Shown here: positions 1 through 64,000 of the stretch, in pieces
Layout: the number at the start of each line of letters is the position of its first letter
Numbering within the stretch: the stretch's first letter is position 1
From: Megasphaera vaginalis (ex Bordigoni et al. 2020)
Lineage (GTDB): Bacteria > Bacillota > Negativicutes > Veillonellales > Megasphaeraceae
Length of the DNA: 64,000 nucleotides
Reading direction: 5' to 3'
NCBI RefSeq assembly: GCF_900240295.1
Contig: NZ_OEQB01000004.1
Span: 1 to 64,000, forward strand
Position numbers and translations under genes: made by a program
Notes under the pieces: generated by a model
Databases searched by the model: none
What the model was told of the DNA's origin: nothing
What the model saw: only the letters and a program-made list of their open reading frames with translations

Positions 1-85
1 ATGTCTCAATTTCTTGAGACCTGCACTCTGGCGTTTCATTCGTTGCATTGTTCAGTTTTCAAAGGCCACGCCGCCGTTTGGCGAC
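1..85 (-). other. leader of an rRNA operon (16S gene lies off the left edge)
   Basis: Downstream of the tandem promoters the minus strand reads CTTTGAAAACTGAACAA (about 48-64), which resembles the conserved leader and antitermination-associated segment found before 16S genes in Firmicutes. A short inverted repeat around TCTCAA/TTGAGA sits at 3-19. The 16S rRNA itself is not in the window, so this is an inference from the promoters plus leader. Confidence 0.6.
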
Positions 86-91
86 TCGTTT

Positions 92-120
92 ATCTTACCA
101 AACTATTCCTAGTCTGTCAA
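92..120 (-). promoter_or_regulatory. rRNA-type promoter P2
   Basis: On the minus strand TTGACA (115-120), a 17-base spacer and TAAGAT (92-97) form a second strong sigma-A-like promoter about 75 bases downstream of P1. Transcription would start near position 85 and run off the left edge. Confidence 0.7.
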
Positions 121-189
121 GATCTTTTTTGCTGCTGTGCGCGCTCGCGCCATCAACAGCTTGTTCATTCTATCAGACTTCTTCCTCCT

Positions 190-195
190 TGTCAA
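190..195 (-). promoter_or_regulatory. rRNA-type promoter P1, -35 element (with -10 at 167-172)
   Basis: On the minus strand TTGACA (190-195) is followed after exactly 17 bases by TAGAAT (167-172). This near-consensus promoter reads toward the left edge and lies just upstream of a second one. Tandem strong promoters of this kind are typical of Firmicutes rRNA operons. No protein gene follows inside the window, which fits a stable-RNA operon beginning outside it. Confidence 0.7.
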
Positions 196-299
196 GCGTA
201 TCACAGCCCCTTTTTAAGGGCAATATGTCATGCGCCTTCTCTTTGCCGTATAGATACGGGCACAACAAGTGTCGAAATGCGTCGCTATTTTGCCGACAA

Positions 300-328
300 A
301 AATCCGGCTCCACACCATGGAGCCGGAT
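300..328 (-). terminator. intrinsic terminator after the small secreted-protein gene
   Basis: AATCCGGCTCCA and TGGAGCCGGATT pair around a short loop. On the minus strand the hairpin is followed by a run of T. It lies 30 bases past the stop codon of the gene ending at 358 and separates that gene from the rRNA promoters. Confidence 0.8.
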
Positions 329-357
329 TCCGTTATTGATTCGTATAAGGCAACGCT

Positions 358-600
358 CTACGTATTTTCAGCAATGGCGGCGCCAATCAGCGCTCCAACT
401 ACAAGAGCCGTCGTCGTATTGTTATCGTGATGAGACTCTCTGTATCTGGGCGGTGGTGGCGGCGCCTGCCGGTGAGCTTCTGGACGTCCATGATTTCCAT
501 GATCCGCCGGCGCTGCTTCAACAACTGCCGTGCCTCCGGCCGAAGCCATTAAAAACGCGGCTAAGACCATCATCTTTATCGTTTTAGATACCTGCATCAT
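358..600 (-). CDS. small secreted or membrane-anchored His/Pro-rich protein, unknown function
   Basis: This 80-residue protein is not one I recognise. It begins with a basic segment and a hydrophobic stretch (about residues 9-28) that looks like a signal peptide, possibly cleaved after the Ala-rich VVEAAPA region. The middle (about 31-60) is rich in His, Pro and Arg, including a run of six prolines. The tail is a small-residue hydrophobic stretch (ALVVGALIGAAIA), like a glycine-zipper segment. The start follows AAGGAG at 10 bases. It is a single-gene unit with its own promoter and terminator. The His-rich region might bind metal, but that is only a guess from composition. Confidence 0.6.
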   Translation of the reverse strand: MMQVSKTIKMMVLAAFLMASAGGTAVVEAAPADHGNHGRPEAHRQAPPPPPRYRESHHDNNTTTALVVGALIGAAIAENT

Positions 601-620
601 ACCCGATCATCTCCTTTACG

Positions 621-673
621 AATGCCAATCTGTTGATAATTGGCATTGTACAGGGAAAAAGCGCTATATACAA
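621..673 (-). promoter_or_regulatory. promoter of the small secreted-protein gene with overlapping inverted repeat
   Basis: On the minus strand TTGTAT (668-673), a 17-base spacer and TACAAT (645-650) form a good promoter. A 9-base inverted repeat, AATGCCAAT/ATTGGCATT (621-647), overlaps the -10 and extends into the transcript start, so it could be a repressor site or a 5' hairpin. Confidence 0.5.
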
Positions 674-886
674 GTAATTTAACAAAACTGGAAATAAACT
701 GTACCCACATGGAAAGAATTCCTGATAATTGTGTCAAGCTTGTGACAAAAAGCCGCTTATGCAGATTAGCTCACCGCCAACAATATGAAGAGAAAAAGGC
801 CGCAACGGAAAGGGAATGATCCCTCACCCCGCTACAGCCTCGCCGATTTCATCTTCTATGCTACTGCGCAGTATGCACGCCCTTAC

Positions 887-3349
887 TTATTCTTCTTCAT
901 CCTCGTCAGTCTCGCCTTCAACGGTAATCGTATCCAACGCGGCTACTTTATCATTCTCTTCGAGCTTTTGAATTTTAACACCCGATGTATTGCGGCCTTT
1001 CTTGATCCCGATGCTTTCAATATCCGTGCGAATAACGATGCCATTTGACGTGATCAGCATCAGCTCCTGATCGTCATGAACGACTTCAACGCCGACAATG
1101 TCCCCTGTTTTCGGCGTAATCTTGAAATTCTTCACGCCCTTGCCGCCGCGAAGTTGTACTTTATAGGCGTCAATATTATTCCGTTTGCCGAATCCTTCTT
1201 CGCTGACGGTCAGCACCTGGCACCCCGGTTCCAGGACATCGGCACCGATGACGATGTCGCCTTCGGCCAGAGCGATGCCGCGAACGCCGCGCGTATTACG
1301 GCCCATAGGACGAACGTCGCTTTCTTTAAAGCAAATCGCCATTCCCAACTTCGTCGCCAAAATGATGTTCTGATCGCCTGCCGTGAGCCGAACCTTTGCC
1401 AGATGATCTCCTTCTACGAGAGAAATGGCAATCAGCCCGTTGCGACGAACATTCTTGAATTCACCGAGCTCCGTTTTCTTAACCAATCCCCGTTCGGTCG
1501 CCATAAAGAGATTCATGGACAGATCCGCCTGGTCAAGGTCAATAAGGGCGTTGACTTTTTCGCCTCCAGACAAAGGCAGCAAATTGATCGCCGCGACGCC
1601 TTTCGAGTTACGGCTGCTCGCTTCCGGAATTTCATAAGCCTTCAGGCGATATACGCGGCCGAAATTCGTAAAGAAGAGCACCGTATTCAGCGATGAAGTG
1701 AAGAGCAAATGATTGACGGCGTCTTCATCTTTCGTCCCCATGCCTTTAATGCCGCGGCCGCCTTTATTCTGCGTGTGATAGACGTTGGCGTTGATCCGCT
1801 TAATATACCCGCGGCGTGTCAACGTCAGTACCATGCGTTCATCAGCAATCATATCTTCAATGGCGAATTCCGATGAATCAGCTTCGAGCTTCGTCCGCCG
1901 TTCATCGCCAAAACGCTTTTTCGCCTCGAGAAGCTCGCCTCTGACAATATCCATAACCATCCGTTCATCAGCCAGAACGGCGCGCAAATAGGCAATCCGT
2001 TCCTGCAGCTCCCGGTATTCCTCCTCAATTTTTTCCCGTTCCAGTCCGGTCAGGCGGCGCAAACGCATATCGAGAATCGCGACAGCTTGCCGTTCACTCA
2101 AACCGAAACGGCTCATCAAGGCCGTTTTGGCAATTTCATCGGTCTGCGATTCACGGATCGTCCTGATTACCTCGTCGATGTGGTCGAGGGCGATGAGCAG
2201 ACCTTCCAAGATATGGGCCCGCGCCAATGCTTTGTCGAGTTCAAACCGGCAACGGCGGGTAATGACCTCTTTCTGATGCGCCAGATAATGCGCTAATACT
2301 TCGCGAAGCGTCAGGACGCGAGGATGGCCGTCGACAAGGGCCAGCATGATGACGCCGAAAGTTTCCTGCAGCTGCGTATGTTTATACAGTTTATTGAGCA
2401 CGATATCGGGATTGACGTCAGCACGCAATTCAATGACGATGCGCATCCCCTTGCGGTCCGATTCATCCCGCAAAGCTGTAATGCCGTCGACAGTTTTATT
2501 GCGCGACAAATCGGCGATCGCTTCAATAACGCGAGCTTTGTTGACCTGATACGGTATTTCCGTAACGATGATCCGGTTCTTGCCTTTGCTCATCGGTTCG
2601 ATTTCAGCGCAGGCACGCATTTTAATGCTGCCTCTCCCCGTGGAGTAGGCTCGCAGAATGCCTTCTCTGCCGAGAATCTTCGCTCCTGTCGGGAAATCGG
2701 GTCCTTTGATCTTCGTCATCACCTGTTCCAAAGTGACGTCGGGATCGTCAATCATCAAAACCAGCCCATCGATGACTTCCCCCAGGTTGTGAGGCGGAAT
2801 GTTCGTGGCCATGCCGACAGCAATCCCTGCCGACCCATTCACCAGCAAATTCGGAATCTTTGACGGCAATACGGTCGGTTCCTGAAGCGAACCGTCATAA
2901 TTCGGCATGAAATCGACGGTCTCTTTGTCGATATCTTCCAACATCTCGCCGGTGATCTTCGCCATGCGAACTTCCGTGTACCGCATCGCCGCCGCCGAAT
3001 CGCCGTCAACGGAGCCGAAATTCCCATGACCGTCAACGAGCATGTAGCGCGTCGAAAAGTCTTGCGCCAAACGCACCGTCGCATCGTATACGGAGCTGTC
3101 GCCGTGGGGATGATATTTACCTAAAACTTCCCCGACGATACGGGCTGATTTTTTATACGGTTTATTCGGCGTCATGCCGGCTTCGTGCATGGCGTAGAGA
3201 ATACGGCGATGAACGGGTTTCAGACCGTCACGTACATCGGGCAAAGCGCGCGTGATGATAACGCTCATGGCATAGTCAATATAGGCGCTCTGCATCTCAT
3301 TTTCCAAGCACACCGGCAACACTTTGTCAAATTGCTGTTGTTCGTCCAC
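887..3349 (-). CDS. gyrA: DNA gyrase subunit A
   Basis: An 820-residue type IIA topoisomerase A subunit that breaks and rejoins DNA during negative supercoiling. The active-site region [11 protein letters not shown] holds the catalytic Tyr. The quinolone-resistance-determining segment reads [10 protein letters not shown], with Ser and Asp at the two positions usually mutated in resistant strains, so it looks wild type there. The C-terminal half carries the repeated beta-pinwheel blades, including a GyrA-box-like segment ([10 protein letters not shown]), and ends in an acidic tail. Translation starts at GTG behind GAGGTG. It is not accompanied by gyrB here; the upstream neighbour is purL. ParC is the alternative, but the GyrA-box-like motif and length favour GyrA. 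Confidence 0.95.
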
Positions 3350-3462
3350 AATGTCACCTCAAAACAGAAATGTAATCCAAAAGCTTCGTTCCCAAGCGGT
3401 TACAAGGGTATCTGTATTATTATAACAGAAATCGCCGTAAATAGCCAGCAAAGGACAATAAA

Positions 3463-3489
3463 AGGCTCCCACCACGCGGATGAGAGCCT
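3463..3489 (-). terminator. intrinsic terminator of purL
   Basis: On the minus strand AGGCTC pairs with GAGCCT around a 15-base loop, followed by TTTTATTG. It lies about 20 bases beyond the purL stop and ahead of gyrA, so the two genes are probably separate transcripts. Confidence 0.65.
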
Positions 3490-3508
3490 GCCGTCAGCTG
3501 TTCGGAAA

Positions 3509-6500
3509 TTATTTAAAATACGCTACACCGGCGGCAAAAATGGGTTGATATTTATTGCCGCTAATATTACGAAAAATATCTGCTGCGGCAAATCGTTCCG
3601 TATGTGCCATTTTGCCGAGAACACGACCGTCAGGACTGGTAATCCCTTCAACTGCCAAAATGGATTGATTCGGGTTATACGTGCTGTCGTTCGTAGCCTT
3701 CCCCGCCAAATCGACATACTGCGTTGCAATCTGCCCTTTCGCCGCCAGTTCACGGATCTGAGCGGGCGTCGCCACAAAGCGGCCTTCGCCGTGAGAAATG
3801 GCAATCGTATGAACGTCTCCGGCCTTAACGTTATGGAACCACGGAGACATGACGGAAACGACCTTTGTATTGACCATTCGCGAGAGATGTCGTCCGATGG
3901 TATTGTACGTGAGCGTAGGACTGTCGTCACGCAAGGGACGGATCGTGCCATAAGGCAGGAGCCCGAGCTTGATCAAGGCCTGAAAACCGTTACAGATGCC
4001 GAGAGCTAAACCGTCGCGCCGGTGCAGAAGTCGTTCCAGCGCTTCCGCTAAAGCGGCGCTGCGGAAAAGGGTGGCGATAAATTTGCCGGAGCCTTCCGGT
4101 TCATCGCCGGAGCTGAAGCCGCCGGGAAACATGACGATCTGCGCTTGGGCTATTCGTTTCGCCATTTCCTCAATCGATTCCGCCAAAGCCGCCGGCGATT
4201 CGTTACGCAGCACCAGCGTATCCGTTACGGCGCCGGCTCGCTCAAACGCCGCCGCCGAGTCATATTCACAGTTTGTACCGGGGCATACGGGAATAAACAC
4301 GCGCGGTTTGCCGAAATGCTCGCCCCGCTGCGGCCCGTACGTCGGATAGAGCGATAGTTCGGCGTCATCTGACGCGCTCTCGCTGCAGAGCGGAAAAATC
4401 TGGCGCAGCGGCGCTTCCCACGCTTCCTGCAATTCGTTCAGCGCGATTTCCGTCGCGCCAATCTTCATAGCCCGTTGTGCCGTCGTCACGCCGACGCGGC
4501 GTACATGACCTTTCTGTTCCCAGGCCGCGCCATCGTTCGCAGCCGTTTCAACGAGCAACGCGCCGTAACGAAGGGCAAAAAGGTCTGCAACCGGCACGCC
4601 TTTATCGACGGTAACGCCGATGCCGTTGCCGAACGCCATTTGCGCGAGCGCTGCGGCAATACCGCCTCGTCCGACGGCATGCATGGCTCTGATCTTACCT
4701 GCCAATACCTGTTCATATAAAAAGTCACAGTGATCCTTAAAAACGTCCCAATCAGGAATCTCCGCCTCATCTCGGGGCAAATCAAAGAGAAGCACTGCAC
4801 TGTCTGTCGATTTCAGTTCAGGCGAAACGATATACTTTGTCTTCTGCGGTACAATGGCGAAGGATACCAGCGTCGGCGGCACCGTAATGTTTTCGAAGGT
4901 ACCGCTCATACTGTCTTTACCACCGATCGCGGCGATCTGCAAGGCCTTCTGCGCCGTATACGCGCCGAGCAGGGCGCTGACAGGCTGCCCCCAAGCCTCA
5001 CTGTCCGTACCGAGACTTTGGAAGAATTCCTGCATCGTCAAATAGGCCTGCCGCCGGTCACCGCCGAGTGCGACAAGCTTGGCTACAGACTGGACAACAG
5101 CGTAAAGCGCGCCGTGGAAAGGGCTCCACGATGCCAGTTCCGGATCATATCCGTGCGTAAAGATGCTGGCCGTTTCCGTTTTCCCGTGCAAAACGGGAAT
5201 TTTAGCAACCATGCCTTCAACAGGCGTTTTTTGGTAACGACCGCCAAAAGGCATCAGGACCGTACCGGCACCGATCGTACTGTCGAATCGTTCTGCCAGT
5301 CCCTGTTCGGAAGCGACATTGAGCGTCTGCATCGTATCGAGCCAAGTCTGCTTGACGTCGCTGACCGCCGGCGGCGCAAACAGTGCCGTCTCCGCCGGTG
5401 CGGTGACGACGGCTTGACGTCGCTGCGTGACACCGTTCGTATCGAGGAAAGCCCGCGTAATATTGACGACGTCCTGACCGCGCCAATGCATAACCAGCCG
5501 CTTCGTGTCCGTCGCTTCGGCCACAATAGTAGCCTCCAGGTTTTCTTCGGCGGCGTAAGCCATAAAAGTTTCGACATCTTTTGCCTCAACGACAACAGCC
5601 ATTCGTTCTTGCGATTCCGAAATAGCCAGTTCCGTGCCGTCAAGACCTTCGTATTTTTTCGGTACTGCATCCAAATTAATATCCAGCCCGTCTGTCAATT
5701 CGCCGATTGCAACGGATACGCCGCCGGCGCCGAAATCATTACAGCGCTTGATCAGCGTCGTCACTTCATGACGGCGGAAAAGACGCTGTATCTTGCGTTC
5801 CGTCAGCGCATTCCCCTTCTGCACTTCGGCGCCGCACGTTTCCAAGGAGCTGACCGTATGCTTCTTGGAAGACCCCGTGGCGCCGCCGCAGCCGTCACGT
5901 CCCGTCTTGCCGCCAAGGAGGATGACGATATCACCGGGCACGGGAGCCTTCCGCACGACATTGCTGCGCGGTGCGGCACCGAGAACGGCACCGATTTCCA
6001 TCCGCTTGGCAATAAAGCCGGGATGGTAATATTCTTTTACTTCACCTGTAGCCAACCCGATCTGATTGCCGTAAGAACTGTACCCTTTAGCGGCGCCGGT
6101 CGTCAGAAGCCGCTGCGGCAATTTACCGGGTAAGGTGTCTCGAATCGCCTGCCGCGGATCGCCGGCGCCGGTAACGCGCATTGCCTGATACACGTAGGAG
6201 CGGCCGCTCAGGGGATCGCGAATACAACCGCCGAGACAGGTAGCGGCACCGCCGAAGGGTTCAATCTCCGTCGGATGATTATGGGTTTCATTTTTAAAGA
6301 GGAGCAGCCATTCTTCTTCGATACCGTCGACGTCAACAGGAATAATGATCGTGCAGGCATTGATTTCTTCCGATTCGTCGAGATTCTGCAACTTGCCGGC
6401 AGCCTTTAACTCTTTGACGGCAATTGTCGCCATATCCATCAGCGTTTGCGGCTTTTTGCGCTGCAAAGCCTGCCGCGTCGTCCGGTACGCCTCGTAAGCG

Positions 6501-7252
6501 CGTTGAACGGGAGCTGTAAATTTCCCTTCGTCGATAGTAATATCGGTCAATTCCGTCATAAAAGTCGTATGCCGGCAATGATCGGACCAGTAGGTATCTA
6601 TGACACGAATTTCCGTAATCGTCGGATTCCGTTTCTCTTCATCACGGAAATAGGCTTGACAGAACACCAAGTCTTCCGGGCTCATTGCCAACCCCATAGC
6701 GCCGGACAAGGCGATCAGCGCCCCCCGATCCATAGCCGTAAACCCTTCTATGACCGGCACATCTTCAGGCCGTTCCCACGGGAGTTCCAACGTTGTCGCC
6801 GCCGCCAACGACGCTTCTCTTGCTTCAACGGGATTGATGCAGTATTTTTTTATAGCCGCCACATCGGCGGCGGTCAAGTCACCTTTGAACACAAAAACAC
6901 GGGCAGTGCGCACAAGAGATTCATTCCGCAGCGTCAGCATCTGCAAGCACTGCATCGCCGAATCGGCGCGTTGATCATATTGTCCCGGCAGGAACTCAAT
7001 GGCCAGGACCGTATCATTTTCAGCGACAGGCAGCGTTTCGTAGACATGATCAACAGGCGGTTCTGAAAAGATCATCGCCTTAGCCGCCTCAAACGCGGCA
7101 TCGTCCAAACCGCTTACGTCGTAGCGGTTAAATATCACTATTTCTTTCAGTCCTTGAATCTGCAAATTATCCTTTACATCGCTAAGCATGCGCTTTGCTT
7201 CATCGGCAAAAATGCCTTTTTTAGCCACATACAACCGTCGAATTGTCTGCAT
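3509..7252 (-). CDS. purL: phosphoribosylformylglycinamidine synthase, single-chain form
   Basis: A 1247-residue enzyme of de novo purine synthesis that converts FGAR, glutamine and ATP to FGAM. The long form fuses the PurS-like N-terminal part, two AIRS-type ATP-binding halves (PurL proper) and a C-terminal glutamine amidotransferase (PurQ). The amidotransferase begins near PRVFIPVCPGTNCEYDS, with the nucleophile Cys in GICNGFQ and the His in ISHGEGRF. The N-terminal 80 residues are not typical PurS by eye but occupy its place. The length matches the clostridial/Negativicute long type rather than separate purS-purQ-purL genes. The start follows GGGGAGG at 7 bases. No other pur gene is adjacent, so it appears to be a lone transcription unit. 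Confidence 0.95.
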   Translation of the reverse strand: MQTIRRLYVAKKGIFADEAKRMLSDVKDNLQIQGLKEIVIFNRYDVSGLDDAAFEAAKAMIFSEPPVDHVYETLPVAENDTVLAIEFLPGQYDQRADSAMQCLQMLTLRNESLVRTARVFVFKGDLTAADVAAIKKYCINPVEAREASLAAATTLELPWERPEDVPVIEGFTAMDRGALIALSGAMGLAMSPEDLVFCQAYFRDEEKRNPTITEIRVIDTYWSDHCRHTTFMTELTDITIDEGKFTAPVQRAYEAYRTTRQALQRKKPQTLMDMATIAVKELKAAGKLQNLDESEEINACTIIIPVDVDGIEEEWLLLFKNETHNHPTEIEPFGGAATCLGGCIRDPLSGRSYVYQAMRVTGAGDPRQAIRDTLPGKLPQRLLTTGAAKGYSSYGNQIGLATGEVKEYYHPGFIAKRMEIGAVLGAAPRSNVVRKAPVPGDIVILLGGKTGRDGCGGATGSSKKHTVSSLETCGAEVQKGNALTERKIQRLFRRHEVTTLIKRCNDFGAGGVSVAIGELTDGLDINLDAVPKKYEGLDGTELAISESQERMAVVVEAKDVETFMAYAAEENLEATIVAEATDTKRLVMHWRGQDVVNITRAFLDTNGVTQRRQAVVTAPAETALFAPPAVSDVKQTWLDTMQTLNVASEQGLAERFDSTIGAGTVLMPFGGRYQKTPVEGMVAKIPVLHGKTETASIFTHGYDPELASWSPFHGALYAVVQSVAKLVALGGDRRQAYLTMQEFFQSLGTDSEAWGQPVSALLGAYTAQKALQIAAIGGKDSMSGTFENITVPPTLVSFAIVPQKTKYIVSPELKSTDSAVLLFDLPRDEAEIPDWDVFKDHCDFLYEQVLAGKIRAMHAVGRGGIAAALAQMAFGNGIGVTVDKGVPVADLFALRYGALLVETAANDGAAWEQKGHVRRVGVTTAQRAMKIGATEIALNELQEAWEAPLRQIFPLCSESASDDAELSLYPTYGPQRGEHFGKPRVFIPVCPGTNCEYDSAAAFERAGAVTDTLVLRNESPAALAESIEEMAKRIAQAQIVMFPGGFSSGDEPEGSGKFIATLFRSAALAEALERLLHRRDGLALGICNGFQALIKLGLLPYGTIRPLRDDSPTLTYNTIGRHLSRMVNTKVVSVMSPWFHNVKAGDVHTIAISHGEGRFVATPAQIRELAAKGQIATQYVDLAGKATNDSTYNPNQSILAVEGITSPDGRVLGKMAHTERFAAADIFRNISGNKYQPIFAAGVAYFK

Positions 7253-7852
7253 TCGGTGACCTCCCCTGATCGAAGATACAGTTTATTGCCATAATCGTTA
7301 CAACACAATTATATTACATCTTTACAGAACGGGAAATCAAGAATTTACCGTCACTTTCCGAAAGCAGCATCAGGTGAAAGGCCACTGCCTGCAATTAATA
7401 AAAGTACGGTACGACTGAAAAAGCGGAAACGGATATGGCTTCCTGCGCCGGCCGTGCGAAGACCTGCCGCCGCTTCGGCACCAGTGAAATGCCCGAAAAA
7501 AAGAAAAAGCGGTAACGCTGACACTGCTGATAAATGTACGGTTCTTACAGTCTTTTTTTGCACCGGAATATACGAAAAAAACACAATTAAAAACCATATA
7601 AAAACCAGCCGAAAATCGGTCTGCAAATCCATTTTCTTTTATAAATCCTTAATTATACCGGTAAAAAGATCGGATATTTTCCAAAAACGATCATTTCCTA
7701 TCCTGTTTCCTCATAAAAGACGGTTCTTGCCCTCTTTTGACAGAATATACTGCTCTTAGGTAAAATCAGGTTATGATTGTATCGTACACAAAAACAAAGC
7801 CTGTTTATGTGTATATAATATGTACAAATATTGTAATGCAGGAGGCGTATGT
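7253..7852. other. divergent intergenic region between purL and brnQ
   Basis: This 600-base gap holds the purL promoter (a TATAAT on the minus strand at 7308-7313) and the brnQ promoter. Reading frames of 93 and 101 codons exist here, but they lack good ribosome-binding sites and show no recognisable domain; I treat them as non-coding or decayed. I did not see a purine riboswitch core. Confidence 0.5.
7737..7766 (+). promoter_or_regulatory. candidate brnQ promoter
   Basis: TTGACA (7737-7742) and TAAAAT (7761-7766) are separated by 18 bases. A second possible -10 (TATAAT, 7815-7820) lies closer to the gene but has no clear -35. Confidence 0.4.
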
Positions 7853-9184
7853 ATGTTTCACAAAGGTATCCAGATCGGTGTATTGTTATTCGGTCTTTTT
7901 TTCGGCGCCGGAAATTTGATTTTCCCGCCCTCCCTCGGGTTCCAGTCGGGAGCCTCATTCCCGTCCGCAATTGCGGGCTTCATCATTACCGGCGTCGGCA
8001 TGCCGGTCGTCGCCTTAATCGTGGGAACGTTTAATCCAGGCAGCTTTCGCGCTGAAATGAACCGCAAAATATCACCCCTGTTTTCTCTCATTATTCTGAC
8101 GGTCATTTATCTCGTCATTGGCCCGACGATGACAATCCCCCGCACGGCGGCAACGTCCTTTTCCGTCGGCATTCTCCCCCTGGCCGGCAACGGCCCGTTA
8201 CCTCTTTTCTTCTATACGGCGCTCTATTTCGGTCTCGGCTGGTGGCTTTCGATTACGCCTTCAAAGTTATTGTCCCGCGTCGGCAAAGTGTTGACCCCCG
8301 TTTTTGCCATCATGATCGTTATCCTCTTTGTTCTCGGTCTCTTATCCTTCACGTCACCGGCGTTGACGGAGCCCCTCGGCAAGTACGCCGAATCGTCGTT
8401 TGGCTCCGGCTTTATTGAAGGCTACAATACAGTTGACACCATCGCTTCTTTCGCATTTTCGCTCATCGCCTTGGATACGTTGCGACAACTCGGTTTCGCG
8501 TCTAAAAAGGAATACTATGGCAGTGTTTGGGCTGCCGGCGCCGCCGTTGCCGTTCTGATGAGCTTCCTCTATTTGGGGCTCGGCCTGTTAGGCAACCATT
8601 TTCCCATTCCTGCCGCAGTTTACGGTGATCCGTCGGTAAATCTCGGCGCCTACGTGCTGACACAAGCTTCCTATCGCGTTTTTGGCACCGTCGGCGTCTG
8701 GTTCCTGGCCGTCATGATTTCCATTACCTGTTTTACGACAGCCGTCGGCCTGATCGCATCGGTTTCCCAATTTTTCGCCGCAGAATTCCCGAAACTCACG
8801 TACAAACAATATGTCACGGTTTGCTCCGTCATGAGCTTTGCCATCGCCAATCTCGGTCTCAATGAAATCATCACCATTTCGCTGCCGTGTCTGCTTTTCG
8901 TCTATCCCATCGCCATCGCCGTTGTCATTCTGGTCATCGTCAATAAATTTACGGCTCTTTCCCATCCCGGCATGTGTCTCACCGTGACCGTAGCAGGACT
9001 GATTGCCTTTATCGATATTCTCAGCCAATTCGCTCATCTGACCTGGGCCGGCAACATAATCGCCGCCATGCCCCTCGGTACAATGGGATTGGCCTGGCTT
9101 ATTCCCGTACTGGTCTGCACCGCCCTCTGCCGCTTCCTGCCGAAGAAAATCACCGGTGAGACGACTTCTCTGATCAAGGAATAG
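7853..9184 (+). CDS. brnQ: branched-chain amino acid:cation symporter (LIVCS family)
   Basis: A 443-residue integral membrane protein with about 12 hydrophobic segments, typical in length for BrnQ carriers that take up Leu, Ile and Val with Na+ or H+. The N-terminal motif LFGLFFGAGNLIFPPSLG is characteristic of the family. The start at 7853 is set by GGAGG four to eight bases upstream; an in-frame ATG 33 bases earlier lacks such a site. It stands alone between its own promoter and a strong terminator. In an amino-acid-fermenting anaerobe it could feed branched-chain 2-oxoacid oxidation, but no link is visible in the sequence. Confidence 0.9.
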   Translation: MFHKGIQIGVLLFGLFFGAGNLIFPPSLGFQSGASFPSAIAGFIITGVGMPVVALIVGTFNPGSFRAEMNRKISPLFSLIILTVIYLVIGPTMTIPRTAATSFSVGILPLAGNGPLPLFFYTALYFGLGWWLSITPSKLLSRVGKVLTPVFAIMIVILFVLGLLSFTSPALTEPLGKYAESSFGSGFIEGYNTVDTIASFAFSLIALDTLRQLGFASKKEYYGSVWAAGAAVAVLMSFLYLGLGLLGNHFPIPAAVYGDPSVNLGAYVLTQASYRVFGTVGVWFLAVMISITCFTTAVGLIASVSQFFAAEFPKLTYKQYVTVCSVMSFAIANLGLNEIITISLPCLLFVYPIAIAVVILVIVNKFTALSHPGMCLTVTVAGLIAFIDILSQFAHLTWAGNIIAAMPLGTMGLAWLIPVLVCTALCRFLPKKITGETTSLIKE

Positions 9185-9196
9185 CATCTATCCTCC

Positions 9197-9234
9197 AAAA
9201 AACTACCTCGACGAAATTGTCGAGGTAGTTTTTT
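9197..9234 (+). terminator. intrinsic terminator of brnQ
   Basis: AAAAAACTACCTCGAC and its complement form a 16-base stem ending in a T run, 13 bases past the brnQ stop. The A/T ends make it usable in both directions. Confidence 0.9.
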
Positions 9235-9260
9235 GTTCCCTTGTTCGCAACCATAGTTAC

Positions 9261-9289
9261 TTGCTAGGAAACTTATTTTGCGTTATAGT
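9261..9289 (+). promoter_or_regulatory. promoter of the M20 amidohydrolase operon
   Basis: TTGCTA (9261-9266), a 17-base spacer and TATAGT (9284-9289) lie about 40 bases upstream of the first start codon of the three-gene operon. Confidence 0.6.
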
Positions 9290-9330
9290 ATGTATATCCC
9301 ACGTTAAGTTTATAAAAAATGGAGGCGTTT

Positions 9331-10530
9331 ATGATGATGGATAATACGATCAAAGACCTGGTCGCGGCATATGGTCATGAACTCGTCGAAAATCGGCGAT
9401 ACCTGCATGCTCACCCGGAATTGTCTTTCCAAGAAAAGCATACGGCCCAATGGATCCGCAGCCGCCTGAAAAAGGCCGGCATCACCTTACTGGAAGGAAT
9501 CAGCGGCAACAGTACGGTCGGCTGTTTAAAAGGAAACAAACCCGGTCCTGCCATCGGACTGCGCGCCGATATCGATGCACTCGGGCTGATCGAAAACAAC
9601 GATCTGCCGTATAAAAGCACTGTCCCCGGCGTAATGCACGCCTGCGGCCACGATGCGCACACAGCAATCCTGATGGCGGCTGCGGAAATCTTGGCAAAAC
9701 ACCCCGAACTCATTGCGGGAACCATCTATTTCATTTTTGAGCAAGCAGAAGAATTCCTCCCCGGCGGAGCCGTGCAACTCGTAAAAGACGGTATCATGGA
9801 TAAGATCGATTATATTTTTGCAATTCACGTCAACGCCGAAAGCCCGATCGGCACGCTGGATGTGCATGGCGGCACCCGTTTCGCCGCCGTTGGCACATAC
9901 GATTTTAAAATCACCGGCAAAGGCGGTCACGGCGGTTTTCCCCATACTGCCAATAATCCGCTGATTCCGGCCAGTGAACTGATCACTGCCATCCATTTGA
10001 TCCCGGCAATGAAATGTGATCCCCTGACCAGCAGCACCGTCTCCGTGAGTTACCTCCATTGCGGCGTAGAAGGTGTTGCCAATGTGATCCCGGAAAAAGT
10101 CAGCATGGGCGGCTGCGTCCGCGTCTTGGACACAAAGGTGCGCGAATCCATCATGAAGGAAATCGACCGCTTGGGGCGAGCCATCTGTGCAGCGCACAAC
10201 TGTGCTGTCGAAGTGGCCCTGGTCTACGGTTATCCGGCCTGTATCGTCGACGAAAAATGCGCGGCCATCATGGCGGAAGCGGCGCGGGAATTGGGCATCA
10301 ACGTTCTCGATGTACCGCCCAATTTGGGCGCTGAAGATTTTGCTTACTTCAGCCAGGAAAAGCCTGCCGCCATCGCCTGGTTCGGCCTTGCCGACCCGAC
10401 GGGGACACACGCGCCGACGCCGCACCATAACCCGGCTTTTTATTTAGCCGATGAAGCCGGTCTGCCTTTGGCTCTGGAATATGTGCTGACTGTATACAAA
10501 AAAGCGCTTCAGCGCTTGACGACACCTTAA
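9331..10530 (+). CDS. M20 family metal-dependent amidohydrolase
   Basis: A 399-residue hydrolase of the HipO/IAA-amino-acid hydrolase group of peptidase family M20D. These enzymes remove an acyl group from N-acyl amino acids or similar amides with two metal ions. Visible signatures are HAHPELSFQE near the N-terminus, the metal and active-site motif HACGHDAHTA (about 110), EQAEE (about 143) and the C-terminal NLGAEDFAYF plus a THAP(T)PHHNP motif. GGAGG lies just upstream of 9331, so the ATG at 9319, which overlaps it, is unlikely. The gene is followed 13 bases later by a membrane transporter, suggesting uptake and hydrolysis of a common substrate. The substrate cannot be read from sequence. 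Confidence 0.88.
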   Translation: MMMDNTIKDLVAAYGHELVENRRYLHAHPELSFQEKHTAQWIRSRLKKAGITLLEGISGNSTVGCLKGNKPGPAIGLRADIDALGLIENNDLPYKSTVPGVMHACGHDAHTAILMAAAEILAKHPELIAGTIYFIFEQAEEFLPGGAVQLVKDGIMDKIDYIFAIHVNAESPIGTLDVHGGTRFAAVGTYDFKITGKGGHGGFPHTANNPLIPASELITAIHLIPAMKCDPLTSSTVSVSYLHCGVEGVANVIPEKVSMGGCVRVLDTKVRESIMKEIDRLGRAICAAHNCAVEVALVYGYPACIVDEKCAAIMAEAARELGINVLDVPPNLGAEDFAYFSQEKPAAIAWFGLADPTGTHAPTPHHNPAFYLADEAGLPLALEYVLTVYKKALQRLTTP

Positions 10531-10543
10531 AGGAGGGCTTTCC

Positions 10544-11710
10544 ATGGATTCTTTAGCTGCACTTGCGGTTCTGTTTTTTATTTACTCTCTCGGTGATTTT
10601 GTCGCCGACAAAACCAAAGCGTTCATCTCCATGCTTTTATTTTGTGCCGTTGTCTTTACCGTAGGCTTCTGGTGCGGCTTGCCGACATCCATTTTCACAG
10701 ATTCCGGACTCGTGCCTTTTGCAAAATTAACGGTTTGTATGTTCCTCATCCATATCGGCACGGCCATTCGTATTCGAGACTTCGCGGCTGAATGGAAAAC
10801 GGTTTTTGTCACGCTCTTCGCGACGATAGCCGTCGCCGGCGGCGTTTTCTTTATCGGCCGTCTGTTCATTGATACGTACTATGCCCTCGTCGGCGCCCCC
10901 GTACTGGCAGGCGGCGTCGTCGCCTACCTGGTCATGTCTCCTGTCGGCGACCTTCTCAACCGCCCTGATGTCAAAGTATTCGCCGTATTGGTTCTGGTTT
11001 TCCAGAATTTTGTCGGCATCCCGATCGCCAGCTATTTCTGCAAAAAAGAAGGCAATCGCGTCTGCAACGAATTCCGCGGCAACGCCGAAACCATCGTGGC
11101 CGGACCGACGGCTGCGGCAGAAAAGCCGAACCTCCTCAAGGGCTTTACGATTCCCGAAAAATTCAGCACGCCGAATATTATTCTTTGCAAACTGGCACTT
11201 CTTTCTTATATTTCCACCTTGTTAGGTCAGGCAACCGGTATCAGTTTTCTGATCTTCGGACTGTTTTTCGGCGTCATTCTTCGCGAACTCGGTTTGCTTG
11301 AAGAAAATTGTCTGACAAAAGCCAACGGACTCTCTTTTGTCATGGCCGGAGCGATTACGCTCATATTCCTGGGACTGACCGGCACCACGCCGGAAATGCT
11401 TCTTTCCATGATCCTGCCGCTGCTCATCGTCCTCGCCGTAGGTACTGTCAGCTGCGCCATCGTAGCGGTCATCTTCGGCAAAATCGTGCATTTCGACTGG
11501 AGATTGTCCATTGCCATGGCAGTCACGGCCTTTTTCGGATTCCCCGGCACCTACCTTATTTCGCTTGAAGTATCTCGCGCCTGCGGCAGCACGGAAGCCG
11601 AACAAAAAGCCGTCCTTGATCACATCATGCCGAAGCTCGTCATCGCAGGCATTGTTTCCGTTTCCGTCGTTTCGGGCATTTTAGCCGGAATTATGGTACA
11701 CTGGGTATAA
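10544..11710 (+). CDS. multi-spanning membrane protein, putative transporter
   Basis: A 388-residue protein with about 10-11 hydrophobic helices and one hydrophilic loop (about residues 170-205) in the middle, giving two similar-sized halves. Motifs such as GAPVLAGGVVAYLVMSPVGD and the C-terminal TAFFGFPGTYLISLEVSRA suggest a carrier fold, but I cannot assign a family with confidence. It has GGAGGG before the ATG and sits 13 bases after the M20 amidohydrolase and 30 bases before an unknown soluble protein. Gene order suggests it moves the hydrolase's substrate or product. Confidence 0.75.
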   Translation: MDSLAALAVLFFIYSLGDFVADKTKAFISMLLFCAVVFTVGFWCGLPTSIFTDSGLVPFAKLTVCMFLIHIGTAIRIRDFAAEWKTVFVTLFATIAVAGGVFFIGRLFIDTYYALVGAPVLAGGVVAYLVMSPVGDLLNRPDVKVFAVLVLVFQNFVGIPIASYFCKKEGNRVCNEFRGNAETIVAGPTAAAEKPNLLKGFTIPEKFSTPNIILCKLALLSYISTLLGQATGISFLIFGLFFGVILRELGLLEENCLTKANGLSFVMAGAITLIFLGLTGTTPEMLLSMILPLLIVLAVGTVSCAIVAVIFGKIVHFDWRLSIAMAVTAFFGFPGTYLISLEVSRACGSTEAEQKAVLDHIMPKLVIAGIVSVSVVSGILAGIMVHWV

Positions 11711-11740
11711 GCAAACTATTTCACCGGTGGAGGTACGACT

Positions 11741-12352
11741 ATGCGCGCTCAGTTCTTTGACGGCTTTAATTTCGATACGTTTAAATACAGCATCGTAGCT
11801 GTTGAAAAGGTTCCTTCTTTTTTCAATATTAAGGATTTCGGCATTCACCCGTTCATGTTTGACGATTCCTGCCTGCGCGGTTACTCCTGTATTTTCGGTA
11901 TTAACGATACGAAGCACCTTTGCCTTTTAAAGCTGTTTACCAATTCCGGATCCGGTACGGCGCCGGTTATCGACGGTATCGCACCGGTTTCTTTCCATTC
12001 TCCTGCCGGCGATCTGCGGTATGATTTGGCCCATGAAATGGATTATACCGGTTCGATCCTCATTGCCGACGGCTTTGTGCAAAAATACTTCATGCCATTC
12101 GGATTCCAACTCCCCCACGCCTTCCGTAAGGTGTTCGAGCTGACCTTTGAACAGGGCTTATTCATCCACGTTGAAAATAAATCGGAAGATGCCAGGCTGT
12201 TGCGGATTGAGTATGAGGAACCGCTGAATGCCGGCAAGAAGATGAAGATGAAAGTAGGGCAATGGCTGAACCGCAATGAAGAATACGGCTTTGATGATGA
12301 CCTCATCGCCCAGTACATGGACCTCAGTTACGCTACCAAATATTTGTTTTGA
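11741..12352 (+). CDS. conserved-looking soluble protein of unknown function
   Basis: A 203-residue protein I do not recognise. It has no signal peptide or membrane helix. It is rich in aromatic residues (Phe, Tyr) and short beta-prone stretches, ending with FDDDLIAQYMDLSYATKYLF. The start follows GGTGGAGG. As third gene of the amidohydrolase-transporter operon, it is probably co-transcribed and ends at a shared terminator. A cytoplasmic binding or accessory role is possible; nothing in the sequence decides it. Confidence 0.7.
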   Translation: MRAQFFDGFNFDTFKYSIVAVEKVPSFFNIKDFGIHPFMFDDSCLRGYSCIFGINDTKHLCLLKLFTNSGSGTAPVIDGIAPVSFHSPAGDLRYDLAHEMDYTGSILIADGFVQKYFMPFGFQLPHAFRKVFELTFEQGLFIHVENKSEDARLLRIEYEEPLNAGKKMKMKVGQWLNRNEEYGFDDDLIAQYMDLSYATKYLF

Positions 12353-12411
12353 CAGCTCAGCAGGAGTCGCGATTCATGATCGGCACGTCGCGAACATATG
12401 CGGCCATAACG

Positions 12412-12443
12412 AAAACCCCTCGGGAAATTCCCGAGGGGTTTCG
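12412..12443. terminator. bidirectional terminator between the M20 operon and PFOR
   Basis: AACCCCTCGGG and CCCGAGGGGTT form an 11-base GC-rich stem with a small loop, flanked by A-rich and T-rich ends. It lies between the convergent stops at 12352 and 12471 and can serve both transcripts. Confidence 0.85.
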
Positions 12444-12470
12444 TGTTCACTGGACACATTTAAGGATGTA

Positions 12471-15400
12471 TTATTTGGTGAGTTCCAATTCTTCTTTTAC
12501 ATCTAAAGACATGGATTTTTCCATCCGTACATAGCTTTCATACCGTTCTTTAGCATCTTCTTCCGTCTTCTGGAAGAGAGCTTCGGCGATTTCAGGGAAT
12601 GTACGCTGTAAGGACGAGAAGCGTGTTTCGCCCATGAGGAATTCGCGGAAATTACCTTTTGGCGGTTTAGAATCGAGTATGAACGGATTCTTGCCTTCCT
12701 TCTTGAGGAGCGGATTATATCTCCAAAGGTGCCAGTACCCTGATTCAACGGCCAGTTTCTGTTCGAGCTGGCTTTGGCCCTGACCGAGCTTCAGACCGTG
12801 GTTAATGCAAGGCGCGTAACCGATGATGAGAGACGGTCCCGGATATGCTTCCGCTTCTTTAAGGGCTTTCATGAATTGATTCTTATCGGCGCCCATAGCA
12901 ACCTGTGCGACATAAACATAGCCGTACGTAGCTTCCATCATGCCGAGGTCCTTCTTCTTCGTCCGTTTACCGGCTGCGGCAAACTGCGCGACAGCTGCCG
13001 TCGGCGTCGCTTTTGAAGACTGACCGCCAGTGTTGGAATATACTTCCGTATCGAATACGAGGACGTTTACATCTTCGTTCATAGCCAGGACATGATCCAA
13101 ACCGCCGTATCCGATATCATAAGCCCAGCCGTCGCCGCCGAAGATCCACTGACTGCGTTTTACGAGGAACCGACGCAAGCCGTAAACCTTTTCCAAGGCT
13201 TCTTTGCCGTCTTTTTCCGCTTCCAGAAGGGCTTGTACTTTATCGGCCCGTTCGCGAGTACCTTCGCTGTCCATCATCTTATCAAGCCATTCTTTGAAAG
13301 CTGCCTGCAATTCCGGGCTGGCAACATCCATCGCGGCTTCAATATATTCTTTCAGGAGTTTGCGTTCCGTCTTTTCAGCCAAGAACATGCCGAAGCCATA
13401 CTCGGCATTATCTTCAAAGAGCGACGTCGACCAGGCGGGACCATGACCTTGTTCATTTTTCGTATAGCCGCAAGTCGGTGCGCTGCCACCCCAAACACTG
13501 GAACAGCCGTGAGCGTTTGCGACCATCATGCGATCGCCGTAGAGCTGTGTAACAACCTTGCAGTACGGTGTTTCCGCACAACCGGCACAAGCCCCGGTGA
13601 ATTCGAGGAGCGGTTGTTCGAACTGGCTGCCGAGAACGGTCATCTTGTCCTTCGGATTCGGTTTCTGCGGCAAAGCGATGACATAATCCCAAAGAGCCGC
13701 TTTGTACTGTTCTTCGTCATACGGCTTCATTTCCAACGCCTTAGCCGGGCAGACGTGTGTACAGCTGGAACAGCCGAGGCAGTCCATAACGGAAACGACG
13801 ATGTTGTATTTGTAGCCGGGAGCAGCCTTAATTTCCTTATCCTGGTAACCGGTAGGCGCCTTGGCGGCTTCTTCTTCCGTCAGCAGGAACGGACGGATAG
13901 CGGCGTGCGGGCAGACAAAGGAACACTGATTACAACCGATACACTTATTGGCATCCCAGCTCGGTACGAACATGGCAACGCCGCGTTTTTCTTCGGCGCA
14001 TGTGCCGGTCGGCCATCTGCCGTCTTCACGGCCGGCATACGCACTGACCGGAAGATCATCGCCTTCAAGACGGTTGACGGGAATGGCGAAATCTTTAAAG
14101 AATTCCGTATGCTTCGACAGATCGGCAGGTTCGTCAACAGCGTCAGCCCAGGAAGCGGGAACGTTGATCTTGACGATATTCGTCAATCCTTCGTCGATGG
14201 CTGCGTTATTCATATCGACAACTTTCTGACCTTTTTTGCCGTACGATTTAACAACGGATTCCTTCAATTTGCTGATCGCCAAATCCAGCGGAATGACTTC
14301 GGAAAGTTTGAAGAACGCCGATTGCATGATCATGTTGATACGGCCGCCCAACCCGATCTTCTGCGCAATGCCGACAGCATCAATAATATAGAATTCGACT
14401 TCATTCTTCGCAATGGCGCGTTTCAGGGATGCCGGTAATTTTTCATCCAATTCTTCCGGTTTCCAGACGGTATTCAAAAGGAAGGTGCCGCCTTTTTTCA
14501 CGCCGCGAAGAAGATCGAAGGAGTGAACGTATGACTGCCGGTGGCAGGCAATAAAATCGGCACTGTTAATGAGATACGGCATCAGGATCGGTTCATTACC
14601 GAAACGGAGATGCGATACGGTTACGCCGCCGGACTTCTTCGAGTCATAAGCAAAGTATGCCTGTGCATACATGTCCGTGTTATCGCCGATAATCTTGATA
14701 GCAGACTTGTTGGCGCCGACTGTACCGTCAGAACCGAAGCCCCAGAATTTGCAAGCTTTGACGTCTTTACCGCCAAGATCAAGACTGCACGTGCGCGGCA
14801 GGGATTTATGTGTAACGTCGTCGTTAATGCTGAGCGTAAAGTCATGTTTCGGGTTAAAGGATTTCAGGTTATCGAAAGCCGCTACGACATCAGCCGGCAG
14901 GAATTCCTTCGAAGCGATCCCGTAACGACCGCCGTAAACGCGCGGCGCATTATCCATACGGGCAAAGCAGGCGGCAACACTCTGGTACAAGGGTTCACCG
15001 TTGGCGCCGGTTTCTTTCGTGCGATCCAGAACGGCAATCCGCTTAACCGTATCCGGAATGGCGGCGAGGAAGTGCTTTTCCGACCAGGGGCGGAACATGT
15101 GTACGTTGATGCAACCTACTTTTTCACCTTGCGCTACGAGATGACGAACCGTTTCTTCGACGGTCTGCGCCCCGGAAGCCATGATAACGATGACATATTC
15201 CGCATCGGGAGCACCTGTATAATTGAAGAGATGATATTCGCGACCGGTAATGTCGCCGATCATCTTCATGTAGTGTTCGGCCACGTCGGGAACACGGTCA
15301 TAGAATTTGTTCAGCGATTCACGATGCTGCATATACACTTCCGCCGATTCACAGAACGAAACGGCTTCCGGTTTATCCGGATTCATGCCGCGGTCACGGA

Positions 15401-16013
15401 ATGCCTGGACAGCTTCTTTATCAAGCATCGGTTCCAATTCTTCATACGGAATAACTTCGATCTTTTGCACTTCATGGGACGTACGGAACCCATCGAAGAA
15501 GTTCAAAATCGGCACACGGCAGGAAATAGCCGTAGCATGAACAACTGCCGCCAGATCCATAACTTCCTGTACGCTGGATTCAGCCATGATGCTGATGCCT
15601 GTACCGCGCATAGCCATAACGTCGTCATGGCCGGCAAAAATGGTATACCCGTTCGTGGCAACAGTACGGGAAGCAACATGGAAAACGCCGGGGAGAAGTT
15701 CACTGGTAACTTTGAACATGTTCGAAAGCATGATCATCATGCCCTGCGAGGAGGTAAAGGTCGTCGTCAGGGAGCCGGTGTTCAACGCACCGTGCATAGC
15801 GCCGGCAGCACCTTTTTCAGACTGCATTTCCTGCACCTGCACAGTTGTTCCGAATAAATTCTTGCGGCCGTGAGCTGCCCATTCATCGACATGTTCAGCC
15901 ATCGGCGACGACGGTGTAATCGGGAAAATGGAAGCCAGTTCCGTAAATGCATAGGCAATATAGGCAGCCGCTTCATTCCCATCCATCGTTTTAAAAACTT
16001 TCTTGCTTGACAT
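12471..16013 (-). CDS. nifJ: pyruvate:ferredoxin (flavodoxin) oxidoreductase
   Basis: An 1180-residue single-chain PFOR that oxidises pyruvate and CoA to acetyl-CoA and CO2 and reduces ferredoxin or flavodoxin. Domains in order: TPP/pyrimidine-binding alpha part (residues about 1-400), the gamma-like part (about 420-620), two 4Fe-4S motifs CIGCNQCSFVCP and CLGCSSCTHVCP (about 680-750), a proximal-cluster motif CAGCAETPYC (about 815), and the TPP-binding motif GGDGWAYDIGYGG. Length matches the fused homodimeric enzyme. This is the central reaction for lactate or pyruvate fermentation and the electron source for hydrogenase. Its own promoter lies upstream and it is not in an operon. Confidence 0.96.
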   Translation of the reverse strand: MSSKKVFKTMDGNEAAAYIAYAFTELASIFPITPSSPMAEHVDEWAAHGRKNLFGTTVQVQEMQSEKGAAGAMHGALNTGSLTTTFTSSQGMMIMLSNMFKVTSELLPGVFHVASRTVATNGYTIFAGHDDVMAMRGTGISIMAESSVQEVMDLAAVVHATAISCRVPILNFFDGFRTSHEVQKIEVIPYEELEPMLDKEAVQAFRDRGMNPDKPEAVSFCESAEVYMQHRESLNKFYDRVPDVAEHYMKMIGDITGREYHLFNYTGAPDAEYVIVIMASGAQTVEETVRHLVAQGEKVGCINVHMFRPWSEKHFLAAIPDTVKRIAVLDRTKETGANGEPLYQSVAACFARMDNAPRVYGGRYGIASKEFLPADVVAAFDNLKSFNPKHDFTLSINDDVTHKSLPRTCSLDLGGKDVKACKFWGFGSDGTVGANKSAIKIIGDNTDMYAQAYFAYDSKKSGGVTVSHLRFGNEPILMPYLINSADFIACHRQSYVHSFDLLRGVKKGGTFLLNTVWKPEELDEKLPASLKRAIAKNEVEFYIIDAVGIAQKIGLGGRINMIMQSAFFKLSEVIPLDLAISKLKESVVKSYGKKGQKVVDMNNAAIDEGLTNIVKINVPASWADAVDEPADLSKHTEFFKDFAIPVNRLEGDDLPVSAYAGREDGRWPTGTCAEEKRGVAMFVPSWDANKCIGCNQCSFVCPHAAIRPFLLTEEEAAKAPTGYQDKEIKAAPGYKYNIVVSVMDCLGCSSCTHVCPAKALEMKPYDEEQYKAALWDYVIALPQKPNPKDKMTVLGSQFEQPLLEFTGACAGCAETPYCKVVTQLYGDRMMVANAHGCSSVWGGSAPTCGYTKNEQGHGPAWSTSLFEDNAEYGFGMFLAEKTERKLLKEYIEAAMDVASPELQAAFKEWLDKMMDSEGTRERADKVQALLEAEKDGKEALEKVYGLRRFLVKRSQWIFGGDGWAYDIGYGGLDHVLAMNEDVNVLVFDTEVYSNTGGQSSKATPTAAVAQFAAAGKRTKKKDLGMMEATYGYVYVAQVAMGADKNQFMKALKEAEAYPGPSLIIGYAPCINHGLKLGQGQSQLEQKLAVESGYWHLWRYNPLLKKEGKNPFILDSKPPKGNFREFLMGETRFSSLQRTFPEIAEALFQKTEEDAKERYESYVRMEKSMSLDVKEELELTK

Positions 16014-16136
16014 AAAAACTCACCCTCTCATGTGTTATATGAACATCACATAAAAAATGTGTACCGAGCATTAAACAAAGTATCAATAATATACTTTTTT
16101 AGTGCATCTTTTAACATTTTTCTGCTTTATATGCCC

Positions 16137-16165
16137 ATTGTATATGAGAGCCATTTCGCAAGCAA
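16137..16165 (-). promoter_or_regulatory. candidate PFOR promoter
   Basis: On the minus strand TTGCTT (16160-16165), a 17-base spacer and TACAAT (16137-16142) precede the PFOR gene, leaving a leader of about 120 bases that is AT-rich. Confidence 0.5.
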
Positions 16166-16210
16166 TAGATACACTCTCATTTTGAGAATGGAAAAAAGAG
16201 GCCAACAAGC

Positions 16211-16258
16211 AAAGAGGTGATACAAACGTGATAAATACCACGTTTGTATCACCTCTTT
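16211..16258. repeat. 20-base perfect inverted repeat between pepD and PFOR
   Basis: AAAGAGGTGATACAAACGTG (16211-16230) and its exact complement (16239-16258) flank an 8-base loop. A second hairpin, TTCATCTGG/CCAGATGAA (16257-16288), abuts it. The repeats lie after pepD and before the PFOR promoter, all on the minus strand. There is no immediate T run, so it is not a classic terminator; it may be a strong structural end of the pepD transcript or a protein-binding site. Confidence 0.7.
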
Positions 16259-16341
16259 CATCTGGCACTATATTTAATACCAGATGAATACCACTTGCAA
16301 AAATTTTACAAAACCGTTCTAGACTCCACTTATTCGAGAAT

Positions 16342-17787
16342 TTATTTCAACTTTCCGAGTATATCGATAATAATACGGACGAGTGTCGCCGCCGTATCCA
16401 GTTCAACCGATTCATCGGCGCTGTGAATGGCATGTGTCGTCGGCCCAACGGAAACGATGTCAAGCTTCGGATTCATAGCGAACAGATACCCCGTTTCTAA
16501 ACCGCCGTGCATCGCTTCGATCCGCGCCTCCCTGCCGGTAACGCTGCGGAAGGAAGCTGCCATCAACGGAGTCAGCGTACTCTGCGGGTTAGCCGTCCAG
16601 GCCGGTTCCGGCTGTTCCATGTCGACGGAAAAACCGGTCAGTCGGGCCAGAACCGGCAGCGTCCTGGCAAATTCAAGGAGACGCGCATCGGCAGAGGACC
16701 GGGGGAAATATTGGATCTTCACCGTGTCTTTCTCCGTCCTGATCGTTCCGAGACTTGCCGACAAATCCGGCAACGTCGGCAACTGCTGGTTCATGGCAAA
16801 CACGCCGCAATGCAATAAGGTAATCAAATCGACGACAGCCTTTGTGTCGGCTGCCGAAAAGGTATCTGCCGGTAACGCACAAGGTGCGGCATGAACGGTC
16901 GCCTTCTTTTCAACGGCACCGTAGACTGTCGCGATTTCCTTCTCTTCTTCGACAGCAGCCCGCATGGCGGCAGCTACATCGCTTTGATCGAGAACAATGA
17001 CGGCTGCCGCTTCTTCCGGAATTGCGTTGGCGGCAACGCCGCCGGTGATCTCAGCCAGGCGGTAATCAATACCGGCCGCCGCCAACCGTTGCAATACGGC
17101 GGCAACAGCTTTAACGGCATTACTCTTGCCGCGGTTGATCGTTTCGCCTGAGTGGCCGCCGAGAAAATCGGCCGCTTTGACCGTCAGCGCCGCATTGCTG
17201 GCAACGGCCTCTCTCGTAAGGCTGCGGCAGAAGTGGGTGTGAACGCTGCCGGCGGAACCGACGGCGATAACGTCAAGCGATTCGGAATCGCAATTAATAA
17301 CATAGGTGGCATCGGCAACGTATCGAGGATCCAAATGAATGGCTCCCGTCATACCCGTTTCTTCATCAACAGTAAAAATCAAGCGGAGCGGCCCGTGTTC
17401 AATATCTTGTTGAATTAAAAAAAGTGCGATAGCGATCGCCATGCCGTCATCGGCCCCGAGACTCGTGCCGTCGGCGGAAAGAACGGTACCGTCGAGCTTC
17501 AGCCGAATCGGATCTTTCAGCGGATCGTAAGCAACGCCCGGTTTAGCGACACAGACCATGTCCATATGGCCTTGCAGAATGGTCAGCGGCACAGCTTCTT
17601 TTCCCTTCGTCGCAGGCACATCGGCGATGATATTGAATACCTCGTCCTGCCGTCCTTGGATGCCGAGCTCGGCCAAACGTTCCATGATATAATTGCTGAC
17701 TTCTTCTTCATGGCGCGACGGACGAGGATGCTTTGCCAAGCCTTCAAACTCCTTTAAGATTCCTTCCATAATCACGTTATCTTCCAT
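16342..17787 (-). CDS. pepD: aminoacyl-histidine dipeptidase (Xaa-His dipeptidase)
   Basis: A 481-residue M20C metallopeptidase that hydrolyses dipeptides such as carnosine-like Xaa-His substrates in the cytoplasm. Motifs include PSRHEEEVSNYI at the N-terminus, ILQGHMDMVC (about residue 70), the LGADDGMAIA segment (about 117) with the metal-bridging Asp, TVDEETGMTGA with the catalytic Glu (about 150), and near the C-terminus HGGLETGYL and GPTTHAIHSADE. The start has AAGGAGGG at 8 bases. It is divergent from an OPT oligopeptide transporter about 240 bases away, so peptide import and breakdown may be co-regulated. Confidence 0.92.
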   Translation of the reverse strand: MEDNVIMEGILKEFEGLAKHPRPSRHEEEVSNYIMERLAELGIQGRQDEVFNIIADVPATKGKEAVPLTILQGHMDMVCVAKPGVAYDPLKDPIRLKLDGTVLSADGTSLGADDGMAIAIALFLIQQDIEHGPLRLIFTVDEETGMTGAIHLDPRYVADATYVINCDSESLDVIAVGSAGSVHTHFCRSLTREAVASNAALTVKAADFLGGHSGETINRGKSNAVKAVAAVLQRLAAAGIDYRLAEITGGVAANAIPEEAAAVIVLDQSDVAAAMRAAVEEEKEIATVYGAVEKKATVHAAPCALPADTFSAADTKAVVDLITLLHCGVFAMNQQLPTLPDLSASLGTIRTEKDTVKIQYFPRSSADARLLEFARTLPVLARLTGFSVDMEQPEPAWTANPQSTLTPLMAASFRSVTGREARIEAMHGGLETGYLFAMNPKLDIVSVGPTTHAIHSADESVELDTAATLVRIIIDILGKLK

Positions 17788-18024
17788 TGAATATACCCTC
17801 CTTTTCGGAATGCACGTTTTTTATATTATACCACGTTTGCTTCATCTCCTGCATAACAATATCCCCGTACGCCGGATATCTATCCTAAAAAGGCCAATAG
17901 ATGATTTACAATTTATCCATTTTAAAATGACATATTTGCAAAGACAGTGTATACTATAGTGTGGTATTATTGTTTGTCAATATTATTATCATTTTACAAT
18001 ACTTTTCAAAAGGAGGAAAACGTT

Positions 18025-20106
18025 ATGAATTCTCAACCCAACGTGACGGGAACGACTTATCCCACATTGCCGGAGTTGACGTTCCGCGGCATGTTTCTCG
18101 GCATGCTGATCACCGTCATCTTTACGGCTTCTAATGTGTACTTAGGCCTGAAAGTCGGCCTGACCTTCTCGTCATCCATTCCGGCGGCCGTCATCTCCAT
18201 GGCCATCCTGCGCATGTTCAAGGATTCCAATATTTTGGAAAACAACATGGTACAGACACAGGCTTCGGCTGCCGGCACGCTATCGGCAATTATCTTTATT
18301 TTGCCAGGTCTCTTAATGCTCGGTTACTGGCAAGGGTTTCCCTTTTTGCAGACCCTCTTGCTTTGCGCCTGCGGCGGCTCTTTAGGGGTGCTCTTCACCA
18401 TTCCCTTGCGCCGCGCCATGGTCGTCAACAGCGATCTGCCTTATCCGGAAGGCCTGGCCGCTGCGGAAATTCTGAAAGTCGGCAGTGATTCCCGTGCAAG
18501 CAAAGAGGATGACGCTGCTCAGAAAAAAGAAACCGGTATGAAAGATATTCTAAAAGGTACGGGACTGGCCGGTCTCTTCAGCCTCTGCGCCAACGGCTTC
18601 CACATTTTTTCATCCGAATTCAGCCATTGGATCCAAATCGGTAAAGCGACTACACAGCTTCCCCTCGGCTTCTCCATGGCTCTGCTCGGCGCCGGCTATC
18701 TGATCGGCATCGCCAGCGGTATCGCCATCTTAGTCGGTACACTGCTGGCTTGGGTCGTCTTCGTTCCTTATTTGACGAGCGTTCTCACCCCGGCCGACGG
18801 TCAGGCCGCCGCCGCTTTCGCCAAAGCCGTCTGGGCCCAAAAAGTCCGCTTCATCGGCGCCGGTTGCATCGGTATCGCCGCTATTTGGACCTTACTTCGC
18901 CTTCTGAAACCCGTAATTGACGGCATCAAGATGTCGATTGACGCGATCCGCTCCAACGATACGGAAGAAAAACAGCTGCTTCACCATACCGATATCGACA
19001 TGACGCCAAAATCTGTCGGTCTCGTTTTCCTGGCCATCGTCATCGGTCTTTTGATCACCTTCTGGAGCTTCGTCGGCTCCGCCGGCCTGCCGACTACCGT
19101 CACGATCGTCTACATTGTCGTCGGTATCCTCGTCGCCATGCTCATGGGCTTCTTCGTCGCCGCCGCCTGCGGCTACATGGCCGGCTTGATAGGTACGTCT
19201 GCCAGCCCGATCTCCGGCATCGGTATCCTCGGTATCATCGTTTCGTCCCTCGTCGTCTTGGGCATCGGTTCATCCTTCGGTGTCTTTGAAACGGCAGAAG
19301 GAACGAAATTCGCAACGGCACTGGCCATTTTCATTACCAGCGTCATCGTCAGCGTCGCCGCTATTTCCAACGACAACCTGCAAGATTTGAAGACGGGCTA
19401 TATCGTCGGCGCAACGCCGTGGAAACAGCAGGTGGCCTTGATTCTCGGCTCCATCATCGGCGCTTTCGCCATCGCGCCTGTTCTCAATCTGCTCTATCAG
19501 GCTTACGGCTTCACCGGCGCCCTGCCCCGCGCCACCATGGATCCGTCGCAAGCGCTGGCTGCACCGCAGGCAACCTTGATGACCACTATCGCACAAGGCA
19601 TCTTCGATTCCAGTCTTGACTGGACATATATTCTCTTCGGTATCGGTGTCGGTATCGCCGTCATCATTGTTGATATGCTGTTAAAGAGCAATACCAAATC
19701 CCTCGCGTTGCCGCCCCTTGCCGTCGGCATGGGCATCTACCTGCCGCCGACCTTGGAAATTCCCCTGGTCATCGGCTCCGTCATCGGTTATTTTCTGAAC
19801 CGGCATCTCCATACCCGCGCGGCACAACGCAGTCCTGGTCACGAAAAAGAAGATGTTGATGCCTGCACGCATCGCGGTGTCCTTTTCGCCTCCGGCCTGA
19901 TCGTCGGCGAAAGCTTGATCGGCGTCATTATCGCCATCGTCATCGTCATCTCCATTACCTCTGGCGGCAGCGAAGATCCCCTTGCCCTCGTCGGCAAAGA
20001 CTTCAGCAGCACAGCCGATATGCTCGGTCTGCTCGCCTTTGTCCTTTCCATCGTATATTTCATTCACCACGTCGTCTCGACAAAATTTACGGCTGAAGAA
20101 AAATAA
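18025..20106 (+). CDS. OPT family oligopeptide transporter
   Basis: A 693-residue inner-membrane protein with roughly 15-16 hydrophobic segments, fitting the prokaryotic OPT family that imports small peptides (some members move metal chelates). Recognisable family stretches are TFRGMFLGMLITVIFTASN(V) at the N-terminus, NNMVQTQASAAGTL and the C-terminal LPPLAVGMGIYLP. The start is set by AGGAGG upstream of 18025; in-frame codons further upstream lack a site. It is divergent from pepD and followed by a strong terminator. Peptide uptake coupled to the dipeptidase is the simplest role. Confidence 0.9.
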   Translation: MNSQPNVTGTTYPTLPELTFRGMFLGMLITVIFTASNVYLGLKVGLTFSSSIPAAVISMAILRMFKDSNILENNMVQTQASAAGTLSAIIFILPGLLMLGYWQGFPFLQTLLLCACGGSLGVLFTIPLRRAMVVNSDLPYPEGLAAAEILKVGSDSRASKEDDAAQKKETGMKDILKGTGLAGLFSLCANGFHIFSSEFSHWIQIGKATTQLPLGFSMALLGAGYLIGIASGIAILVGTLLAWVVFVPYLTSVLTPADGQAAAAFAKAVWAQKVRFIGAGCIGIAAIWTLLRLLKPVIDGIKMSIDAIRSNDTEEKQLLHHTDIDMTPKSVGLVFLAIVIGLLITFWSFVGSAGLPTTVTIVYIVVGILVAMLMGFFVAAACGYMAGLIGTSASPISGIGILGIIVSSLVVLGIGSSFGVFETAEGTKFATALAIFITSVIVSVAAISNDNLQDLKTGYIVGATPWKQQVALILGSIIGAFAIAPVLNLLYQAYGFTGALPRATMDPSQALAAPQATLMTTIAQGIFDSSLDWTYILFGIGVGIAVIIVDMLLKSNTKSLALPPLAVGMGIYLPPTLEIPLVIGSVIGYFLNRHLHTRAAQRSPGHEKEDVDACTHRGVLFASGLIVGESLIGVIIAIVIVISITSGGSEDPLALVGKDFSSTADMLGLLAFVLSIVYFIHHVVSTKFTAEEK

Positions 20107-20117
20107 TGCTTTGCCGG

Positions 20118-20151
20118 AAAAGACGAACTGACTTTCATCAGTTCGTCTTTT
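20118..20151 (+). terminator. intrinsic terminator of the OPT transporter gene
   Basis: AAAAGACGAACTGA and its complement form a 14-base stem with a 6-base loop, followed by CTTGTTTTTTT. Confidence 0.9.
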
Positions 20152-20248
20152 CTTGTTTTTTTATGATTTTATACAATAATTTATCATTTGACCGGTAGCT
20201 AGATCGACGGATTTCATATATACTTAAAAACGAAAGAAGGTATGCCGG

Positions 20249-21925
<1,677 letters not shown>

Positions 21926-21926
<1 letters not shown>

Positions 21927-22609
21927 TGCCGCCGGCAGGGCAAATTCCCGAACATTGCGCCCTCTGCCGCACCTTATCGCCGTCGCAGCGCGAAACGTTA
22001 CGTTGCAGCCGCTACAGCCGTGTCCGCACCTATGCCGCCGGTGAGCGCATTTTTTGGGAAGGAGACGTGCCGGACAGCATGCTCCTGCTGCTGCAAGGCG
22101 CCGTTTTGATCGCCAAAGATACGCCGTCAGGAAAACAGATGGTTTTTGCACACATTACGGAGCCGGGCGATCTGATCGGCGAAATCTATGCATTCATGAG
22201 ACAGCCGACGTATGACAAAAATGCCGTCGCCGCCGAAAACACCGCGATCCTTGCCATCAATCAGGCGATCTTTCACGATCCGGATCCGTCTGTTCAGGCC
22301 ATTACGGCCGTACTGCAACAAAATTTGCTGACAATTTTCGCGCAAAAAGCGTACATGATGAGCCGCAAGCTGATGATCCTCAGCAGCACTACGCTGCGTG
22401 AAAAACTGGCTCGTTTCATCCTGAGCCAGCCATTGACAGGTTCTACATTGCCGCTTTCGCTGACGCGGGAAGAACTGGCCGCCTACCTGAACGTGGCCAG
22501 GCCGTCACTGTCCCGTGAATTGGGACGGATGGCTGCAGAAGGGATTATCTCCTGCCAAAAAAACAGCATCACCGTTTTACAACAGGAAAAATTGGCAGCG
22601 TATATTTGA
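21926..22609 (+). CDS. Crp/Fnr family transcription regulator
   Basis: A 227-residue regulator. It has an N-terminal cyclic-nucleotide-binding-like beta roll (about residues 30-140), a long dimerisation helix and a C-terminal winged HTH (about 165-220, with LTREELAAYLNVARPSLSRELGRM as recognition region). Cys11, Cys14 and Cys27 at the N-terminus could bind a cluster or act as a redox switch; the arrangement is not canonical Fnr. It looks like the HcpR-type group that senses nitrosative or redox stress. The ATG overlaps the enolase stop (TGATG). A palindrome TGTAAC-N4-GTTACA just downstream, before the DUF2249 gene, is a plausible binding site. Confidence 0.88.
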
Positions 22610-22610
22610 C

Positions 22611-22645
22611 AAAAGACTGCCGGAATATAATTCCGGCAGTCTTTT
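22611..22645 (+). terminator. intrinsic terminator after the Crp/Fnr regulator
   Basis: AAAAGACTGCCGGAA pairs with TTCCGGCAGTCTTTT around a short loop, immediately after the regulator's stop codon. Confidence 0.9.
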
Positions 22646-22652
22646 GTTATTT

Positions 22653-22668
22653 TGTAACTTATGTTACA
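22653..22668 (+). promoter_or_regulatory. Crp/Fnr-type operator at -41.5 of the DUF2249 gene
   Basis: The 16-base palindrome TGTAACTTATGTTACA is centred at 22660.5. The -10 hexamer TATACT is at 22690-22695, giving a start near 22702 and placing the palindrome at -41.5, the class II activator position. No good -35 hexamer is present, as expected for an activator-dependent promoter. Confidence 0.7.
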
Positions 22669-22746
22669 GAAAAAACAGCTTCCCTTTCGTATACTAATCG
22701 CGTAAGGAAATGTATCTGCTTTCCAAAAAACGAAAGGATGATTCTT

Positions 22747-23433
22747 ATGGCATTTGAAAACTGGCAAGATAAAATGAATACATTCAAGACGATCGACGTC
22801 CGCCACGTACAAGGAAACTTCTTTCCGGGCCTGCAAAAACAGGCCGCGGCTTTAAAAGAAGGGGAAGGACTGACCATCATTCAGACTTTTGAACCTCGCC
22901 CTCTCTATGAATCCCTGGCAGCGATGGGGTTTGAATACCACACCGAACAAACAGGTGAAACCGAATTCCACACGTACTTCTGCCGCACGAAGGTAAGCGA
23001 GTCGGCAGCGCCGCCGTTCCGGCCTCTGGCCCTGCTGAACTATCCCCTGATTGACGAAGGCCTCGGCAAAATTGCCGTTGACTTCTGGGATCTCACGTGG
23101 AATGACGCGAAACGCAGCTTATCGTACGAAATGCGCCTTTTGCTTTCGCTGGCCAATGCCGTCGGCGCCGGACGCATCCGCCAAGCGACGCGGGAGCTCG
23201 TCAAAGCGTATGTTCACGGCCTCGATTCGGCGGCGCTAGACGATGTTTTCGAGCTTCTCGCCTGGAATCAGGGCATCGGCTTTTTCAGCTCCGAAATCGG
23301 CCCGTCCCCGCTCTTCCAAGCCTACAAGCTGATTAAAAACAGCGAAAAAAAGGGCGACGACCGCGCGGAGATCATCGCCGCATTGTTAGCCAAGTTCGGA
23401 GAAAAAAATCCTGAAGTCACGGTGCAGTCGTAA
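22747..23433 (+). CDS. DUF2249 domain protein with a C-terminal helical domain
   Basis: A 228-residue cytoplasmic protein. Residues about 13-75 form a DUF2249 domain (TIDVR..., a GEGLTIIQTFEPRPLYESL segment and MGFEY), a TusA-like small fold often found with nitrosative-stress and denitrification genes. The C-terminal half (about 110-215) is helical and resembles the carboxymuconolactone decarboxylase/AhpD-type fold (LANAVGAGRIRQATRELVKA), but has no CxxC pair, so peroxidase activity is unlikely. Start at 22747 with CGAAAGGA upstream. The -41.5 palindrome and the neighbouring Crp/Fnr gene suggest activation under nitrosative or redox stress. Confidence 0.8.
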   Translation: MAFENWQDKMNTFKTIDVRHVQGNFFPGLQKQAAALKEGEGLTIIQTFEPRPLYESLAAMGFEYHTEQTGETEFHTYFCRTKVSESAAPPFRPLALLNYPLIDEGLGKIAVDFWDLTWNDAKRSLSYEMRLLLSLANAVGAGRIRQATRELVKAYVHGLDSAALDDVFELLAWNQGIGFFSSEIGPSPLFQAYKLIKNSEKKGDDRAEIIAALLAKFGEKNPEVTVQS

Positions 23434-23438
23434 CGCTG

Positions 23439-24035
23439 TTACCGATCGGACCGGCGCCGTTGCAGAAAAGCGGGCGCAAGATCGTCCGTAACGTAAGCCA
23501 AGAAGTGCAGAAGACACTTGGAAAACCGCTGAAACGGCGCAAAAGATACGGTAAAGGCATAACTGAAGAGCCCTACAGCGATACCGCCAAGCAAATCTGA
23601 CACATAATGGAGACGGCAGGCCACGCGGCTCAGTCCTATGACCAGCGTGACGATCGCTAAAAACGGCGCCGCCTGACTGTGGCAGTGAAAGGCCGCAGCC
23701 GTAACGACGGCGCCGTTCATGGTATGATTGCTGGGAAATGACGGATTGTCTTTATGCGTTATCCAAGCTTTCTTTCGCCGCGTCACGAAAGGGCGCGGCC
23801 GCGGCCAAAAGCGGCCGATACCGAAGGAAAACCCCGACGCAGTCGCTACGGCAACCAAGGTATGGACTAAAGAAAGACGCCTTCGTTCCCGTTCTATGCC
23901 GCCGTAAAACCAGGCGACGGCTCCGTAAAGCAGGTATAGGAGAAAGGCGAACTTGGCGATTAGCCGTACGCCCGTCCGAATCATCTCCCGTTGTTTGACC
24001 AACCAAAAAATACCGGCCATGAACGGTCCCATCAT
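23439..24035 (-). CDS. PAP2 family phosphatase, probable undecaprenyl-diphosphatase
   Basis: A 198-residue membrane protein with 5-6 helices and the three PAP2 catalytic blocks: GRFWPRPRP, PSFPSNHT (Asn replaces the Gly of the usual PSGH) and SRVACRLHYVSDLLGG. Length and motifs resemble BcrC-type enzymes that recycle undecaprenyl diphosphate during wall synthesis. The start at 24035 follows GGAAAGGAG; upstream in-frame ATGs have no such site. It lies tail to tail with the DUF2249 gene and downstream of glycerate kinase but behind that gene's terminator. Confidence 0.82.
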   Translation of the reverse strand: MMGPFMAGIFWLVKQREMIRTGVRLIAKFAFLLYLLYGAVAWFYGGIERERRRLSLVHTLVAVATASGFSFGIGRFWPRPRPFVTRRKKAWITHKDNPSFPSNHTMNGAVVTAAAFHCHSQAAPFLAIVTLVIGLSRVACRLHYVSDLLGGIAVGLFSYAFTVSFAPFQRFSKCLLHFLAYVTDDLAPAFLQRRRSDR

Positions 24036-24107
24036 CACCACTCCTTTCCTACTGATGCTTTCTATCATACCGATTGCCGCCGTATTTGTAAATACGAAAA
24101 GACCGCC

Positions 24108-24145
24108 GGCCCGGCGCAAGATAATCCACGATCTCGCACCGGGCC
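24108..24145 (-). terminator. terminator of glycerate kinase
   Basis: On the minus strand GGCCCGGTGCGAG pairs with CTTGCGCCGGGCC, using a G-U and one weak pair, followed a few bases later by a short T run. Confidence 0.6.
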
Positions 24146-24177
24146 TGTTTCGTCGCCTCCAAGGCCATGAGAAATGC

Positions 24178-25323
24178 TTAAATGGTATGTATGGCCGTCG
24201 CCAACAGGCGAAAGACTTGTTCCACCGTATCGATCATATTTTGCCGCGCCGTTTCCGGCTTGAGGCACTCCGCCAGCGATTCCGTCCGCTGCAGGATCGG
24301 GAAATAGGCGTCGATGCCGTGCTCATTGCAGGTCTTCGCAGCCGGCGTAACGCAGCCGGCAAAGGCGACGACAGGCTTACCGTATTTTTTCGCCATGGCA
24401 GCAACGCCGATCGGAGCCTTGCCCATGACGGTCTGGCCGTCAATGCGGCCTTCGCCAGTAATGACCAAATCGGCAGTCTTCACGTAATCTTCCAGACGCG
24501 TTTCATCTAAAACAATCTGTATACCCGATTCAAGTACGGCATTGGTAAAGGTCAGAAAAGCAAAACCTAATCCGCCGGCAGCGCCCGTTCCCGATCGTTG
24601 CGGATCGGCCCGGCTAAAAGACCGACCGGCTAACGCGGCGTATTGTTTCAGCCAGCCGTCCATCGCCGTGATCATCGCCGGCGTCGCTCCCTTCTGCGGT
24701 CCGAAGACGGCGCTGCAGCCGGCTGTGCCGCACAGCGGATTGGTCACGTCACAGGCAATGCGGAAAGCGCAGTCACGCAGTTCCGGCAGTACTTCATCCT
24801 GCGTAATCGTTGCCAGCTCTTTGACGCCCATAGCGCCGAAGGGGACCTGCCGTCCCTCATGATCGAGCATGCCGTAGCCCAAGGCCTGCAACATGCCCAC
24901 GCCGCCGTCATTCGTCGCCGAGCCGCCGATGCCGACGATAAAACGGCGACAGCCCTGTCCAATGGCATGGCGAATTAATTCTCCGACGCCATATGTCGTC
25001 GTATACAGCGGATTCCGCTTAGCGGCGTCAACCAAAGTAAGACCGGCGGCAGCCGACATTTCGATCACCGCCGTATCGCCGCGAACGATGCCGTACACGG
25101 CCCGGACCGGTTCGCCTAAAGGACCGGTAACGGAGACGGTCTGCAGCGCGCCGCCCATGCCGTGCGTTAAGGCCTCCACTGTACCTTCACCGCCGTCAGC
25201 CAAGGGCCTGATCACGACATCGGCATTTTGTTGCACGCGGCAAATAGCCGTTCGAATGGCATCGCCCGCTTCCACTGACGACAGACTCCCTTTTAATGAA
25301 TCGATCGCTATTACTGTTTTCAT
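24178..25323 (-). CDS. glycerate kinase (GarK/GlxK family)
   Basis: A 381-residue kinase that phosphorylates D-glycerate, giving 2- or 3-phosphoglycerate for glycolysis. The N-terminal AIDSLKGSLSS, the PLADGGEGTVEA segment and the GIGGSATNDGG loop are typical of this family. The start has GGAGG at 7 bases. It is divergent from a CdaR-type regulator, the classic arrangement for glycerate and sugar-diacid catabolism. 2-Phosphoglycerate would feed directly into the enolase encoded nearby. Confidence 0.93.
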   Translation of the reverse strand: MKTVIAIDSLKGSLSSVEAGDAIRTAICRVQQNADVVIRPLADGGEGTVEALTHGMGGALQTVSVTGPLGEPVRAVYGIVRGDTAVIEMSAAAGLTLVDAAKRNPLYTTTYGVGELIRHAIGQGCRRFIVGIGGSATNDGGVGMLQALGYGMLDHEGRQVPFGAMGVKELATITQDEVLPELRDCAFRIACDVTNPLCGTAGCSAVFGPQKGATPAMITAMDGWLKQYAALAGRSFSRADPQRSGTGAAGGLGFAFLTFTNAVLESGIQIVLDETRLEDYVKTADLVITGEGRIDGQTVMGKAPIGVAAMAKKYGKPVVAFAGCVTPAAKTCNEHGIDAYFPILQRTESLAECLKPETARQNMIDTVEQVFRLLATAIHTI

Positions 25324-25393
25324 GGCAAACCTCCTTATTGATGGTATGGCCTGTTTTCTTTATCATACTGTTCTTCTTATCCTCTTGTACATG

Positions 25394-25422
25394 TTGTTAA
25401 GACCAATTATACGGTGTAATAT
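25394..25422 (+). promoter_or_regulatory. promoter of the CdaR-type regulator
   Basis: TTGTTA (25394-25399), a 17-base spacer and TAATAT (25417-25422). Confidence 0.5.
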
Positions 25423-25434
25423 AATACATATATC

Positions 25435-25446
25435 AGTCTATAGACT
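25435..25446. promoter_or_regulatory. palindrome, candidate CdaR operator
   Basis: AGTCTATAGACT is a perfect 12-base palindrome within a wider imperfect one. It lies just after the predicted start of the regulator transcript and between the divergent glycerate kinase and regulator genes. Confidence 0.45.
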
Positions 25447-25481
25447 AATATAAAAATGATAAAAACCAAGAGGAAACTGCA

Positions 25482-26582
25482 ATGCTATCCAATCATATCA
25501 GCCGGCGCTTAGCTCAACAGATCGTCGACACCGTCAAGGACACCTGCACCTACGATGCAAACTATATCAGCCCTGACGGAATAATTTACGCCAGTACCGA
25601 TGCGAAGCGCGTCGGCACGTACCACGAAATCGGCCACACCGTCGCCAAAGAAGGAACGGCCATTGAAGTTACGGAGGAAAATGTATTTTACGGCACTCAC
25701 TGCGGCGTCAATCTTCCTTTCACCTATCACGGCAAGCTGATCGCCGTCATCGGCATCACCGGTGCGCCGGAAAAGGTGCGGCGGTATGCCTACTTGGCCC
25801 AGCGAATCACGACGCTCATCTTACGGGAGCAGGAGTTGGAAGCAAAGGCGCATACCGAACGAACCCACACACGCTATATTGCTCAAAGTTTGCTGCACGG
25901 CCCGCTGCCGGCGCACGAATTCCTCGTCGCTTACATACAAAAAAACGGCCTGTCCTTGACAGAACCGTATCGTTGTCTTCTCATTGAATTGAATCATCAC
26001 TACAATCCTGCCAATCTGTCGATGATCGAACAACGGGTATATGCGGCGTTTAAGCAAACGGGAACGGTCTTTTACTTGGCGGAGTATCCGAATCATTATA
26101 TCTTGCTCAGCGAAGAGTCTCGCTATCAAACGTGGCATCGTGCCTTAAAAAAATTGGCGCAGGAAAACAAAGGCATCATTCGGCTGGCGATCGGGACGCC
26201 GCACCAGTTGGAACAAGTCAGGCAGTCCTACGAAGAAGCGCTGATCGTCTTGCAGTCTCTGCCGGCGGCGCTTGCTGTCGGCCGCTACGAAACGTTGACG
26301 CTTGAGCTGTTGATCGGTTCCCTCTCCGAGTCGCAGCGGCGCTGTTACCTGACCAATACCGTCGCTAATCTCCGTGAAAAAGAACGGCGTTATCTCATGG
26401 CCTATTTTGAACATAATCTGTCCCTGCAAGGAGCAGCCGCTTCGCTCTTTATTCATAAAAATACCTTAACCTATCATTTGCAAAAAATCAAAAATGCCAC
26501 CGGATACGACCCTCATCGGTTCAAGGACGCCGTTGCACTCTATCTCGGCTGCAAAATCGCGGCTGACCGAAAAAGACAGTAG
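25482..26582 (+). CDS. CdaR family regulator (sugar-diacid/glycerate responsive)
   Basis: A 366-residue regulator with an N-terminal sugar-diacid recognition domain (about 1-135, including LAQQIVDTV and a GVNLPF(T)YHGKLIAVIGITG segment) and a C-terminal PucR-type helix-turn-helix (about 300-360, SLQGAAASLFIHKNTLTYHL). Members activate diacid, glycolate or glycerate utilisation genes. Starts behind AGAGGAAA. Divergent from glycerate kinase with a palindrome in the shared region, so local control of that gene is the obvious role. Confidence 0.88.
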   Translation: MLSNHISRRLAQQIVDTVKDTCTYDANYISPDGIIYASTDAKRVGTYHEIGHTVAKEGTAIEVTEENVFYGTHCGVNLPFTYHGKLIAVIGITGAPEKVRRYAYLAQRITTLILREQELEAKAHTERTHTRYIAQSLLHGPLPAHEFLVAYIQKNGLSLTEPYRCLLIELNHHYNPANLSMIEQRVYAAFKQTGTVFYLAEYPNHYILLSEESRYQTWHRALKKLAQENKGIIRLAIGTPHQLEQVRQSYEEALIVLQSLPAALAVGRYETLTLELLIGSLSESQRRCYLTNTVANLREKERRYLMAYFEHNLSLQGAAASLFIHKNTLTYHLQKIKNATGYDPHRFKDAVALYLGCKIAADRKRQ

Positions 26583-26604
26583 AGGTTATTCCTCTACTGT
26601 CTTT
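26571..26604. terminator. bidirectional terminator between the CdaR gene and the racemase gene
   Basis: AAAAGACAGTAGAGG pairs with CCTCTACTGTCTTTT around TTATT. It overlaps both converging stop codons, so it closes the CdaR transcript and the long minus-strand nitrogenase-like operon. Confidence 0.88.
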
Positions 26605-27308
26605 TTTAACGATTCCGCCGCTAATATCTGCCGAACAAGTTCGGCAATATGGAGCCGCATCGTATCCAAATACGGTACGGGGCTGCTGACATCTTTAAAG
26701 GCCAGTGGCAGCTCCGTACAGCCTAAGATGACGGCTTCCGCTCCCTCTTGCCGCGCCAGTCTCCGGGCAATGTCGCCCAATTTTGCCTGCGTTTCCTCAC
26801 GAACGATGCCGAATTCCAGTTCTTTTTCAATCGCTTCTTTCATAAAGCCCCGTTCTTCTGCCGTCGGAATGACGACACGAATACCGTGTCGACGGAAGGG
26901 AGCTTTGAAGAAGTCTTCTTCCATCGTAAAAATCGTCCCCAAGAGCGCGACCTGCTTCATGCCGGCAGCCACGGCAGCCTGACAGGTCACTTCCACGCTG
27001 CTGACGAGGGGAATGGGCGAGCGGCGCTGCAGCTCGTCGAAAACGAGGTGCGGCGTATTGCCTGTCAATGCGGCAAAATCGGCGCCGGCACCGGCCAAAT
27101 TGGCAATGCCTTTGCCGACATAGTCGATAAGGCCATAGTAATCTTTCGTCGAACAATACGAAAGAATCTTGAAAACATTGAGACTTTCGATCGTCAAATT
27201 AGGAAAAAAAGGGCGTCCCTCCGCCTGTTGCACAGCCGAAACGATTTCTTTATAATACAGCACCGTCGATTCCGGCCCGATGCCGCCGATCAATCCGAGT
27301 TTATTCAT
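26586..27308 (-). CDS. aspartate/glutamate racemase family protein
   Basis: A 240-residue two-domain protein of the PLP-independent Asp/Glu racemase superfamily. The N-terminus GLIGGIGPESTVLYY and the C-terminal LGCTELPL motif, with the second catalytic Cys, are typical. The first active-site motif reads ALTGNTPH, so the usual first Cys is replaced by Thr or Gly. Relatives with such a replacement exist among one-way or L-specific racemases. It starts 11 bases after hydF and is last in the operon. Whether it is functionally tied to the metallocofactor genes is unclear. Confidence 0.82.
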   Translation of the reverse strand: MNKLGLIGGIGPESTVLYYKEIVSAVQQAEGRPFFPNLTIESLNVFKILSYCSTKDYYGLIDYVGKGIANLAGAGADFAALTGNTPHLVFDELQRRSPIPLVSSVEVTCQAAVAAGMKQVALLGTIFTMEEDFFKAPFRRHGIRVVIPTAEERGFMKEAIEKELEFGIVREETQAKLGDIARRLARQEGAEAVILGCTELPLAFKDVSSPVPYLDTMRLHIAELVRQILAAESLKKTVEE

Positions 27309-27319
27309 CGTGCATCACC

Positions 27320-28513
27320 TCATAACGTCTTGTATACATCGGGAAAGACACGGACGCTTCGCTTTAAGATCCCCGTCACGTAGGCAATAAAAATCCCGTA
27401 ATTCGTCATGGCTACGCCTTGGTCCGCCGCACATTTCATGCGGTACTGCACTTCCCGCTCATTAAGCATACAACTGCCGCAGTGAATAATCAACTCATAC
27501 GGGGACAGATCGTCGGGAAATTCCGTACCGCTCGCCGTTTCGAACGTGATCGCCGCACCGGTATGCCGCTGCAGCCAGCGCGGAATCTTTACCGTGCCGA
27601 TGTCATCGCATTGGCGATGATGCGTACAGCCTTCGGCAATCAGCACCTTGCTGTGATTATGCAGCGTCTCGACGGCCGCCACGCCGCGGACGGCGCTGGC
27701 TAACAGTCCTTTATGCCGAGCCATAAGGATCGAAAAAGACGTCAGCAAGATCGAATCGGGCGTCTGCGCCGCCACCGTTTGAAAGGCCTGACTGTCGGTG
27801 ATGACTAAGGCCGGCGCCGTGCCGAGACGGGTCAGCGTCGCGGCGACTTCGTTTTCTTTGACGACGACAACGACGGCGTCACTGTCCAGGACTTCGCGGA
27901 TCGTCTGCTGCTGCGGCAGGATCAGACGGCCCTTCGGCGCCGCCGAATCGATGGGTACGACGAGAAGCACCAGATCGTGCGGCTTAACCAGATCGGCCAC
28001 AATAGGCACACGTTCACTGTTTGGCACGGTGGCGCCAAGGCGTTCTTTTAATTCCCAAATACCGGCGCCCGTAGCGGCGCTGACGGCCAGTTCCCGCTCG
28101 CCGCCGAGGTGCGGCGCTTGCAGATCGGTCTTGTTCCAAACGAGCAGATATGGGATTTTTTTCGCTTCGATCAGAGCGATGATCTCCTCATCGACAGGAC
28201 GCAACCCGACGGTACTGTCGACGATGACGACGGCGATATCCGTCTTGTTCAACACGTGCCGCGTCTTTTTCACGCGCAGTTCACCTAGCTTGCCCGTATC
28301 GTCAAAGCCGGGCGTATCGATGATCATGACCGGCCCGAGCGGCAAGAGTTCCATGGCCTTGTAAACGGGATCCGTCGTCGTCCCCTTCGTCTCGGAAACA
28401 ATCGCCAGATTCTGCCCCGTTACGGCGTTGACAACGCTCGATTTGCCGGCATTGCGGCAACCGAAAAACCCGATATGCAGCCGCTCTCCTGACGGCGTAT
28501 CATTTAATCCCAT
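27320..28513 (-). CDS. hydF: [FeFe]-hydrogenase maturation GTPase HydF
   Basis: A 397-residue scaffold protein that carries the 2Fe precursor of the H-cluster and passes it to HydA. It has an N-terminal GTPase domain (P-loop GCRNAGKSS at about 18-26, DTPGFDD, NKTD), a dimerisation domain, and a C-terminal cluster domain with EGCTHHRQCDD and HCGSCMLNEREV, which supply the His and three Cys ligands. Length is normal. HydE and HydG are absent from the window, and the gene lies in an operon with nitrogenase-like and hyp genes rather than with hydEG. Either it serves the [FeFe] hydrogenase encoded elsewhere or it is a scaffold for the local system. Confidence 0.93.
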   Translation of the reverse strand: MGLNDTPSGERLHIGFFGCRNAGKSSVVNAVTGQNLAIVSETKGTTTDPVYKAMELLPLGPVMIIDTPGFDDTGKLGELRVKKTRHVLNKTDIAVVIVDSTVGLRPVDEEIIALIEAKKIPYLLVWNKTDLQAPHLGGERELAVSAATGAGIWELKERLGATVPNSERVPIVADLVKPHDLVLLVVPIDSAAPKGRLILPQQQTIREVLDSDAVVVVVKENEVAATLTRLGTAPALVITDSQAFQTVAAQTPDSILLTSFSILMARHKGLLASAVRGVAAVETLHNHSKVLIAEGCTHHRQCDDIGTVKIPRWLQRHTGAAITFETASGTEFPDDLSPYELIIHCGSCMLNEREVQYRMKCAADQGVAMTNYGIFIAYVTGILKRSVRVFPDVYKTL

Positions 28514-29046
28514 CCGTACTCCCCCTCTTCCGGCAGATAGCGGGACCGCCCGTCGGCAGCGGCGAGTTTCAACGCCGCCGTCACCGCGTCGTTCAAAGCC
28601 GCGGCGGCGACATAAGGCTGTCCGAACCGTTCCTGCAAAACGGCGGCCGCCGGCAGGCCTGCCGCCGTGACGACGAGATTGGCGGCCGCTGCCCCGGCTC
28701 GAACAAGGTCGTCAAAATCGCCGCCGCAGCCCCATACGCCATGTACGATAAACCCCTGACGCTGCAAAAAACGCACGGCGTCCCGCCTCTGTTCCGGCGA
28801 AATAACGCCAAGTAAATTGATCTTTTTCGGCGGCGCCGCCGCTGTAAAGTCCGCCTGCCACGAGCAACATTGCGACATCACCGGCGCAGTTGGACAGTCC
28901 GCCGCGCAATGACGGGCCACGTAGGCCAGACAGGCGGCGCCGTCAAGCCCTGCCGTAGCCAGCTGTACAGCCGGCGGAAGCCGTCGTATGCGGCGCAGTT
29001 GATCCTGTTCCTTCTCCACAAACTCGCTCCTTCCCGTCTCAGTCAT
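28504..29046 (-). CDS. short nitrogenase-component-1-like fragment protein with a Cys-rich N-terminus
   Basis: A 180-residue protein. Residues about 75-150 (NLLGVISPEQRRDAV...VVTAAGLPAAAVLQ) align by eye with the middle domain of the D-like proteins in this operon, such as the NLLGLTPLDF...VVSATGFYLA region of the gene ending at 29803. The preceding region has Cys39, Cys47, Cys51, Cys60 and Cys61, close enough to bind a cluster. It lacks the rest of a component 1 subunit. It overlaps the NifH-like gene by 8 bases and hydF by 10, so it is tightly coupled and probably not a random relic. Possible roles are a carrier or chaperone for a cofactor intermediate, like NifX/NafY proteins; this is inference. 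Confidence 0.7.
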   Translation of the reverse strand: MTETGRSEFVEKEQDQLRRIRRLPPAVQLATAGLDGAACLAYVARHCAADCPTAPVMSQCCSWQADFTAAAPPKKINLLGVISPEQRRDAVRFLQRQGFIVHGVWGCGGDFDDLVRAGAAAANLVVTAAGLPAAAVLQERFGQPYVAAAALNDAVTAALKLAAADGRSRYLPEEGEYGWD

Positions 29047-29788
29047 CGGCGACCAACGTTGCGGCAAAATCCATATACGTCCGACTGACCGGCAGCGTGC
29101 GGTCTCCTTCGACGACGGTCATGCCGCGGTCTTCGTAATACTGAATCTCTTTGCTCCGCGGAATATCGGCAACGATGGGAACGCCGCACGCGTCGGCAAA
29201 GACGCGAACGCGCTCGTACTCGGCATCGACGTCGCGCCGATTGAGGATAATTCCCTTGACTTGCGCATAGCCGCGGTCGCGAAAATTCCGCACGGCCCGA
29301 TAGATATTGGCAGCCGCATAAAGGGACATCTTTTCCCCGGATGTGACGATAAATATTTCCTTGGCGTAGCCGTCGCGAATAGGCGACGAGAAGCCGCCGC
29401 AAACGACGTCGCCAAGCACATCGTAGAGAACCACGTCAGGCCGGATCCGCTCAAAAACCTCGAGTTCTTCGAGCAAATCGAAGGTGGCAATAATGCCGCG
29501 GCCGGCACAGCCGAGGCCCGGCGTCGGCCCGCCCGTTTCGATACAAAAAACGTTGCCGTAACCGTATTTTCCCAAATGATCGAAATCAGGCGCCGCCGTA
29601 TACTTCCGATAATAGTCCATAACCGGCATGACGGGCTCCCCGTGAAGCAGATTAAGCGTCGAATCGGCCTTCGGATCACAGCCGATCTGAATGACTTGCC
29701 GCTGCAGAAGCGCCAGCGCCGCCGCCACGTTGGCAGTCGTCGTCGACTTGCCGATGCCGCCTTTACCGTAAATGGCAACTTTCCTCAT
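29039..29788 (-). CDS. NifH-like Fe protein 1 (nitrogenase reductase superfamily)
   Basis: A 249-residue ATP-dependent reductase. It has the P-loop GKGGIGKST (8-16), the CDPKADST switch (37-44), and the two Cys that bind the bridging 4Fe-4S cluster of the homodimer, Cys94 (GLGCAGRG) and Cys130 (GDVVCGG). Arg97, the site ADP-ribosylated in some NifH proteins, is kept. It would transfer electrons to the D/K-like proteins encoded upstream. It is shorter than classic NifH (about 270-295), like Fe proteins of the nitrogenase-like groups. Start at 29788 follows GGGAGGA; the frame extends 18 bases further without support. Confidence 0.93.
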   Translation of the reverse strand: MRKVAIYGKGGIGKSTTTANVAAALALLQRQVIQIGCDPKADSTLNLLHGEPVMPVMDYYRKYTAAPDFDHLGKYGYGNVFCIETGGPTPGLGCAGRGIIATFDLLEELEVFERIRPDVVLYDVLGDVVCGGFSSPIRDGYAKEIFIVTSGEKMSLYAAANIYRAVRNFRDRGYAQVKGIILNRRDVDAEYERVRVFADACGVPIVADIPRSKEIQYYEDRGMTVVEGDRTLPVSRTYMDFAATLVADD

Positions 29789-29802
29789 TGCAGAGTCCTC
29801 CC

Positions 29803-31029
29803 TCACAAGTTCTTTTCATCAGCCCACGCCTCCATGGCGCTGCCGATGAAAAGGGGAATATCCCGACGGTAATGCCGTCCCGAATACGCTTCATGGGGAA
29901 AGGAGATGAACTTTCCCGCTTCTTCCGGCAAGAGCCGGCTGTAAATGGGATCGGCAATAACACGCCGTCCTTTGCGGCATTCGCTGCGCAGTACGTCTTC
30001 GACGCTAACGGCGGCAATGTCCGTTAAGAGCAGCGACGGCGCATCGGCCATAGGGCAAATGAGCCGGATCGACGCCGACGGCTGCCGCCGCCGCAGAAAC
30101 TGCCGCAGCGACAGGAGCCAGACGGGCTCGCCGATCAGTACCAGATCGCAAGGGCTGTCGTCATACACCTGCTCCGCCTTCCAGGCATTCAACTCCGCCA
30201 TGGCATGCTTCGCCTTCAGCCGCTTTTCCGTTCCCCTGAGTCCGGTCAGATACGCCATGTCGCCGCGCTGCAGTGCGGCAATCCAAGCCGCTTCACCGGC
30301 AGCGCCGACGGGAATGCCGACGACATACGGGATGCCATATGCTTCTTGCATATATTGCGCCAAGTAAAAACCGGTCGCTGAAACGACGGCATTGACGTCG
30401 GCATCAGCCGCCTGCGCCAACCGCTCGGGACCATCTCCCATAGACCATGACGACTGCAGAATCAGCCCCCGATCAGCAAGCAGTTTTTTCAACGTCGTCG
30501 CATTGCCGACAACGGAAAAATCCAGAGGCGTCAGCCCCAGGAGATTGACGCGCCGCGCCGGCAGCTGCGGCGCCTTCGTCGGCTCCCGGAGAAACCGTTT
30601 GGCATAGGCCACATACGCTTCGCCGGCGCCGGGCAGATAACTGTGAATACCGTCGGTACGGAACCCGAAAGTCGGAATCCCCGTCCGCCTTTCCGTCACC
30701 TTTTCGATTCCTTGAAAATCCGTACCGATGGCGTTGGGCATCGGACTGCCGCCGATGGCGATGAACTGCGGGCGCGTCTCTGCCGCGGCAGCGGCAATAT
30801 CGTCGATGAGCCGGCTGTCATCGCCTTGCACCGCGTCAATTTCACGCAGACCCGAAATATAGATCATGCTCGGCGTATCGTACCATCGCGGCTCGTCATG
30901 CGTATTATATGTCGAATTACACCCGGACGCATCGTGCATGACGATCAGCCCGCCCAACTCGAAAAGCGCCGACGCCATGCCGAAAAGGTCGACGGCATAC
31001 GTAGAAAGCACGCGCTGTGCCTGTTTCAC
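29803..31029 (-). CDS. nitrogenase-component-1-like protein D1
   Basis: A 408-residue member of the NifD/NifK/BchN/CfbD superfamily. It shares the segment MHDASGC (Cys37) and HDEPRW with the paralogue ending at 36950, corresponding to the GPxGC cluster-ligand region of NifD; the other two NifD cluster Cys positions are not Cys. I choose GTG at 31029: it overlaps the previous stop (GTGA) and makes the first 27 residues line up without gaps with the paralogue, ahead of a TTG at 31044. With the adjacent K-like protein it would form a heteromer reduced by the NifH-like protein. The substrate is unknown. Confidence 0.85.
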   Translation of the reverse strand: MKQAQRVLSTYAVDLFGMASALFELGGLIVMHDASGCNSTYNTHDEPRWYDTPSMIYISGLREIDAVQGDDSRLIDDIAAAAAETRPQFIAIGGSPMPNAIGTDFQGIEKVTERRTGIPTFGFRTDGIHSYLPGAGEAYVAYAKRFLREPTKAPQLPARRVNLLGLTPLDFSVVGNATTLKKLLADRGLILQSSWSMGDGPERLAQAADADVNAVVSATGFYLAQYMQEAYGIPYVVGIPVGAAGEAAWIAALQRGDMAYLTGLRGTEKRLKAKHAMAELNAWKAEQVYDDSPCDLVLIGEPVWLLSLRQFLRRRQPSASIRLICPMADAPSLLLTDIAAVSVEDVLRSECRKGRRVIADPIYSRLLPEEAGKFISFPHEAYSGRHYRRDIPLFIGSAMEAWADEKNL

Positions 31030-32375
31030 CCGCGACACCCCCAAGCTTTAATTTGAATAATGGACCGTACATCTTTTGTTTCTTCGCCGGCGTCGCCGAT
31101 CAGGTCGAGAAGCTTCAAGATGCCGACGTAACCATATAAACCGCTGTTTTCGATAAGATTGACGAAATGCGGCGTATTCGTAAAATATGCCGCCATCTGC
31201 CCGATTGCCAACACCTTCCCGTACCGTTCATTATCATCCCGTTTCAACAACCGCCGCTTGTAGTGCGACGTCGACCGCAGCGACAGGTGCGGATAAGCGC
31301 TTTGCAGGTACCGGAAATCAGCCTCTTCGTCACAACTGATACTGTCGAGATAAACGGCATAGACGGAAAAACCGCGGTCAAGCAGAAAACGGGCCAGGCT
31401 CAACGGTCTGGGCGTCGCCGTATAGTCAATGGCGACGGGCGTCTTGCCGACGCGCGCCAGCAATGCCTTCGCCTTCGTCTCGATGGCCCGCTCATAGCCG
31501 TCCGTATCCGGCAATTCCAGCGCGAAACGCTCGGCGACGCGGCGCAAATTGGCCCGCAGTTCTTCGTAAGAATACGTATAAGGCACGTAAATCGCTTCCT
31601 GGCCGAGACGGCGCTCCAGATCTTTCGCCGCCGCCGCCGCATTAGGCAAAAAATAAAGATTGGCCGCGGCGCTTCCCAGATTTTTATACTGTTCATACGT
31701 TTTGCAGGCGGCAAAATCTTGGATTTCCCACTTGCTGCCGCGCAACATGACCGTCAATTCATTTTCGGCATCGACAGGATAGTAATTGACGATAACATTG
31801 ACGGCCCGGCGGCGCGGCAGTTTCGTCACGGCCCGCAGCAGCTGCCGCCGTCCCAGGACATCTGGCGTAAAACGGCGTTGCAGTGTCGGAATCATGTAGC
31901 CGTCAATAAAATCGATATCGGGAAAACGGCGCCGCAACGCCCCGTAAACGACGTGCAGGTCGATGTGCATAAAATGCTGCATGCAGCTCGTAAACCCTTC
32001 GACACATTTGGGCCGGTGCGGCAGATTTTCAATGATATGCGCAATGCCGTCGATCATCATTTCTTCCAGATTTCCTTTAATGATATTTTCATTGGTCAAG
32101 GTCACCATGGAAAACCGTGCAGCGCCGCCCGGCACCTCGTCGGCCGAAAGGACGACGCCATGCAGGCAGCAGGCGCAGCAGACGTAAATCTCGTGGCATT
32201 CGGGAATGAGCAACGGCGAGTGGGCAATCGTCCAATGGCCGCGCGCCGGCGACGCATATTGCAGCCCGATCCGAAAAGGGCGCGGATAAGCCGCGTCGCC
32301 AATCCGTATTTCGGCACCGTCAGGCGTCACTACAGGCGAAATAACGTCGGGATGTATTTCGTTTTCATAAATCAT
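31026..32375 (-). CDS. nitrogenase-component-1-like protein K1
   Basis: A 449-residue component-1-like protein. Putative cluster ligands are Cys60, Cys66/67/69/70 (ECHEIYVCCACCLHG) and Cys124/Cys131 (FTSCMQHFM, matching the NifK TTC position). The run of Cys is richer than in any classic NifK. A later segment, CKTYEQYKNLGSAAANLYFL, is shared with K2 ([19 protein letters not shown]). Start at ATG 32375 is set by GGGAGA five bases upstream; a TTG 21 bases earlier overlaps hypE. It is separated from hypE by 14 bases and overlaps D1 by 4, so hyp and nif-like genes belong to one transcript. Confidence 0.85.
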   Translation of the reverse strand: MIYENEIHPDVISPVVTPDGAEIRIGDAAYPRPFRIGLQYASPARGHWTIAHSPLLIPECHEIYVCCACCLHGVVLSADEVPGGAARFSMVTLTNENIIKGNLEEMMIDGIAHIIENLPHRPKCVEGFTSCMQHFMHIDLHVVYGALRRRFPDIDFIDGYMIPTLQRRFTPDVLGRRQLLRAVTKLPRRRAVNVIVNYYPVDAENELTVMLRGSKWEIQDFAACKTYEQYKNLGSAAANLYFLPNAAAAAKDLERRLGQEAIYVPYTYSYEELRANLRRVAERFALELPDTDGYERAIETKAKALLARVGKTPVAIDYTATPRPLSLARFLLDRGFSVYAVYLDSISCDEEADFRYLQSAYPHLSLRSTSHYKRRLLKRDDNERYGKVLAIGQMAAYFTNTPHFVNLIENSGLYGYVGILKLLDLIGDAGEETKDVRSIIQIKAWGCRG

Positions 32376-32389
32376 CGTTCTCTCCCGTT

Positions 32390-33394
32390 TCAGCAAATCC
32401 GCGGCAGCAGCTCTCCGCCGGGAGGCGGCAGCAGCGTCTGCGCACCGATTTCCGTCGTCACTGTTACCTGCCCGGCGAATTCGGCAGTTACCGTGCCGAT
32501 GACGGCGGCGTGCTGCGAATACGGCCCCTGCCGCAGCACATCGACAAGCGCAGCGGCATGTTCCTGCGGTGCAATGATAACCAATCTTCCTTCACAGGCG
32601 AGATAAAGCGGTTCCAACCCGAGCATGCCGCAAACGCCGCGGACAGCCGGAGCCACGGGAACGGCAGAGCCGTCGAGCCGGATACCGACGCGGCTCTGGC
32701 CGGCAATTTCGTAAAGAACCGTACCGACGCCGCCGCGCGTGGCATCGCGCAGAACATGAAGGTCTTTCGTCACGGCAAAGAGCGACTCCACGGTCTGCCA
32801 CAACGGTGCACAATCGCTGTCGACTTCGGCATTGATGCCGTATTTATCGCGGGCCAACAAAATCGTACAACCATGGCGGCCGACATCGCCGCTGACAATA
32901 ACGGCATCACCCGGTTTAGCCAGCGATCCTGACGTTTGAATACCGTCCTGCACGACGCCGATGCCGGTCGTCGTGATAAAGAGATTGTCCACCTGCCCTT
33001 TGCCGGCTACCTTCGTATCACCGGCGACGATGCGGACGCCGGCCGCGGCAGCCGTCTCCGCCATCGCCGCCGCGTACGTTTCCACCTTCGCCAGCGGAAA
33101 TCCTTCTTCAATGACGAAGGCACAGGAAAGATACAGGGGCTTAGCCCCCATGCAAGCGAGATCGTTGACGGTGCCGCAGATACTCAGTTTGCCGATATTG
33201 CCGCCCTTGAATTCAGGCGGCGAAACGATAAAGCCGTCCGTCGTAAACGCCAGCTTCTCCTGTCCGATCGACAGGATTGCCGCATCGTCACCGGTAAATT
33301 CAGGATTCGAAAAATGAGCTTTAAAAACACTGTCGATCAACGCCGCCGTCTTGGCGCCGCCGGCGCCGTGAGCCAATGTAACTACTGTATCCAT
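32390..33394 (-). CDS. hypE: hydrogenase maturation protein HypE
   Basis: A 334-residue protein of the PurM/ThiL-like fold. HypE accepts a carbamoyl group from HypF on its C-terminal Cys and dehydrates it with ATP to a thiocyanate, the source of CN ligands. The N-terminus AHGAGGAK and the GDDAAIL segment match, and the chain ends in LLPRIC with the essential terminal Cys present. Length is normal (about 330-350). It begins directly after the hypD stop (TAAATG) and precedes K1. All key residues remain, so it should be active. Confidence 0.95.
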   Translation of the reverse strand: MDTVVTLAHGAGGAKTAALIDSVFKAHFSNPEFTGDDAAILSIGQEKLAFTTDGFIVSPPEFKGGNIGKLSICGTVNDLACMGAKPLYLSCAFVIEEGFPLAKVETYAAAMAETAAAAGVRIVAGDTKVAGKGQVDNLFITTTGIGVVQDGIQTSGSLAKPGDAVIVSGDVGRHGCTILLARDKYGINAEVDSDCAPLWQTVESLFAVTKDLHVLRDATRGGVGTVLYEIAGQSRVGIRLDGSAVPVAPAVRGVCGMLGLEPLYLACEGRLVIIAPQEHAAALVDVLRQGPYSQHAAVIGTVTAEFAGQVTVTTEIGAQTLLPPPGGELLPRIC

Positions 33395-34432
33395 TTAAAT
33401 TCCTCCGTATTGATAAAAGGCCGCACACGTCCCTTCGTGCGACACCATGCAGGCGCCAACGGCATGGTCCGGCGTGCAGGCCTTGCCGAAAACGGGGCAA
33501 TCGACGGGCCTGCATTTACCTTGCAGCACGTCGCCGCAGCGGCAGGCCGGATTCGCCTTGCCCGCCTGCTTTGGCACAGCGAACTTCAGGCGGCTGTCGT
33601 ACGCCGCGTAAGCTGCGCGCAGTTGCAGGCCCGAGCTCGGAATCACGCCGAGACCGCGCCATTCCGTATCACACAGTTCCATGACGCCGTCGATAATAGC
33701 CTGTCCCTTCGGACTGCCTTCACGTCGCACGACACGGGGATAGCAGTTTTGAAAGAAGGGCTCGCCGGCCCCGCTCTTGACGACGATATACGCTAACGCC
33801 GTAAGCAGTTCTTTCGCCGTAAAACCGGCGATTACGCCGGAGATGCCCTGTGTCGCCAGTTCCTCACAAATCGCCGTGCCGATGACCGCATGAACGTGGC
33901 CGGGATAGATAAAGGCGTCACAGCTGCCGGCCATGGCGCGATACGCGTTGGGCATCGTCTTATTCGCCGTCAACAGAGAAAAGTTCGTCAGTCCCGCCGC
34001 TTCAGCCTGCTGCACGGCAAGACAGGCCGCCGGCGCCGTCGTCTCAAAACCGACGGCCAAAAAGACGACTTCTTCCTCGCCGTGAGCCGCCGCATACATC
34101 ACCGCATCTTGCGGCGCATAGACGGGTTCAATGCGAGCGCCGCAGCTGCGCGCAGCAGCCAGATTCAGCTGCGTTCCCGGTACGCGGATTAAATCGCCGA
34201 AAGTGCAAATCGTAACGCCCCGTTCCAGCGCCAGCCAAATCGCTTCGTCGATAAAGGAAACCGGCGTCACGCAAACCGGACAGCCCGGACCGGAAATCAA
34301 TTCCAGCGCCGGCGGCAGGAGCTGCCGAATACCGAGGCGGAAAATTTCATGCGTATGCGTGCCGCACACTTCCATGATCCGCAGCGGCTTGCCGTCGTAA
34401 CGGGTCACGATATCATAAGCCTGGCGGGCCAT
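33395..34432 (-). CDS. hypD: hydrogenase maturation protein HypD
   Basis: A 345-residue iron-sulfur protein on which the Fe(CN)2CO unit is assembled with HypC. Visible motifs are MEVCGTHTHEI (about residue 20-30, with the catalytic Cys), GPGCPVCVTP with the redox Cys pair, GFETTAPA, and the C-terminal Cys-rich region (ACRCGDVL, CRPVDCPVFG, CTPDHAVGAC) that holds a 4Fe-4S cluster. Start overlaps the hypC stop (TAATG), with GGAGG inside hypC. All hallmark residues are intact. Confidence 0.95.
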   Translation of the reverse strand: MARQAYDIVTRYDGKPLRIMEVCGTHTHEIFRLGIRQLLPPALELISGPGCPVCVTPVSFIDEAIWLALERGVTICTFGDLIRVPGTQLNLAAARSCGARIEPVYAPQDAVMYAAAHGEEEVVFLAVGFETTAPAACLAVQQAEAAGLTNFSLLTANKTMPNAYRAMAGSCDAFIYPGHVHAVIGTAICEELATQGISGVIAGFTAKELLTALAYIVVKSGAGEPFFQNCYPRVVRREGSPKGQAIIDGVMELCDTEWRGLGVIPSSGLQLRAAYAAYDSRLKFAVPKQAGKANPACRCGDVLQGKCRPVDCPVFGKACTPDHAVGACMVSHEGTCAAFYQYGGI

Positions 34433-34638
34433 TATAAGTCCTCCAAGAGAGCCGTCGTTTCAGCTTCATCATCTGCCGTAATCTTGGCGATCGCCATCCC
34501 GGCATGAATCATGACATAATCGCCGGGATCGAGTTCGTCAAGCAATTCGGCCGACACTTCACGCCGTGCCCCAGACGCATCGACCAATACCATATCTTTA
34601 TTTACCTTCACAACACGTGCCGCCAAGCCTACACACAT
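34432..34638 (-). CDS. hypC: hydrogenase maturation chaperone HypC
   Basis: A 68-residue OB-fold chaperone with the essential N-terminal Met-Cys (MCVGLAARV) and the HAGMAIAKI motif with the conserved His. HypC binds Fe with HypD and delivers the Fe(CN)2CO group to the target protein. Length is typical. In [NiFe]-hydrogenase systems the target is the large subunit precursor; no such gene is seen here, so its client is an open question. Confidence 0.93.
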   Translation of the reverse strand: MCVGLAARVVKVNKDMVLVDASGARREVSAELLDELDPGDYVMIHAGMAIAKITADDEAETTALLEDL

Positions 34639-34653
34639 GAAAATCGTCTCCTT

Positions 34654-36957
34654 TTATCGTTGTTGTATGGAATACATCGCCGCCACAGCCTGTCCCAAGG
34701 CGATACCGCCGTCATTGGCAGGCACGAGACTGTGCGTATATACGTGAAAGCCCGCCGCCGCCAAGTTCTCTTCACAAAGCCGGAGAAGCAAGGTGTTTTG
34801 AAATACGCCGCCGCTCAACGCTACGGCGCCGAGACCGGCAGTGCGGCGAAGCTGCACGCAGACAGCCGTCGTCATTAACGCCAGCGATGCATGAAAGCGA
34901 TACGCCAGCAATCCTGCCGCGGCGCCGGCCAGAAAATCGGCTGTCAGCCGTTGAAAAAGTCGGTCCGTCGGCAATAGCAGCCGGCCGTCGTCCGCTTCCG
35001 GCGCCAAATCGGTATACGCTGCCGCCGGACCGTGATTTTTTTCCCATTCCTCAGCGGCAAACTGCAGCGCCATCGCCGCTTCACCTTCAAACGTCGAAAT
35101 GCGGCACAACCCCAAAACGGCACTGACCGCATCAAAAAGTCTGCCGGCGCTCGTCGAAACGACGCTGTTCAATCCTTCATCGGCCAAAAAGAACTGCGCC
35201 GCCGTCTCCGCTTCCGTCGCCAGAGCCAGCCGTTTTACCAACGCCTGCGTCGCCGCCTTGTCACCGTTACCGTCATAGAGCAGGGAAACGGCAATGCGCC
35301 AGCCTTCCCTGGCGCCGCTGTCCCCGCCGGGTTGTCGGAAGGGCCTGATCGACGCGACGCGGCGGAAGCCGCTGTACGAAACCTGCAAAATCTCCCCTCC
35401 CCAGATTGTGCCGTCCGTACCGTACCCGGTACCGTCAAAGGCAATGCCGAGGACCTCACGGTCGACGCCGTTTTCGGCCAAACAGGAAAGGATATGCGCA
35501 TAGTGGTGCTGTATCCTGATCAACGGCAAGCCCTGCTCGGCCGCGATCTGCGCCGAATGGTACAAAGGGTGCAGGTCACAAGCGACGACTGTCGGCCGCA
35601 CTTCAAGAAGCTCTTCCAGGCGCGCGACGGATTCGCGCAAAACCGCCATGGTCCGCACGTCACCCAGATCGCCGACATAGGGAGAAAGGTAGAAAAGCGC
35701 ATCCTTCGCAAGACAGAAGGTGTTTTTCAATTCTCCGCCAATGGCCAGGACTGCGCCTTTGAAGAATTCCGGCCCCATGACCGGCAAGGGTGCGTAACCG
35801 CGGGAGCGGCGAATCATATACGGCCGGTTGCGGTAAAAACGCATGACCGAATCATCGGCGCGAAGGCGAATCGTCCGATTGTGAGACAAGATCATATCAC
35901 ATAGACCGGTCAGCTCCCTCGCCGCATCTTCGTCAGTACGGCAAATCGGCGCTCCCGACGCATTGGCGCTGGTCATGACCAGAACATCGGGCATATCGAC
36001 GCCGTCAGGATACGTAAAAAGAAGGAGCTGTAACGGCGCATAAGGCAGCATAACGCCGACGGCAGGATTATGCGGCGCCACCGACGGCGCCGCCAGCCCG
36101 CCGGCTTTCTTTGCCAACAAGATGATCGGTTTGGCGTGACCGTCAAGGATCGGTTCCGCCGTCGCCGGCAGGACGCACTCGCGCCGTACTGCCGCCAAAT
36201 CCCGGAGCATCAGAGCAAAGGGCTTGACAGGCCGCCGTTTCAAGCGGCGCAAGCGCTTGACGGCAGCTTCGTTCGTACCGTCGCAGCAGAGGTGAAACCC
36301 GCCGATGCCCTTGACGGCGACAATACCGCCGCCGGCAATGCTGCGGCGCGCCGCCGTGATCGCCGCAGCGCCCTGCTCCGTACCGCCGTAAACGTAAACG
36401 ACGGGGCCGCACTCGTTACAGCACACAGGCTGCGCATCGTAACGCCGGCTTGCGCTGTCGTAATATTCGTCGCGGCAGGCGCGGCACATGGGAAAATCGC
36501 CCATACTCGTCCGTTCCCGGTCGTAGGGCATGGAATCGAGAATCGTCAGCCGCGGCCCGCAAGCCGTACAGTTGATAAAAGGATGAAGATAGCGGCGGTC
36601 GTGTCGATCAAAAAGCTCCTTCTTGCACGTTTCACAAACGGCAATATCGGGAGAGACAAAAACGGCGCCGGCTTCCCGGGTGCTCTCAACGATGGTAAAA
36701 TCGGCAAACGCCGGACTTTTTGCCGCCTCTTCGCAATCGATCTTTAAAATCGCCGACCGCGGCGGCGCCTGCTGCGCCAAGGCCGATTGAAAGGAAGCCA
36801 GCGCCGCCGTTTCCCCTTGAGCGATAATTTCCACATACGATCCTTTATTGCAGACAGTACCGCAAATCCCTGCTGCAATCGCAATGCGGCTGACAAAAGG
36901 CCGGAAGCCGACGCCCTGAACGATACCGAACACGCAGATACGCACTGTATCAGTCAT
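34654..36957 (-). CDS. hypF: carbamoyltransferase HypF
   Basis: A 767-residue enzyme that makes a carbamoyl adenylate from carbamoyl phosphate and ATP and loads HypE. Domains: acylphosphatase (about 1-90, GIVQGVGFRPF), two zinc fingers of CxxC-x18-CxxC type (about 105-180, CETCKKELF...CTACGPR, CRACRDEYY...CNECGP), a YrdC-like domain (about 200-380) and a Kae1-like domain with the HHYAHILSCL metal site (about 475-485). Start at 36957 overlaps the D2 gene by 8 bases. It is full length and apparently functional. hypF lies on the far side of hypC-hypD-hypE, next to the D2/K2 pair. Confidence 0.95.
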   Translation of the reverse strand: MTDTVRICVFGIVQGVGFRPFVSRIAIAAGICGTVCNKGSYVEIIAQGETAALASFQSALAQQAPPRSAILKIDCEEAAKSPAFADFTIVESTREAGAVFVSPDIAVCETCKKELFDRHDRRYLHPFINCTACGPRLTILDSMPYDRERTSMGDFPMCRACRDEYYDSASRRYDAQPVCCNECGPVVYVYGGTEQGAAAITAARRSIAGGGIVAVKGIGGFHLCCDGTNEAAVKRLRRLKRRPVKPFALMLRDLAAVRRECVLPATAEPILDGHAKPIILLAKKAGGLAAPSVAPHNPAVGVMLPYAPLQLLLFTYPDGVDMPDVLVMTSANASGAPICRTDEDAARELTGLCDMILSHNRTIRLRADDSVMRFYRNRPYMIRRSRGYAPLPVMGPEFFKGAVLAIGGELKNTFCLAKDALFYLSPYVGDLGDVRTMAVLRESVARLEELLEVRPTVVACDLHPLYHSAQIAAEQGLPLIRIQHHYAHILSCLAENGVDREVLGIAFDGTGYGTDGTIWGGEILQVSYSGFRRVASIRPFRQPGGDSGAREGWRIAVSLLYDGNGDKAATQALVKRLALATEAETAAQFFLADEGLNSVVSTSAGRLFDAVSAVLGLCRISTFEGEAAMALQFAAEEWEKNHGPAAAYTDLAPEADDGRLLLPTDRLFQRLTADFLAGAAAGLLAYRFHASLALMTTAVCVQLRRTAGLGAVALSGGVFQNTLLLRLCEENLAAAGFHVYTHSLVPANDGGIALGQAVAAMYSIQQR

Positions 36958-37987
36958 CGGTTGCCGTCCTTCCCGAAACGGCAACGTGCGGCACGTCGAC
37001 AAAGGTTCCGTGAAAATGTTTGAGCCCTCGTTTGAAGAAGCTGTCGCCGACGATCACGTCGAATCTATCGCAGTCGGCCAGGGCAATGAACTCGTCTTCC
37101 TCGCGAAGGGCCACATCACCGGCAGCCGCCAACTGCGGCGCCAACGTAAACCATGTCGCCACCGTGACGGCAGCCGCTCCTCTGTCCAACAACTGCTGTC
37201 GCAAAGCGTTGGCCGCCACCTGCTGGTGCACGACGAGAATCGTCCTGCCCTTTACGGCGCAATCAAGGTGCGGCAAAACGGGATACGCCGCTTCATAAGG
37301 AGTATTACAGTACCGCTCCAGATACGCGGCGCTCTTCAGTCCGGCCGGCGAAAGAACGATATTCTTCTCTGCCGTCGCCGCCTCTTCGATCACGTCCAAG
37401 CTGCCGCGCCCGTAGATGAGGACATCTTGCCAGCCCGCCTTCTTAAGAGCCGCCGTGATCGCCGTCACATCATCTGCCCGCAGCAGGTCGAGCGGCGAAG
37501 CGCCGATGACCCCGACGGTACGACGCCGGCGCGGCCTGTCGGTTACCGTAAACGTCCGAAAAAGTTCTGCATAAGCCTTTTCTATGCCCGTATCGTAAAA
37601 ATCCATGCCAGAAGAATCAATGGCCATAACCGGCAGGTGAAGCCGTTTCTCCGCCAGCCGTTTCAACGCTCTGTAATCGGTACCGATGACAGCCGGTACG
37701 GGCGTGCCGATAATCGCGGCAAAGGAGGCGTCAATCGTCTTCGCCGCTTCGCAAAGTTTATCGACAAGACGGTCGTCACGTCCCAAGACGGCGTCCATAT
37801 CTCGCAGGCCGGCACTGAAAACGGCGCTGCGCCTGCCGAACCAGCGCGGTTCGTCAAAACCGCAGATATTCCCGGCGCAACCGCCGGCATCGCAGATGAC
37901 GACGATCCCTCCCAACTCGTAGAGAACAGACGAAACCCCCGCTTGGTCGGGCGCAAAGGGAGAAATATATTTCCACAATCCTTTCAT
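36950..37987 (-). CDS. nitrogenase-component-1-like protein D2
   Basis: A 345-residue paralogue of D1. The N-terminal region reads VVICDAGGCAGNICGFDEPRW, with Cys32, Cys37 and Cys42; Cys37 aligns with Cys37 of D1, while the flanking two are new. A TDYRALKRLAEK segment matches TDFQGIEKVTER of D1, and the middle-domain GASPLDLLRAD matches GLTPLDFSVVG. It is shorter than D1, mostly by a reduced C-terminus. Start at 37987 has AAGGAGA at 6 bases. It sits between K2 and hypF. It would pair with K2; the function is unknown. Confidence 0.83.
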   Translation of the reverse strand: MKGLWKYISPFAPDQAGVSSVLYELGGIVVICDAGGCAGNICGFDEPRWFGRRSAVFSAGLRDMDAVLGRDDRLVDKLCEAAKTIDASFAAIIGTPVPAVIGTDYRALKRLAEKRLHLPVMAIDSSGMDFYDTGIEKAYAELFRTFTVTDRPRRRRTVGVIGASPLDLLRADDVTAITAALKKAGWQDVLIYGRGSLDVIEEAATAEKNIVLSPAGLKSAAYLERYCNTPYEAAYPVLPHLDCAVKGRTILVVHQQVAANALRQQLLDRGAAAVTVATWFTLAPQLAAAGDVALREEDEFIALADCDRFDVIVGDSFFKRGLKHFHGTFVDVPHVAVSGRTATDD

Positions 37988-37989
37988 AT

Positions 37990-39288
37990 TTATTCTCCTT
38001 TTCCTTTCTCCATCACCTTCTGCAGTGAACGAAACAGTTTCGTCACACCGGCATAGCCGAAAGGCTGCCGTTCTTCCGTCCACAGAACCCGGGCGGCGTC
38101 AGGATGATAATACGCCGCGTCCTTGCCGATCGTCGCCGTAACGGCGGCGTCAGGCTCATAGTACAGCATGGACGGAGATAAATTGGACATGATCTTCGTC
38201 TCCGGACTGAGCCGGGCCAGTTGGCGGATATAAACGAACCGTTCCGGCGTCACCGTGCCGTAAATCTCGGCCACGCGCAAACCGTAACGACAGAGCGCGA
38301 CAGAGAGCTCGAACGGGTCGGCATTGGCCATTTCGCCGACGGCGAAAACGGTATCGCCGTGCATTGCCGTAAACAGACCGACAGCTTCCTTCGCTTCCTC
38401 AAAATAGGCCCCGTCATCAAAAGTCATCCCCAAGGCGTTGGCAAAAATCGCATATTGACGCCGGATCTTTTCGATGTCGTACAGCCTCGTCAATTCGACG
38501 CCCGGCATATGAAGCCGCTCCTGCAAATCCCGGGCGGCCAATCTTGACTCTTCGTGCAAAACGAGGTTGAAGTTGGCAGCTCCCATCTCCTGATATTCTT
38601 CAAATGTCTTACAACGGGAGATTTCCTGAATTTTTTTTACGCCTGCCCGGCGAAGTAAGGGATAAATTTCACAAGAATCGATGAGGGGAGAAAAGTATCC
38701 GAGAATATTGACATGATCCGCCTCTTTCGGCCGCTCCTCCAACAGGGAGTATACGGCCTGGCGCACGGCAACCATCGGCGGCTTCCGCCCCTCCCGCGTC
38801 AGGGCGTACATATAACACGGCACGACAGGCAGCCCCACAGCCGCCGCTGCTTTACGGCAAACCCGTTCCATATCGGTTCCCAACAGCGCATCGACACAGG
38901 TCAGACAGATCATGACAACGGAAGGGCGCGCTTCAAGACTGGCGCAGATTTCGCCGACGGCTTGCGGAAGTTTTGTCAAATGCCGTCCGGTAACGATATC
39001 GGTTTCATCCATAATATAAAAGAAAAAGCGCTCGCTGTAACCGCTCATTTCGCTGAGAATCGTCGTATTCCTGCCGCAGCAGCCGGGGCCGACGAGGAGC
39101 ATGACCGAGCCGGGAATGGCAAGTCCGGCCCGTTTAACGCCGAACCCTTCGGCGCCGGGCGAATTAAAAGCCAATGCGGCCGGCGAATTATAAATCAGAT
39201 GTTCCGCCGTAATAAACGCGGCGGGAATTTGTTCGACGCCTGCAGCCGCAAGATCGGCCGCTGTACAAACATAAGCTTTAGGTGTCAT
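37990..39288 (-). CDS. nitrogenase-component-1-like protein K2
   Basis: A 432-residue component-1-like protein. Cys70/Cys71 in [10 protein letters not shown] match the GPxGC cluster ligand, and Cys115, Cys128 and Cys131 ([15 protein letters not shown]) match the second ligand region of NifK. Start at ATG 39288 follows AAGGGAG and overlaps the NifH-like gene by 11 bases. The [16 protein letters not shown] segment is shared with K1. Compared with K1 its Cys pattern is closer to classic NifK, suggesting that the two pairs have different roles. Confidence 0.85.
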
Positions 39289-40048
39289 GATCGGCTCCCT
39301 TATCTGCCAACAGCGTCTTGGCAATGGTTAGGAAATTTCGGCTGATCGGCAATGACGGATCGCCTTCAATGACCGTCTTGCCGCTCTCTTCAAAGCGGAT
39401 AATATCATCGCTGCGGGGAATATCGCCGATAATTTCCAGCCCTCGTTCAGCGGCAAAAGTCCGTACCTTTCGTTCTTCGTCGGGAATATTTCGGCGATTC
39501 AAAATGATGCCGCCCATTTTGGCGTAGCTTCTGTCGGCAAAATTGCAGACAGCGGTATAAATGTTATTAGCCGCATAAAGCGACATTTTTTCACCGGACG
39601 TAACAATAATGACGATCTCAGCGTAGCCTTCCCGGATTGGCGCGGCAAAGCCGCCGCAGACGACATCACCGAGAACGTCGTACAACACGACATCCGGCCC
39701 GTACTGCGCAAAAAGCCCCAGATCCTCCAGGAGACTGAACGTCGCCACAATACCGCGGCCGGCACATCCCAAGCCCGGCGTCGGTCCGCCCGTTTCAAGG
39801 CAGAGAACGCCGCCGAAGCCAATTTTCGACACCGCTTCGATAGACTCCGGTTCCATATCGAAATCGCGCATATAATTCATAATCGGCTGTACGGGCTGAC
39901 CGCCTAAAAGGTTGAATGTCGAATCGGCTTTGGGATCGCAACCGATCTGAATAACCCGTTTCCCCAGAACGGCAAATGCCGCGGCAAGATTGCTCGTGAT
40001 CGTCGATTTGCCGATGCCGCCTTTACCGTAAATGGCAATTTTTAGCAT
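39278..40048 (-). CDS. NifH-like Fe protein 2
   Basis: A 256-residue paralogue of the Fe protein at 29039-29788. It keeps [17 protein letters not shown], Cys95 (GLGCAGRG) and Cys131 (GDVVCGG), so it should hydrolyse ATP and carry a 4Fe-4S cluster. The two Fe proteins are clearly related throughout but differ at many positions outside the motifs, suggesting an old duplication. Start at 40048 follows AAAGGAG; the longer frame upstream covers the previous gene in another frame and is not real. It is second in the operon, 16 bases after the TM1266-like gene. Confidence 0.93.
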
Positions 40049-40064
40049 GAAAACTCCTTTGTGC

Positions 40065-40319
40065 CTAATCAGGCAAATTGGCATAAATCGTCTTCGCCGT
40101 AACGTGCGGCACCATGCCGAGCTTGCCGGCGACGGCGCTGATGACGGGCTGCGGCGCGTCGAGAACGATGCTGATGACGGAAATGTTCCGCTGCTGATAT
40201 GGCAGCCCCATGCGTCCGATAATATACGAATTATAGGTATGCAGAATCTCATTCAGCGCTTCCGCAGCAGCGGGATCGCTGACGATGATACCGATCAGGG
40301 CAACACGCGTTTCTTCCAT
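40065..40319 (-). CDS. TM1266-type putative iron-only hydrogenase system regulator
   Basis: An 84-residue ACT-like small protein of the family often encoded beside hydE/hydF/hydG. The pattern [12 protein letters not shown]...[19 protein letters not shown] and [21 protein letters not shown] is typical. Members are thought to be ligand-responsive regulators, without clear proof. It is the first gene of the 14-gene operon. Start at 40319 with GAGGAGG upstream; an in-frame ATG 30 bases earlier lacks a site. Its presence, together with hydF at the far end, links the nitrogenase-like operon to [FeFe]-hydrogenase maturation. Confidence 0.85.
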
Positions 40320-40358
40320 CTTATCCTCCTCGTCGCTTACAGAAAACACACAGAAAAA

Positions 40359-40380
40359 CCCCTATGCGAAGGCATAGGGG
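40359..40380 (-). terminator. leader terminator or attenuator before the nitrogenase-like operon
   Basis: CCCCTATGC and GCATAGGGG form a 9-base stem with a 4-base loop. On the minus strand it is followed by TTTTTCTGT and lies 40 bases upstream of the first start codon, within the predicted transcript. No other gene needs a terminator here, so it may be a conditional attenuator. A second hairpin, CGGAGG/CCTCCG (40410-40426), precedes it. Confidence 0.55.
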
Positions 40381-40495
40381 TAGTGCGCGCATATAATCCC
40401 GCCTTCTCGCGGAGGACGAGCCTCCGTAGATCAGTACGATAAACAAAAAATCCGGTTTGCCGTCAGTCTCCGCTTTCGGCGTACCGCTTTCGTCA

Positions 40496-40524
40496 AGTAT
40501 ATCATGTCCCGGCGGCAGCGGCAA
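40496..40524 (-). promoter_or_regulatory. candidate promoter of the nitrogenase-like/hyp/hydF operon
   Basis: On the minus strand TTGCCG (40519-40524), a 17-base spacer and TATACT (40496-40501). This predicts a leader of about 165-170 bases before the first start at 40319. Confidence 0.5.
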
Positions 40525-40596
40525 CCGTTCCGCGCTTTCCATCCCGCGTAAATCATGGTATCATGAAAGAGACCCGTCGGCATTGGAGGTGATACG

Positions 40597-40797
40597 ATGA
40601 TTTGCAAAACCTGCGGTACCGAATTGCGGGACGGCGTACGCATGTGTCCTATTTGCGGCACCCAACAGATCACGCCGCCGCAGCCGCCGAAAAATATACG
40701 AAACAATCCCAAAATATTCACGAAAACAAGAGTCGTCAGTTTTCTCCTGATCCTCTTCTTCATCGGTGTCGGCCTCTGGCGTATGCTGACACAATAA
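40597..40797 (+). CDS. small zinc-ribbon protein with one membrane helix
   Basis: A 66-residue protein. The N-terminus has a zinc ribbon, CKTCGTELRDGVRMCPICG (Cys3, Cys6, Cys17, Cys20), followed by a Pro-rich linker and a single C-terminal hydrophobic helix (about 47-62). It starts behind GGAGGTG and ends before a strong terminator. Such tail-anchored ribbon proteins are common in Firmicutes with unknown roles. Confidence 0.75.
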   Translation: MICKTCGTELRDGVRMCPICGTQQITPPQPPKNIRNNPKIFTKTRVVSFLLILFFIGVGLWRMLTQ

Positions 40798-40833
40798 AAA
40801 GAGACGGGCTCGGCAAAGAGTCCGTCTCTTTTT
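40796..40833 (+). terminator. terminator of the zinc-ribbon gene (also faces bcd)
   Basis: AAAAAGAGACGG pairs with CCGTCTCTTTTT. It overlaps the stop codon of the zinc-ribbon gene and lies 27 bases from the bcd stop, so it can end both. Confidence 0.85.
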
Positions 40834-40859
40834 ATCAACGATATCGGTCAATCACATGA

Positions 40860-42005
40860 TTACCGGAGAATAGCACCGGAAATAATCATCTGCTGTACCT
40901 GATTCGTACCTTCATATATCTGTGTGATCTTCGCATCGCGCATATAGCGTTCAACAGGATATTCCCGCGTAAAGCCATAACCGCCGAATACCTGAACAGC
41001 ATCTGTCGTTACCTGCATGGCTACATCGGAAGCATATTTTTTAGCAATAGCGGCATCCATCGAATAGGACTTCACATCAGGCTGCGACATTTTCCATGCC
41101 GCCTGATATACAGCCCAACGTGCCGTTTCGATTTTCAGCTTCATATCGGCAAGCATGAACGCAATCGCCTGTTTGGTAGCAATCGGTTTGCCGAACTGTA
41201 CACGTTCTTTTGCGTATTTTACGGCTTCGTTATACGCGCCTTCGGCAATGCCGAGAGCCTGTGCGCCAACGCCGACACGACCGCCATCCAAGGTCATCAT
41301 CGCGATTTTAAAGCCTTCCCCTTCTTTGCCGAGCATGTTGGCAGCGGGAACGCGAACGTCCTGGAAAACCAACTCGCGCTGCACAGATGCACGGATCCCC
41401 ATCTTAACTTCTTTTTTGCCGTACGTGAACCCCGGGGTTCCTTTTTCAACAATGAAAGCACTCATGCCTTTAGCGCCTTTGGATTTATCTGTCGCAGCGA
41501 AAACGACGGTAACTTCCGCTTCCCCGCCGTTCGTATTGAAGACTTTGGCGCCGTTCAAAACGTAATAATCGCCGTCTTTAACAGCCGTCGTGGAGCCGTT
41601 CAAAGCATCTGTACCGGCATTCGGTTCTGTCAGGCCGAAGGCACCGAGGCTGGTACCTTGCGCCAACGGAACGAGATATTTCTTTTTCTGTTCCGGCGTC
41701 CCGAACTTCCAAATCGGCCAAGAGCAAAGCATCGTGTGAACTTCGAAGCTCAATGCAATGGAAGGATCAATTTTGGCAACTTCTTCGCAAGCAACCGCCA
41801 AGCTGAGAAAGTCGGCGCCGACACCGCCGTTTTCTTCTTCGTAAGGAATGCCGAGAAGCCCTAATTTACCCATTTCATCAACGATAGCCCGATCAAAAAC
41901 TTCATTTTCGTCGCGGTCTTTTACGGTCGGAGCCAATTTCTTTTCTGCAAAATCTTTCGCAAGGTTGGCAATGTCCAATTGCATTTCATTAAGCTTAAAA
42001 TCCAT
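40860..42005 (-). CDS. bcd: butyryl-CoA dehydrogenase (short-chain acyl-CoA dehydrogenase)
   Basis: A 381-residue FAD enzyme that reduces crotonyl-CoA to butyryl-CoA, the last redox step of butyrate formation, usually bifurcating with EtfAB. It has the acyl-CoA dehydrogenase pattern: LTEPNAGTDALN near the flavin, GVGAQALGIAEGA, and the catalytic Glu in IYEGTNQVQQ near the C-terminus. The length is normal for the stand-alone enzyme. Etf genes are not nearby. A hairpin separates it from crt upstream. Confidence 0.92.
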   Translation of the reverse strand: MDFKLNEMQLDIANLAKDFAEKKLAPTVKDRDENEVFDRAIVDEMGKLGLLGIPYEEENGGVGADFLSLAVACEEVAKIDPSIALSFEVHTMLCSWPIWKFGTPEQKKKYLVPLAQGTSLGAFGLTEPNAGTDALNGSTTAVKDGDYYVLNGAKVFNTNGGEAEVTVVFAATDKSKGAKGMSAFIVEKGTPGFTYGKKEVKMGIRASVQRELVFQDVRVPAANMLGKEGEGFKIAMMTLDGGRVGVGAQALGIAEGAYNEAVKYAKERVQFGKPIATKQAIAFMLADMKLKIETARWAVYQAAWKMSQPDVKSYSMDAAIAKKYASDVAMQVTTDAVQVFGGYGFTREYPVERYMRDAKITQIYEGTNQVQQMIISGAILR

Positions 42006-42061
42006 GTTAACTTATCCTCCTATAGAGTGAGTTTTTTCCTGTTGAACAGGTTTTATAAATT

Positions 42062-42092
42062 ATTACGGCTTAAGCCAAAGACTTAAGCCGTA
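42062..42092 (-). terminator. hairpin between crt and bcd
   Basis: TTACGGCTTAAG and CTTAAGCCGTAA form a 12-base perfect stem. The T run is weak, so it may only partly terminate, or may shield mRNA ends and set the ratio of Crt to Bcd. Confidence 0.55.
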
Positions 42093-42126
42093 ACCAGACT
42101 GAATCTATTTCGTTCAAAAACACATT

Positions 42127-42909
42127 TTATTTATCTGTAAAATGTTTTTCCCGTTTTTCAACGAATGCGGCCATGCCTTCTTTTTGATCATCTGTAGAGA
42201 AGCAAAGAGCAAATACTTCATCTTCATAAGCGATACCAGTAACGACGTCGCAGTTGATACCGCGATTGATGGCAGCCTTGGAGAGCTGAACAGCAACCTT
42301 AGCATTGCCGGCGATCTGGTTGGCAACTTTAAGAACTTCCGCCATCAATTGATCCTGCGGAACAACTTTGTTAACCAAACCGATGCGATATGCTTCTTCA
42401 GCGTTGATCATATTTGCGCGGAAAATCAATTCTTTACCATAGCCGCGACCAACGACACGGGGCAGACGCTGTGTGCCGCCGAAACCAGGAGTAATGCCGA
42501 GGCCGACTTCAGGCTGACCGAATTTGGCATTATCAGATGCATAACGGAAATCGCAAGCGCAGGCGAGTTCGCAACCGCCGCCCAGAGCGAAACCGTTTAC
42601 AGCGGCAATAACCGGCTGCGGCAGGTTTTCGATGCGAGTAAAGGTATCTTGTGCAATTTTGCCGAAAGTACGGCCTTCAACAGGAGTCTTGGTGGACATT
42701 TCCACGATATCGGCACCGGCTACGAAGGATTTTGCGCCGTCGCCTGTAACGACAACAACTTTTACTTCGGGATCGACTTCGATCTTGCCAACGCAATCAT
42801 TCAGTTCCATAACTGTTGCCGTGTTCAATGCGTTGAGAGCCTTCGGACGGGAAATCGTCAGAATACCGATAGAGCCTTGCTTTTCAAATTTGATGTTTTC
42901 ATAAGCCAT
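42127..42909 (-). CDS. crt: crotonase (3-hydroxybutyryl-CoA dehydratase)
   Basis: A 260-residue enoyl-CoA hydratase family enzyme that makes crotonyl-CoA from 3-hydroxybutyryl-CoA. The oxyanion-hole regions (SFVAGADIVEM and NGFALGGGCELA) and the catalytic Glu in FGQPEVGLGITPGFGGTQRL are present. It has GAGGAGG upstream. With bcd downstream it gives the final steps of butyrate synthesis; thiolase and 3-hydroxybutyryl-CoA dehydrogenase are not in the window. Confidence 0.92.
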   Translation of the reverse strand: MAYENIKFEKQGSIGILTISRPKALNALNTATVMELNDCVGKIEVDPEVKVVVVTGDGAKSFVAGADIVEMSTKTPVEGRTFGKIAQDTFTRIENLPQPVIAAVNGFALGGGCELACACDFRYASDNAKFGQPEVGLGITPGFGGTQRLPRVVGRGYGKELIFRANMINAEEAYRIGLVNKVVPQDQLMAEVLKVANQIAGNAKVAVQLSKAAINRGINCDVVTGIAYEDEVFALCFSTDDQKEGMAAFVEKREKHFTDK

Positions 42910-42991
42910 TTCACATGACCTCCTCTAAAGTAATATAAATGCGAAACGAGAAGTTAGACATATAAGAAGTATGCCTTAACCGTTTACGTAT

Positions 42992-43016
42992 AGTATACCA
43001 TGTTCCATATGGAACA
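42992..43016 (-). promoter_or_regulatory. crt promoter with overlapping operator palindrome
   Basis: A perfect 16-base palindrome, TGTTCCATATGGAACA (43001-43016), sits between the -10 TATACT (minus strand, 42992-42997) and the -35 region. Such a site would block polymerase if bound. The divergent HTH gene at 43160 is the natural candidate for its binder. Confidence 0.6.
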
Positions 43017-43072
43017 AAACAGGACTGATTTGACTTTTTTTGCATAGTTTTGATTCAAAATACCGCTTTTGC

Positions 43073-43100
43073 TTGAGATATTTGCATAACGTGATAGAAT
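43073..43100 (+). promoter_or_regulatory. candidate promoter of the HTH regulator gene
   Basis: TTGAGA (43073-43078), a 16-base spacer and TAGAAT (43095-43100), about 60 bases upstream of the start. Confidence 0.4.
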
Positions 43101-43159
43101 AGAATATATGACTTGACTAATTATGCACTAATATATACGAAAGATGAAAGGGGATCTTC

Positions 43160-44626
43160 ATGATTTCGGAAAGTTATGCTGCTACTTTAAAGCGATTGAT
43201 TACATTCACGCAGACGAAATTCATTTCTCTTGCCGACATCGTCGGATATGACATTTCTTACGTCAGCAAGTGGAGTAACGGAACCAAGCTTCCCTCTTCC
43301 AAATATGTCGAACGAATCAATGAAGAAATGGGGCACTATTTCGCCGATATCATCATCAGCAAAAAAAAGGAGGAGGCGTTCTACAAATCTTTTCCGATCA
43401 CGCCGAATCCGGAAAATCTCGGTTTTGAAATCGGGCAGTATCTTTGTGCCGCCTACAGAGCGACAGTGCGACAAAAAAGCACGCCGAAAAACAAGGAAAC
43501 GAAATCCGCCGTCCGCGTCATTACAGGCTTCCACGATACGGCGACATTTATTACCGATGCCCTGCAAAAAGGCATCCAAAGTCTGGAAGGCGACGGTGAA
43601 CTCTTAATCTTCGGCGAATTTTGCAACCTCTTCGATGCCGGCTTTTGGAAAAACTTCAACAACATCAATCTGGGCATGTCGAACCTAGCCGTCCATGTCG
43701 GCCTTGACTTGGAACGCCTGGAAAAAAATCCCGCTTACATCACGCACATCTACACTATTTTAAACCGTTTCCTGGATATTGATTTTTCCTTTTATGATGC
43801 CAAGGATATTCAGAACACGAATCTCATCATTTTAAAAGATATCTTCGTCATTCAATACGCCATGACGACGCCGGCGCGTTTCAACATGTGCACCTACATT
43901 TACGACGAAGCCATGGTCCGGGATATTTATGAGAAATTCAGCTTCAATGCGAATGAAAAAAAGCGGCTCCTCTTCCCCGTCAACTCTCTGGGCATGGACG
44001 AGCTGGGATTTCGCTCATCTTTCTATGCGACGAATCGCTTCTTCTGGTTTTTGACAAACGGATTCGACTTTCTTTTGCCGCATGCGGTTTTCGAAAACAT
44101 CATGCAGAGCGTCCCGCCGGAACAGGCATTCTCCGTAACGCGGCTTTGCGTGATGTGGGAAGAAATCCTGGGCAAGTCGGAGATGGATTTCATCGTGCCG
44201 GCGACGTCGCTGATCCGCTATCTGGAATCAGGGTATATCTACTTGACCGACATTGAATATAATCTGACCGTAGACGAACGGAAGCAACATTTCAAAACCG
44301 TGACGGACACGATGAACAAGAACAGCGCGATTACGATGGGGACGCTCCTGTCATCGCCAGAAACAAGCTCATACTGCGGCGGCAATCTTTCTTTTTACTC
44401 GAACTATTCGACAGGCTTCCTGAAAAAGAACAGGCAGTATATACGCAATAAGGCGAAAGCGTTTTATATGATCGTCGACGAACGATTTCACGCGATTCTG
44501 CTCAACTCATTCCAGAGCTTAAAAGCGCTGCCCCAGTATCAACAATATTCGGCCGACGAGCTTACGGAGAAATACGAACTGTACAAACCGCTCATTGAGC
44601 GAACGCTGCTGTTAAAAAAAGGATAA
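43160..44626 (+). CDS. large HTH-domain protein, probable transcription regulator
   Basis: A 488-residue soluble protein. The first 60 residues resemble an XRE/Cro-like helix-turn-helix (SLADIVGYDISYVSKWSNGTKLPSSKYVERI). The rest (about 100-488) is a long domain that I do not recognise, with no membrane helices and rich in Phe and Tyr; it may sense a ligand. Start follows AAAGGGG. It is divergent from crt-bcd, whose promoter carries a palindrome, so it may control butyrate genes. It converges with the CoA-transferase gene. Confidence 0.7.
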   Translation: MISESYAATLKRLITFTQTKFISLADIVGYDISYVSKWSNGTKLPSSKYVERINEEMGHYFADIIISKKKEEAFYKSFPITPNPENLGFEIGQYLCAAYRATVRQKSTPKNKETKSAVRVITGFHDTATFITDALQKGIQSLEGDGELLIFGEFCNLFDAGFWKNFNNINLGMSNLAVHVGLDLERLEKNPAYITHIYTILNRFLDIDFSFYDAKDIQNTNLIILKDIFVIQYAMTTPARFNMCTYIYDEAMVRDIYEKFSFNANEKKRLLFPVNSLGMDELGFRSSFYATNRFFWFLTNGFDFLLPHAVFENIMQSVPPEQAFSVTRLCVMWEEILGKSEMDFIVPATSLIRYLESGYIYLTDIEYNLTVDERKQHFKTVTDTMNKNSAITMGTLLSSPETSSYCGGNLSFYSNYSTGFLKKNRQYIRNKAKAFYMIVDERFHAILLNSFQSLKALPQYQQYSADELTEKYELYKPLIERTLLLKKG

Positions 44627-44628
44627 AT

Positions 44629-44655
44629 AAAAGGTCTCCTTTACGGAGACCTTTT
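44629..44655 (+). terminator. terminator after the HTH regulator gene
   Basis: AAAAGGTCTCC pairs with GGAGACCTTTT around a 5-base loop, followed by more T. It also faces the stop of the converging CoA-transferase gene. Confidence 0.88.
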
Positions 44656-44672
44656 TTTATTATTCTGACCGG

Positions 44673-46256
44673 TTATTTAGACAGGTCTTCTTTCATTTTT
44701 TTCAGCCCCATCAGTTTATCATCAAAGATATACGCAGGCATGAGTTTAACGTCATCGACAATCGGCTTGAACCCCATCTGATCGAGGATATCTTTTTGCA
44801 AATCAACGCCGGGAGCGATTTCCGTCAAGTGAACGCCGTCTTCTTTCATTTCAAACACAGCGCGTTCCGTAATATAGAGGACGTGTTGTTTATGCTTACG
44901 GGCATAGCTGCCGCTGAAGGTAATATGATCGACAGTCGGTACGAATTTCTGTACTTTACCTTCCTGTACGATATGCAGTTCGCCGTCTTTGATTTCTTCT
45001 TTCAACTTACCCGTCGTAAAAGTACCGCAGAAGACAACGGTCTGCGTATTCTGCGTAATATTGACGAACCCGCCGCAACCGGCAATACGCGTACCGAATT
45101 TGCTGACGTTGATATTACCGTCTTTATCACATTCAGCCAAACCGAGACAAGTAAGGTCCAAGCCGCCGCCATCGTAAAAGTCGAATTGGACGGCTTGATC
45201 CATATAAGCTTCTGCGTTGACGGAAGCACCGAAGCGAACGCCGCCCAGAGGCACACCGCCAATGGCGCCGGCTTCGACAGTCATCGTCAGCGAATCGCCG
45301 ATTCCTTCTTCATTGGCAACAGCCGATACGAGTTCCGGAATCCCGATGCCGAGATTGATAACAGCTTCACTGCTCATGTTCAGCAGCAACAAGGCGGCGC
45401 GACGGGCAATAACCTTTTTCGCATTGAGCGGAGCCGGTTCCAAAGCCTGTACGGGAACGGTGATTTCGCCCGTTAAAGAAGGATCGTATTCGCAATCGAA
45501 AGATTGCTGATGTTTGCTCATATCTTCAGTCACAACGACATAATCGACATAGATACCGGGAACTTTGACAAGCTTCGGATCAAGCGTGCCGCCTTTGACA
45601 ACTTTTTCGACCTGCACGATAACCGTGCCGCCGCTGTTATGGACCGCCTGTGCCAACGGCGTGGCATCAAGCGGGGAAACTTCCTTGGACAGCACGACAT
45701 TCCCCCATTCATCGGCATACGTGCCGCGAATGAATCCGACATTCATGTCCATCCGGGGGTAGAAGAGCTGATCTTGCCCTTCAATCTGGATAACTTTGAC
45801 GAAATCATCCTTCGTTACGGCATTCAATTTACCGCCGGTTACACGGGGATCGGCAAATGTTTCGAGGCCAACACTGGTAATCGTGCCAAGCCGATGCGCG
45901 GCAACGTCGCGGAAATACTGCGATAACGTTCCTTGCGGCAGATTATACGCCTGAATTTTGTTTTCATTAACCAACTTCTGTAAAGACGTAACGGCATTCC
46001 AGTGACCGAGGATCGCTTTTTTGAGCATACCTTCATGGGCAAAATGATCCCCGCCGCGGCCGTCCGTATTTCCCTGCGACGCCGCATAAATCAACGTCAA
46101 GTCCCGCGGTGAACCGGTTTCCAAAAAGCGTTCTTCCAAGGCGCTGGTCAACGCTTCAGGCTGCGCCGAACCGACAAAACCGTTACTCGTAACAACGTCG
46201 CCGTCTTTAACCAAGGCGGCAGCTTCTTGAGCTGTAATAATTTTCACTTGTTTCAT
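44673..46256 (-). CDS. pct: acyl-CoA:acetate/propionate CoA-transferase (Pct family)
   Basis: A 527-residue single-chain family I CoA-transferase that exchanges CoA between short acyl groups (propionate, lactate, butyrate, acetate). The chain fuses A- and B-like halves; the catalytic Glu is in VEAGAIGGVPLGG (about residue 325). It resembles, but is not identical to, the propionate CoA-transferase I recall from Megasphaera elsdenii. The start at 46256 matches that protein's N-terminus (MKQVKIITAQ) and has AGGAG at 9 bases; the ATG at 46265 directly abuts the SD. Confidence 0.88.
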   Translation of the reverse strand: MKQVKIITAQEAAALVKDGDVVTSNGFVGSAQPEALTSALEERFLETGSPRDLTLIYAASQGNTDGRGGDHFAHEGMLKKAILGHWNAVTSLQKLVNENKIQAYNLPQGTLSQYFRDVAAHRLGTITSVGLETFADPRVTGGKLNAVTKDDFVKVIQIEGQDQLFYPRMDMNVGFIRGTYADEWGNVVLSKEVSPLDATPLAQAVHNSGGTVIVQVEKVVKGGTLDPKLVKVPGIYVDYVVVTEDMSKHQQSFDCEYDPSLTGEITVPVQALEPAPLNAKKVIARRAALLLLNMSSEAVINLGIGIPELVSAVANEEGIGDSLTMTVEAGAIGGVPLGGVRFGASVNAEAYMDQAVQFDFYDGGGLDLTCLGLAECDKDGNINVSKFGTRIAGCGGFVNITQNTQTVVFCGTFTTGKLKEEIKDGELHIVQEGKVQKFVPTVDHITFSGSYARKHKQHVLYITERAVFEMKEDGVHLTEIAPGVDLQKDILDQMGFKPIVDDVKLMPAYIFDDKLMGLKKMKEDLSK

Positions 46257-46668
46257 CTCGTCCATCTCCTAATGTTTGTGATATGGCAATGCATGTATGG
46301 TATGCATTCATTATATAGAAATCTCATTTGAATGCCAGACAAGAAGACTGGACAATTTTGTACCAAAAAAACAGCTTGAATTCCACAAAAGTCTATTGGT
46401 GTCGAAACCATCGCTTCTTTTAGCGTAAATGTATTGCCATCGCCGCCTTTTCCCGCCGCTTTTATCAGGCCCTTCCGGCAGTTGACTTTTTTATCCTTGT
46501 CGCCGTTAACGAGAAGTTCCTGTTCAATGGGTCGATAAAACCGTCTTTCATGCCATCCGGTCAACAAAGGCATCGGGAGAAACAAACGGACTCATCCGTC
46601 TTCCCCGAAAGCGATAAACGTGCTATATTATGTGTATTATTTTGTTTGACCCGAAGAAGGAGTCTATC
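46257..46668. other. divergent intergenic region between pct and guanine deaminase
   Basis: This 400-base region holds a likely pct -10 (TATAAT on the minus strand, 46310-46315) and the deaminase promoter region. I see no convincing gene and no purine-riboswitch core. Confidence 0.4.
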
Positions 46669-48030
46669 ATGTCATACCGCTTCGTCATCAAAGGAACCGC
46701 CTTTCACAGTCTGACGCCGGAAACCTTTGAAGTCCTCGAAAACCATCTCTTCTGCGTCGATCGAAATGGCACCTTGGCAGCAGTTCTTCATCCCGCAGAT
46801 TCATCTTATGCCGTTGAATTGGCTGCAGCGAAGGCCGCCGGCATTCTGCGCTGCCTGAAAGAAGGCCAGTTTTTGCTGCCCGGCTTTATCGACACCCATC
46901 TGCACGCGCCGCAGTGGGCGCAAGTAGGCAAAGCGCTGGATGCCGATCTGCCGATCTGGCTCAACGACTATACGTTTCCTTTAGAGGCCGCCTATACGGA
47001 TCTGGATTTCGCGGCAAAAATTTACGCCGACCTGGTAACGACACTCCTTGCCAACGGCACGACGACAGCGCAGTACTTCGGTTCCGTCGACAACGAGCCG
47101 AATAAGCTCTTGGCCGATCTCTGCGCCGCTAAAGGACAACGGGCCTTCATCGGCAAGGTCGTCATGGATTTATCGACGCAATGTCCCGTTTATTACCGCG
47201 ACGGTTCAGCCGACACCGCCCTGGCGGCAACGGAAGCGTTTCTTACCTACACGGCACGACTAAACCGCCGTACGCCGCAGGATATCGTCGGCGTCGTCAC
47301 CCCCCGTTTCATCCCGACATGCAGTGATGACGTTCTTTACGGCCTCGGCCGGCTGGCAGCCGAATACGACGCACCTATCCAGTCACACTGTTCCGAAGGA
47401 GACTGGGAGCAACGCCACGTCAGCGAACGCGTCGGCATGAGTGACACAAGAGCCCACGAAAAATTCGGTCTGCTTACCGACAGAACGACGCTGGCTCACT
47501 CGGTCTACTTAAGCGACGAAGACGCCGCCTTGTATCGGGAAAAAGGAACCGCCATCGCCCACTGTCCCCTGTCCAATATCCTCTTCGCCAACGCCGTCTG
47601 CCCGGTAAAAAAGCGGCTGGATCAGGGACTGACCGTCTCTTTGGCGACGGATTTATCGGCAGGCTATACCCCGTCCATGTTCGACGCCATGCGTCAGGCA
47701 ATCCTGTCTTCGCGAACCTTGCAATACGGCATCGATTACCGTCTCGCGCCGGAAAAAAGAGGCGTCGCCGACAGCACCATCGATTTTCGTCACGCCTTTT
47801 ACATGGCTACCGCCGGCGGCGCGAAAACGCTTCATATAAACTGCGGGCAATTCAAAAAAGGCTTTCATTTCGACGCCTTTATTTTTGACTGCCAGGCGCC
47901 GCTGAGCAACAGCCGCTATTACGAAAACGACAGTCTCACGGCCATGCTGCAAAAGATCATCTTCACAGGAAACCGCCAGAATATCGTCGCCCTCTGGGTA
48001 CAAGGTCGGCAAATTATTCCATTCATTTAG
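46669..48030 (+). CDS. guaD: guanine deaminase
   Basis: A 453-residue amidohydrolase that converts guanine to xanthine and ammonia. It has the metal-binding GFIDTHLHAPQ (about residue 80), the SHCSEGDWE segment with a metal His (about 240), LAHSVYLSDEDAAL and the SLATDLSAGYTPSM loop with the metal Asp. Start at 46669 is chosen for AAGGAG; an upstream in-frame ATG lacks one. It is 9 bases ahead of an NCS2 permease, so the pair imports and deaminates purines. Confidence 0.9.
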   Translation: MSYRFVIKGTAFHSLTPETFEVLENHLFCVDRNGTLAAVLHPADSSYAVELAAAKAAGILRCLKEGQFLLPGFIDTHLHAPQWAQVGKALDADLPIWLNDYTFPLEAAYTDLDFAAKIYADLVTTLLANGTTTAQYFGSVDNEPNKLLADLCAAKGQRAFIGKVVMDLSTQCPVYYRDGSADTALAATEAFLTYTARLNRRTPQDIVGVVTPRFIPTCSDDVLYGLGRLAAEYDAPIQSHCSEGDWEQRHVSERVGMSDTRAHEKFGLLTDRTTLAHSVYLSDEDAALYREKGTAIAHCPLSNILFANAVCPVKKRLDQGLTVSLATDLSAGYTPSMFDAMRQAILSSRTLQYGIDYRLAPEKRGVADSTIDFRHAFYMATAGGAKTLHINCGQFKKGFHFDAFIFDCQAPLSNSRYYENDSLTAMLQKIIFTGNRQNIVALWVQGRQIIPFI

Positions 48031-48039
48031 GAGGAACAC

Positions 48040-49407
48040 ATGTCAACAGAAGAAACCACAACACCACATTATGAAGGCTCGCTACTGGTTCGTCCCAACG
48101 AACCGCTGCCGCCGCTTCAAGCGTTGCTTTTGGGATTGCAGCATCTCTTGGCTATGGATATTTACGTCGTCCCCTTCATCATTGCCGGTATGTTGTCCCT
48201 GCCCCTGGCGGATTCGGCCTTTCTGATCCAGGCCACTTTCATCGCCAGCGGCTTGGGAACGCTGATTCAATCGCGCTACCTGATGAAGTTACCCGTCGCT
48301 CAAGGCCCCTCCTATGTCCCCATCGGCGCCATCGCCGGCATTGCCGCCGCTACAGCGCCGGGATTGGACGGCCTCAGCGCCGTTTTCGGCGCCGTCCTCG
48401 TCGGCAGCCTCGTCGTTTGCCTTCTCGGCTTTACCGGCGTCGTTCGTAAGGGAATCAACTACTTCGTGCCGCCCCTTGTCGGCGGTACGATCATCTTCAT
48501 CGTCGGCCTGTCACTGATTCCCATCGGCCTTAAAGATAACATCTTTACCGTCCACGGTGCCGGCACGATTACGGAAAATATCCTCCTCGCCCTCGTCTCC
48601 GGCGGTGTGCTGACGCTCTGCGTCATGCTCGGTCTCCACTTCGGCAAAAAAGGCAATTGGCTCCGCATCGGCTCCGTCATCATCGCTTTGGCCGCCGGTT
48701 GTATCGTTGCCGCCTCCATGGGCCGGTTTTCTCTGCATGCCGTCGCTGCCGCGCCGTGGTTCTCCGTCCCTCACGTCGCCTTTGTCAACGTTCCCGTTTC
48801 CTTTGATCTCCCGGCGATCATTACGATGATCCTCATCTACATCGTGCTCCTGGCCGAAACAACGGGAACTTGGTTTGCCGTCAGCTCCGTCATTGAAGAA
48901 CCGCTGACGAACCGCCAGCTCGACAGCGGCATACTCGGCGAAGGGCTGAGCTGCTTTATCGGCGGACTCTTCGGCGGCACGCCGGCAACAGGCTACTCTA
49001 CCAATGCCGGTCTGATTTCCATCACCGGCGTTGCCAGCCGCCACGCATTTTACGGCTGCGCCTTCTGGATGATTATCTTCGGACTCTCCAACAAGCTGGC
49101 GACGTTTATCGCCTCCATCCCGACACCGGTTATCGGCGGCGTCTTCGTTATCGTCTCATCCATCATCGCCCTCAGCGGCTTCCGCGTCATCAGGCAACTG
49201 GAACTCAACGAACGGAACATGTTCGTCATCGGCCTGCCGGTCATTACCACAATGGCGCTCTATCTCCTGCCTCAAGATTACGTCGCTACCTTGCCGCAGC
49301 TCGTTCGTTACCTGCTGAGTTCCACCATCGCCACCGCCGCTATTGTCGCCATCATCCTAAACAAGCTCTTACCGAAAGAACTCAATTTGTACCATCATGC
49401 AGACTGA
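48040..49407 (+). CDS. NCS2 family purine (xanthine/guanine) permease
   Basis: A 455-residue membrane protein with about 13-14 hydrophobic segments, of the nucleobase:cation symporter-2 family. The signature AQGPSYVPIGAI and the GGTPATGYSTNAGLI segment are visible. It follows guanine deaminase in one operon, so a purine (xanthine, guanine or urate) is more likely than uracil. AGGAGG precedes the ATG; a terminator follows at once. Confidence 0.9.
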   Translation: MSTEETTTPHYEGSLLVRPNEPLPPLQALLLGLQHLLAMDIYVVPFIIAGMLSLPLADSAFLIQATFIASGLGTLIQSRYLMKLPVAQGPSYVPIGAIAGIAAATAPGLDGLSAVFGAVLVGSLVVCLLGFTGVVRKGINYFVPPLVGGTIIFIVGLSLIPIGLKDNIFTVHGAGTITENILLALVSGGVLTLCVMLGLHFGKKGNWLRIGSVIIALAAGCIVAASMGRFSLHAVAAAPWFSVPHVAFVNVPVSFDLPAIITMILIYIVLLAETTGTWFAVSSVIEEPLTNRQLDSGILGEGLSCFIGGLFGGTPATGYSTNAGLISITGVASRHAFYGCAFWMIIFGLSNKLATFIASIPTPVIGGVFVIVSSIIALSGFRVIRQLELNERNMFVIGLPVITTMALYLLPQDYVATLPQLVRYLLSSTIATAAIVAIILNKLLPKELNLYHHAD

Positions 49408-49409
49408 CA

Positions 49410-49446
49410 AAAACGCGGCCCCCCTGATAAAGGGGACCCGCGTTTT
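49410..49446 (+). terminator. terminator of the guanine deaminase-permease operon
   Basis: AAAACGCGG and CCGCGTTTT plus an inner CCCC/GGGG stem form a GC-rich hairpin directly after the permease stop. Confidence 0.88.
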
Positions 49447-49506
49447 GTCATTCGAAGTAAAAAGAACCACATAAAATGAGTTTCCGTAACCATTTCCGCC
49501 TGTCTA

Positions 49507-51012
49507 TTATAGTGGTTTTCCTTTCATATGTATTCGGCTGAAATCAATATCCTTATACGCAACCCATCTTGTCTTATACTTCTTTTTATATAAGGCATAC
49601 ATACCGATAAACAAAGGAATGATCCCGTAATTGGATAAAAACGTAAACCACGTGAAATTTTCTTCTTCAAAAATCCACATGTTGGCAAAAAAAATTAAGC
49701 CCACAGTTACGACCATCGCCGCAATTTGTCCATACGGATAAAACCGTGATCGATACGGAAGCCGCTCCAATGAATATCCCTGAAGTACATAAGCCTTACG
49801 AAAACGGTAATGACATAAAGCGATGCCAAACCAGGCGATAAACGTAGTCACACCTGAAATATTGACCAGCAACGTATAAATATGTCCTGATCCGATAGTC
49901 GAGGAAAAGAACGCCGTACAAGCAACCAGCGTATTAAACAACAAAGCCCAAAAAGGAACGGAAAACCGGTTCACCGCGGCAAGTATTTTCGGCGCTTTAC
50001 CTTCACAAGCCATGGCGTAGAGCATTCGCGTCGACGCATACATCAACGAATTTCCGGCCGATAAGACGGATGTCAAAATAATGGCATTCATAAAGCTCGC
50101 GGCAAACGCCATTCCGGCACGATAAAAAATCATTGTAAAAGGACTATACGCAATATCCGTTGTATTCGTTTTCAACAGATTCGGATCATTAAAGGGAATG
50201 AAAAAGCTGATAACGATAATCGTACAGACATAAAACGCCAAAATACGCCAGAACACGGCACGCGTCGCTTTCGGTATATTCACCGCCGGATTCTCCGATT
50301 CACCGGCAGTAATACCGATCAATTCCGTCCCGGCAAAAGACCAGCCTGCAATAAACAAAACCGTCAAAAAGCTAGACATGCCCCCAATAAACGGACCGGC
50401 TTTACCGCTTTCATTATCAATCATACAAATATTGGAAAACCCCGGCGCCTCGCCGCCTATAATGCCGAAAATCATCAATACACCGGTAATGATAAAGATA
50501 ATAATCGTAAAAACCTTAATTCCGGCAAACCAAAACTCTGACTCACCATATACACGGGCAGAAAATGCATTGAGAATAAAAATCAGACTGAGAAAAAGAA
50601 GGCTCCAACATACAGCGTTCGCGTCAGGCAGCCAAAAGCTGACAATAATTGAACCGGCCACAATCTCTGCCGTAACAGTGGCAATGCTCATGAGCCAATA
50701 ATTCCATCCTAAAGCAAATCCCAAAGCCGGATCTACATATGCAGACGCGTACGTTTCAAATGATCCGGATAACGGAAGCGTCGTTGCCATTTCTCCTAAA
50801 AACGACATAAGAAGATAAACGACGATTCCCATAAAAATATATGAACAGACGGCACTGCCGGCACCGCCGAGACTGACCGCTTCTCCACTTAACAAAAATA
50901 ACCCCGTACCAATAGCGCCGCCGATTGAAATCATCGTGATATGTCGACTTTTCAAATTCCGTTTTAATCTATAATCATCCGGCGACATTGCCGATCCCTT
51001 ACAGCCCTGCAT
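49507..51012 (-). CDS. amino acid permease (AAT family, LysP-like)
   Basis: A 501-residue 12-helix amino-acid transporter of the APC superfamily. The N-terminal LKSRHITMISIGGAIGTGLFLLSG is the classic signature, and GTELIGITAGESENPAVNIP is also typical. The substrate (Lys, aromatic or other) cannot be decided. The ATG at 51012 lies 7 bases after AGGAGG; the ATG at 51018 abuts it. It lies downstream of the CoA-transferase genes, about 200 bases away, so it may or may not be in their transcript. Confidence 0.88.
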   Translation of the reverse strand: MQGCKGSAMSPDDYRLKRNLKSRHITMISIGGAIGTGLFLLSGEAVSLGGAGSAVCSYIFMGIVVYLLMSFLGEMATTLPLSGSFETYASAYVDPALGFALGWNYWLMSIATVTAEIVAGSIIVSFWLPDANAVCWSLLFLSLIFILNAFSARVYGESEFWFAGIKVFTIIIFIITGVLMIFGIIGGEAPGFSNICMIDNESGKAGPFIGGMSSFLTVLFIAGWSFAGTELIGITAGESENPAVNIPKATRAVFWRILAFYVCTIIVISFFIPFNDPNLLKTNTTDIAYSPFTMIFYRAGMAFAASFMNAIILTSVLSAGNSLMYASTRMLYAMACEGKAPKILAAVNRFSVPFWALLFNTLVACTAFFSSTIGSGHIYTLLVNISGVTTFIAWFGIALCHYRFRKAYVLQGYSLERLPYRSRFYPYGQIAAMVVTVGLIFFANMWIFEEENFTWFTFLSNYGIIPLFIGMYALYKKKYKTRWVAYKDIDFSRIHMKGKPL

Positions 51013-51211
51013 ACCCATACCTCCTCACTTTCATTATGATCTACCGGCGCGAGTATCTTCGGAGGCTGCGCCTGTTTATCGGAATCTATTTTTTAATTAA
51101 TAGCACCTCTGATTGCGGATATTGCGTTAAATCCCCAATGAAGGTATTTGTTTCGCTGTATTACGGCCCCTTAGCGCTGCGCGTTGAGACACTTTAACAC
51201 TATTGCACCTG

Positions 51212-51940
51212 CTATATCAACATCTCGCCGATCTTGTCGGCAAAAACGACGTCGCCGTCAATGGACGAAAGAATTTCCTCTTTCGTCACACCGGGGTATA
51301 CGTGCGTAATCATGAAATGATGATCTGCAATTTCGGCAATACATTTTTCCGTTACGACGGTAGATATGCGATGCAACGCCGTTAAGGGCAAATTGCACTT
51401 TTTCATCAATTTTTTCGCACCATCGCTGGCCAAGATCGTCGTTGCCACAATAACTTTTTTGGTCCCCGTCACGATATCCATCGCACCGCCCATGCCGGTA
51501 ACCATTTTGCCAGGCACCATCCAATTCGCCAAATTCCCTTCCTGATCTACCTGCATTGCGCCTAAAACGGCCAGATCCAAATGGCCGCCGCGTGACATGG
51601 CAAAAGAGGTCGTCACATCGAACACACAGCCGCCGCGCATTAAGGTAATGGGAAATCCGCCCGGATCCACCAGATCCTTATGACCTGCAAAATGGTTCGT
51701 CGTGTCCCCTTTATGCGCTTTTTCCCAAGACAGAAACCGTTCCGGCGTCGAAAAAATGTCATCACTCGGTATCTTACCGGAAATTCCGGCGGCCCCATTT
51801 TCCCCGTGCAAAATAATCTGCATTCCTTCAGGCAAATAATTACTCACCAACGTGGGAATGCCGATGCCCAAGTTGACAAAATCACCGTCATGAAGCATGA
51901 CCGCTATATTTTTTGCAATAATTTCCTTTCGATTACTCAT
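51212..51940 (-). CDS. acyl-CoA:acid CoA-transferase, subunit B
   Basis: A 242-residue beta subunit of a two-subunit family I CoA-transferase. The segment NLGIGIPTLVSNYLP and the catalytic Glu in LHGENGAAGI (about residue 46) are typical. It begins at the stop of subunit A (TAATG). Together they move CoA from an acyl-CoA product to acetate or another acid, conserving the thioester made by the oxidoreductase encoded upstream. A 3-oxoacid transferase is the alternative reading. Confidence 0.9.
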   Translation of the reverse strand: MSNRKEIIAKNIAVMLHDGDFVNLGIGIPTLVSNYLPEGMQIILHGENGAAGISGKIPSDDIFSTPERFLSWEKAHKGDTTNHFAGHKDLVDPGGFPITLMRGGCVFDVTTSFAMSRGGHLDLAVLGAMQVDQEGNLANWMVPGKMVTGMGGAMDIVTGTKKVIVATTILASDGAKKLMKKCNLPLTALHRISTVVTEKCIAEIADHHFMITHVYPGVTKEEILSSIDGDVVFADKIGEMLI

Positions 51941-52614
51941 TACAAAATATCCTCCTCAGCTTCAACGATGTAATCCACAAAAACGCCCGGAAGCTGTATA
52001 TGATTAGGATCCAATACGCCTGGTGCAACCACTTTTTCAACTTCCAAAACGACAATATCCGCCGCCATAGCCATAATGAAATTATAGTTCTGCGCCGTGT
52101 ATTTAAAGACAGCATTTCCCAAAGAATCTGCCATGTACGCTTTCACAAATGCAATATCGGCATGAAGCGGCAGTTCCAGAAGATACGTTTCTCCATTAAT
52201 TACTTTCGTTTCTTTTCCTTCCGCTACGACAGTACCGACACCGGTTTTTGTATAAAAACCGCCGATACCGCTACCGCCGGCTCGTATTTTTTCAACAAAG
52301 GTTCCCATAGGATAAAAAGTAATATCCAACTTACCATCCATATATAAATTCCCGGCCTGCGGATTTTCGCCAATAAAACTGCAAACGGCCGAAGCGATTT
52401 GCCGGTTCTTGACTAAAACACTCAGCGTTTCATCATAGCCGCGTCTAGTCACGCCCAAATCATCAGAAATCGTATGCAGTCCAACCACTCCCGATTCGCC
52501 CAAGGCACGTATCAAATGCCGCGGCGAGCCGGTCTGGCTGAAACCGCCAAACATAATCGTTGAGCCGTTTTTTACAATAGAAACGGCCTTCTCAAGATTA
52601 ACAACTTTATCCAT
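51940..52614 (-). CDS. acyl-CoA:acid CoA-transferase, subunit A
   Basis: A 224-residue alpha subunit. The segment IMFGGFSQTGSPRHLIRAL near the N-terminus is the CoA-transferase I alpha signature. GGSGIGGFYTKTGVGT and a conserved Glu-rich C-terminus also fit. AAGGAG precedes the ATG. A 16-base-stem hairpin lies between it and the upstream FAD dehydrogenase gene. Confidence 0.9.
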   Translation of the reverse strand: MDKVVNLEKAVSIVKNGSTIMFGGFSQTGSPRHLIRALGESGVVGLHTISDDLGVTRRGYDETLSVLVKNRQIASAVCSFIGENPQAGNLYMDGKLDITFYPMGTFVEKIRAGGSGIGGFYTKTGVGTVVAEGKETKVINGETYLLELPLHADIAFVKAYMADSLGNAVFKYTAQNYNFIMAMAADIVVLEVEKVVAPGVLDPNHIQLPGVFVDYIVEAEEDIL

Positions 52615-52649
52615 ACGAACTCCTTTTTATGAATATTTTCTGTCCAAAG

Positions 52650-52692
52650 ATGCCGTACAGCCTGGTCCGACTTGAGCCAGGCTGTACGGCAT
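52650..52692 (-). repeat. 16-base perfect inverted repeat between the dehydrogenase and CoA-transferase genes
   Basis: ATGCCGTACAGCCTGG and its exact complement form a strong hairpin with an 11-base loop. It is not followed by a T run on the minus strand. It may be an RNA processing or stability element that separates the two parts of the operon, or mark the joint of the AT-rich inserted genes. Confidence 0.7.
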
Positions 52693-52733
52693 AGTGCTAC
52701 GACTCATCATGTGACAATTACAAGCCTTATTTC

Positions 52734-54125
52734 TTAATCCAAAATTACTCCAGGATTTAGAATTCCATTAGGATCAAAAACTTTTTTAATCCCCTTCATT
52801 AAAGCCAATACTTCTTCCGAATATTGTAAATTCATATACGCTTTCCTCGTTTTTCCAGTTCCATGCTCTGCTGTCACGGTTCCTCCATATCGCAATGCAG
52901 CTTCATAGATTTCACGACGCATATCATCTGCCCAAATAGGAACATTTCCTTCACTATCACGTAAAATGAAGTTATGGAAATTACCGTCCGCAACGTGACC
53001 TACACGAGGTGATGTTGTTCCGTATTTTGCAGCAATGCGATCTATATCTTCCAATAAATCATTAACATGACAAACCGGAACCGCCGTATCTAGAGAATCA
53101 ACAAAAACTGGTTTAAAAATCTCATACATTGCTGAACGTACATCTAATATATTTTTTTGATCTTTCTTATTTTCAGCAATAACACAATGTAACGCTCCAT
53201 TTTTTGAAGAAATATTATCAATTTGTTCTGCAGTTTCATACAACTCATCTTCAGTCTTTGCTTCCAACATGTAAATAATATCAACAACGCCTTCGTCATG
53301 TAGTGGCCAGATACCATTGATGGATATAGCGGTTTTAACTGCAATTTCTCTATCCATATATTCGACAGCTAATGGGATAATACCAGATATCTGTGTCGCC
53401 GCAACACAGTTAACAGCCTCTCTTGCACTTGGAAATGAAACAACCATTGCCCCTGTATTTTCTAAACGAGGATATAATTTAAATGTAACTTCCAATATAA
53501 TACATAACGTACCTTCCGAACCAACTAAAAGATGCATTAAATCATACCCCATATTATTTTTAATAATTTTTCCTCCAAGTTGGACAATTTTTCCTGATGG
53601 CAGACATACCTTTAATCCTTTTACATAATTACGCATGATCCCATGTTTAACCGCTCTAACTCCTCCAGCATTTTCAACAGCTAACCCTCCGAGTTGAGCC
53701 CCTTCATCACCTGGATGACAGGGAAAATATAGTTCATGTACATTTTTATCCAAATATTCATTTAAGTCATATAACGTAACTCCAGTTTGTGCCGTCACCA
53801 TCATTCCGGTACGATCAACTTCTATAATTTTATTGAAACTTTCCATAGATACAATGACACTAGGCATAGTTGGAATAACAGCCCCACAAGCACCGGTTCC
53901 TCCTCCTCGAGGAATTACCGGAAATCTCAATTCATTGGCAATCTTCATAATTTCCGATACATGTTCATATCTGGTTGGACGAACAACTACACAATCCGCA
54001 CAAGCCTCTGGTCTTACTTGTTCTTCAGTTTCATCATATAAATATCTTTCTACATCTTCACTTTTATAAAAAACATTTTTATTACCACATATGGTATTTA
54101 ATCTGTCTATTATTTCCTGTCTCAT
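52734..54125 (-). CDS. FAD-linked 2-hydroxyacid dehydrogenase (GlcD/D-lactate dehydrogenase family)
   Basis: A 463-residue flavoprotein of the FAD-binding-4 (PCMH) type. The motif PVIPRGGGTGACGAV and the AVENAGGVRAVKHGIMRNYV region bind FAD, and the C-terminal ends with the HVADGNFHNFI and TAEHGTGKTRKAY motifs of the oxidase domain. It would oxidise D-lactate, glycolate or a longer 2-hydroxyacid to a 2-oxoacid. No Etf or Fe-S partner is adjacent. The gene is markedly AT-rich compared with its neighbours, as is the MFS gene beside it. The 2-oxoacid:ferredoxin oxidoreductase genes upstream suggest its product is decarboxylated further. Confidence 0.9.
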   Translation of the reverse strand: MRQEIIDRLNTICGNKNVFYKSEDVERYLYDETEEQVRPEACADCVVVRPTRYEHVSEIMKIANELRFPVIPRGGGTGACGAVIPTMPSVIVSMESFNKIIEVDRTGMMVTAQTGVTLYDLNEYLDKNVHELYFPCHPGDEGAQLGGLAVENAGGVRAVKHGIMRNYVKGLKVCLPSGKIVQLGGKIIKNNMGYDLMHLLVGSEGTLCIILEVTFKLYPRLENTGAMVVSFPSAREAVNCVAATQISGIIPLAVEYMDREIAVKTAISINGIWPLHDEGVVDIIYMLEAKTEDELYETAEQIDNISSKNGALHCVIAENKKDQKNILDVRSAMYEIFKPVFVDSLDTAVPVCHVNDLLEDIDRIAAKYGTTSPRVGHVADGNFHNFILRDSEGNVPIWADDMRREIYEAALRYGGTVTAEHGTGKTRKAYMNLQYSEEVLALMKGIKKVFDPNGILNPGVILD

Positions 54126-54146
54126 ATAAATTGCTCCCTTCTGTTT

Positions 54147-55421
54147 TTATATATGACTATGACGTTTTTTATACAATGTAATAGCAATAGAATTAATAAC
54201 TCCAATTGCCATTACAATTGCTGCAAATAAGAAAATATAATCAAAGCCTTGATTTCCATATGTATCTAGCCAATACCCATATAGAACAAAAATGAATAAA
54301 TCTGGACAATAACCTAGACAACAAACAATTCCAGACGTTGATCCTGCATATTTACGAGGAATTTTTAATTCACTAGGAACAGCAAACATGGATCCACGTG
54401 CCATATACGTTAGTATTCCTAAAAAAATTGTCAATGCAATTAGTATTGTAGGGTCTGTATGTTTCGGCAAAAACTTAAATATTAATACACACAGAATTGC
54501 CCCGCCTAAAGAAAGTCCAATAACAGAAGAGAGTGAATGAAATTTATCTCCCAGCCATCCTCCTAAGGGAGCTCCAATAAATCTCGTTCCATAAGTTCGC
54601 ATGATTGCGACACTCCCAGTAAATACTACAGACGCACCAAGTACTTTACTAAAATACGGAGTGTAATATGATAAAGTACAATACATTGTATATGTTGCAA
54701 AAACTGCAATTCCAGACATCCACGTACGCGGATCTTTCAAAATGTCTATCCAACCAGAAAACCCCATTTTTTCATCTACAATTTCGCTATCACTCACTTC
54801 TTCTTTCTCAATAACAGGTTTAGGAATCAGAAAATAGAGACAAATTAACGTAATAATCCCTATAACAGCATAGCAAATAATTGCCGCTCTTAACCCATTA
54901 ATACCATACGCATCAGTAGCAAACTGAGTAAAAAAATATAAAGCAATAAAGTTGACGATTACGTTACCAACACCGCAAAAAGCCTCAACGAATCCAAAGA
55001 TAGTTCCTTGTTGTTCTTCGTTACCAACGAGTCTACTTAACTTAATATGTGCCGGAAAATATAAAAACAATCCTGCAAAAGCAAACCCGGCCCATGTAAA
55101 TAGAGCAAATGTATAATTCATATTAAAAGCAAATAAAATGTTTAATATGCAAATTGCTCCAATTCCAATCATATAAATTGTTTTTGTATTAAATCGATCG
55201 CTTAATAAGCCTCCAAAAGCTGCTAATATATTGCCAATGCCAAAAATAGTAATTAAATATCCTAGTTGTTGCTGTGTACATCCTAATGCAGATACTAAAG
55301 AATCATAGAAAACATACTGTATAAAAGGAGTTGCATATACGACCGTATATCCTAATCCTAAGAAGAAAATGGTGAGCAACTGTTTCGGCGACAAACGTAA
55401 TGATACTTTTTGGCTAGACAT
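54147..55421 (-). CDS. MFS transporter, monocarboxylate/oxalate-formate type
   Basis: A 424-residue carrier with 12 hydrophobic helices and a central hydrophilic loop (about 205-225). Family features include LGYLITIFGIGNILAAFGGLLSDR (with the DR loop) and GGWLGDKFH. The overall pattern resembles carboxylate carriers, so it may import the 2-hydroxyacid used by the adjacent dehydrogenase. The ATG at 55421 lies 6 bases after AGGGGAG; the ATG at 55427 abuts it. The DNA is very AT-rich, with many ATA and TTA codons, suggesting recent acquisition with the dehydrogenase. Confidence 0.82.
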   Translation of the reverse strand: MSSQKVSLRLSPKQLLTIFFLGLGYTVVYATPFIQYVFYDSLVSALGCTQQQLGYLITIFGIGNILAAFGGLLSDRFNTKTIYMIGIGAICILNILFAFNMNYTFALFTWAGFAFAGLFLYFPAHIKLSRLVGNEEQQGTIFGFVEAFCGVGNVIVNFIALYFFTQFATDAYGINGLRAAIICYAVIGIITLICLYFLIPKPVIEKEEVSDSEIVDEKMGFSGWIDILKDPRTWMSGIAVFATYTMYCTLSYYTPYFSKVLGASVVFTGSVAIMRTYGTRFIGAPLGGWLGDKFHSLSSVIGLSLGGAILCVLIFKFLPKHTDPTILIALTIFLGILTYMARGSMFAVPSELKIPRKYAGSTSGIVCCLGYCPDLFIFVLYGYWLDTYGNQGFDYIFLFAAIVMAIGVINSIAITLYKKRHSHI

Positions 55422-55572
55422 ATGCATCTCCCCTTATGAAACGATCCAGCAAATATACCCATATAAATCGATACTTATTGCCGACGGTTTAATACGATCC
55501 ATTCGTTTTGAAAATTGCATACGATTCACTCCTTTTCAATGTAAATAATTTTCCAGTGACAACGTTATCACA

Positions 55573-56109
55573 TCATGCATTGTATCCGGCCATAAATACT
55601 TCCACATTTTTCTGATTGAATTTACCTTTCCCCTTGTTTTCAAAGAAGTCACACATGGATTTGGTGAATTCTTCCAATGAAAAAATGTTCGTTTCTTTTA
55701 TCATTTTACCGAGCATGCAAATATTGGCGTTTTGTGCGCTGTTCAAGGCTTGTGCCAATTCTGTAACAGGGGCCTTAACAACAGAAATATCATTACGGTA
55801 TACCCGGGATTCTTCAATAAGCGTGCTGTTGACCAGTAAAGTTCCACCAGGAACCATTGCTTGCTCAAAACGATCGACTGCCGGCGAATTCAGACAGATA
55901 AGGATATCCGGATGATCCGCATAGGGACTGGCTATTTTTTCATCACTGAAAATAATATTACAATTTGCTGCACCGCCGCGCATTTCATTGCCGTAAGAAG
56001 GAAACCACGTTGCATAGAACCCCTTCTTATATGCGGCATATAAAATAATTTTACCTGCCGTCAGAACACCTTGACCGCCAAAACCGGCACAAACCATTCT
56101 ATGAATCAT
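55573..56109 (-). CDS. 2-oxoacid:ferredoxin oxidoreductase, gamma subunit
   Basis: A 178-residue gamma subunit, with the N-terminal VCAGFGGQGVLTAGKIIL nucleotide-like loop and the FPSYGNEMRGGAANCNI segment of the POR_G family. It is last of four genes delta-alpha-beta-gamma, 12 bases after beta. Subunit organisation matches Vor/Kor type enzymes. Confidence 0.9.
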   Translation of the reverse strand: MIHRMVCAGFGGQGVLTAGKIILYAAYKKGFYATWFPSYGNEMRGGAANCNIIFSDEKIASPYADHPDILICLNSPAVDRFEQAMVPGGTLLVNSTLIEESRVYRNDISVVKAPVTELAQALNSAQNANICMLGKMIKETNIFSLEEFTKSMCDFFENKGKGKFNQKNVEVFMAGYNA

Positions 56110-56121
56110 ACTTTCATCTCC

Positions 56122-56844
56122 TTATTTATCGATTACTTCACCCATCTCATACCGCTTCGCCAAACATTCATCAATATGCTTCATCGCCTGCACCGGCGTC
56201 ATCCCCCAATTGGTAGGACAAGGTACCAGTACTTCTACTAACGAAAATCCTTTATTGTCCCGTTGTTTTTCAATCGCTTTACGTACAAACCGCTTCGTTT
56301 TCATGACATTGGCAGGAGAGGATACACTGCTCCTGGCCAGATACGCAATGTCCAAATTCCGCATGACATTGAAAACATCAAAATCCAAGCCGTGTTCCTT
56401 GGTGCGACCGCCAGGTGTAGATACGGTTACTTGCCCCATTTGTGTCGTCGGTGCCAATTGTCCGCCCGTCATGCCATAGACGGTATTATTCATAACAAAA
56501 AAAGTAACATTTTCATTACGTGTCGCAGCCGCCATGGTTTCCCCCAAACCAATAGCGTACGCGCCACCATCGCCTGCAATCGTAATGGCATATTTATCAG
56601 GACGCACTTTCTTTTGAGCCGTAAGAGCCGCTCCCATTTTACCGTGTGGCGGTACGATGGCATCAACATTCATCCAAAATTGGAATTGATGATTACACCC
56701 GATATCGGAGCACATAATCGTATCACTGATAATATCCATTTCCGTTAATACTTCTCCCAAAATACGATCGAATATACCATGACCGCATCCTGCACAAAAT
56801 CGATTTTCTGCATAAAATAACGCCGGGGCTTTTCTTGCAACCAT
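56122..56844 (-). CDS. 2-oxoacid:ferredoxin oxidoreductase, beta (TPP-binding) subunit
   Basis: A 240-residue subunit. It carries the TPP motif GDGGAYAIGLGETMAAATRNEN and Asn of VMNN, and the Cys residues of the proximal 4Fe-4S cluster (FCAGCGH, IGCNHQF). It overlaps the alpha stop by one base. Substrate is not determined by sequence; 2-oxoisovalerate or 2-oxoglutarate-type acids are likely. Confidence 0.92.
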   Translation of the reverse strand: MVARKAPALFYAENRFCAGCGHGIFDRILGEVLTEMDIISDTIMCSDIGCNHQFQFWMNVDAIVPPHGKMGAALTAQKKVRPDKYAITIAGDGGAYAIGLGETMAAATRNENVTFFVMNNTVYGMTGGQLAPTTQMGQVTVSTPGGRTKEHGLDFDVFNVMRNLDIAYLARSSVSSPANVMKTKRFVRKAIEKQRDNKGFSLVEVLVPCPTNWGMTPVQAMKHIDECLAKRYEMGEVIDK

Positions 56845-57917
56845 TAGAATACCTCCTCTTCCCGCTTATTCCCGTTAATAACATCTGTGGCAAAAGCGAT
56901 TACCTCATCTATTGTCGGAACATTTTGAGCACAAGCCATGGCATACGTAGGGAACTTATTTTTACATGCAATAATGACATCTTCCCGCATTTGTCCCATC
57001 ATGTTCATTTCCACTGTAATGAGCCCTTTACAAGTAGCGGGAACATCTGCAAAAGCTTTACGCGGATACGGCCATAAAACTTTCGGACGAATAAGTCCCA
57101 GCTTCACACCATGCTTGCGCGCTTCCCGAACAGCCCCTTCCGCTACGCGAGAAGAAATTCCATAGGCGACAAAAACGGCGTCTGCATCCGTAACCGCAAT
57201 ACTTTCCCAACGTTGTTCTTCCTCCATGACGTGCCGCATTTTTTTAATATACCCGGCATTCCATTCATCTAAATCTTGGAAATATGTGATGTCCGTAATT
57301 ACCTTATGGTTTTCACCCGGCTTGACACCTTGACAGGCCCAAGGTTGATTCATATCATATTCTTTCATGGGCCGCACTTCGCAAGGCTCCACCATCTGCC
57401 CAATCGTCGCATCGGAAAGGAGCAATACAGGATGCATCCATTTTTCCGCTAAATCAAAAGCCTCATAGGCCATATCCATACATTCCTGAACGCTGTTCGG
57501 CGCCAGCGTAATCAGATGGTAATCACCGTTACCACCACATTTAACGGCTTGCCAATAATTATCCTGACCGGCCCCGATGAACCCGTCTCCGATACCGAAT
57601 CGCTGTACGCAGGCTACAACTCCGGGCAGTCCGGCAGATACCCAATAGGCAAGACCTTCCTGATAAAGCGAAAATCCCGGTCCGGAAGTAGACGTAATGG
57701 CTCTTGCCCCAAGCGCCCTCGCAGCAAAGGTCATGTTAACACTAGCAATCTCAGACTCCCCCTGGACAAAGGAACCACCTACTTCCGGAAGCCGCCATGC
57801 CATCCATTCCAAAATTTCGGACTGTGGGGTGATAGGGTATCCGGCAAAAAAACGACAGCCGCCACGAACGGCCCCCTCAGCTAACGCTTCATTTCCCTTG
57901 ATTAACAGTTTCTCCAT
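56844..57917 (-). CDS. 2-oxoacid:ferredoxin oxidoreductase, alpha subunit (VorB-like)
   Basis: A 357-residue subunit binding the pyrimidine part of TPP and the 2-oxoacid. The N-terminus FFAGYPITPQSEILEWMA, the FVQGESEIASVNMTFAARALG region and the TSTSGPGFSLYQEGL motif are typical of VorB/KorA. It starts 12 bases after the delta gene. By length and motif it most resembles 3-methyl-2-oxobutanoate-type enzymes; no specificity is claimed. Confidence 0.9.
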   Translation of the reverse strand: MEKLLIKGNEALAEGAVRGGCRFFAGYPITPQSEILEWMAWRLPEVGGSFVQGESEIASVNMTFAARALGARAITSTSGPGFSLYQEGLAYWVSAGLPGVVACVQRFGIGDGFIGAGQDNYWQAVKCGGNGDYHLITLAPNSVQECMDMAYEAFDLAEKWMHPVLLLSDATIGQMVEPCEVRPMKEYDMNQPWACQGVKPGENHKVITDITYFQDLDEWNAGYIKKMRHVMEEEQRWESIAVTDADAVFVAYGISSRVAEGAVREARKHGVKLGLIRPKVLWPYPRKAFADVPATCKGLITVEMNMMGQMREDVIIACKNKFPTYAMACAQNVPTIDEVIAFATDVINGNKREEEVF

Positions 57918-57928
57918 AATTTATCCTC

Positions 57929-58126
57929 CTAAAAAATTTCATACACAAGATCCGGACACATGGCATAACAACTACCGCACTGTACACATTTTTCTTGATC
58001 CGCCTGGACGACAACCACGCCTTTTGCATTTGTTTCCTCGGACAAATGCAAAGCGCCAACTTTACAGTTGGCGATACAAAGGTAACAGCCTTTGCACCGT
58101 GCCGTGTTCATGCTCATTTTTTCCAT
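57929..58126 (-). CDS. 2-oxoacid:ferredoxin oxidoreductase, delta (ferredoxin-like) subunit
   Basis: A 65-residue 2x[4Fe-4S] protein with two Cx2Cx2Cx3C motifs, CKGCYLCIANC and CVQCGSCYAMCP. It passes electrons from the TPP subunits to ferredoxin. AAGGAG lies upstream, and the gene is first of the delta-alpha-beta-gamma set, just downstream of the region with the IclR-type sites. Confidence 0.92.
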   Translation of the reverse strand: MEKMSMNTARCKGCYLCIANCKVGALHLSEETNAKGVVVVQADQEKCVQCGSCYAMCPDLVYEIF

Positions 58127-58271
58127 TTATATCAACTCCTTTGGGTTATGAAATAACAAACACTTTGCAACAAAATACCGTATTGATTTCGACTATCTGA
58201 AAATGATGACGGCTTTCATAAAACTATCTGTTCATCATCCAAATCATTTCAAAAATCGGCAGCGCCCTTTT

Positions 58272-58297
58272 GTTCTATTTAATAGAACTTAGTTCTG
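58272..58297. promoter_or_regulatory. IclR-type operator 1
   Basis: GTTCTATTTAATAGAAC (17 bases, near-perfect palindrome) followed after three bases by the half-site GTTCTG. The palindrome plus direct half-site resembles sites of PcaU/PobR-like IclR regulators. Confidence 0.65.
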
Positions 58298-58350
58298 ATA
58301 ATACTCCGTTCGGTAAAGTCGTCTTATGGTATAAGTAAAGTTTATCAGTG

Positions 58351-58376
58351 GTTCTATTTAATAGAACCTTGTTCTG
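58351..58376. promoter_or_regulatory. IclR-type operator 2
   Basis: The same 17-base palindrome is repeated exactly at 58351-58367, again with GTTCTG three bases later, 79 bases after the first copy. The pair lies between the oxidoreductase operon and the divergent IclR gene. Confidence 0.68.
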
Positions 58377-58563
58377 TTATTGTTTAAAATAAAAAAGTTT
58401 ACTTATGGTTTAAATAATAGCATACATAAAATGATTTTTCAACATAATTTTGCCAAAAAATAAAGAATGCTGTATGATTGTCTACAATGACATGTGAATA
58501 CCTTCATGTATCTGAAATAAAAACGGCATAAGAAGGATATTTTTCTCAGGAGGACTTTACAGC

Positions 58564-59343
58564 ATGAATTATAAAGACTCGGTCATCATCACATCCGTCA
58601 GCAGGTCACTTGATATTTTACAATATTTACACAAGAAAAAGACGGAGACATCACTAACAGAAATCGCTTCAGATCTGGGGTTATATAAAAGTACCGTTTT
58701 TAGGATGCTCTCCACATTAGAAGCGAAAGGATTTGTAGAACAAAATAAAGAGACCGGTAAGTATGCTCTCGGTATTAAATTATTTATCATCGGCGCTTCG
58801 CTGAATAACCATTGGGAACTCATTAAGTTTATAAAGCCCTTTACTCATCAGTTAAATAAAACATTCAACGAAACCGTCAATGTCTCCATTTTAAGCAAGA
58901 ACGCAGATCATCTGTACCAGAGCGCGATTATTTATCAGGAAACGAGTGTCCGTGCCGTCAGCGCTAACTCCGGTATCAGCGTCGGCGCATATCGGGATTG
59001 TTATTGCTGCGCCGTCGGCAAATGTTTACTTGCCTTCTCGGAAAATGTTGACCTGTCCGCATATACTGATGCCAGTTTTAAAAAGGCGACAGAGAAGACG
59101 ATTTCTTCCGTATCCATGCTGAATGATGATTTAAAAAAAATTAAACAACAAGGTTATGCCATTGATGATGAAGAAGGTGAAAAGGATCTATTTTGTATAG
59201 GGATCCCGATCATTTCTGGTGATGTCGCCATTGCGGCAATGAGTCTTTCCGGTCCGAAAAACCGAATGAAAGACGACACGTTACCGGAAAAAATTGAATA
59301 TATGTTGGGCTTGAAGCGAGAAATCGCTCATGCCTTGACGTAA
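58564..59343 (+). CDS. IclR family transcription regulator
   Basis: A 259-residue regulator with an N-terminal winged HTH (residues about 10-70, SLTEIASDLGLYKSTVFRML) and a C-terminal ligand-binding IclR domain (about 90-255, with SVGAYRDCYCCAVGKCLLAF). AGGAGG precedes the ATG. It is divergent from the 2-oxoacid oxidoreductase operon, with two identical palindromes between them, so it very likely controls that operon and itself in response to an organic acid. Confidence 0.92.
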   Translation: MNYKDSVIITSVSRSLDILQYLHKKKTETSLTEIASDLGLYKSTVFRMLSTLEAKGFVEQNKETGKYALGIKLFIIGASLNNHWELIKFIKPFTHQLNKTFNETVNVSILSKNADHLYQSAIIYQETSVRAVSANSGISVGAYRDCYCCAVGKCLLAFSENVDLSAYTDASFKKATEKTISSVSMLNDDLKKIKQQGYAIDDEEGEKDLFCIGIPIISGDVAIAAMSLSGPKNRMKDDTLPEKIEYMLGLKREIAHALT

Positions 59344-59345
59344 CG

Positions 59346-59387
59346 ATAGGAAAAGCGGCACTGCGTATGCAGCGCCGCTTTTCCTAT
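59346..59387 (+). terminator. terminator of the IclR gene
   Basis: ATAGGAAAAGCGGC pairs with GCCGCTTTTCCTAT around a 14-base loop that itself can fold. Confidence 0.85.
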
Positions 59388-60052
59388 TTACAGTCGAGAT
59401 CCCGTATACAATTAACGCCTCCCGGATGTAGGGTGTTATCATGTTCCAGAACAGCAGCTCCGCCGCTTGTATTTTACTGCCCCATCTTATTATCTTGCTG
59501 CTTGTGCAGCACCGTCCAGCACTTCATTGTCTGGCTGCCGCCGCCCTTTAGCCAACAGGAGTCCGCTATGCCGGCGCTTTTTCCATAACAGTTTATACTG
59601 TACGATCATTTTTTGCCTTCTCCCTTTGCCGATTTTTTATGATAGAATCGTTACCAACTGCTAATATTTTGCAATATATTACTATTTCAAAAAATACTGA
59701 AGAAAAAAGGAGAAGAAAACTTTTCCAATCTGTCCTAAAAAATGATAAAATACGGGTAGAAATACTATACGATTTTTATCTGCTTATATGAGGAATCGTT
59801 TCCCGTGTAAGGTAATACGACTTGCGTTTATGCGGTATACCCTCTTTTATGCCAGATACAGATTGATTCGTATTTTAAGCTCCCTATTCACATTTATAAC
59901 AATAAGAAGAAATCATTCCTTTTTAAGACATAATTTATGGTAATAGTTTGTTTTTTTCTTATGTCATAATTGTATAGACATTATTCTTGATTAAAAATGT
60001 CCAGAATGTTATGATGTGTTCGGACAAATAAAAAAACAGGTGGATTGATACG
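59388..60052 (+). other. 665-base intergenic region without a clear gene
   Basis: No convincing coding sequence is visible. Reading frames of 65-73 codons have no ribosome-binding site or domain. The right part is AT-rich and holds the promoter and possible operator of the Rrf2 gene. A small RNA cannot be excluded. Confidence 0.5.
59987..60026 (+). promoter_or_regulatory. promoter and inverted repeat upstream of the Rrf2 gene
   Basis: TTGATT (59987-59992), a 17-base spacer and TATGAT (60010-60015). TGTCC (59998-60002) and GGACA (60022-60026) form an inverted repeat that flanks the -10, a possible autoregulatory site. Confidence 0.5.
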
Positions 60053-60466
60053 ATGTTCATGAACAAACAGACTGACTATGCTTTACGTGTTATCAGATCA
60101 CTGCGAGACGGTAAGACGCACAACGCGCTTACCATTGCCGAAGAGGGAAGAATCCCTCCGTCCTTTACGTACAAAATTGTGAAAAAACTTGCCAACGCGG
60201 GCTTTATCAAATTGGTACGCGGTCCAAAAGGTGGCTGCACGCTGACAGCAGATTTAGAGAAAGTCAGCCTCTATGACCTGATCCTGGTCATGGAAGGTGA
60301 AACGTGTCTGGCCGGCTGCATGCGTCCGGCTTCCGAATGTGAATGGAGAACGTCCAACGGCGGCTGTCAGGTTCATGTGAACCTGCGTGCTTTGCAAAAA
60401 GACTTCGATCAACAGTTGGCCGCTATCAGTCTCCGTTCCGTCCTTGATCCGCCTGCGGAAAAGTAA
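60053..60466 (+). CDS. Rrf2 family transcription regulator with Cys cluster ligands
   Basis: A 137-residue winged-HTH regulator. The HTH covers about residues 8-60 (TIAEEGRIPPSFTYKIVKKL). Cys85, Cys89, Cys96 and Cys105 could bind an Fe-S cluster that senses O2, NO or iron, as in IscR/NsrR-like members. A ribosome-binding AGGTGG lies 9 bases upstream; ATG at 60059 is an alternative. It sits 30 bases before the acyl-CoA dehydrogenase fusion gene and most likely regulates that operon. Confidence 0.88.
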   Translation: MFMNKQTDYALRVIRSLRDGKTHNALTIAEEGRIPPSFTYKIVKKLANAGFIKLVRGPKGGCTLTADLEKVSLYDLILVMEGETCLAGCMRPASECEWRTSNGGCQVHVNLRALQKDFDQQLAAISLRSVLDPPAEK

Positions 60467-60496
60467 GTTCCGTATTCAAAAGGAGGCTTGTTTTCT

Positions 60497-62407
60497 ATGC
60501 TGTTTATGACCACAGAAGCACATGAAGCGTTACGCAAAAAAATCCGCGCCTTTGCAGAAGAAAAGATTAAACCTATTGCCTTTCGTTTGGATCAAAACAA
60601 TGAATTTCCTGACGAAATCGTCAAAGAAATCGGCGCAAACGGTTGGATGGGTCTGCCCTATCCGAAAGAATACGGCGGTGCCGGACTCGACGTCTTGAGC
60701 TATGCCATTGCCGTAGAGGAATTATCTCGTGTCGACGGCGGTGTCGGCGTTATCCTTTCGGCTCATGTTTCCCTCGGTTCGTATCCGATCGCCGCTTTCG
60801 GCAATGAAAAACAAAAAGAAAAATATCTGCGTCCCTTAGCATCGGGCAAGAAGATCGGCGCCTTCGGCCTGACGGAAGAAAATGCCGGTTCCGATGCCGG
60901 CGGCACGGAAACGACAGCAGTGGACAAGGGGGATCACTACCTCCTCAATGGCGGTAAAATTTTTATCACGAACGCACCGAAAGCTGACATTTATGTCGTC
61001 TTCGCCGTTACTACTCCCGATATCGGAACAAAAGGCATTTCGGCCTTCATCGTCGAAAAGGGCTGGAAGGGATTCGAATTCGGCGATCATTACGACAAAC
61101 TCGGTATTCGTTCGTCGACAACGGCGGAATTGATCTTTAACAACGTCAAAGTGCCGAAGGAAAATCTCTTGGGTAAAGAAGGGCAAGGTTTCAAGATCGC
61201 CATGGCAACGTTGGACGGCGGCCGTATCGGGATCGCTTCGCAGGCTCTCGGCATCGCGCAGGGCGCTTACGAAAGCGCTTTGGATTATGCTAAAGAACGG
61301 CATCAGTTCGGCGATCCCATCGGTATCAACCAAGGTATCTCCTTCAAACTCGCCGATATGGCTACAAAGCTGCGGGCTTCCCGTTACCTCATTTATTCGG
61401 CTGCAGAATTGAAAGAACACCATGAAAGCTACAGCATGGAAGCCGCCATGGCCAAAATGTACGCTTCCGACGCCGCTATGGAAATCACGAATGATGCCTT
61501 GCAGATCTTCGGCGGTTCCGGCTTCTTAAAGGGCATGGACGTCGAACGGGCTTATCGTGACGCCAAGATCACGACGATTTATGAAGGGACAAATGAAATC
61601 CAGCGTGTCGTCATTGCCGCTCATCTTCTCGGCAAGCTTGGAAAAAGTCACAGCGAATCCCGTTCCGTTGCTAAAAAACCTGCGCCGATTACGGGCATAC
61701 GCAAAACAAAAATTTTCAGTGACGGCAATGCTAAAGAACAAGTGGAAACACTGGTTGCAACGTTGAAGCAGGACGGTTATGATTTCTCCGTCGGCATTCC
61801 CGCCGATACGCCGATCGCGCTCGCTGAACGCGTCGTCTCCGCCGGCAAGGGCATCGGTGCCAAAGAAAACATGCGCCTCATTGAAGATCTGGCCGCCGCT
61901 GCAGGCGCCGCCGTCGGTTCTTCCCGCCCCGTCGCCGAAACTTTGCAATACGTACCGATCGAACGGTATGTGGGCATGTCCGGACAGAAGTTCACAGGCA
62001 ATCTCTATATCGCCTGCGGCATTTCCGGCGCCAAACAGCATTTGAAAGGGATTAAAGACGCTTCGACGATCGTTGCCATCAACAAGAACGGCAACGCGCC
62101 GATCTTCAAGAACTGTGACTATGGCATTATCGGCGATGTCAACGAAATCCTGCCGCTTCTGGCCGATGCATTGGGCAGAGAAAAGAAAAAAGCGGCTCCG
62201 CCTATGGTCAAGATGAAAAGACCGCTGCCGCCGAAACCGGAACCGATCGGCCCCCGTTATGTCTGCAGCGGCTGCGGTTATGAATATGTTCCTGAACTCG
62301 GCGACGAAGATGCCGATATTGCACCGGGCACGTTATTCGATAAACTTCCGGAAGATTGGGTTTGCCCGGAATGTGCTGAAGGAAAAGATCATTTCATTAA
62401 AGAATAG
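60497..62407 (+). CDS. acyl-CoA dehydrogenase-ETF alpha domain-rubredoxin fusion
   Basis: A 636-residue fusion with three parts. Residues about 1-380 are a complete acyl-CoA dehydrogenase (LTEENAGSDAGG, catalytic Glu in IYEGTNEIQR at about 362). Residues about 445-560 match the FAD-binding C-terminal domain of ETF alpha (GAKENMRLIEDLAAAAGAA, SGQKFTGNLYIACGISGA, AINKNGNAPIF). Residues about 585-636 are rubredoxin (CSGCGY near the start, CPEC near the end). The ETF alpha N-terminal domain is missing. Electrons could pass flavin to flavin to rubredoxin within one chain. It starts at ATG 60497, 10 bases after AGGAGG. The flavodiiron gene follows, suggesting acyl-CoA-driven O2 or NO reduction. Confidence 0.92.
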   Translation: MLFMTTEAHEALRKKIRAFAEEKIKPIAFRLDQNNEFPDEIVKEIGANGWMGLPYPKEYGGAGLDVLSYAIAVEELSRVDGGVGVILSAHVSLGSYPIAAFGNEKQKEKYLRPLASGKKIGAFGLTEENAGSDAGGTETTAVDKGDHYLLNGGKIFITNAPKADIYVVFAVTTPDIGTKGISAFIVEKGWKGFEFGDHYDKLGIRSSTTAELIFNNVKVPKENLLGKEGQGFKIAMATLDGGRIGIASQALGIAQGAYESALDYAKERHQFGDPIGINQGISFKLADMATKLRASRYLIYSAAELKEHHESYSMEAAMAKMYASDAAMEITNDALQIFGGSGFLKGMDVERAYRDAKITTIYEGTNEIQRVVIAAHLLGKLGKSHSESRSVAKKPAPITGIRKTKIFSDGNAKEQVETLVATLKQDGYDFSVGIPADTPIALAERVVSAGKGIGAKENMRLIEDLAAAAGAAVGSSRPVAETLQYVPIERYVGMSGQKFTGNLYIACGISGAKQHLKGIKDASTIVAINKNGNAPIFKNCDYGIIGDVNEILPLLADALGREKKKAAPPMVKMKRPLPPKPEPIGPRYVCSGCGYEYVPELGDEDADIAPGTLFDKLPEDWVCPECAEGKDHFIKE

Positions 62408-62421
62408 AAAGGAGTCTGCTC

Positions 62422-63645
62422 ATGTATTGCGTACGAAACATCACAGATGATTTATATTGGGTCGGCGCCAATGACCATCGCACCCATTTATTCGAAAATA
62501 TCCATCCCATCCCCTTAGGTGTATCTTACAATGCCTATCTGCTGATGGATAAAAGCACCGTTCTCTTCGATACCGTCGACTGGTCCGTATGCCGGCAGTT
62601 GTTGGAAAATATCGAACATGTTCTGAACGGCCGCAATTTAGATTATTTAGTCATCAATCATATGGAACCGGATCACGGCGCCTCCATTGAAGAAATCATT
62701 TTGCGTTACCCGAAGGTAAAAATCATCAGCACGGAAAAATCCTTCATGATCATGCGTCAATTCGGTTTCTCCATTGATAATCAGGAGTTGATCCAAGTTA
62801 AAGAAGGCGACGTCCAATCGTTCGGCAAACACCAGGTAACGTTTGTAGAAGCCCCGATGGTACACTGGCCGGAAGCCATGATCACGCTTGATCTCACCAA
62901 CGGCGCATTGTTCTCGGCTGATGCATTCGGCTCCTTTATCGCCTTGGACGGCAAACTCTTTGCCGACGAAGTCAATTTCGACCGCGACTGGATTGACGAA
63001 GCGCGCCGTTATTATACGAATATTGTCGGCAAATACGGCCCCCACGTCCAGCATCTCCTGGGCAAAGCCGCTACGGTCCTGGATAAGATAAAAGTTATCT
63101 GCCCGCTCCACGGTCCCGTTTGGCGTCAGGATTTCGGTTATCTCCTCGATAAATATACGCATTGGAGCACCTATGAACCGGAAGAAAAAGGCGTCATGAT
63201 CGTTTATGCTTCCATGTACGGCAACACGGAAGCCGCGGCACAGGCTTTGGCCTCGGAATTGTGTCAAAAAGGGATGTCCAACGTTCACGTCTATGACGTT
63301 TCCACGACACACGTCTCCACGTTGATTTCCGAAACCTTCAAGTATTCCCACATCGTACTGGCCTCCGTCACTTACAATTTGGGCATCTATCCGGTCATGC
63401 TCGATTATCTGGAACACATGAAAGCCCTTAATTTGCAAAAACGGACTGTCGCCATCTTGGAAAACGGCTCTTGGGCCGTCAAATCCGGTGATTTGATGCA
63501 GCAATTCATTGACGACAATCTGAAAAACATGACCGTTCTCAACGAACGCATCTCCATGGCCTCGACGTTAAAGGCGGACAAGAAAATCGAAGTCGTTAAC
63601 ACGGCCCAGGCTATTATCGATTCCATGCAGGAAGCCGCACAATAA
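62422..63645 (+). CDS. flavodiiron protein (FprA-type A flavoprotein)
   Basis: A 407-residue protein with an N-terminal beta-lactamase-like diiron domain (ligand motif HMEPDHGA at about 79-84, then APMVHWPE and SADAFGS) and a C-terminal flavodoxin domain (about 255-400, YASMYGNTEAAAQALA). Such proteins reduce O2 to water or NO to N2O with electrons from rubredoxin. The rubredoxin domain is encoded in the gene just upstream. AAAGGAG precedes the ATG. A strong terminator follows about 75 bases after the stop. Confidence 0.94.
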   Translation: MYCVRNITDDLYWVGANDHRTHLFENIHPIPLGVSYNAYLLMDKSTVLFDTVDWSVCRQLLENIEHVLNGRNLDYLVINHMEPDHGASIEEIILRYPKVKIISTEKSFMIMRQFGFSIDNQELIQVKEGDVQSFGKHQVTFVEAPMVHWPEAMITLDLTNGALFSADAFGSFIALDGKLFADEVNFDRDWIDEARRYYTNIVGKYGPHVQHLLGKAATVLDKIKVICPLHGPVWRQDFGYLLDKYTHWSTYEPEEKGVMIVYASMYGNTEAAAQALASELCQKGMSNVHVYDVSTTHVSTLISETFKYSHIVLASVTYNLGIYPVMLDYLEHMKALNLQKRTVAILENGSWAVKSGDLMQQFIDDNLKNMTVLNERISMASTLKADKKIEVVNTAQAIIDSMQEAAQ

Positions 63646-63720
63646 AGGTCGAGCAAGACCCATTCATCCCCTAACAACGTGCAATTCCGGCAAAACGCGA
63701 TAGCCTCCATGTTAAATAAA

Positions 63721-63751
63721 GAGAGTCCCTGCCAATCGGCAGGGACTCTCT
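63721..63751. terminator. bidirectional terminator after the flavodiiron gene
   Basis: GAGAGTCCCTGCC pairs with GGCAGGGACTCTC around AATC. T-rich ends lie on both sides, so it can also end the minus-strand gene entering from the right edge. Confidence 0.88.
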
Positions 63752-63861
63752 TTGCATGGACAATCAGTTCAACCTGCGGCGCCGTACAAAAAGGCCCGCG
63801 AAAAGACGCCCGCTTTTCCATCGTCTGCAACGATGACAGCAGAACGCCGTCTCTGTTTTTC

Positions 63862-63999
63862 CTACTCTCTGCGGCCTGTGGAAACGCGATTAACGGCCTC
63901 AAAAAATATTGACGCCGTCAATCGGCGAATCTTTTTGTCGAAAAGTTCAGCCTTCACGCATTCTTTTAAAGCCGCGCCACGACCGTATGTAAAGACAGG
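63862..63999 (-). CDS. probable C-terminal end of a minus-strand gene (partial)
   Basis: On the minus strand an open frame enters at the right edge and runs about 45 codons to TAG at 63862-63864 (about FTYGRGAALKECVKAEL, later FFEAVNRVSTGRRE). The codon choice looks like that of other genes here, and the bidirectional terminator at 63721-63751 is where its transcript would end. Too little is present to name a family. Confidence 0.4.
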   Translation of the reverse strand, partial: PVFTYGRGAALKECVKAELFDKKIRRLTASIFFEAVNRVSTGRRE

Positions 64000-64000
64000 C

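Follow-up and report, generated by a model that had tools for sequence, protein, structure and literature searches.

The window analysed here is a stretch of 64,000 nucleotides, and the features of the locus are itemized in Table 1. The order along the forward strand is an enolase-like ORF, the crp gene, a terminator, a palindrome, a −10 hexamer and the DUF2249 gene. The ORF upstream of crp is presumably enolase. The ATG of crp overlaps the stop of this ORF (window 20625–22609), so the regulator is probably made together with the enolase-like protein at a steady level, and is not autoregulated. A preliminary description of this DNA had placed a Crp/Fnr gene directly upstream of the palindrome; this is the case, and a strong terminator lies between the two. 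At window 27320–32396, on the minus strand, are ORFs whose translations resemble HydF, a NifH-like ATPase and two NifD/NifK-like proteins.

Table 1. Features of the crp–DUF2249 locus, with positions in the window
Feature	Position	Strand	Remarks
Crp/Fnr-family regulator gene, HcpR2-type (P0001, 227 aa)	21926..22609	+	Pfam cNMP_binding and HTH_Crp_2; helix RPSLSR; tree
Intrinsic terminator hairpin of crp gene, then T-rich stretch	22607..22649	+	−31.4 kcal/mol, z −10.8
Operator palindrome TGTAAC-TTAT-GTTACA, TGTAACTTATGTTACA	22653..22668	none	Centre 22660.5; perfect, 16 bases
−10 hexamer TATACT	22690..22695	+	Starts 29 bases past palindrome centre
Predicted transcription start (+1)	22702	+	Placed from the −10
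DUF2249 gene (P0002, 228 aa), predicted target	22747..23433	+	PF10006, 36.1 bits against a cut-off of 29.5

Direct reading of the letters confirms the palindrome. With +1 predicted at 22702 its centre (22660.5) falls at −41.5, and the TATACT lies at an offset of 29 bases from that centre, in agreement with the arrangement described earlier. The lack of a −35 is likewise borne out; allowing a spacer of 16–18 bases, the best candidate is CAGAAA, which matches at three of six positions. With a site near −41.5 of the predicted start, a −10 present and a −35 absent, the promoter has the form of a class II activator-dependent promoter. A TATATT on the minus strand, at offset 31 from the palindrome, is located inside the terminator and was read as part of the hairpin and not as a promoter.

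A search of the window for the exact 16-mer pattern gives a single hit, and none of 100 shuffles gives any. At up to two mismatches the window has two hits, which is at the level of chance (mean 0.97). The whole genome (2,206,375 bases in 17 contigs) has 42 places within two mismatches, one of them exact and none with a single mismatch, so that the window site is the sole exact GTAAC-N4-GTTAC in 2.2 Mb. It is also alone among the 42 places, taken in both directions (84 orientations), in having a −10 of at least 5/6 at offset 29; further members of the regulon were thus not found among the other 41. Hexamers of that −10 quality (at least 5/6) have a frequency of 0.0048 in the window. The window contains 102 perfect N4 palindromes with five-base arms, and only that at 22653–22668 has such a −10 at offset 29.

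In the regulator P0001 both domains of a Crp/Fnr protein, sensor and HTH, are recognized, PF00027 and PF13545 each scoring above cut-off; no NCBIfam family did so. Its cysteines are at positions 11, 14, 27 and 210 with none in the centre, and the canonical set is therefore absent, judged against what we take to be the FNR pattern. The recognition helix is NVARPSLSREL (RPSLSR at residue 192), in which Arg180 and Pro181 are present when placed by eye in CRP numbering. The preliminary description had named GTAAC-N4-GTTAC as a proposed HcpR motif of clostridia, and such a motif is in print. The HcpR2 consensus GTAACnnnnGTTAC has been tied to a change of Glu181 to Pro in the recognition helix, and Ser or Gln at that position goes with other motifs (Rodionov et al. 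2005, PMC1274295). P0001 has the R-P-S-L-S-R sequence, and an exact match to GTAACnnnnGTTAC adjoins its gene.

The genome also contains hcp (contig C5:182809–184407). Its operon has GTTGTATATACAAC and no GTAAC site, on which ground hcp was rejected as a target in this genome; we therefore term P0001 an HcpR2-type paralogue and not the hcp regulator of the organism. The earlier HcpR reading stands as regards helix, operator and hcp-linked relatives, but not as regards control of hcp here. That P0001 works like HcpR2 is well supported.

No close relative of P0001 is found in its own family (17 genomes) or order (61 genomes), where the best match is 33%. Across the class (380 genomes) its relatives, at 33–45% identity, come chiefly from a different family (f24). 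A tree was built from 82 proteins, published HcpR2 sequences not being among them; here P0001 clusters (98/93) with RP-type proteins from another family, in a clade that contains the hcp-linked regulators of loci L126, L144, L149 and L150, and stands separate from the RS-type proteins of the present genus. The long branch of P0001 leaves its precise position uncertain. The helices of L128, L142, L144 and L035 were read directly for assignment to the RP, RS and RT groups. The lack of close relatives in family and order, together with the grouping with the RP-type proteins of another family, makes it likely that this alien-looking regulator was acquired horizontally.

The pairing of helix and operator extends across the relatives. 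Three hundred bases were scanned on either side of each gene in a set of 36 RP-type loci, window included. Among the 1,024 half-sites that an N4 palindrome can have, GTAAC ranks first, found at nine of the 36 loci (several of which are close relatives of one another) against a mean over half-sites of 0.056 loci and a next-best half-site at 6. At the other 27 loci the 300 bases on each side contain no exact GTAAC palindrome. Exact GTTGT palindromes are found at none of the RP-type loci. For the 21 RS-type loci the counts are reversed, with no exact GTAAC, and GTTGT exact at seven and within one mismatch at 17; the 25 RT-type loci have neither palindrome. At up to one mismatch ACGAT, one of 68 permuted control half-sites, is found at 12 RP-type loci against 11 for GTAAC, a count that we suspect stems from conserved coding sequence. 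A third Crp type, with the helix RTAVAR or RTALAR, is seen in relatives L043–L045, L049, L050, L172, L174 and L175; an operator for this type was not found. Six genomes of the same genus have RTAVAR proteins in the tree, and DUF2249 is present in five of these (G002, G004, G006, G007 and G010) and not in G011.

L126, L144, L149 and L150 have the order crp, GTAAC palindrome, hcp-like gene, and in all four a 5/6 −10 lies at offset 29. We take these genes to be hcp-like from their N-terminal sequence and from likeness to the Prismane match of the present genome. The preliminary description proposed looking for such a site ahead of a gene for a hybrid cluster protein; this genome, where hcp has a different operator, has none there, but relatives do. 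The offset of 29 is found in five of five loci with the order crp, GTAAC site, gene (window included), and likewise in the native hcp promoters and most DUF2249 promoters (see below), which supports the class II reading put forward earlier. In L152 and L154 the palindrome is upstream of crp, adjoining a divergent frdX-like gene (followed in L154 by an hcp-like start), and the −10 at offset 29 is directed away from crp, with 5/6 in both. The site is similarly upstream of crp in L156 and L157, with a −10 on the other strand of 5/6 and 4/6 respectively; no frdX-like gene was seen at L156.

The genome encodes a second Crp-like protein, P0003, with the helix DRSAMSSEL, and thus of RS-type (R180–S181). 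Its gene lies opposite a ferredoxin-like gene, which we take to be frdX, with GTTGTTTTTGCAAC between the two and a TATACT directed toward frdX at offset 29 from GTTGC-N4-ACAAC. GTTGTTTTTGCAAC (L161 about 1475–1490; genome contig C2:322333–322348) precedes the ATG of this native HcpR-like gene by a few bases. Being so placed, and 29 bases before the frdX −10, it could serve at once for activation of frdX and for repression of the regulator gene. The single hcp of the genome sits in an apparent cupin-hcp operon; GTTGTATATACAAC is 469 bases before hcp, ahead of the cupin gene, with a TATACT at offset 29. In the native hcp promoters of this genome and nine relatives GTTGT-N4-ACAAC is found within one mismatch at 10/10 distinct loci, and all ten have a −10 of at least 5/6 at offset 29. 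The hcp set comprises 14 loci aligned from the hcp start; L119 and L122–L124, not so aligned, are outside it. Four of the 14 are not among the ten counted: L125 duplicates L121, the phylum-level loci L113 and L120 have no site, and L114, also phylum-level, has a single weak one at a distance of 1,021 bases. Two other exact GTTGT-N4-ACAAC matches (C2:310113 and C3:297154) are inside ORFs with no −10 at offset 29, and were treated as chance. This putative native HcpR-like regulator, with a second operator GTTGT-N4-ACAAC before the hcp operon and frdX, is newly found here.

Besides the present genome, 10 of the 380 searched in the class have orthologues of DUF2249, at 60–67% identity; the 12 class genomes with a DUF2249 match are these ten, that of the window and one partial. 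More distant DUF2249 genes are found in four genomes of a 398-genome phylum sample. The ten orthologues have a GTTGT-like palindrome 29 bases ahead of the −10 place, exact at L076, L077, L082 and L083, with one mismatch at L084, two at L081 and L085 and three at L078–L080 (counted by hand). The operators are weak or odd in six relatives (L077–L081 and L085); that of L077, with a −10 of 3/6, appears by eye to be embedded in a terminator-like hairpin stem. A 5/6 −10 at offset 29 is present in six of the ten orthologues, or 7/11 with the window, a set that omits the distant L087–L090 and the partial matches L086 and L091–L098. At none of L087–L090 is a palindrome of either kind, GTTGT or GTAAC, accompanied by a −10 at offset 29. 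Since GTTGT-like sites occur at the same offset in ten related genomes, the window promoter keeps the class II geometry with a changed operator, one that fits the acquired-looking HcpR2-type regulator beside it. The DUF2249 gene tree departs from the species groups, so the gene itself seems to be mobile between genomes.

In genome G019 (L076 2270–3163) an ODP (flavodiiron-like) ORF lies directly downstream of DUF2249. The frame of this ORF ends early, perhaps through a broken gene or an error of assembly; its presence is a hint of NO or oxygen. G019 has a GTTGT site before DUF2249, yet no detectable relative of P0003 and no hcp, which the model leaves unexplained. An NCBIfam search gave no family at all for DUF2249, and a single-sequence structure prediction was of low quality (pLDDT 50.8) and was set aside. 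We assume that COG4309 is the DUF2249 family. Denitrification induces DUF2249 genes in haloarchaea (PMC11218638), and the DUF2249 proteins DrpA and DrpB are proposed nitrate sensors in Thermus (PMC6282519).

Taken together, these features are best explained by a class II promoter of HcpR2 type with a single target. Very probably the HcpR2-type regulator encoded just upstream binds the palindrome and activates DUF2249 from the TATACT promoter. A P0001 dimer centred at −41.5 would stand in for the missing −35 contact; P0001 would serve this one site, while native P0003 would serve hcp and frdX through GTTGT-N4-ACAAC. The most likely signal for P0001 is NO or nitrosative stress.

It is unlikely that the regulator acts here as a repressor that stands in the way of polymerase at −41.5 and leaves the DNA on a signal. 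The palindrome does overlap the place of a −35, and HcpR repression has been predicted at other positions (PMC545781). However, no usable −35 (3/6) would remain without an activator, and the constant 29-base offset at the hcp, frdX and DUF2249 promoters is what contact with polymerase would demand, and not simple blocking. Use of the site by the native paralogue P0003 in place of the neighbouring regulator is less probable still. The orthologous DUF2249 promoters bear GTTGT-type sites that fit P0003, but the half-site of the window differs from these at 3/5 positions, and a GTAAC palindrome is found within 300 bases in none of the 21 RS-type loci, even at one mismatch. That a chance palindrome lies near an ordinary promoter can be practically dismissed: sites with two mismatches do occur at chance level, but this one is exact, absent from the shuffles, single in the genome, rightly positioned relative to the −10 and next to a regulator whose relatives have the same site.

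Under the preferred reading of activation by P0001, the operator may have a history. The case is evenly balanced that DUF2249 was moved from native HcpR control to that of the acquired HcpR2, with GTTGT changed to GTAAC at 3/5 positions and the 29-base spacing kept. On this view DUF2249 is part of the native HcpR regulon in the related genomes, and the switch would split the nitrosative-stress response into two channels insulated from each other, hcp and frdX in one and DUF2249 in the other. The change of operator may have arisen in place, or it may have arrived with an acquired cassette. The locus would tie DUF2249, of unknown function, to the HcpR response of anaerobes through a promoter anatomy common to up to 11 genomes. 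It would also be a compact natural example of rewiring in a regulon, with a protein–DNA code that can be read off: Pro at residue 181 of the recognition helix goes with GTAAC and Ser with GTTGT, while the class II position stays fixed.

The described HcpR2 regulators (PMC1274295) share with P0001 the Crp/Fnr fold, the R180–P181 helix, the GTAACnnnnGTTAC operator, the position of the regulator gene beside its target and the presence of hcp in the genome. They differ in that the target in the window is DUF2249 and not hcp, and that hcp and frdX are here placed under a second regulator with another operator. In Clostridium tetani an additional protein of HcpR2 type, the paralogue CTC0896, similarly has its predicted target beside it, a permease-ferredoxin operon; the target is different, and the accessible text describes no change of operator between the paralogues (PMC1274295). 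HcpR of Clostridioides difficile controls frdX-hcp (PMC12915319) and that of Porphyromonas gingivalis hcp, with NO binding heme in the latter (PMC12750200), both in nitrosative stress responses; these are hcp targets, in contrast to DUF2249. The accessible literature on DUF2249 and COG4309, which covers few subscription journals, contained no placement under HcpR. A parallel for the target is found in the NnrR and NsrR regulons, where COG4309 is similarly under a nitrogen-oxide regulator and near NO reductase, with other regulators and in denitrifying proteobacteria (PMC1274295).

Follow-up and report, generated by a model that had tools for sequence, protein, structure and literature searches.

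Which metalloenzyme do the hydrogenase maturation proteins HypF, HypC, HypD and HypE serve when their genes lie embedded in an operon of nitrogenase-like genes? Starting from carbamoyl phosphate, HypF and HypE generate an enzyme-bound thiocyanate, and HypCD takes up CN and CO on iron. The window, that is, the whole stretch of 64,000 nucleotides that was analysed (G000:C4:1-64000), belongs to a draft Megasphaera genome of 2.21 Mb (17 contigs, 99.35% complete). Here these genes form one minus-strand operon, in which they overlap or abut, with hypF-C-D-E in its middle. Its order is nifH1-D1-K1-hypF-C-D-E-nifD2-K2-H2, a component-1 fragment and then hydF:

39278..40048, minus strand: NifH1-like ATP-dependent reductase (NifH/CfbC-like HMM matches, under the equivalog cut-offs)
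37990..39288, minus strand: NifD1-like component-1 protein, NifE-like (PF00148, 3.5e-31)
36950..37987, minus strand: NifK1-like component-1 protein (PF00148, 1.2e-19)
34654..36957, minus strand: HypF carbamoyltransferase (TIGR00143, 743 bits, cut-off 466; start codon taken at 36957)
34432..34638, minus strand: HypC chaperone (TIGR00074, 60 bits, cut-off 48)
33395..34432, minus strand: HypD (TIGR00075, 368 bits, cut-off 193)
32390..33394, minus strand: HypE with terminal Cys (TIGR02124, 398 bits, cut-off 252)
31026..32375, minus strand: NifD2-like component-1 protein (PF00148, 4.5e-10; synteny conserved)
29803..31017, minus strand: NifK2-like component-1 protein (PF00148, 9e-28; synteny)
29039..29791, minus strand: NifH2-like ATP-dependent reductase (PF00142, 1.2e-80)
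28504..29055, minus strand: NifK2 remnant, a fragment, probably non-functional (partial PF00148 match)
27320..28513, minus strand: HydF, [FeFe]-hydrogenase maturation scaffold GTPase (PF18133, 2.3e-46; PF18128, 1e-39; PF01926)

Two open reading frames at the 3′ end were considered and set aside. The 187-aa component-1-like frame (28504..29055) was rejected as a functional part and read as a decayed NifK2: its best matches are the NifK2 proteins of other Megasphaera, and in relatives nothing equivalent stands between NifH2 and HydF. This remnant of an ancestral NifK2 is probably non-functional. An Asp/Glu racemase gene 3′ of hydF (26586-27308) was dropped as a member of the system, as none occurs in the loci of relatives.

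The Hyp proteins themselves appear complete. All four exceed the NCBIfam cut-offs, and in alignments with 78-83 relatives their key residues are intact and invariant: the C-terminal Cys334 of HypE (78/78 relatives), Cys2 and His45 of HypC, Cys23, Cys51, Cys54 and the C-terminal Fe-S cysteines of HypD, and the zinc-finger cysteines of HypF. The original prediction, that the four genes are real and their key residues intact, thus holds. This invariance of the active-site residues indicates a pathway under selection and not a relic and, since all known active residues of the [NiFe] HypABCDEF pathway are kept in a complete set of HypF, HypE, HypC and HypD, the Fe-CN/CO chemistry would be expected to operate. 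What differs from that pathway is the nickel side and the context. Neither a [NiFe] large subunit (PF00374) nor HypA (PF01155) was found in a search of the whole 99.35% complete genome, the same queries being positive in control genomes, and no HypB was seen in the surroundings of the operon. The hyp genes have nif-like genes and hydF as their operon partners. Moreover, the HypD proteins of the cluster form one clade (support 100/100), apart from 29 other HypD, which include second HypD copies from some of the very same cluster genomes; in five cluster genomes such an additional, separately encoded HypD is of the [NiFe] type. HypD also gives the genus as Megasphaera, since the protein of congener G001 is identical to that of M. 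cerevisiae and the protein of G007 to that of M. massiliensis. The original prediction went on to propose a nickel-free client, with the component-1-like proteins as the closest candidates. The absence of the large subunit and of HypA genome-wide supports the first half of this interpretation; the second half fares less well, as the rest of the operon suggests.

HydF is the scaffold and carrier in [FeFe]-hydrogenase maturation. Its gene closes the series of maturation genes in the operon, here and in most Megasphaera loci, and the HydF ligands C296xH298 and H344C345xxC348 are invariant in 19/19 aligned sequences. This decisive gene of the same operon (27320-28513) lay outside the segment covered by the original prediction. 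The window genome encodes two [FeFe] hydrogenases, a 486-aa HydA (L077:7630-9090) with the H-cluster motifs TSCCPAW and ACPGGCIGGGGQP, and a 420-aa HydA (L078:8891-10153) with the motif TSCCCPMW. HydE is also present (G000:C2:96859-97908; 313 bits, cut-off 254.6; motif CIKNCRYCG). HydG has so far been regarded as indispensable for supplying [FeFe] hydrogenases with their CO and CN ligands. We found no HydG over cut-off in the window genome, where the best match reaches 188 bits against a cut-off of 312. This protein was rejected as HydG, because its gene sits between ThiG- and ThiF-like genes and it is therefore ThiH; with this example of a ThiH beside ThiG/ThiF, other HydG-like matches of ~190-200 bits were not accepted as HydG either. 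Across the 17 genomes of the same family, HydA is found in 16 and HydG over cut-off in none. In the established pathway, HydG derives every one of the five CO and CN ligands from tyrosine (PMC3105041). The Megasphaera elsdenii hydrogenase, according to work cited in PMC12874204, has been studied as an active enzyme.

How do these hydrogenases obtain their ligands? The distribution of the cluster, defined by a NifD1 orthologue with 52-64% identity and more than 450 bits, points to an answer. In a sample of 160 genomes of the class the cluster occurs in 13, each of which encodes HydA, HydE and HydF (13/13 for each) and none HydG over cut-off (0/13), as against 118 HydG bearers among the 135 HydA-bearing genomes without the cluster (Fisher p = 8e-11, kinship ignored). 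The same opposition is seen within genus g17, where G148 alone has the cluster and is without HydG, and the seven congeners in the sample encode HydG but not the cluster. Outside the sample, 84,980 scanned genomes yielded 503 NifD1 relatives, which extends the gene set to hundreds of other anaerobes; a separate search of viral contigs gave no NifD1 relative. The best 80 of the 503, which were kept, include Clostridium ljungdahlii, C. carboxidivorans, C. ragsdalei and C. drakei, Blautia, Roseburia faecis, Coprococcus comes, Anaerobutyricum hallii and Ruminococcus bicirculans, as well as members of the Lachnospiraceae, Coriobacteria and Lentisphaeria, a spirochaete and further taxa. When 50 of these genomes, drawn from several phyla, were examined, a few of them of the same Megasphaera species as the class sample, HydA is present in 50/50 and HydG over cut-off in 2/50 (C. 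drakei and C. thailandense). Compared with the HydEFG pathway, HydE and HydF are thus kept, the latter within the operon, and HydA is present in all tested carriers, whereas the tyrosine lyase HydG is absent from 13/13 carriers of the class and 48/50 of the further ones.

Gene linkage points the same way. Among 80 named loci (the best 80 of 503, many of them incomplete), 25 have HydF and 10 have HydE within the cluster or next to it; by our own estimate, chance would place one given gene within ~20 kb in a 3 Mb genome in less than 1% of loci. The position of the partners varies: HydF is downstream in Megasphaera, HydF-HydE is upstream in R. bicirculans (L164) and in a Spirochaetaceae locus (L143), and HydE-HydF is inserted between nifD1 and nifK1 in L166. 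The order nifH1-D1-K1-hypF-C-D-E-D2-K2 is kept across loci, with the D2K2 pair elsewhere in G080. In a tree of HydE, the proteins from cluster genomes and from HydG genomes are interleaved, with 10 label changes, at least 6 of them forced by well-supported branches. This pattern suggests that only HydG was swapped, and hence that the substrate of HydE is likely unchanged.

Taken together, the gene set, the linkage to HydF and HydE, the replacement of HydG and the presence of HydA, all drawn from comparative genomics, make it highly probable that the operon is a HydG-independent maturation system for [FeFe] hydrogenase, which takes the place of HydG. This replacement is strongly supported by the comparison of genomes; the chemistry of the Nif-like steps is what we infer. 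Given the HydF/HydE linkage, the presence of an [FeFe] hydrogenase and the almost constant lack of HydG, the most likely client of the cluster is the [2Fe] moiety of the HydA H-cluster. The component-1-like proteins favoured by the original prediction are, on the same evidence of linkage, HydA presence and HydG loss, probably the wrong final client.

What, then, are the two Nif-like pairs? The nucleotide and cluster motifs are intact in the NifH partners of both: the [4Fe-4S] cysteines C94 and C130 of NifH1 (numbered without Met1) and its P-loop lysines are invariant in 88 relatives, and NifH2 has invariant [4Fe-4S] cysteines together with the equivalents of the NifH1 P-loop. NifD1, whose orthologues are 52-69% identical in the loci examined, has NifE as best solved relative (E 4e-17), as does NifD2. 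Nevertheless NifD1 scores 67 bits against the NifE equivalog, whose cut-off is 505, and the scores of the NifE, NifD and NifK equivalogs are not reached. In NifK1 the motif DAGGCxGNxCGFDEPR is invariant. Three genomes of family f13 carry a natural NifD1-NifK1 fusion (L064, L067, L069). The AlphaFold model of such a fusion (mean pLDDT 79, pTM 0.57) finds its best fold match in NifEN, strong for each domain, the two halves not being superposed together. In the family alignment C71, C72, C129 and C132 of D1 and C37 and C42 of K1 are invariant; C132 aligns with the cysteine of NifE CVPALIG, and the loops that bear these invariant cysteines have low pLDDT. Cysteines at putative P-cluster positions, which would lie at the D-K interface, are kept (C71/C72/C132 of D1, C37 of K1), and the stretch of the D1 family alignment that corresponds to the ligand of FeMo-co or the L-cluster, C275 of NifD and C250 of NifE, holds no conserved Cys.

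NifEN is the cofactor-assembly scaffold of nitrogenase. The present proteins resemble this scaffold in the NifE and NifEN best matches of D1 and the D1K1 fusion, by sequence and by fold respectively, and in their NifH-type reductase partners. They differ in that D1 falls more than 400 bits under the NifE equivalog cut-off, in the lack of a Cys at the aligned L-cluster or FeMo-co ligand position, and in the occurrence of two pairs, with no nitrogenase seen within the window. DPOR, COR, CfbCD and methylthio-alkane reductase belong to the same superfamily and share the two-component layout, but differ in gene context, and none of the equivalog cut-offs that NCBIfam provides for them was reached here. 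From their sequences and the fold model, the Nif-like proteins look like partners in the pathway and not its end user.

We can propose the following route. HypF and HypE would convert carbamoyl phosphate to cyanide, and HypC-HypD would load cyanide and CO onto iron. D1K1 with H1 and D2K2 with H2, powered by NifH-type ATP-dependent low-potential electron transfer, would then accept the Fe-CN/CO fragment and complete a synthon by reductive supply of CO (e.g. CO2 to CO) and/or exchange of cyanide. Its product would be equivalent to the Fe(CO)2(CN) synthon of HydG, from which HydE and HydF would assemble the [2Fe] subcluster before its insertion into HydA. The intermediates and the part of each Nif-like pair belong to the inferred side of this scheme, and assigning to the pairs a reductive CO supply or ligand exchange, as opposed to other roles, is a guess that we advance tentatively. 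HypCD yields Fe(CN)2(CO) and HydG yields Fe(CO)2(CN); this mismatch means that an extra step must be assumed, which counts against the scheme.

Some genomes also count against the replacement of HydG. C. drakei and C. thailandense keep HydG in addition to the cluster. The cluster of G144 is without hypD and hypE, so that this genome would have to borrow the [NiFe] set; a [NiFe]-type HypD is indeed found elsewhere in it. Finally, about 12 of the 25 class genomes with HydA and HydF and without HydG are also without the cluster (e.g. G030, G102, G106, G113, G133, G137, G141, G145, G153, G169), and HydG can therefore be missing for other reasons. Assembly gaps, an inactive HydA or a further route may account for these. 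The HypFCDE set of HydG-less G106, G133 and G035 was rejected as a second version of the system: its neighbours are complex-I-like (Ech-type) membrane subunits, and we take it for an ordinary [NiFe] maturation set.

Could the cluster serve something other than the H-cluster? A pointer in that direction is that the constant neighbours of hypFCDE are the Nif-like genes, steadier than hydF, as would be the case if HypCDEF made Fe(CN)2CO for the Nif-like proteins as a new enzyme with a CN/CO cofactor, unrelated to hydrogenase. Such an enzyme predicts neither the linkage to HydF and HydE, nor HydA in 13/13 and 50/50 carriers, nor the loss of HydG in 13/13 and 48/50, and it offers HydA no known origin for its CO and CN; we consider it improbable. 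Still less can be said for an ordinary [NiFe] maturation set whose large subunit or hypAB was missed, or for the leftover of a [NiFe] hydrogenase that has since been lost. The assembly is a draft of 17 contigs and recognisable HypAB are missing in some [NiFe] bearers (PMC9431212), but the lack of PF00374 and HypA in so complete a genome, the strict conservation of all Hyp active-site residues, the separate HypD clade and the five cluster genomes with a distinct [NiFe]-type HypD copy largely refute this reading, to which we give almost no credence.

It is also conceivable that the task of HydG falls to a different radical SAM enzyme (ThiH, or a HydG of atypical form), the cluster having some other role for the hydrogenase, for example repair or an extra supply of CO. 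ThiH-like proteins are indeed found in many cluster genomes, and an atypical 450-aa HydG-like protein has been proposed for clostridia (PMC9431212). Many cluster genomes, however, have no match at the level of ThiH: the best E of the HydG model is ~1e-16 to 1e-19 in C. ljungdahlii, C. ragsdalei, G080, G144 and R. bicirculans. Since, in addition, the match in the window genome is the ThiH of a thiamine operon, this proposal appears very unlikely.

HydG replacement by the operon would also explain an earlier puzzle. A 2022 survey of eight acetogenic clostridia reported that all of them encode HydE, HydF and HypCDEF. HydG was recognised by motif in only three, among them C. autoethanogenum, whose motif is unusual; HypAB occurred in three of the eight, and C. 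carboxidivorans has HypCDE twice. The authors could offer no simple explanation and raised the possibility that the ligands arise by mechanisms yet to be identified (PMC9431212). The cluster described here would explain these facts. All the surveyed acetogens possess a [NiFe] hydrogenase as well, and HypCDEF may therefore act for both enzymes there; the Megasphaera genome, which has none, is the cleaner case. In a literature search confined to the open-access articles of PubMed Central we found no description of a Hyp-Nif-like replacement of HydG, and its novelty is thus provisional.

In conclusion, our analysis describes what is probably a new pathway by which nature makes the H-cluster: cyanide would come from carbamoyl phosphate via HypFECD and not from tyrosine via HydG, and nitrogenase-fold proteins would synthesise or exchange ligands on an iron synthon at the expense of ATP, the first use of this fold in hydrogenase assembly. 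If the operon replaces HydG, the H-cluster is built in two ways that differ in their chemical origin, the machineries of Hyp and Nif-like type gain a new function in common, and the puzzling absence of hydG in acetogens (PMC9431212) and in many gut H2 producers is solved. The cluster offers a gene set free of tyrosine lyase, testable for the production of active [FeFe] hydrogenase in other hosts. If true, many gut Lachnospiraceae, Megasphaera and industrial acetogens would rely mainly on this route.

Between nifH2 and hydF lies a component-1-like fragment, and three further genes outside the core of the Hyp/Nif-like cluster are listed with it:

28504-29055, minus strand: component-1-like fragment, closest in sequence to NifK2 of other Megasphaera
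26586-27308, minus strand: Asp/Glu racemase, immediately 3′ of hydF and within the operon
60488-62407, plus strand: single-chain fusion (639 aa) of acyl-CoA dehydrogenase, EtfA FAD-binding domain and rubredoxin
L078:8891-10153 (contig C5 of the same genome, G000): [FeFe]-hydrogenase-like protein, the second in this genome, bearing a TSCCCPMW motif

The motif of the L078 protein is characteristic of hydrogenases of group B from gut bacteria. As for the fragment, sequence comparison placed it nearest to the NifK2 proteins of the Megasphaera loci L059 and L062, and it is likely a leftover of an ancestral D2K2 pair, which was itself likely displaced by a second subtype with the gene order D2-K2-H2. 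The racemase gene was not conserved among the relatives' loci. Since dithiomethylamine synthesis has been reported to involve ammonia-lyases (PMC11736057), a tie to ligand supply is conceivable.

A distinct nitrogenase-like cluster, composed of NifH and two NifD-like proteins, occurs at L074 (G102), L076 (G126), L083 (G066) and L085 (G141), both with and without HydG. The G102 copy has an ABC transporter, a FecCD permease and a TonB-dependent receptor nearby, and the cluster is possibly connected with metals or tetrapyrroles.

The class genomes G030, G102, G106, G113, G133, G137, G141, G145, G153 and G169 carry HydA and HydF with neither HydG nor the Hyp/Nif-like cluster found, which could reflect either assembly gaps or another HydG-free route. 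In G144, hypD and hypE have been lost from the cluster (L066), which has retained hypF and hypC. Outside it, this genome encodes a HypD of the [NiFe] type that may be shared by both systems.
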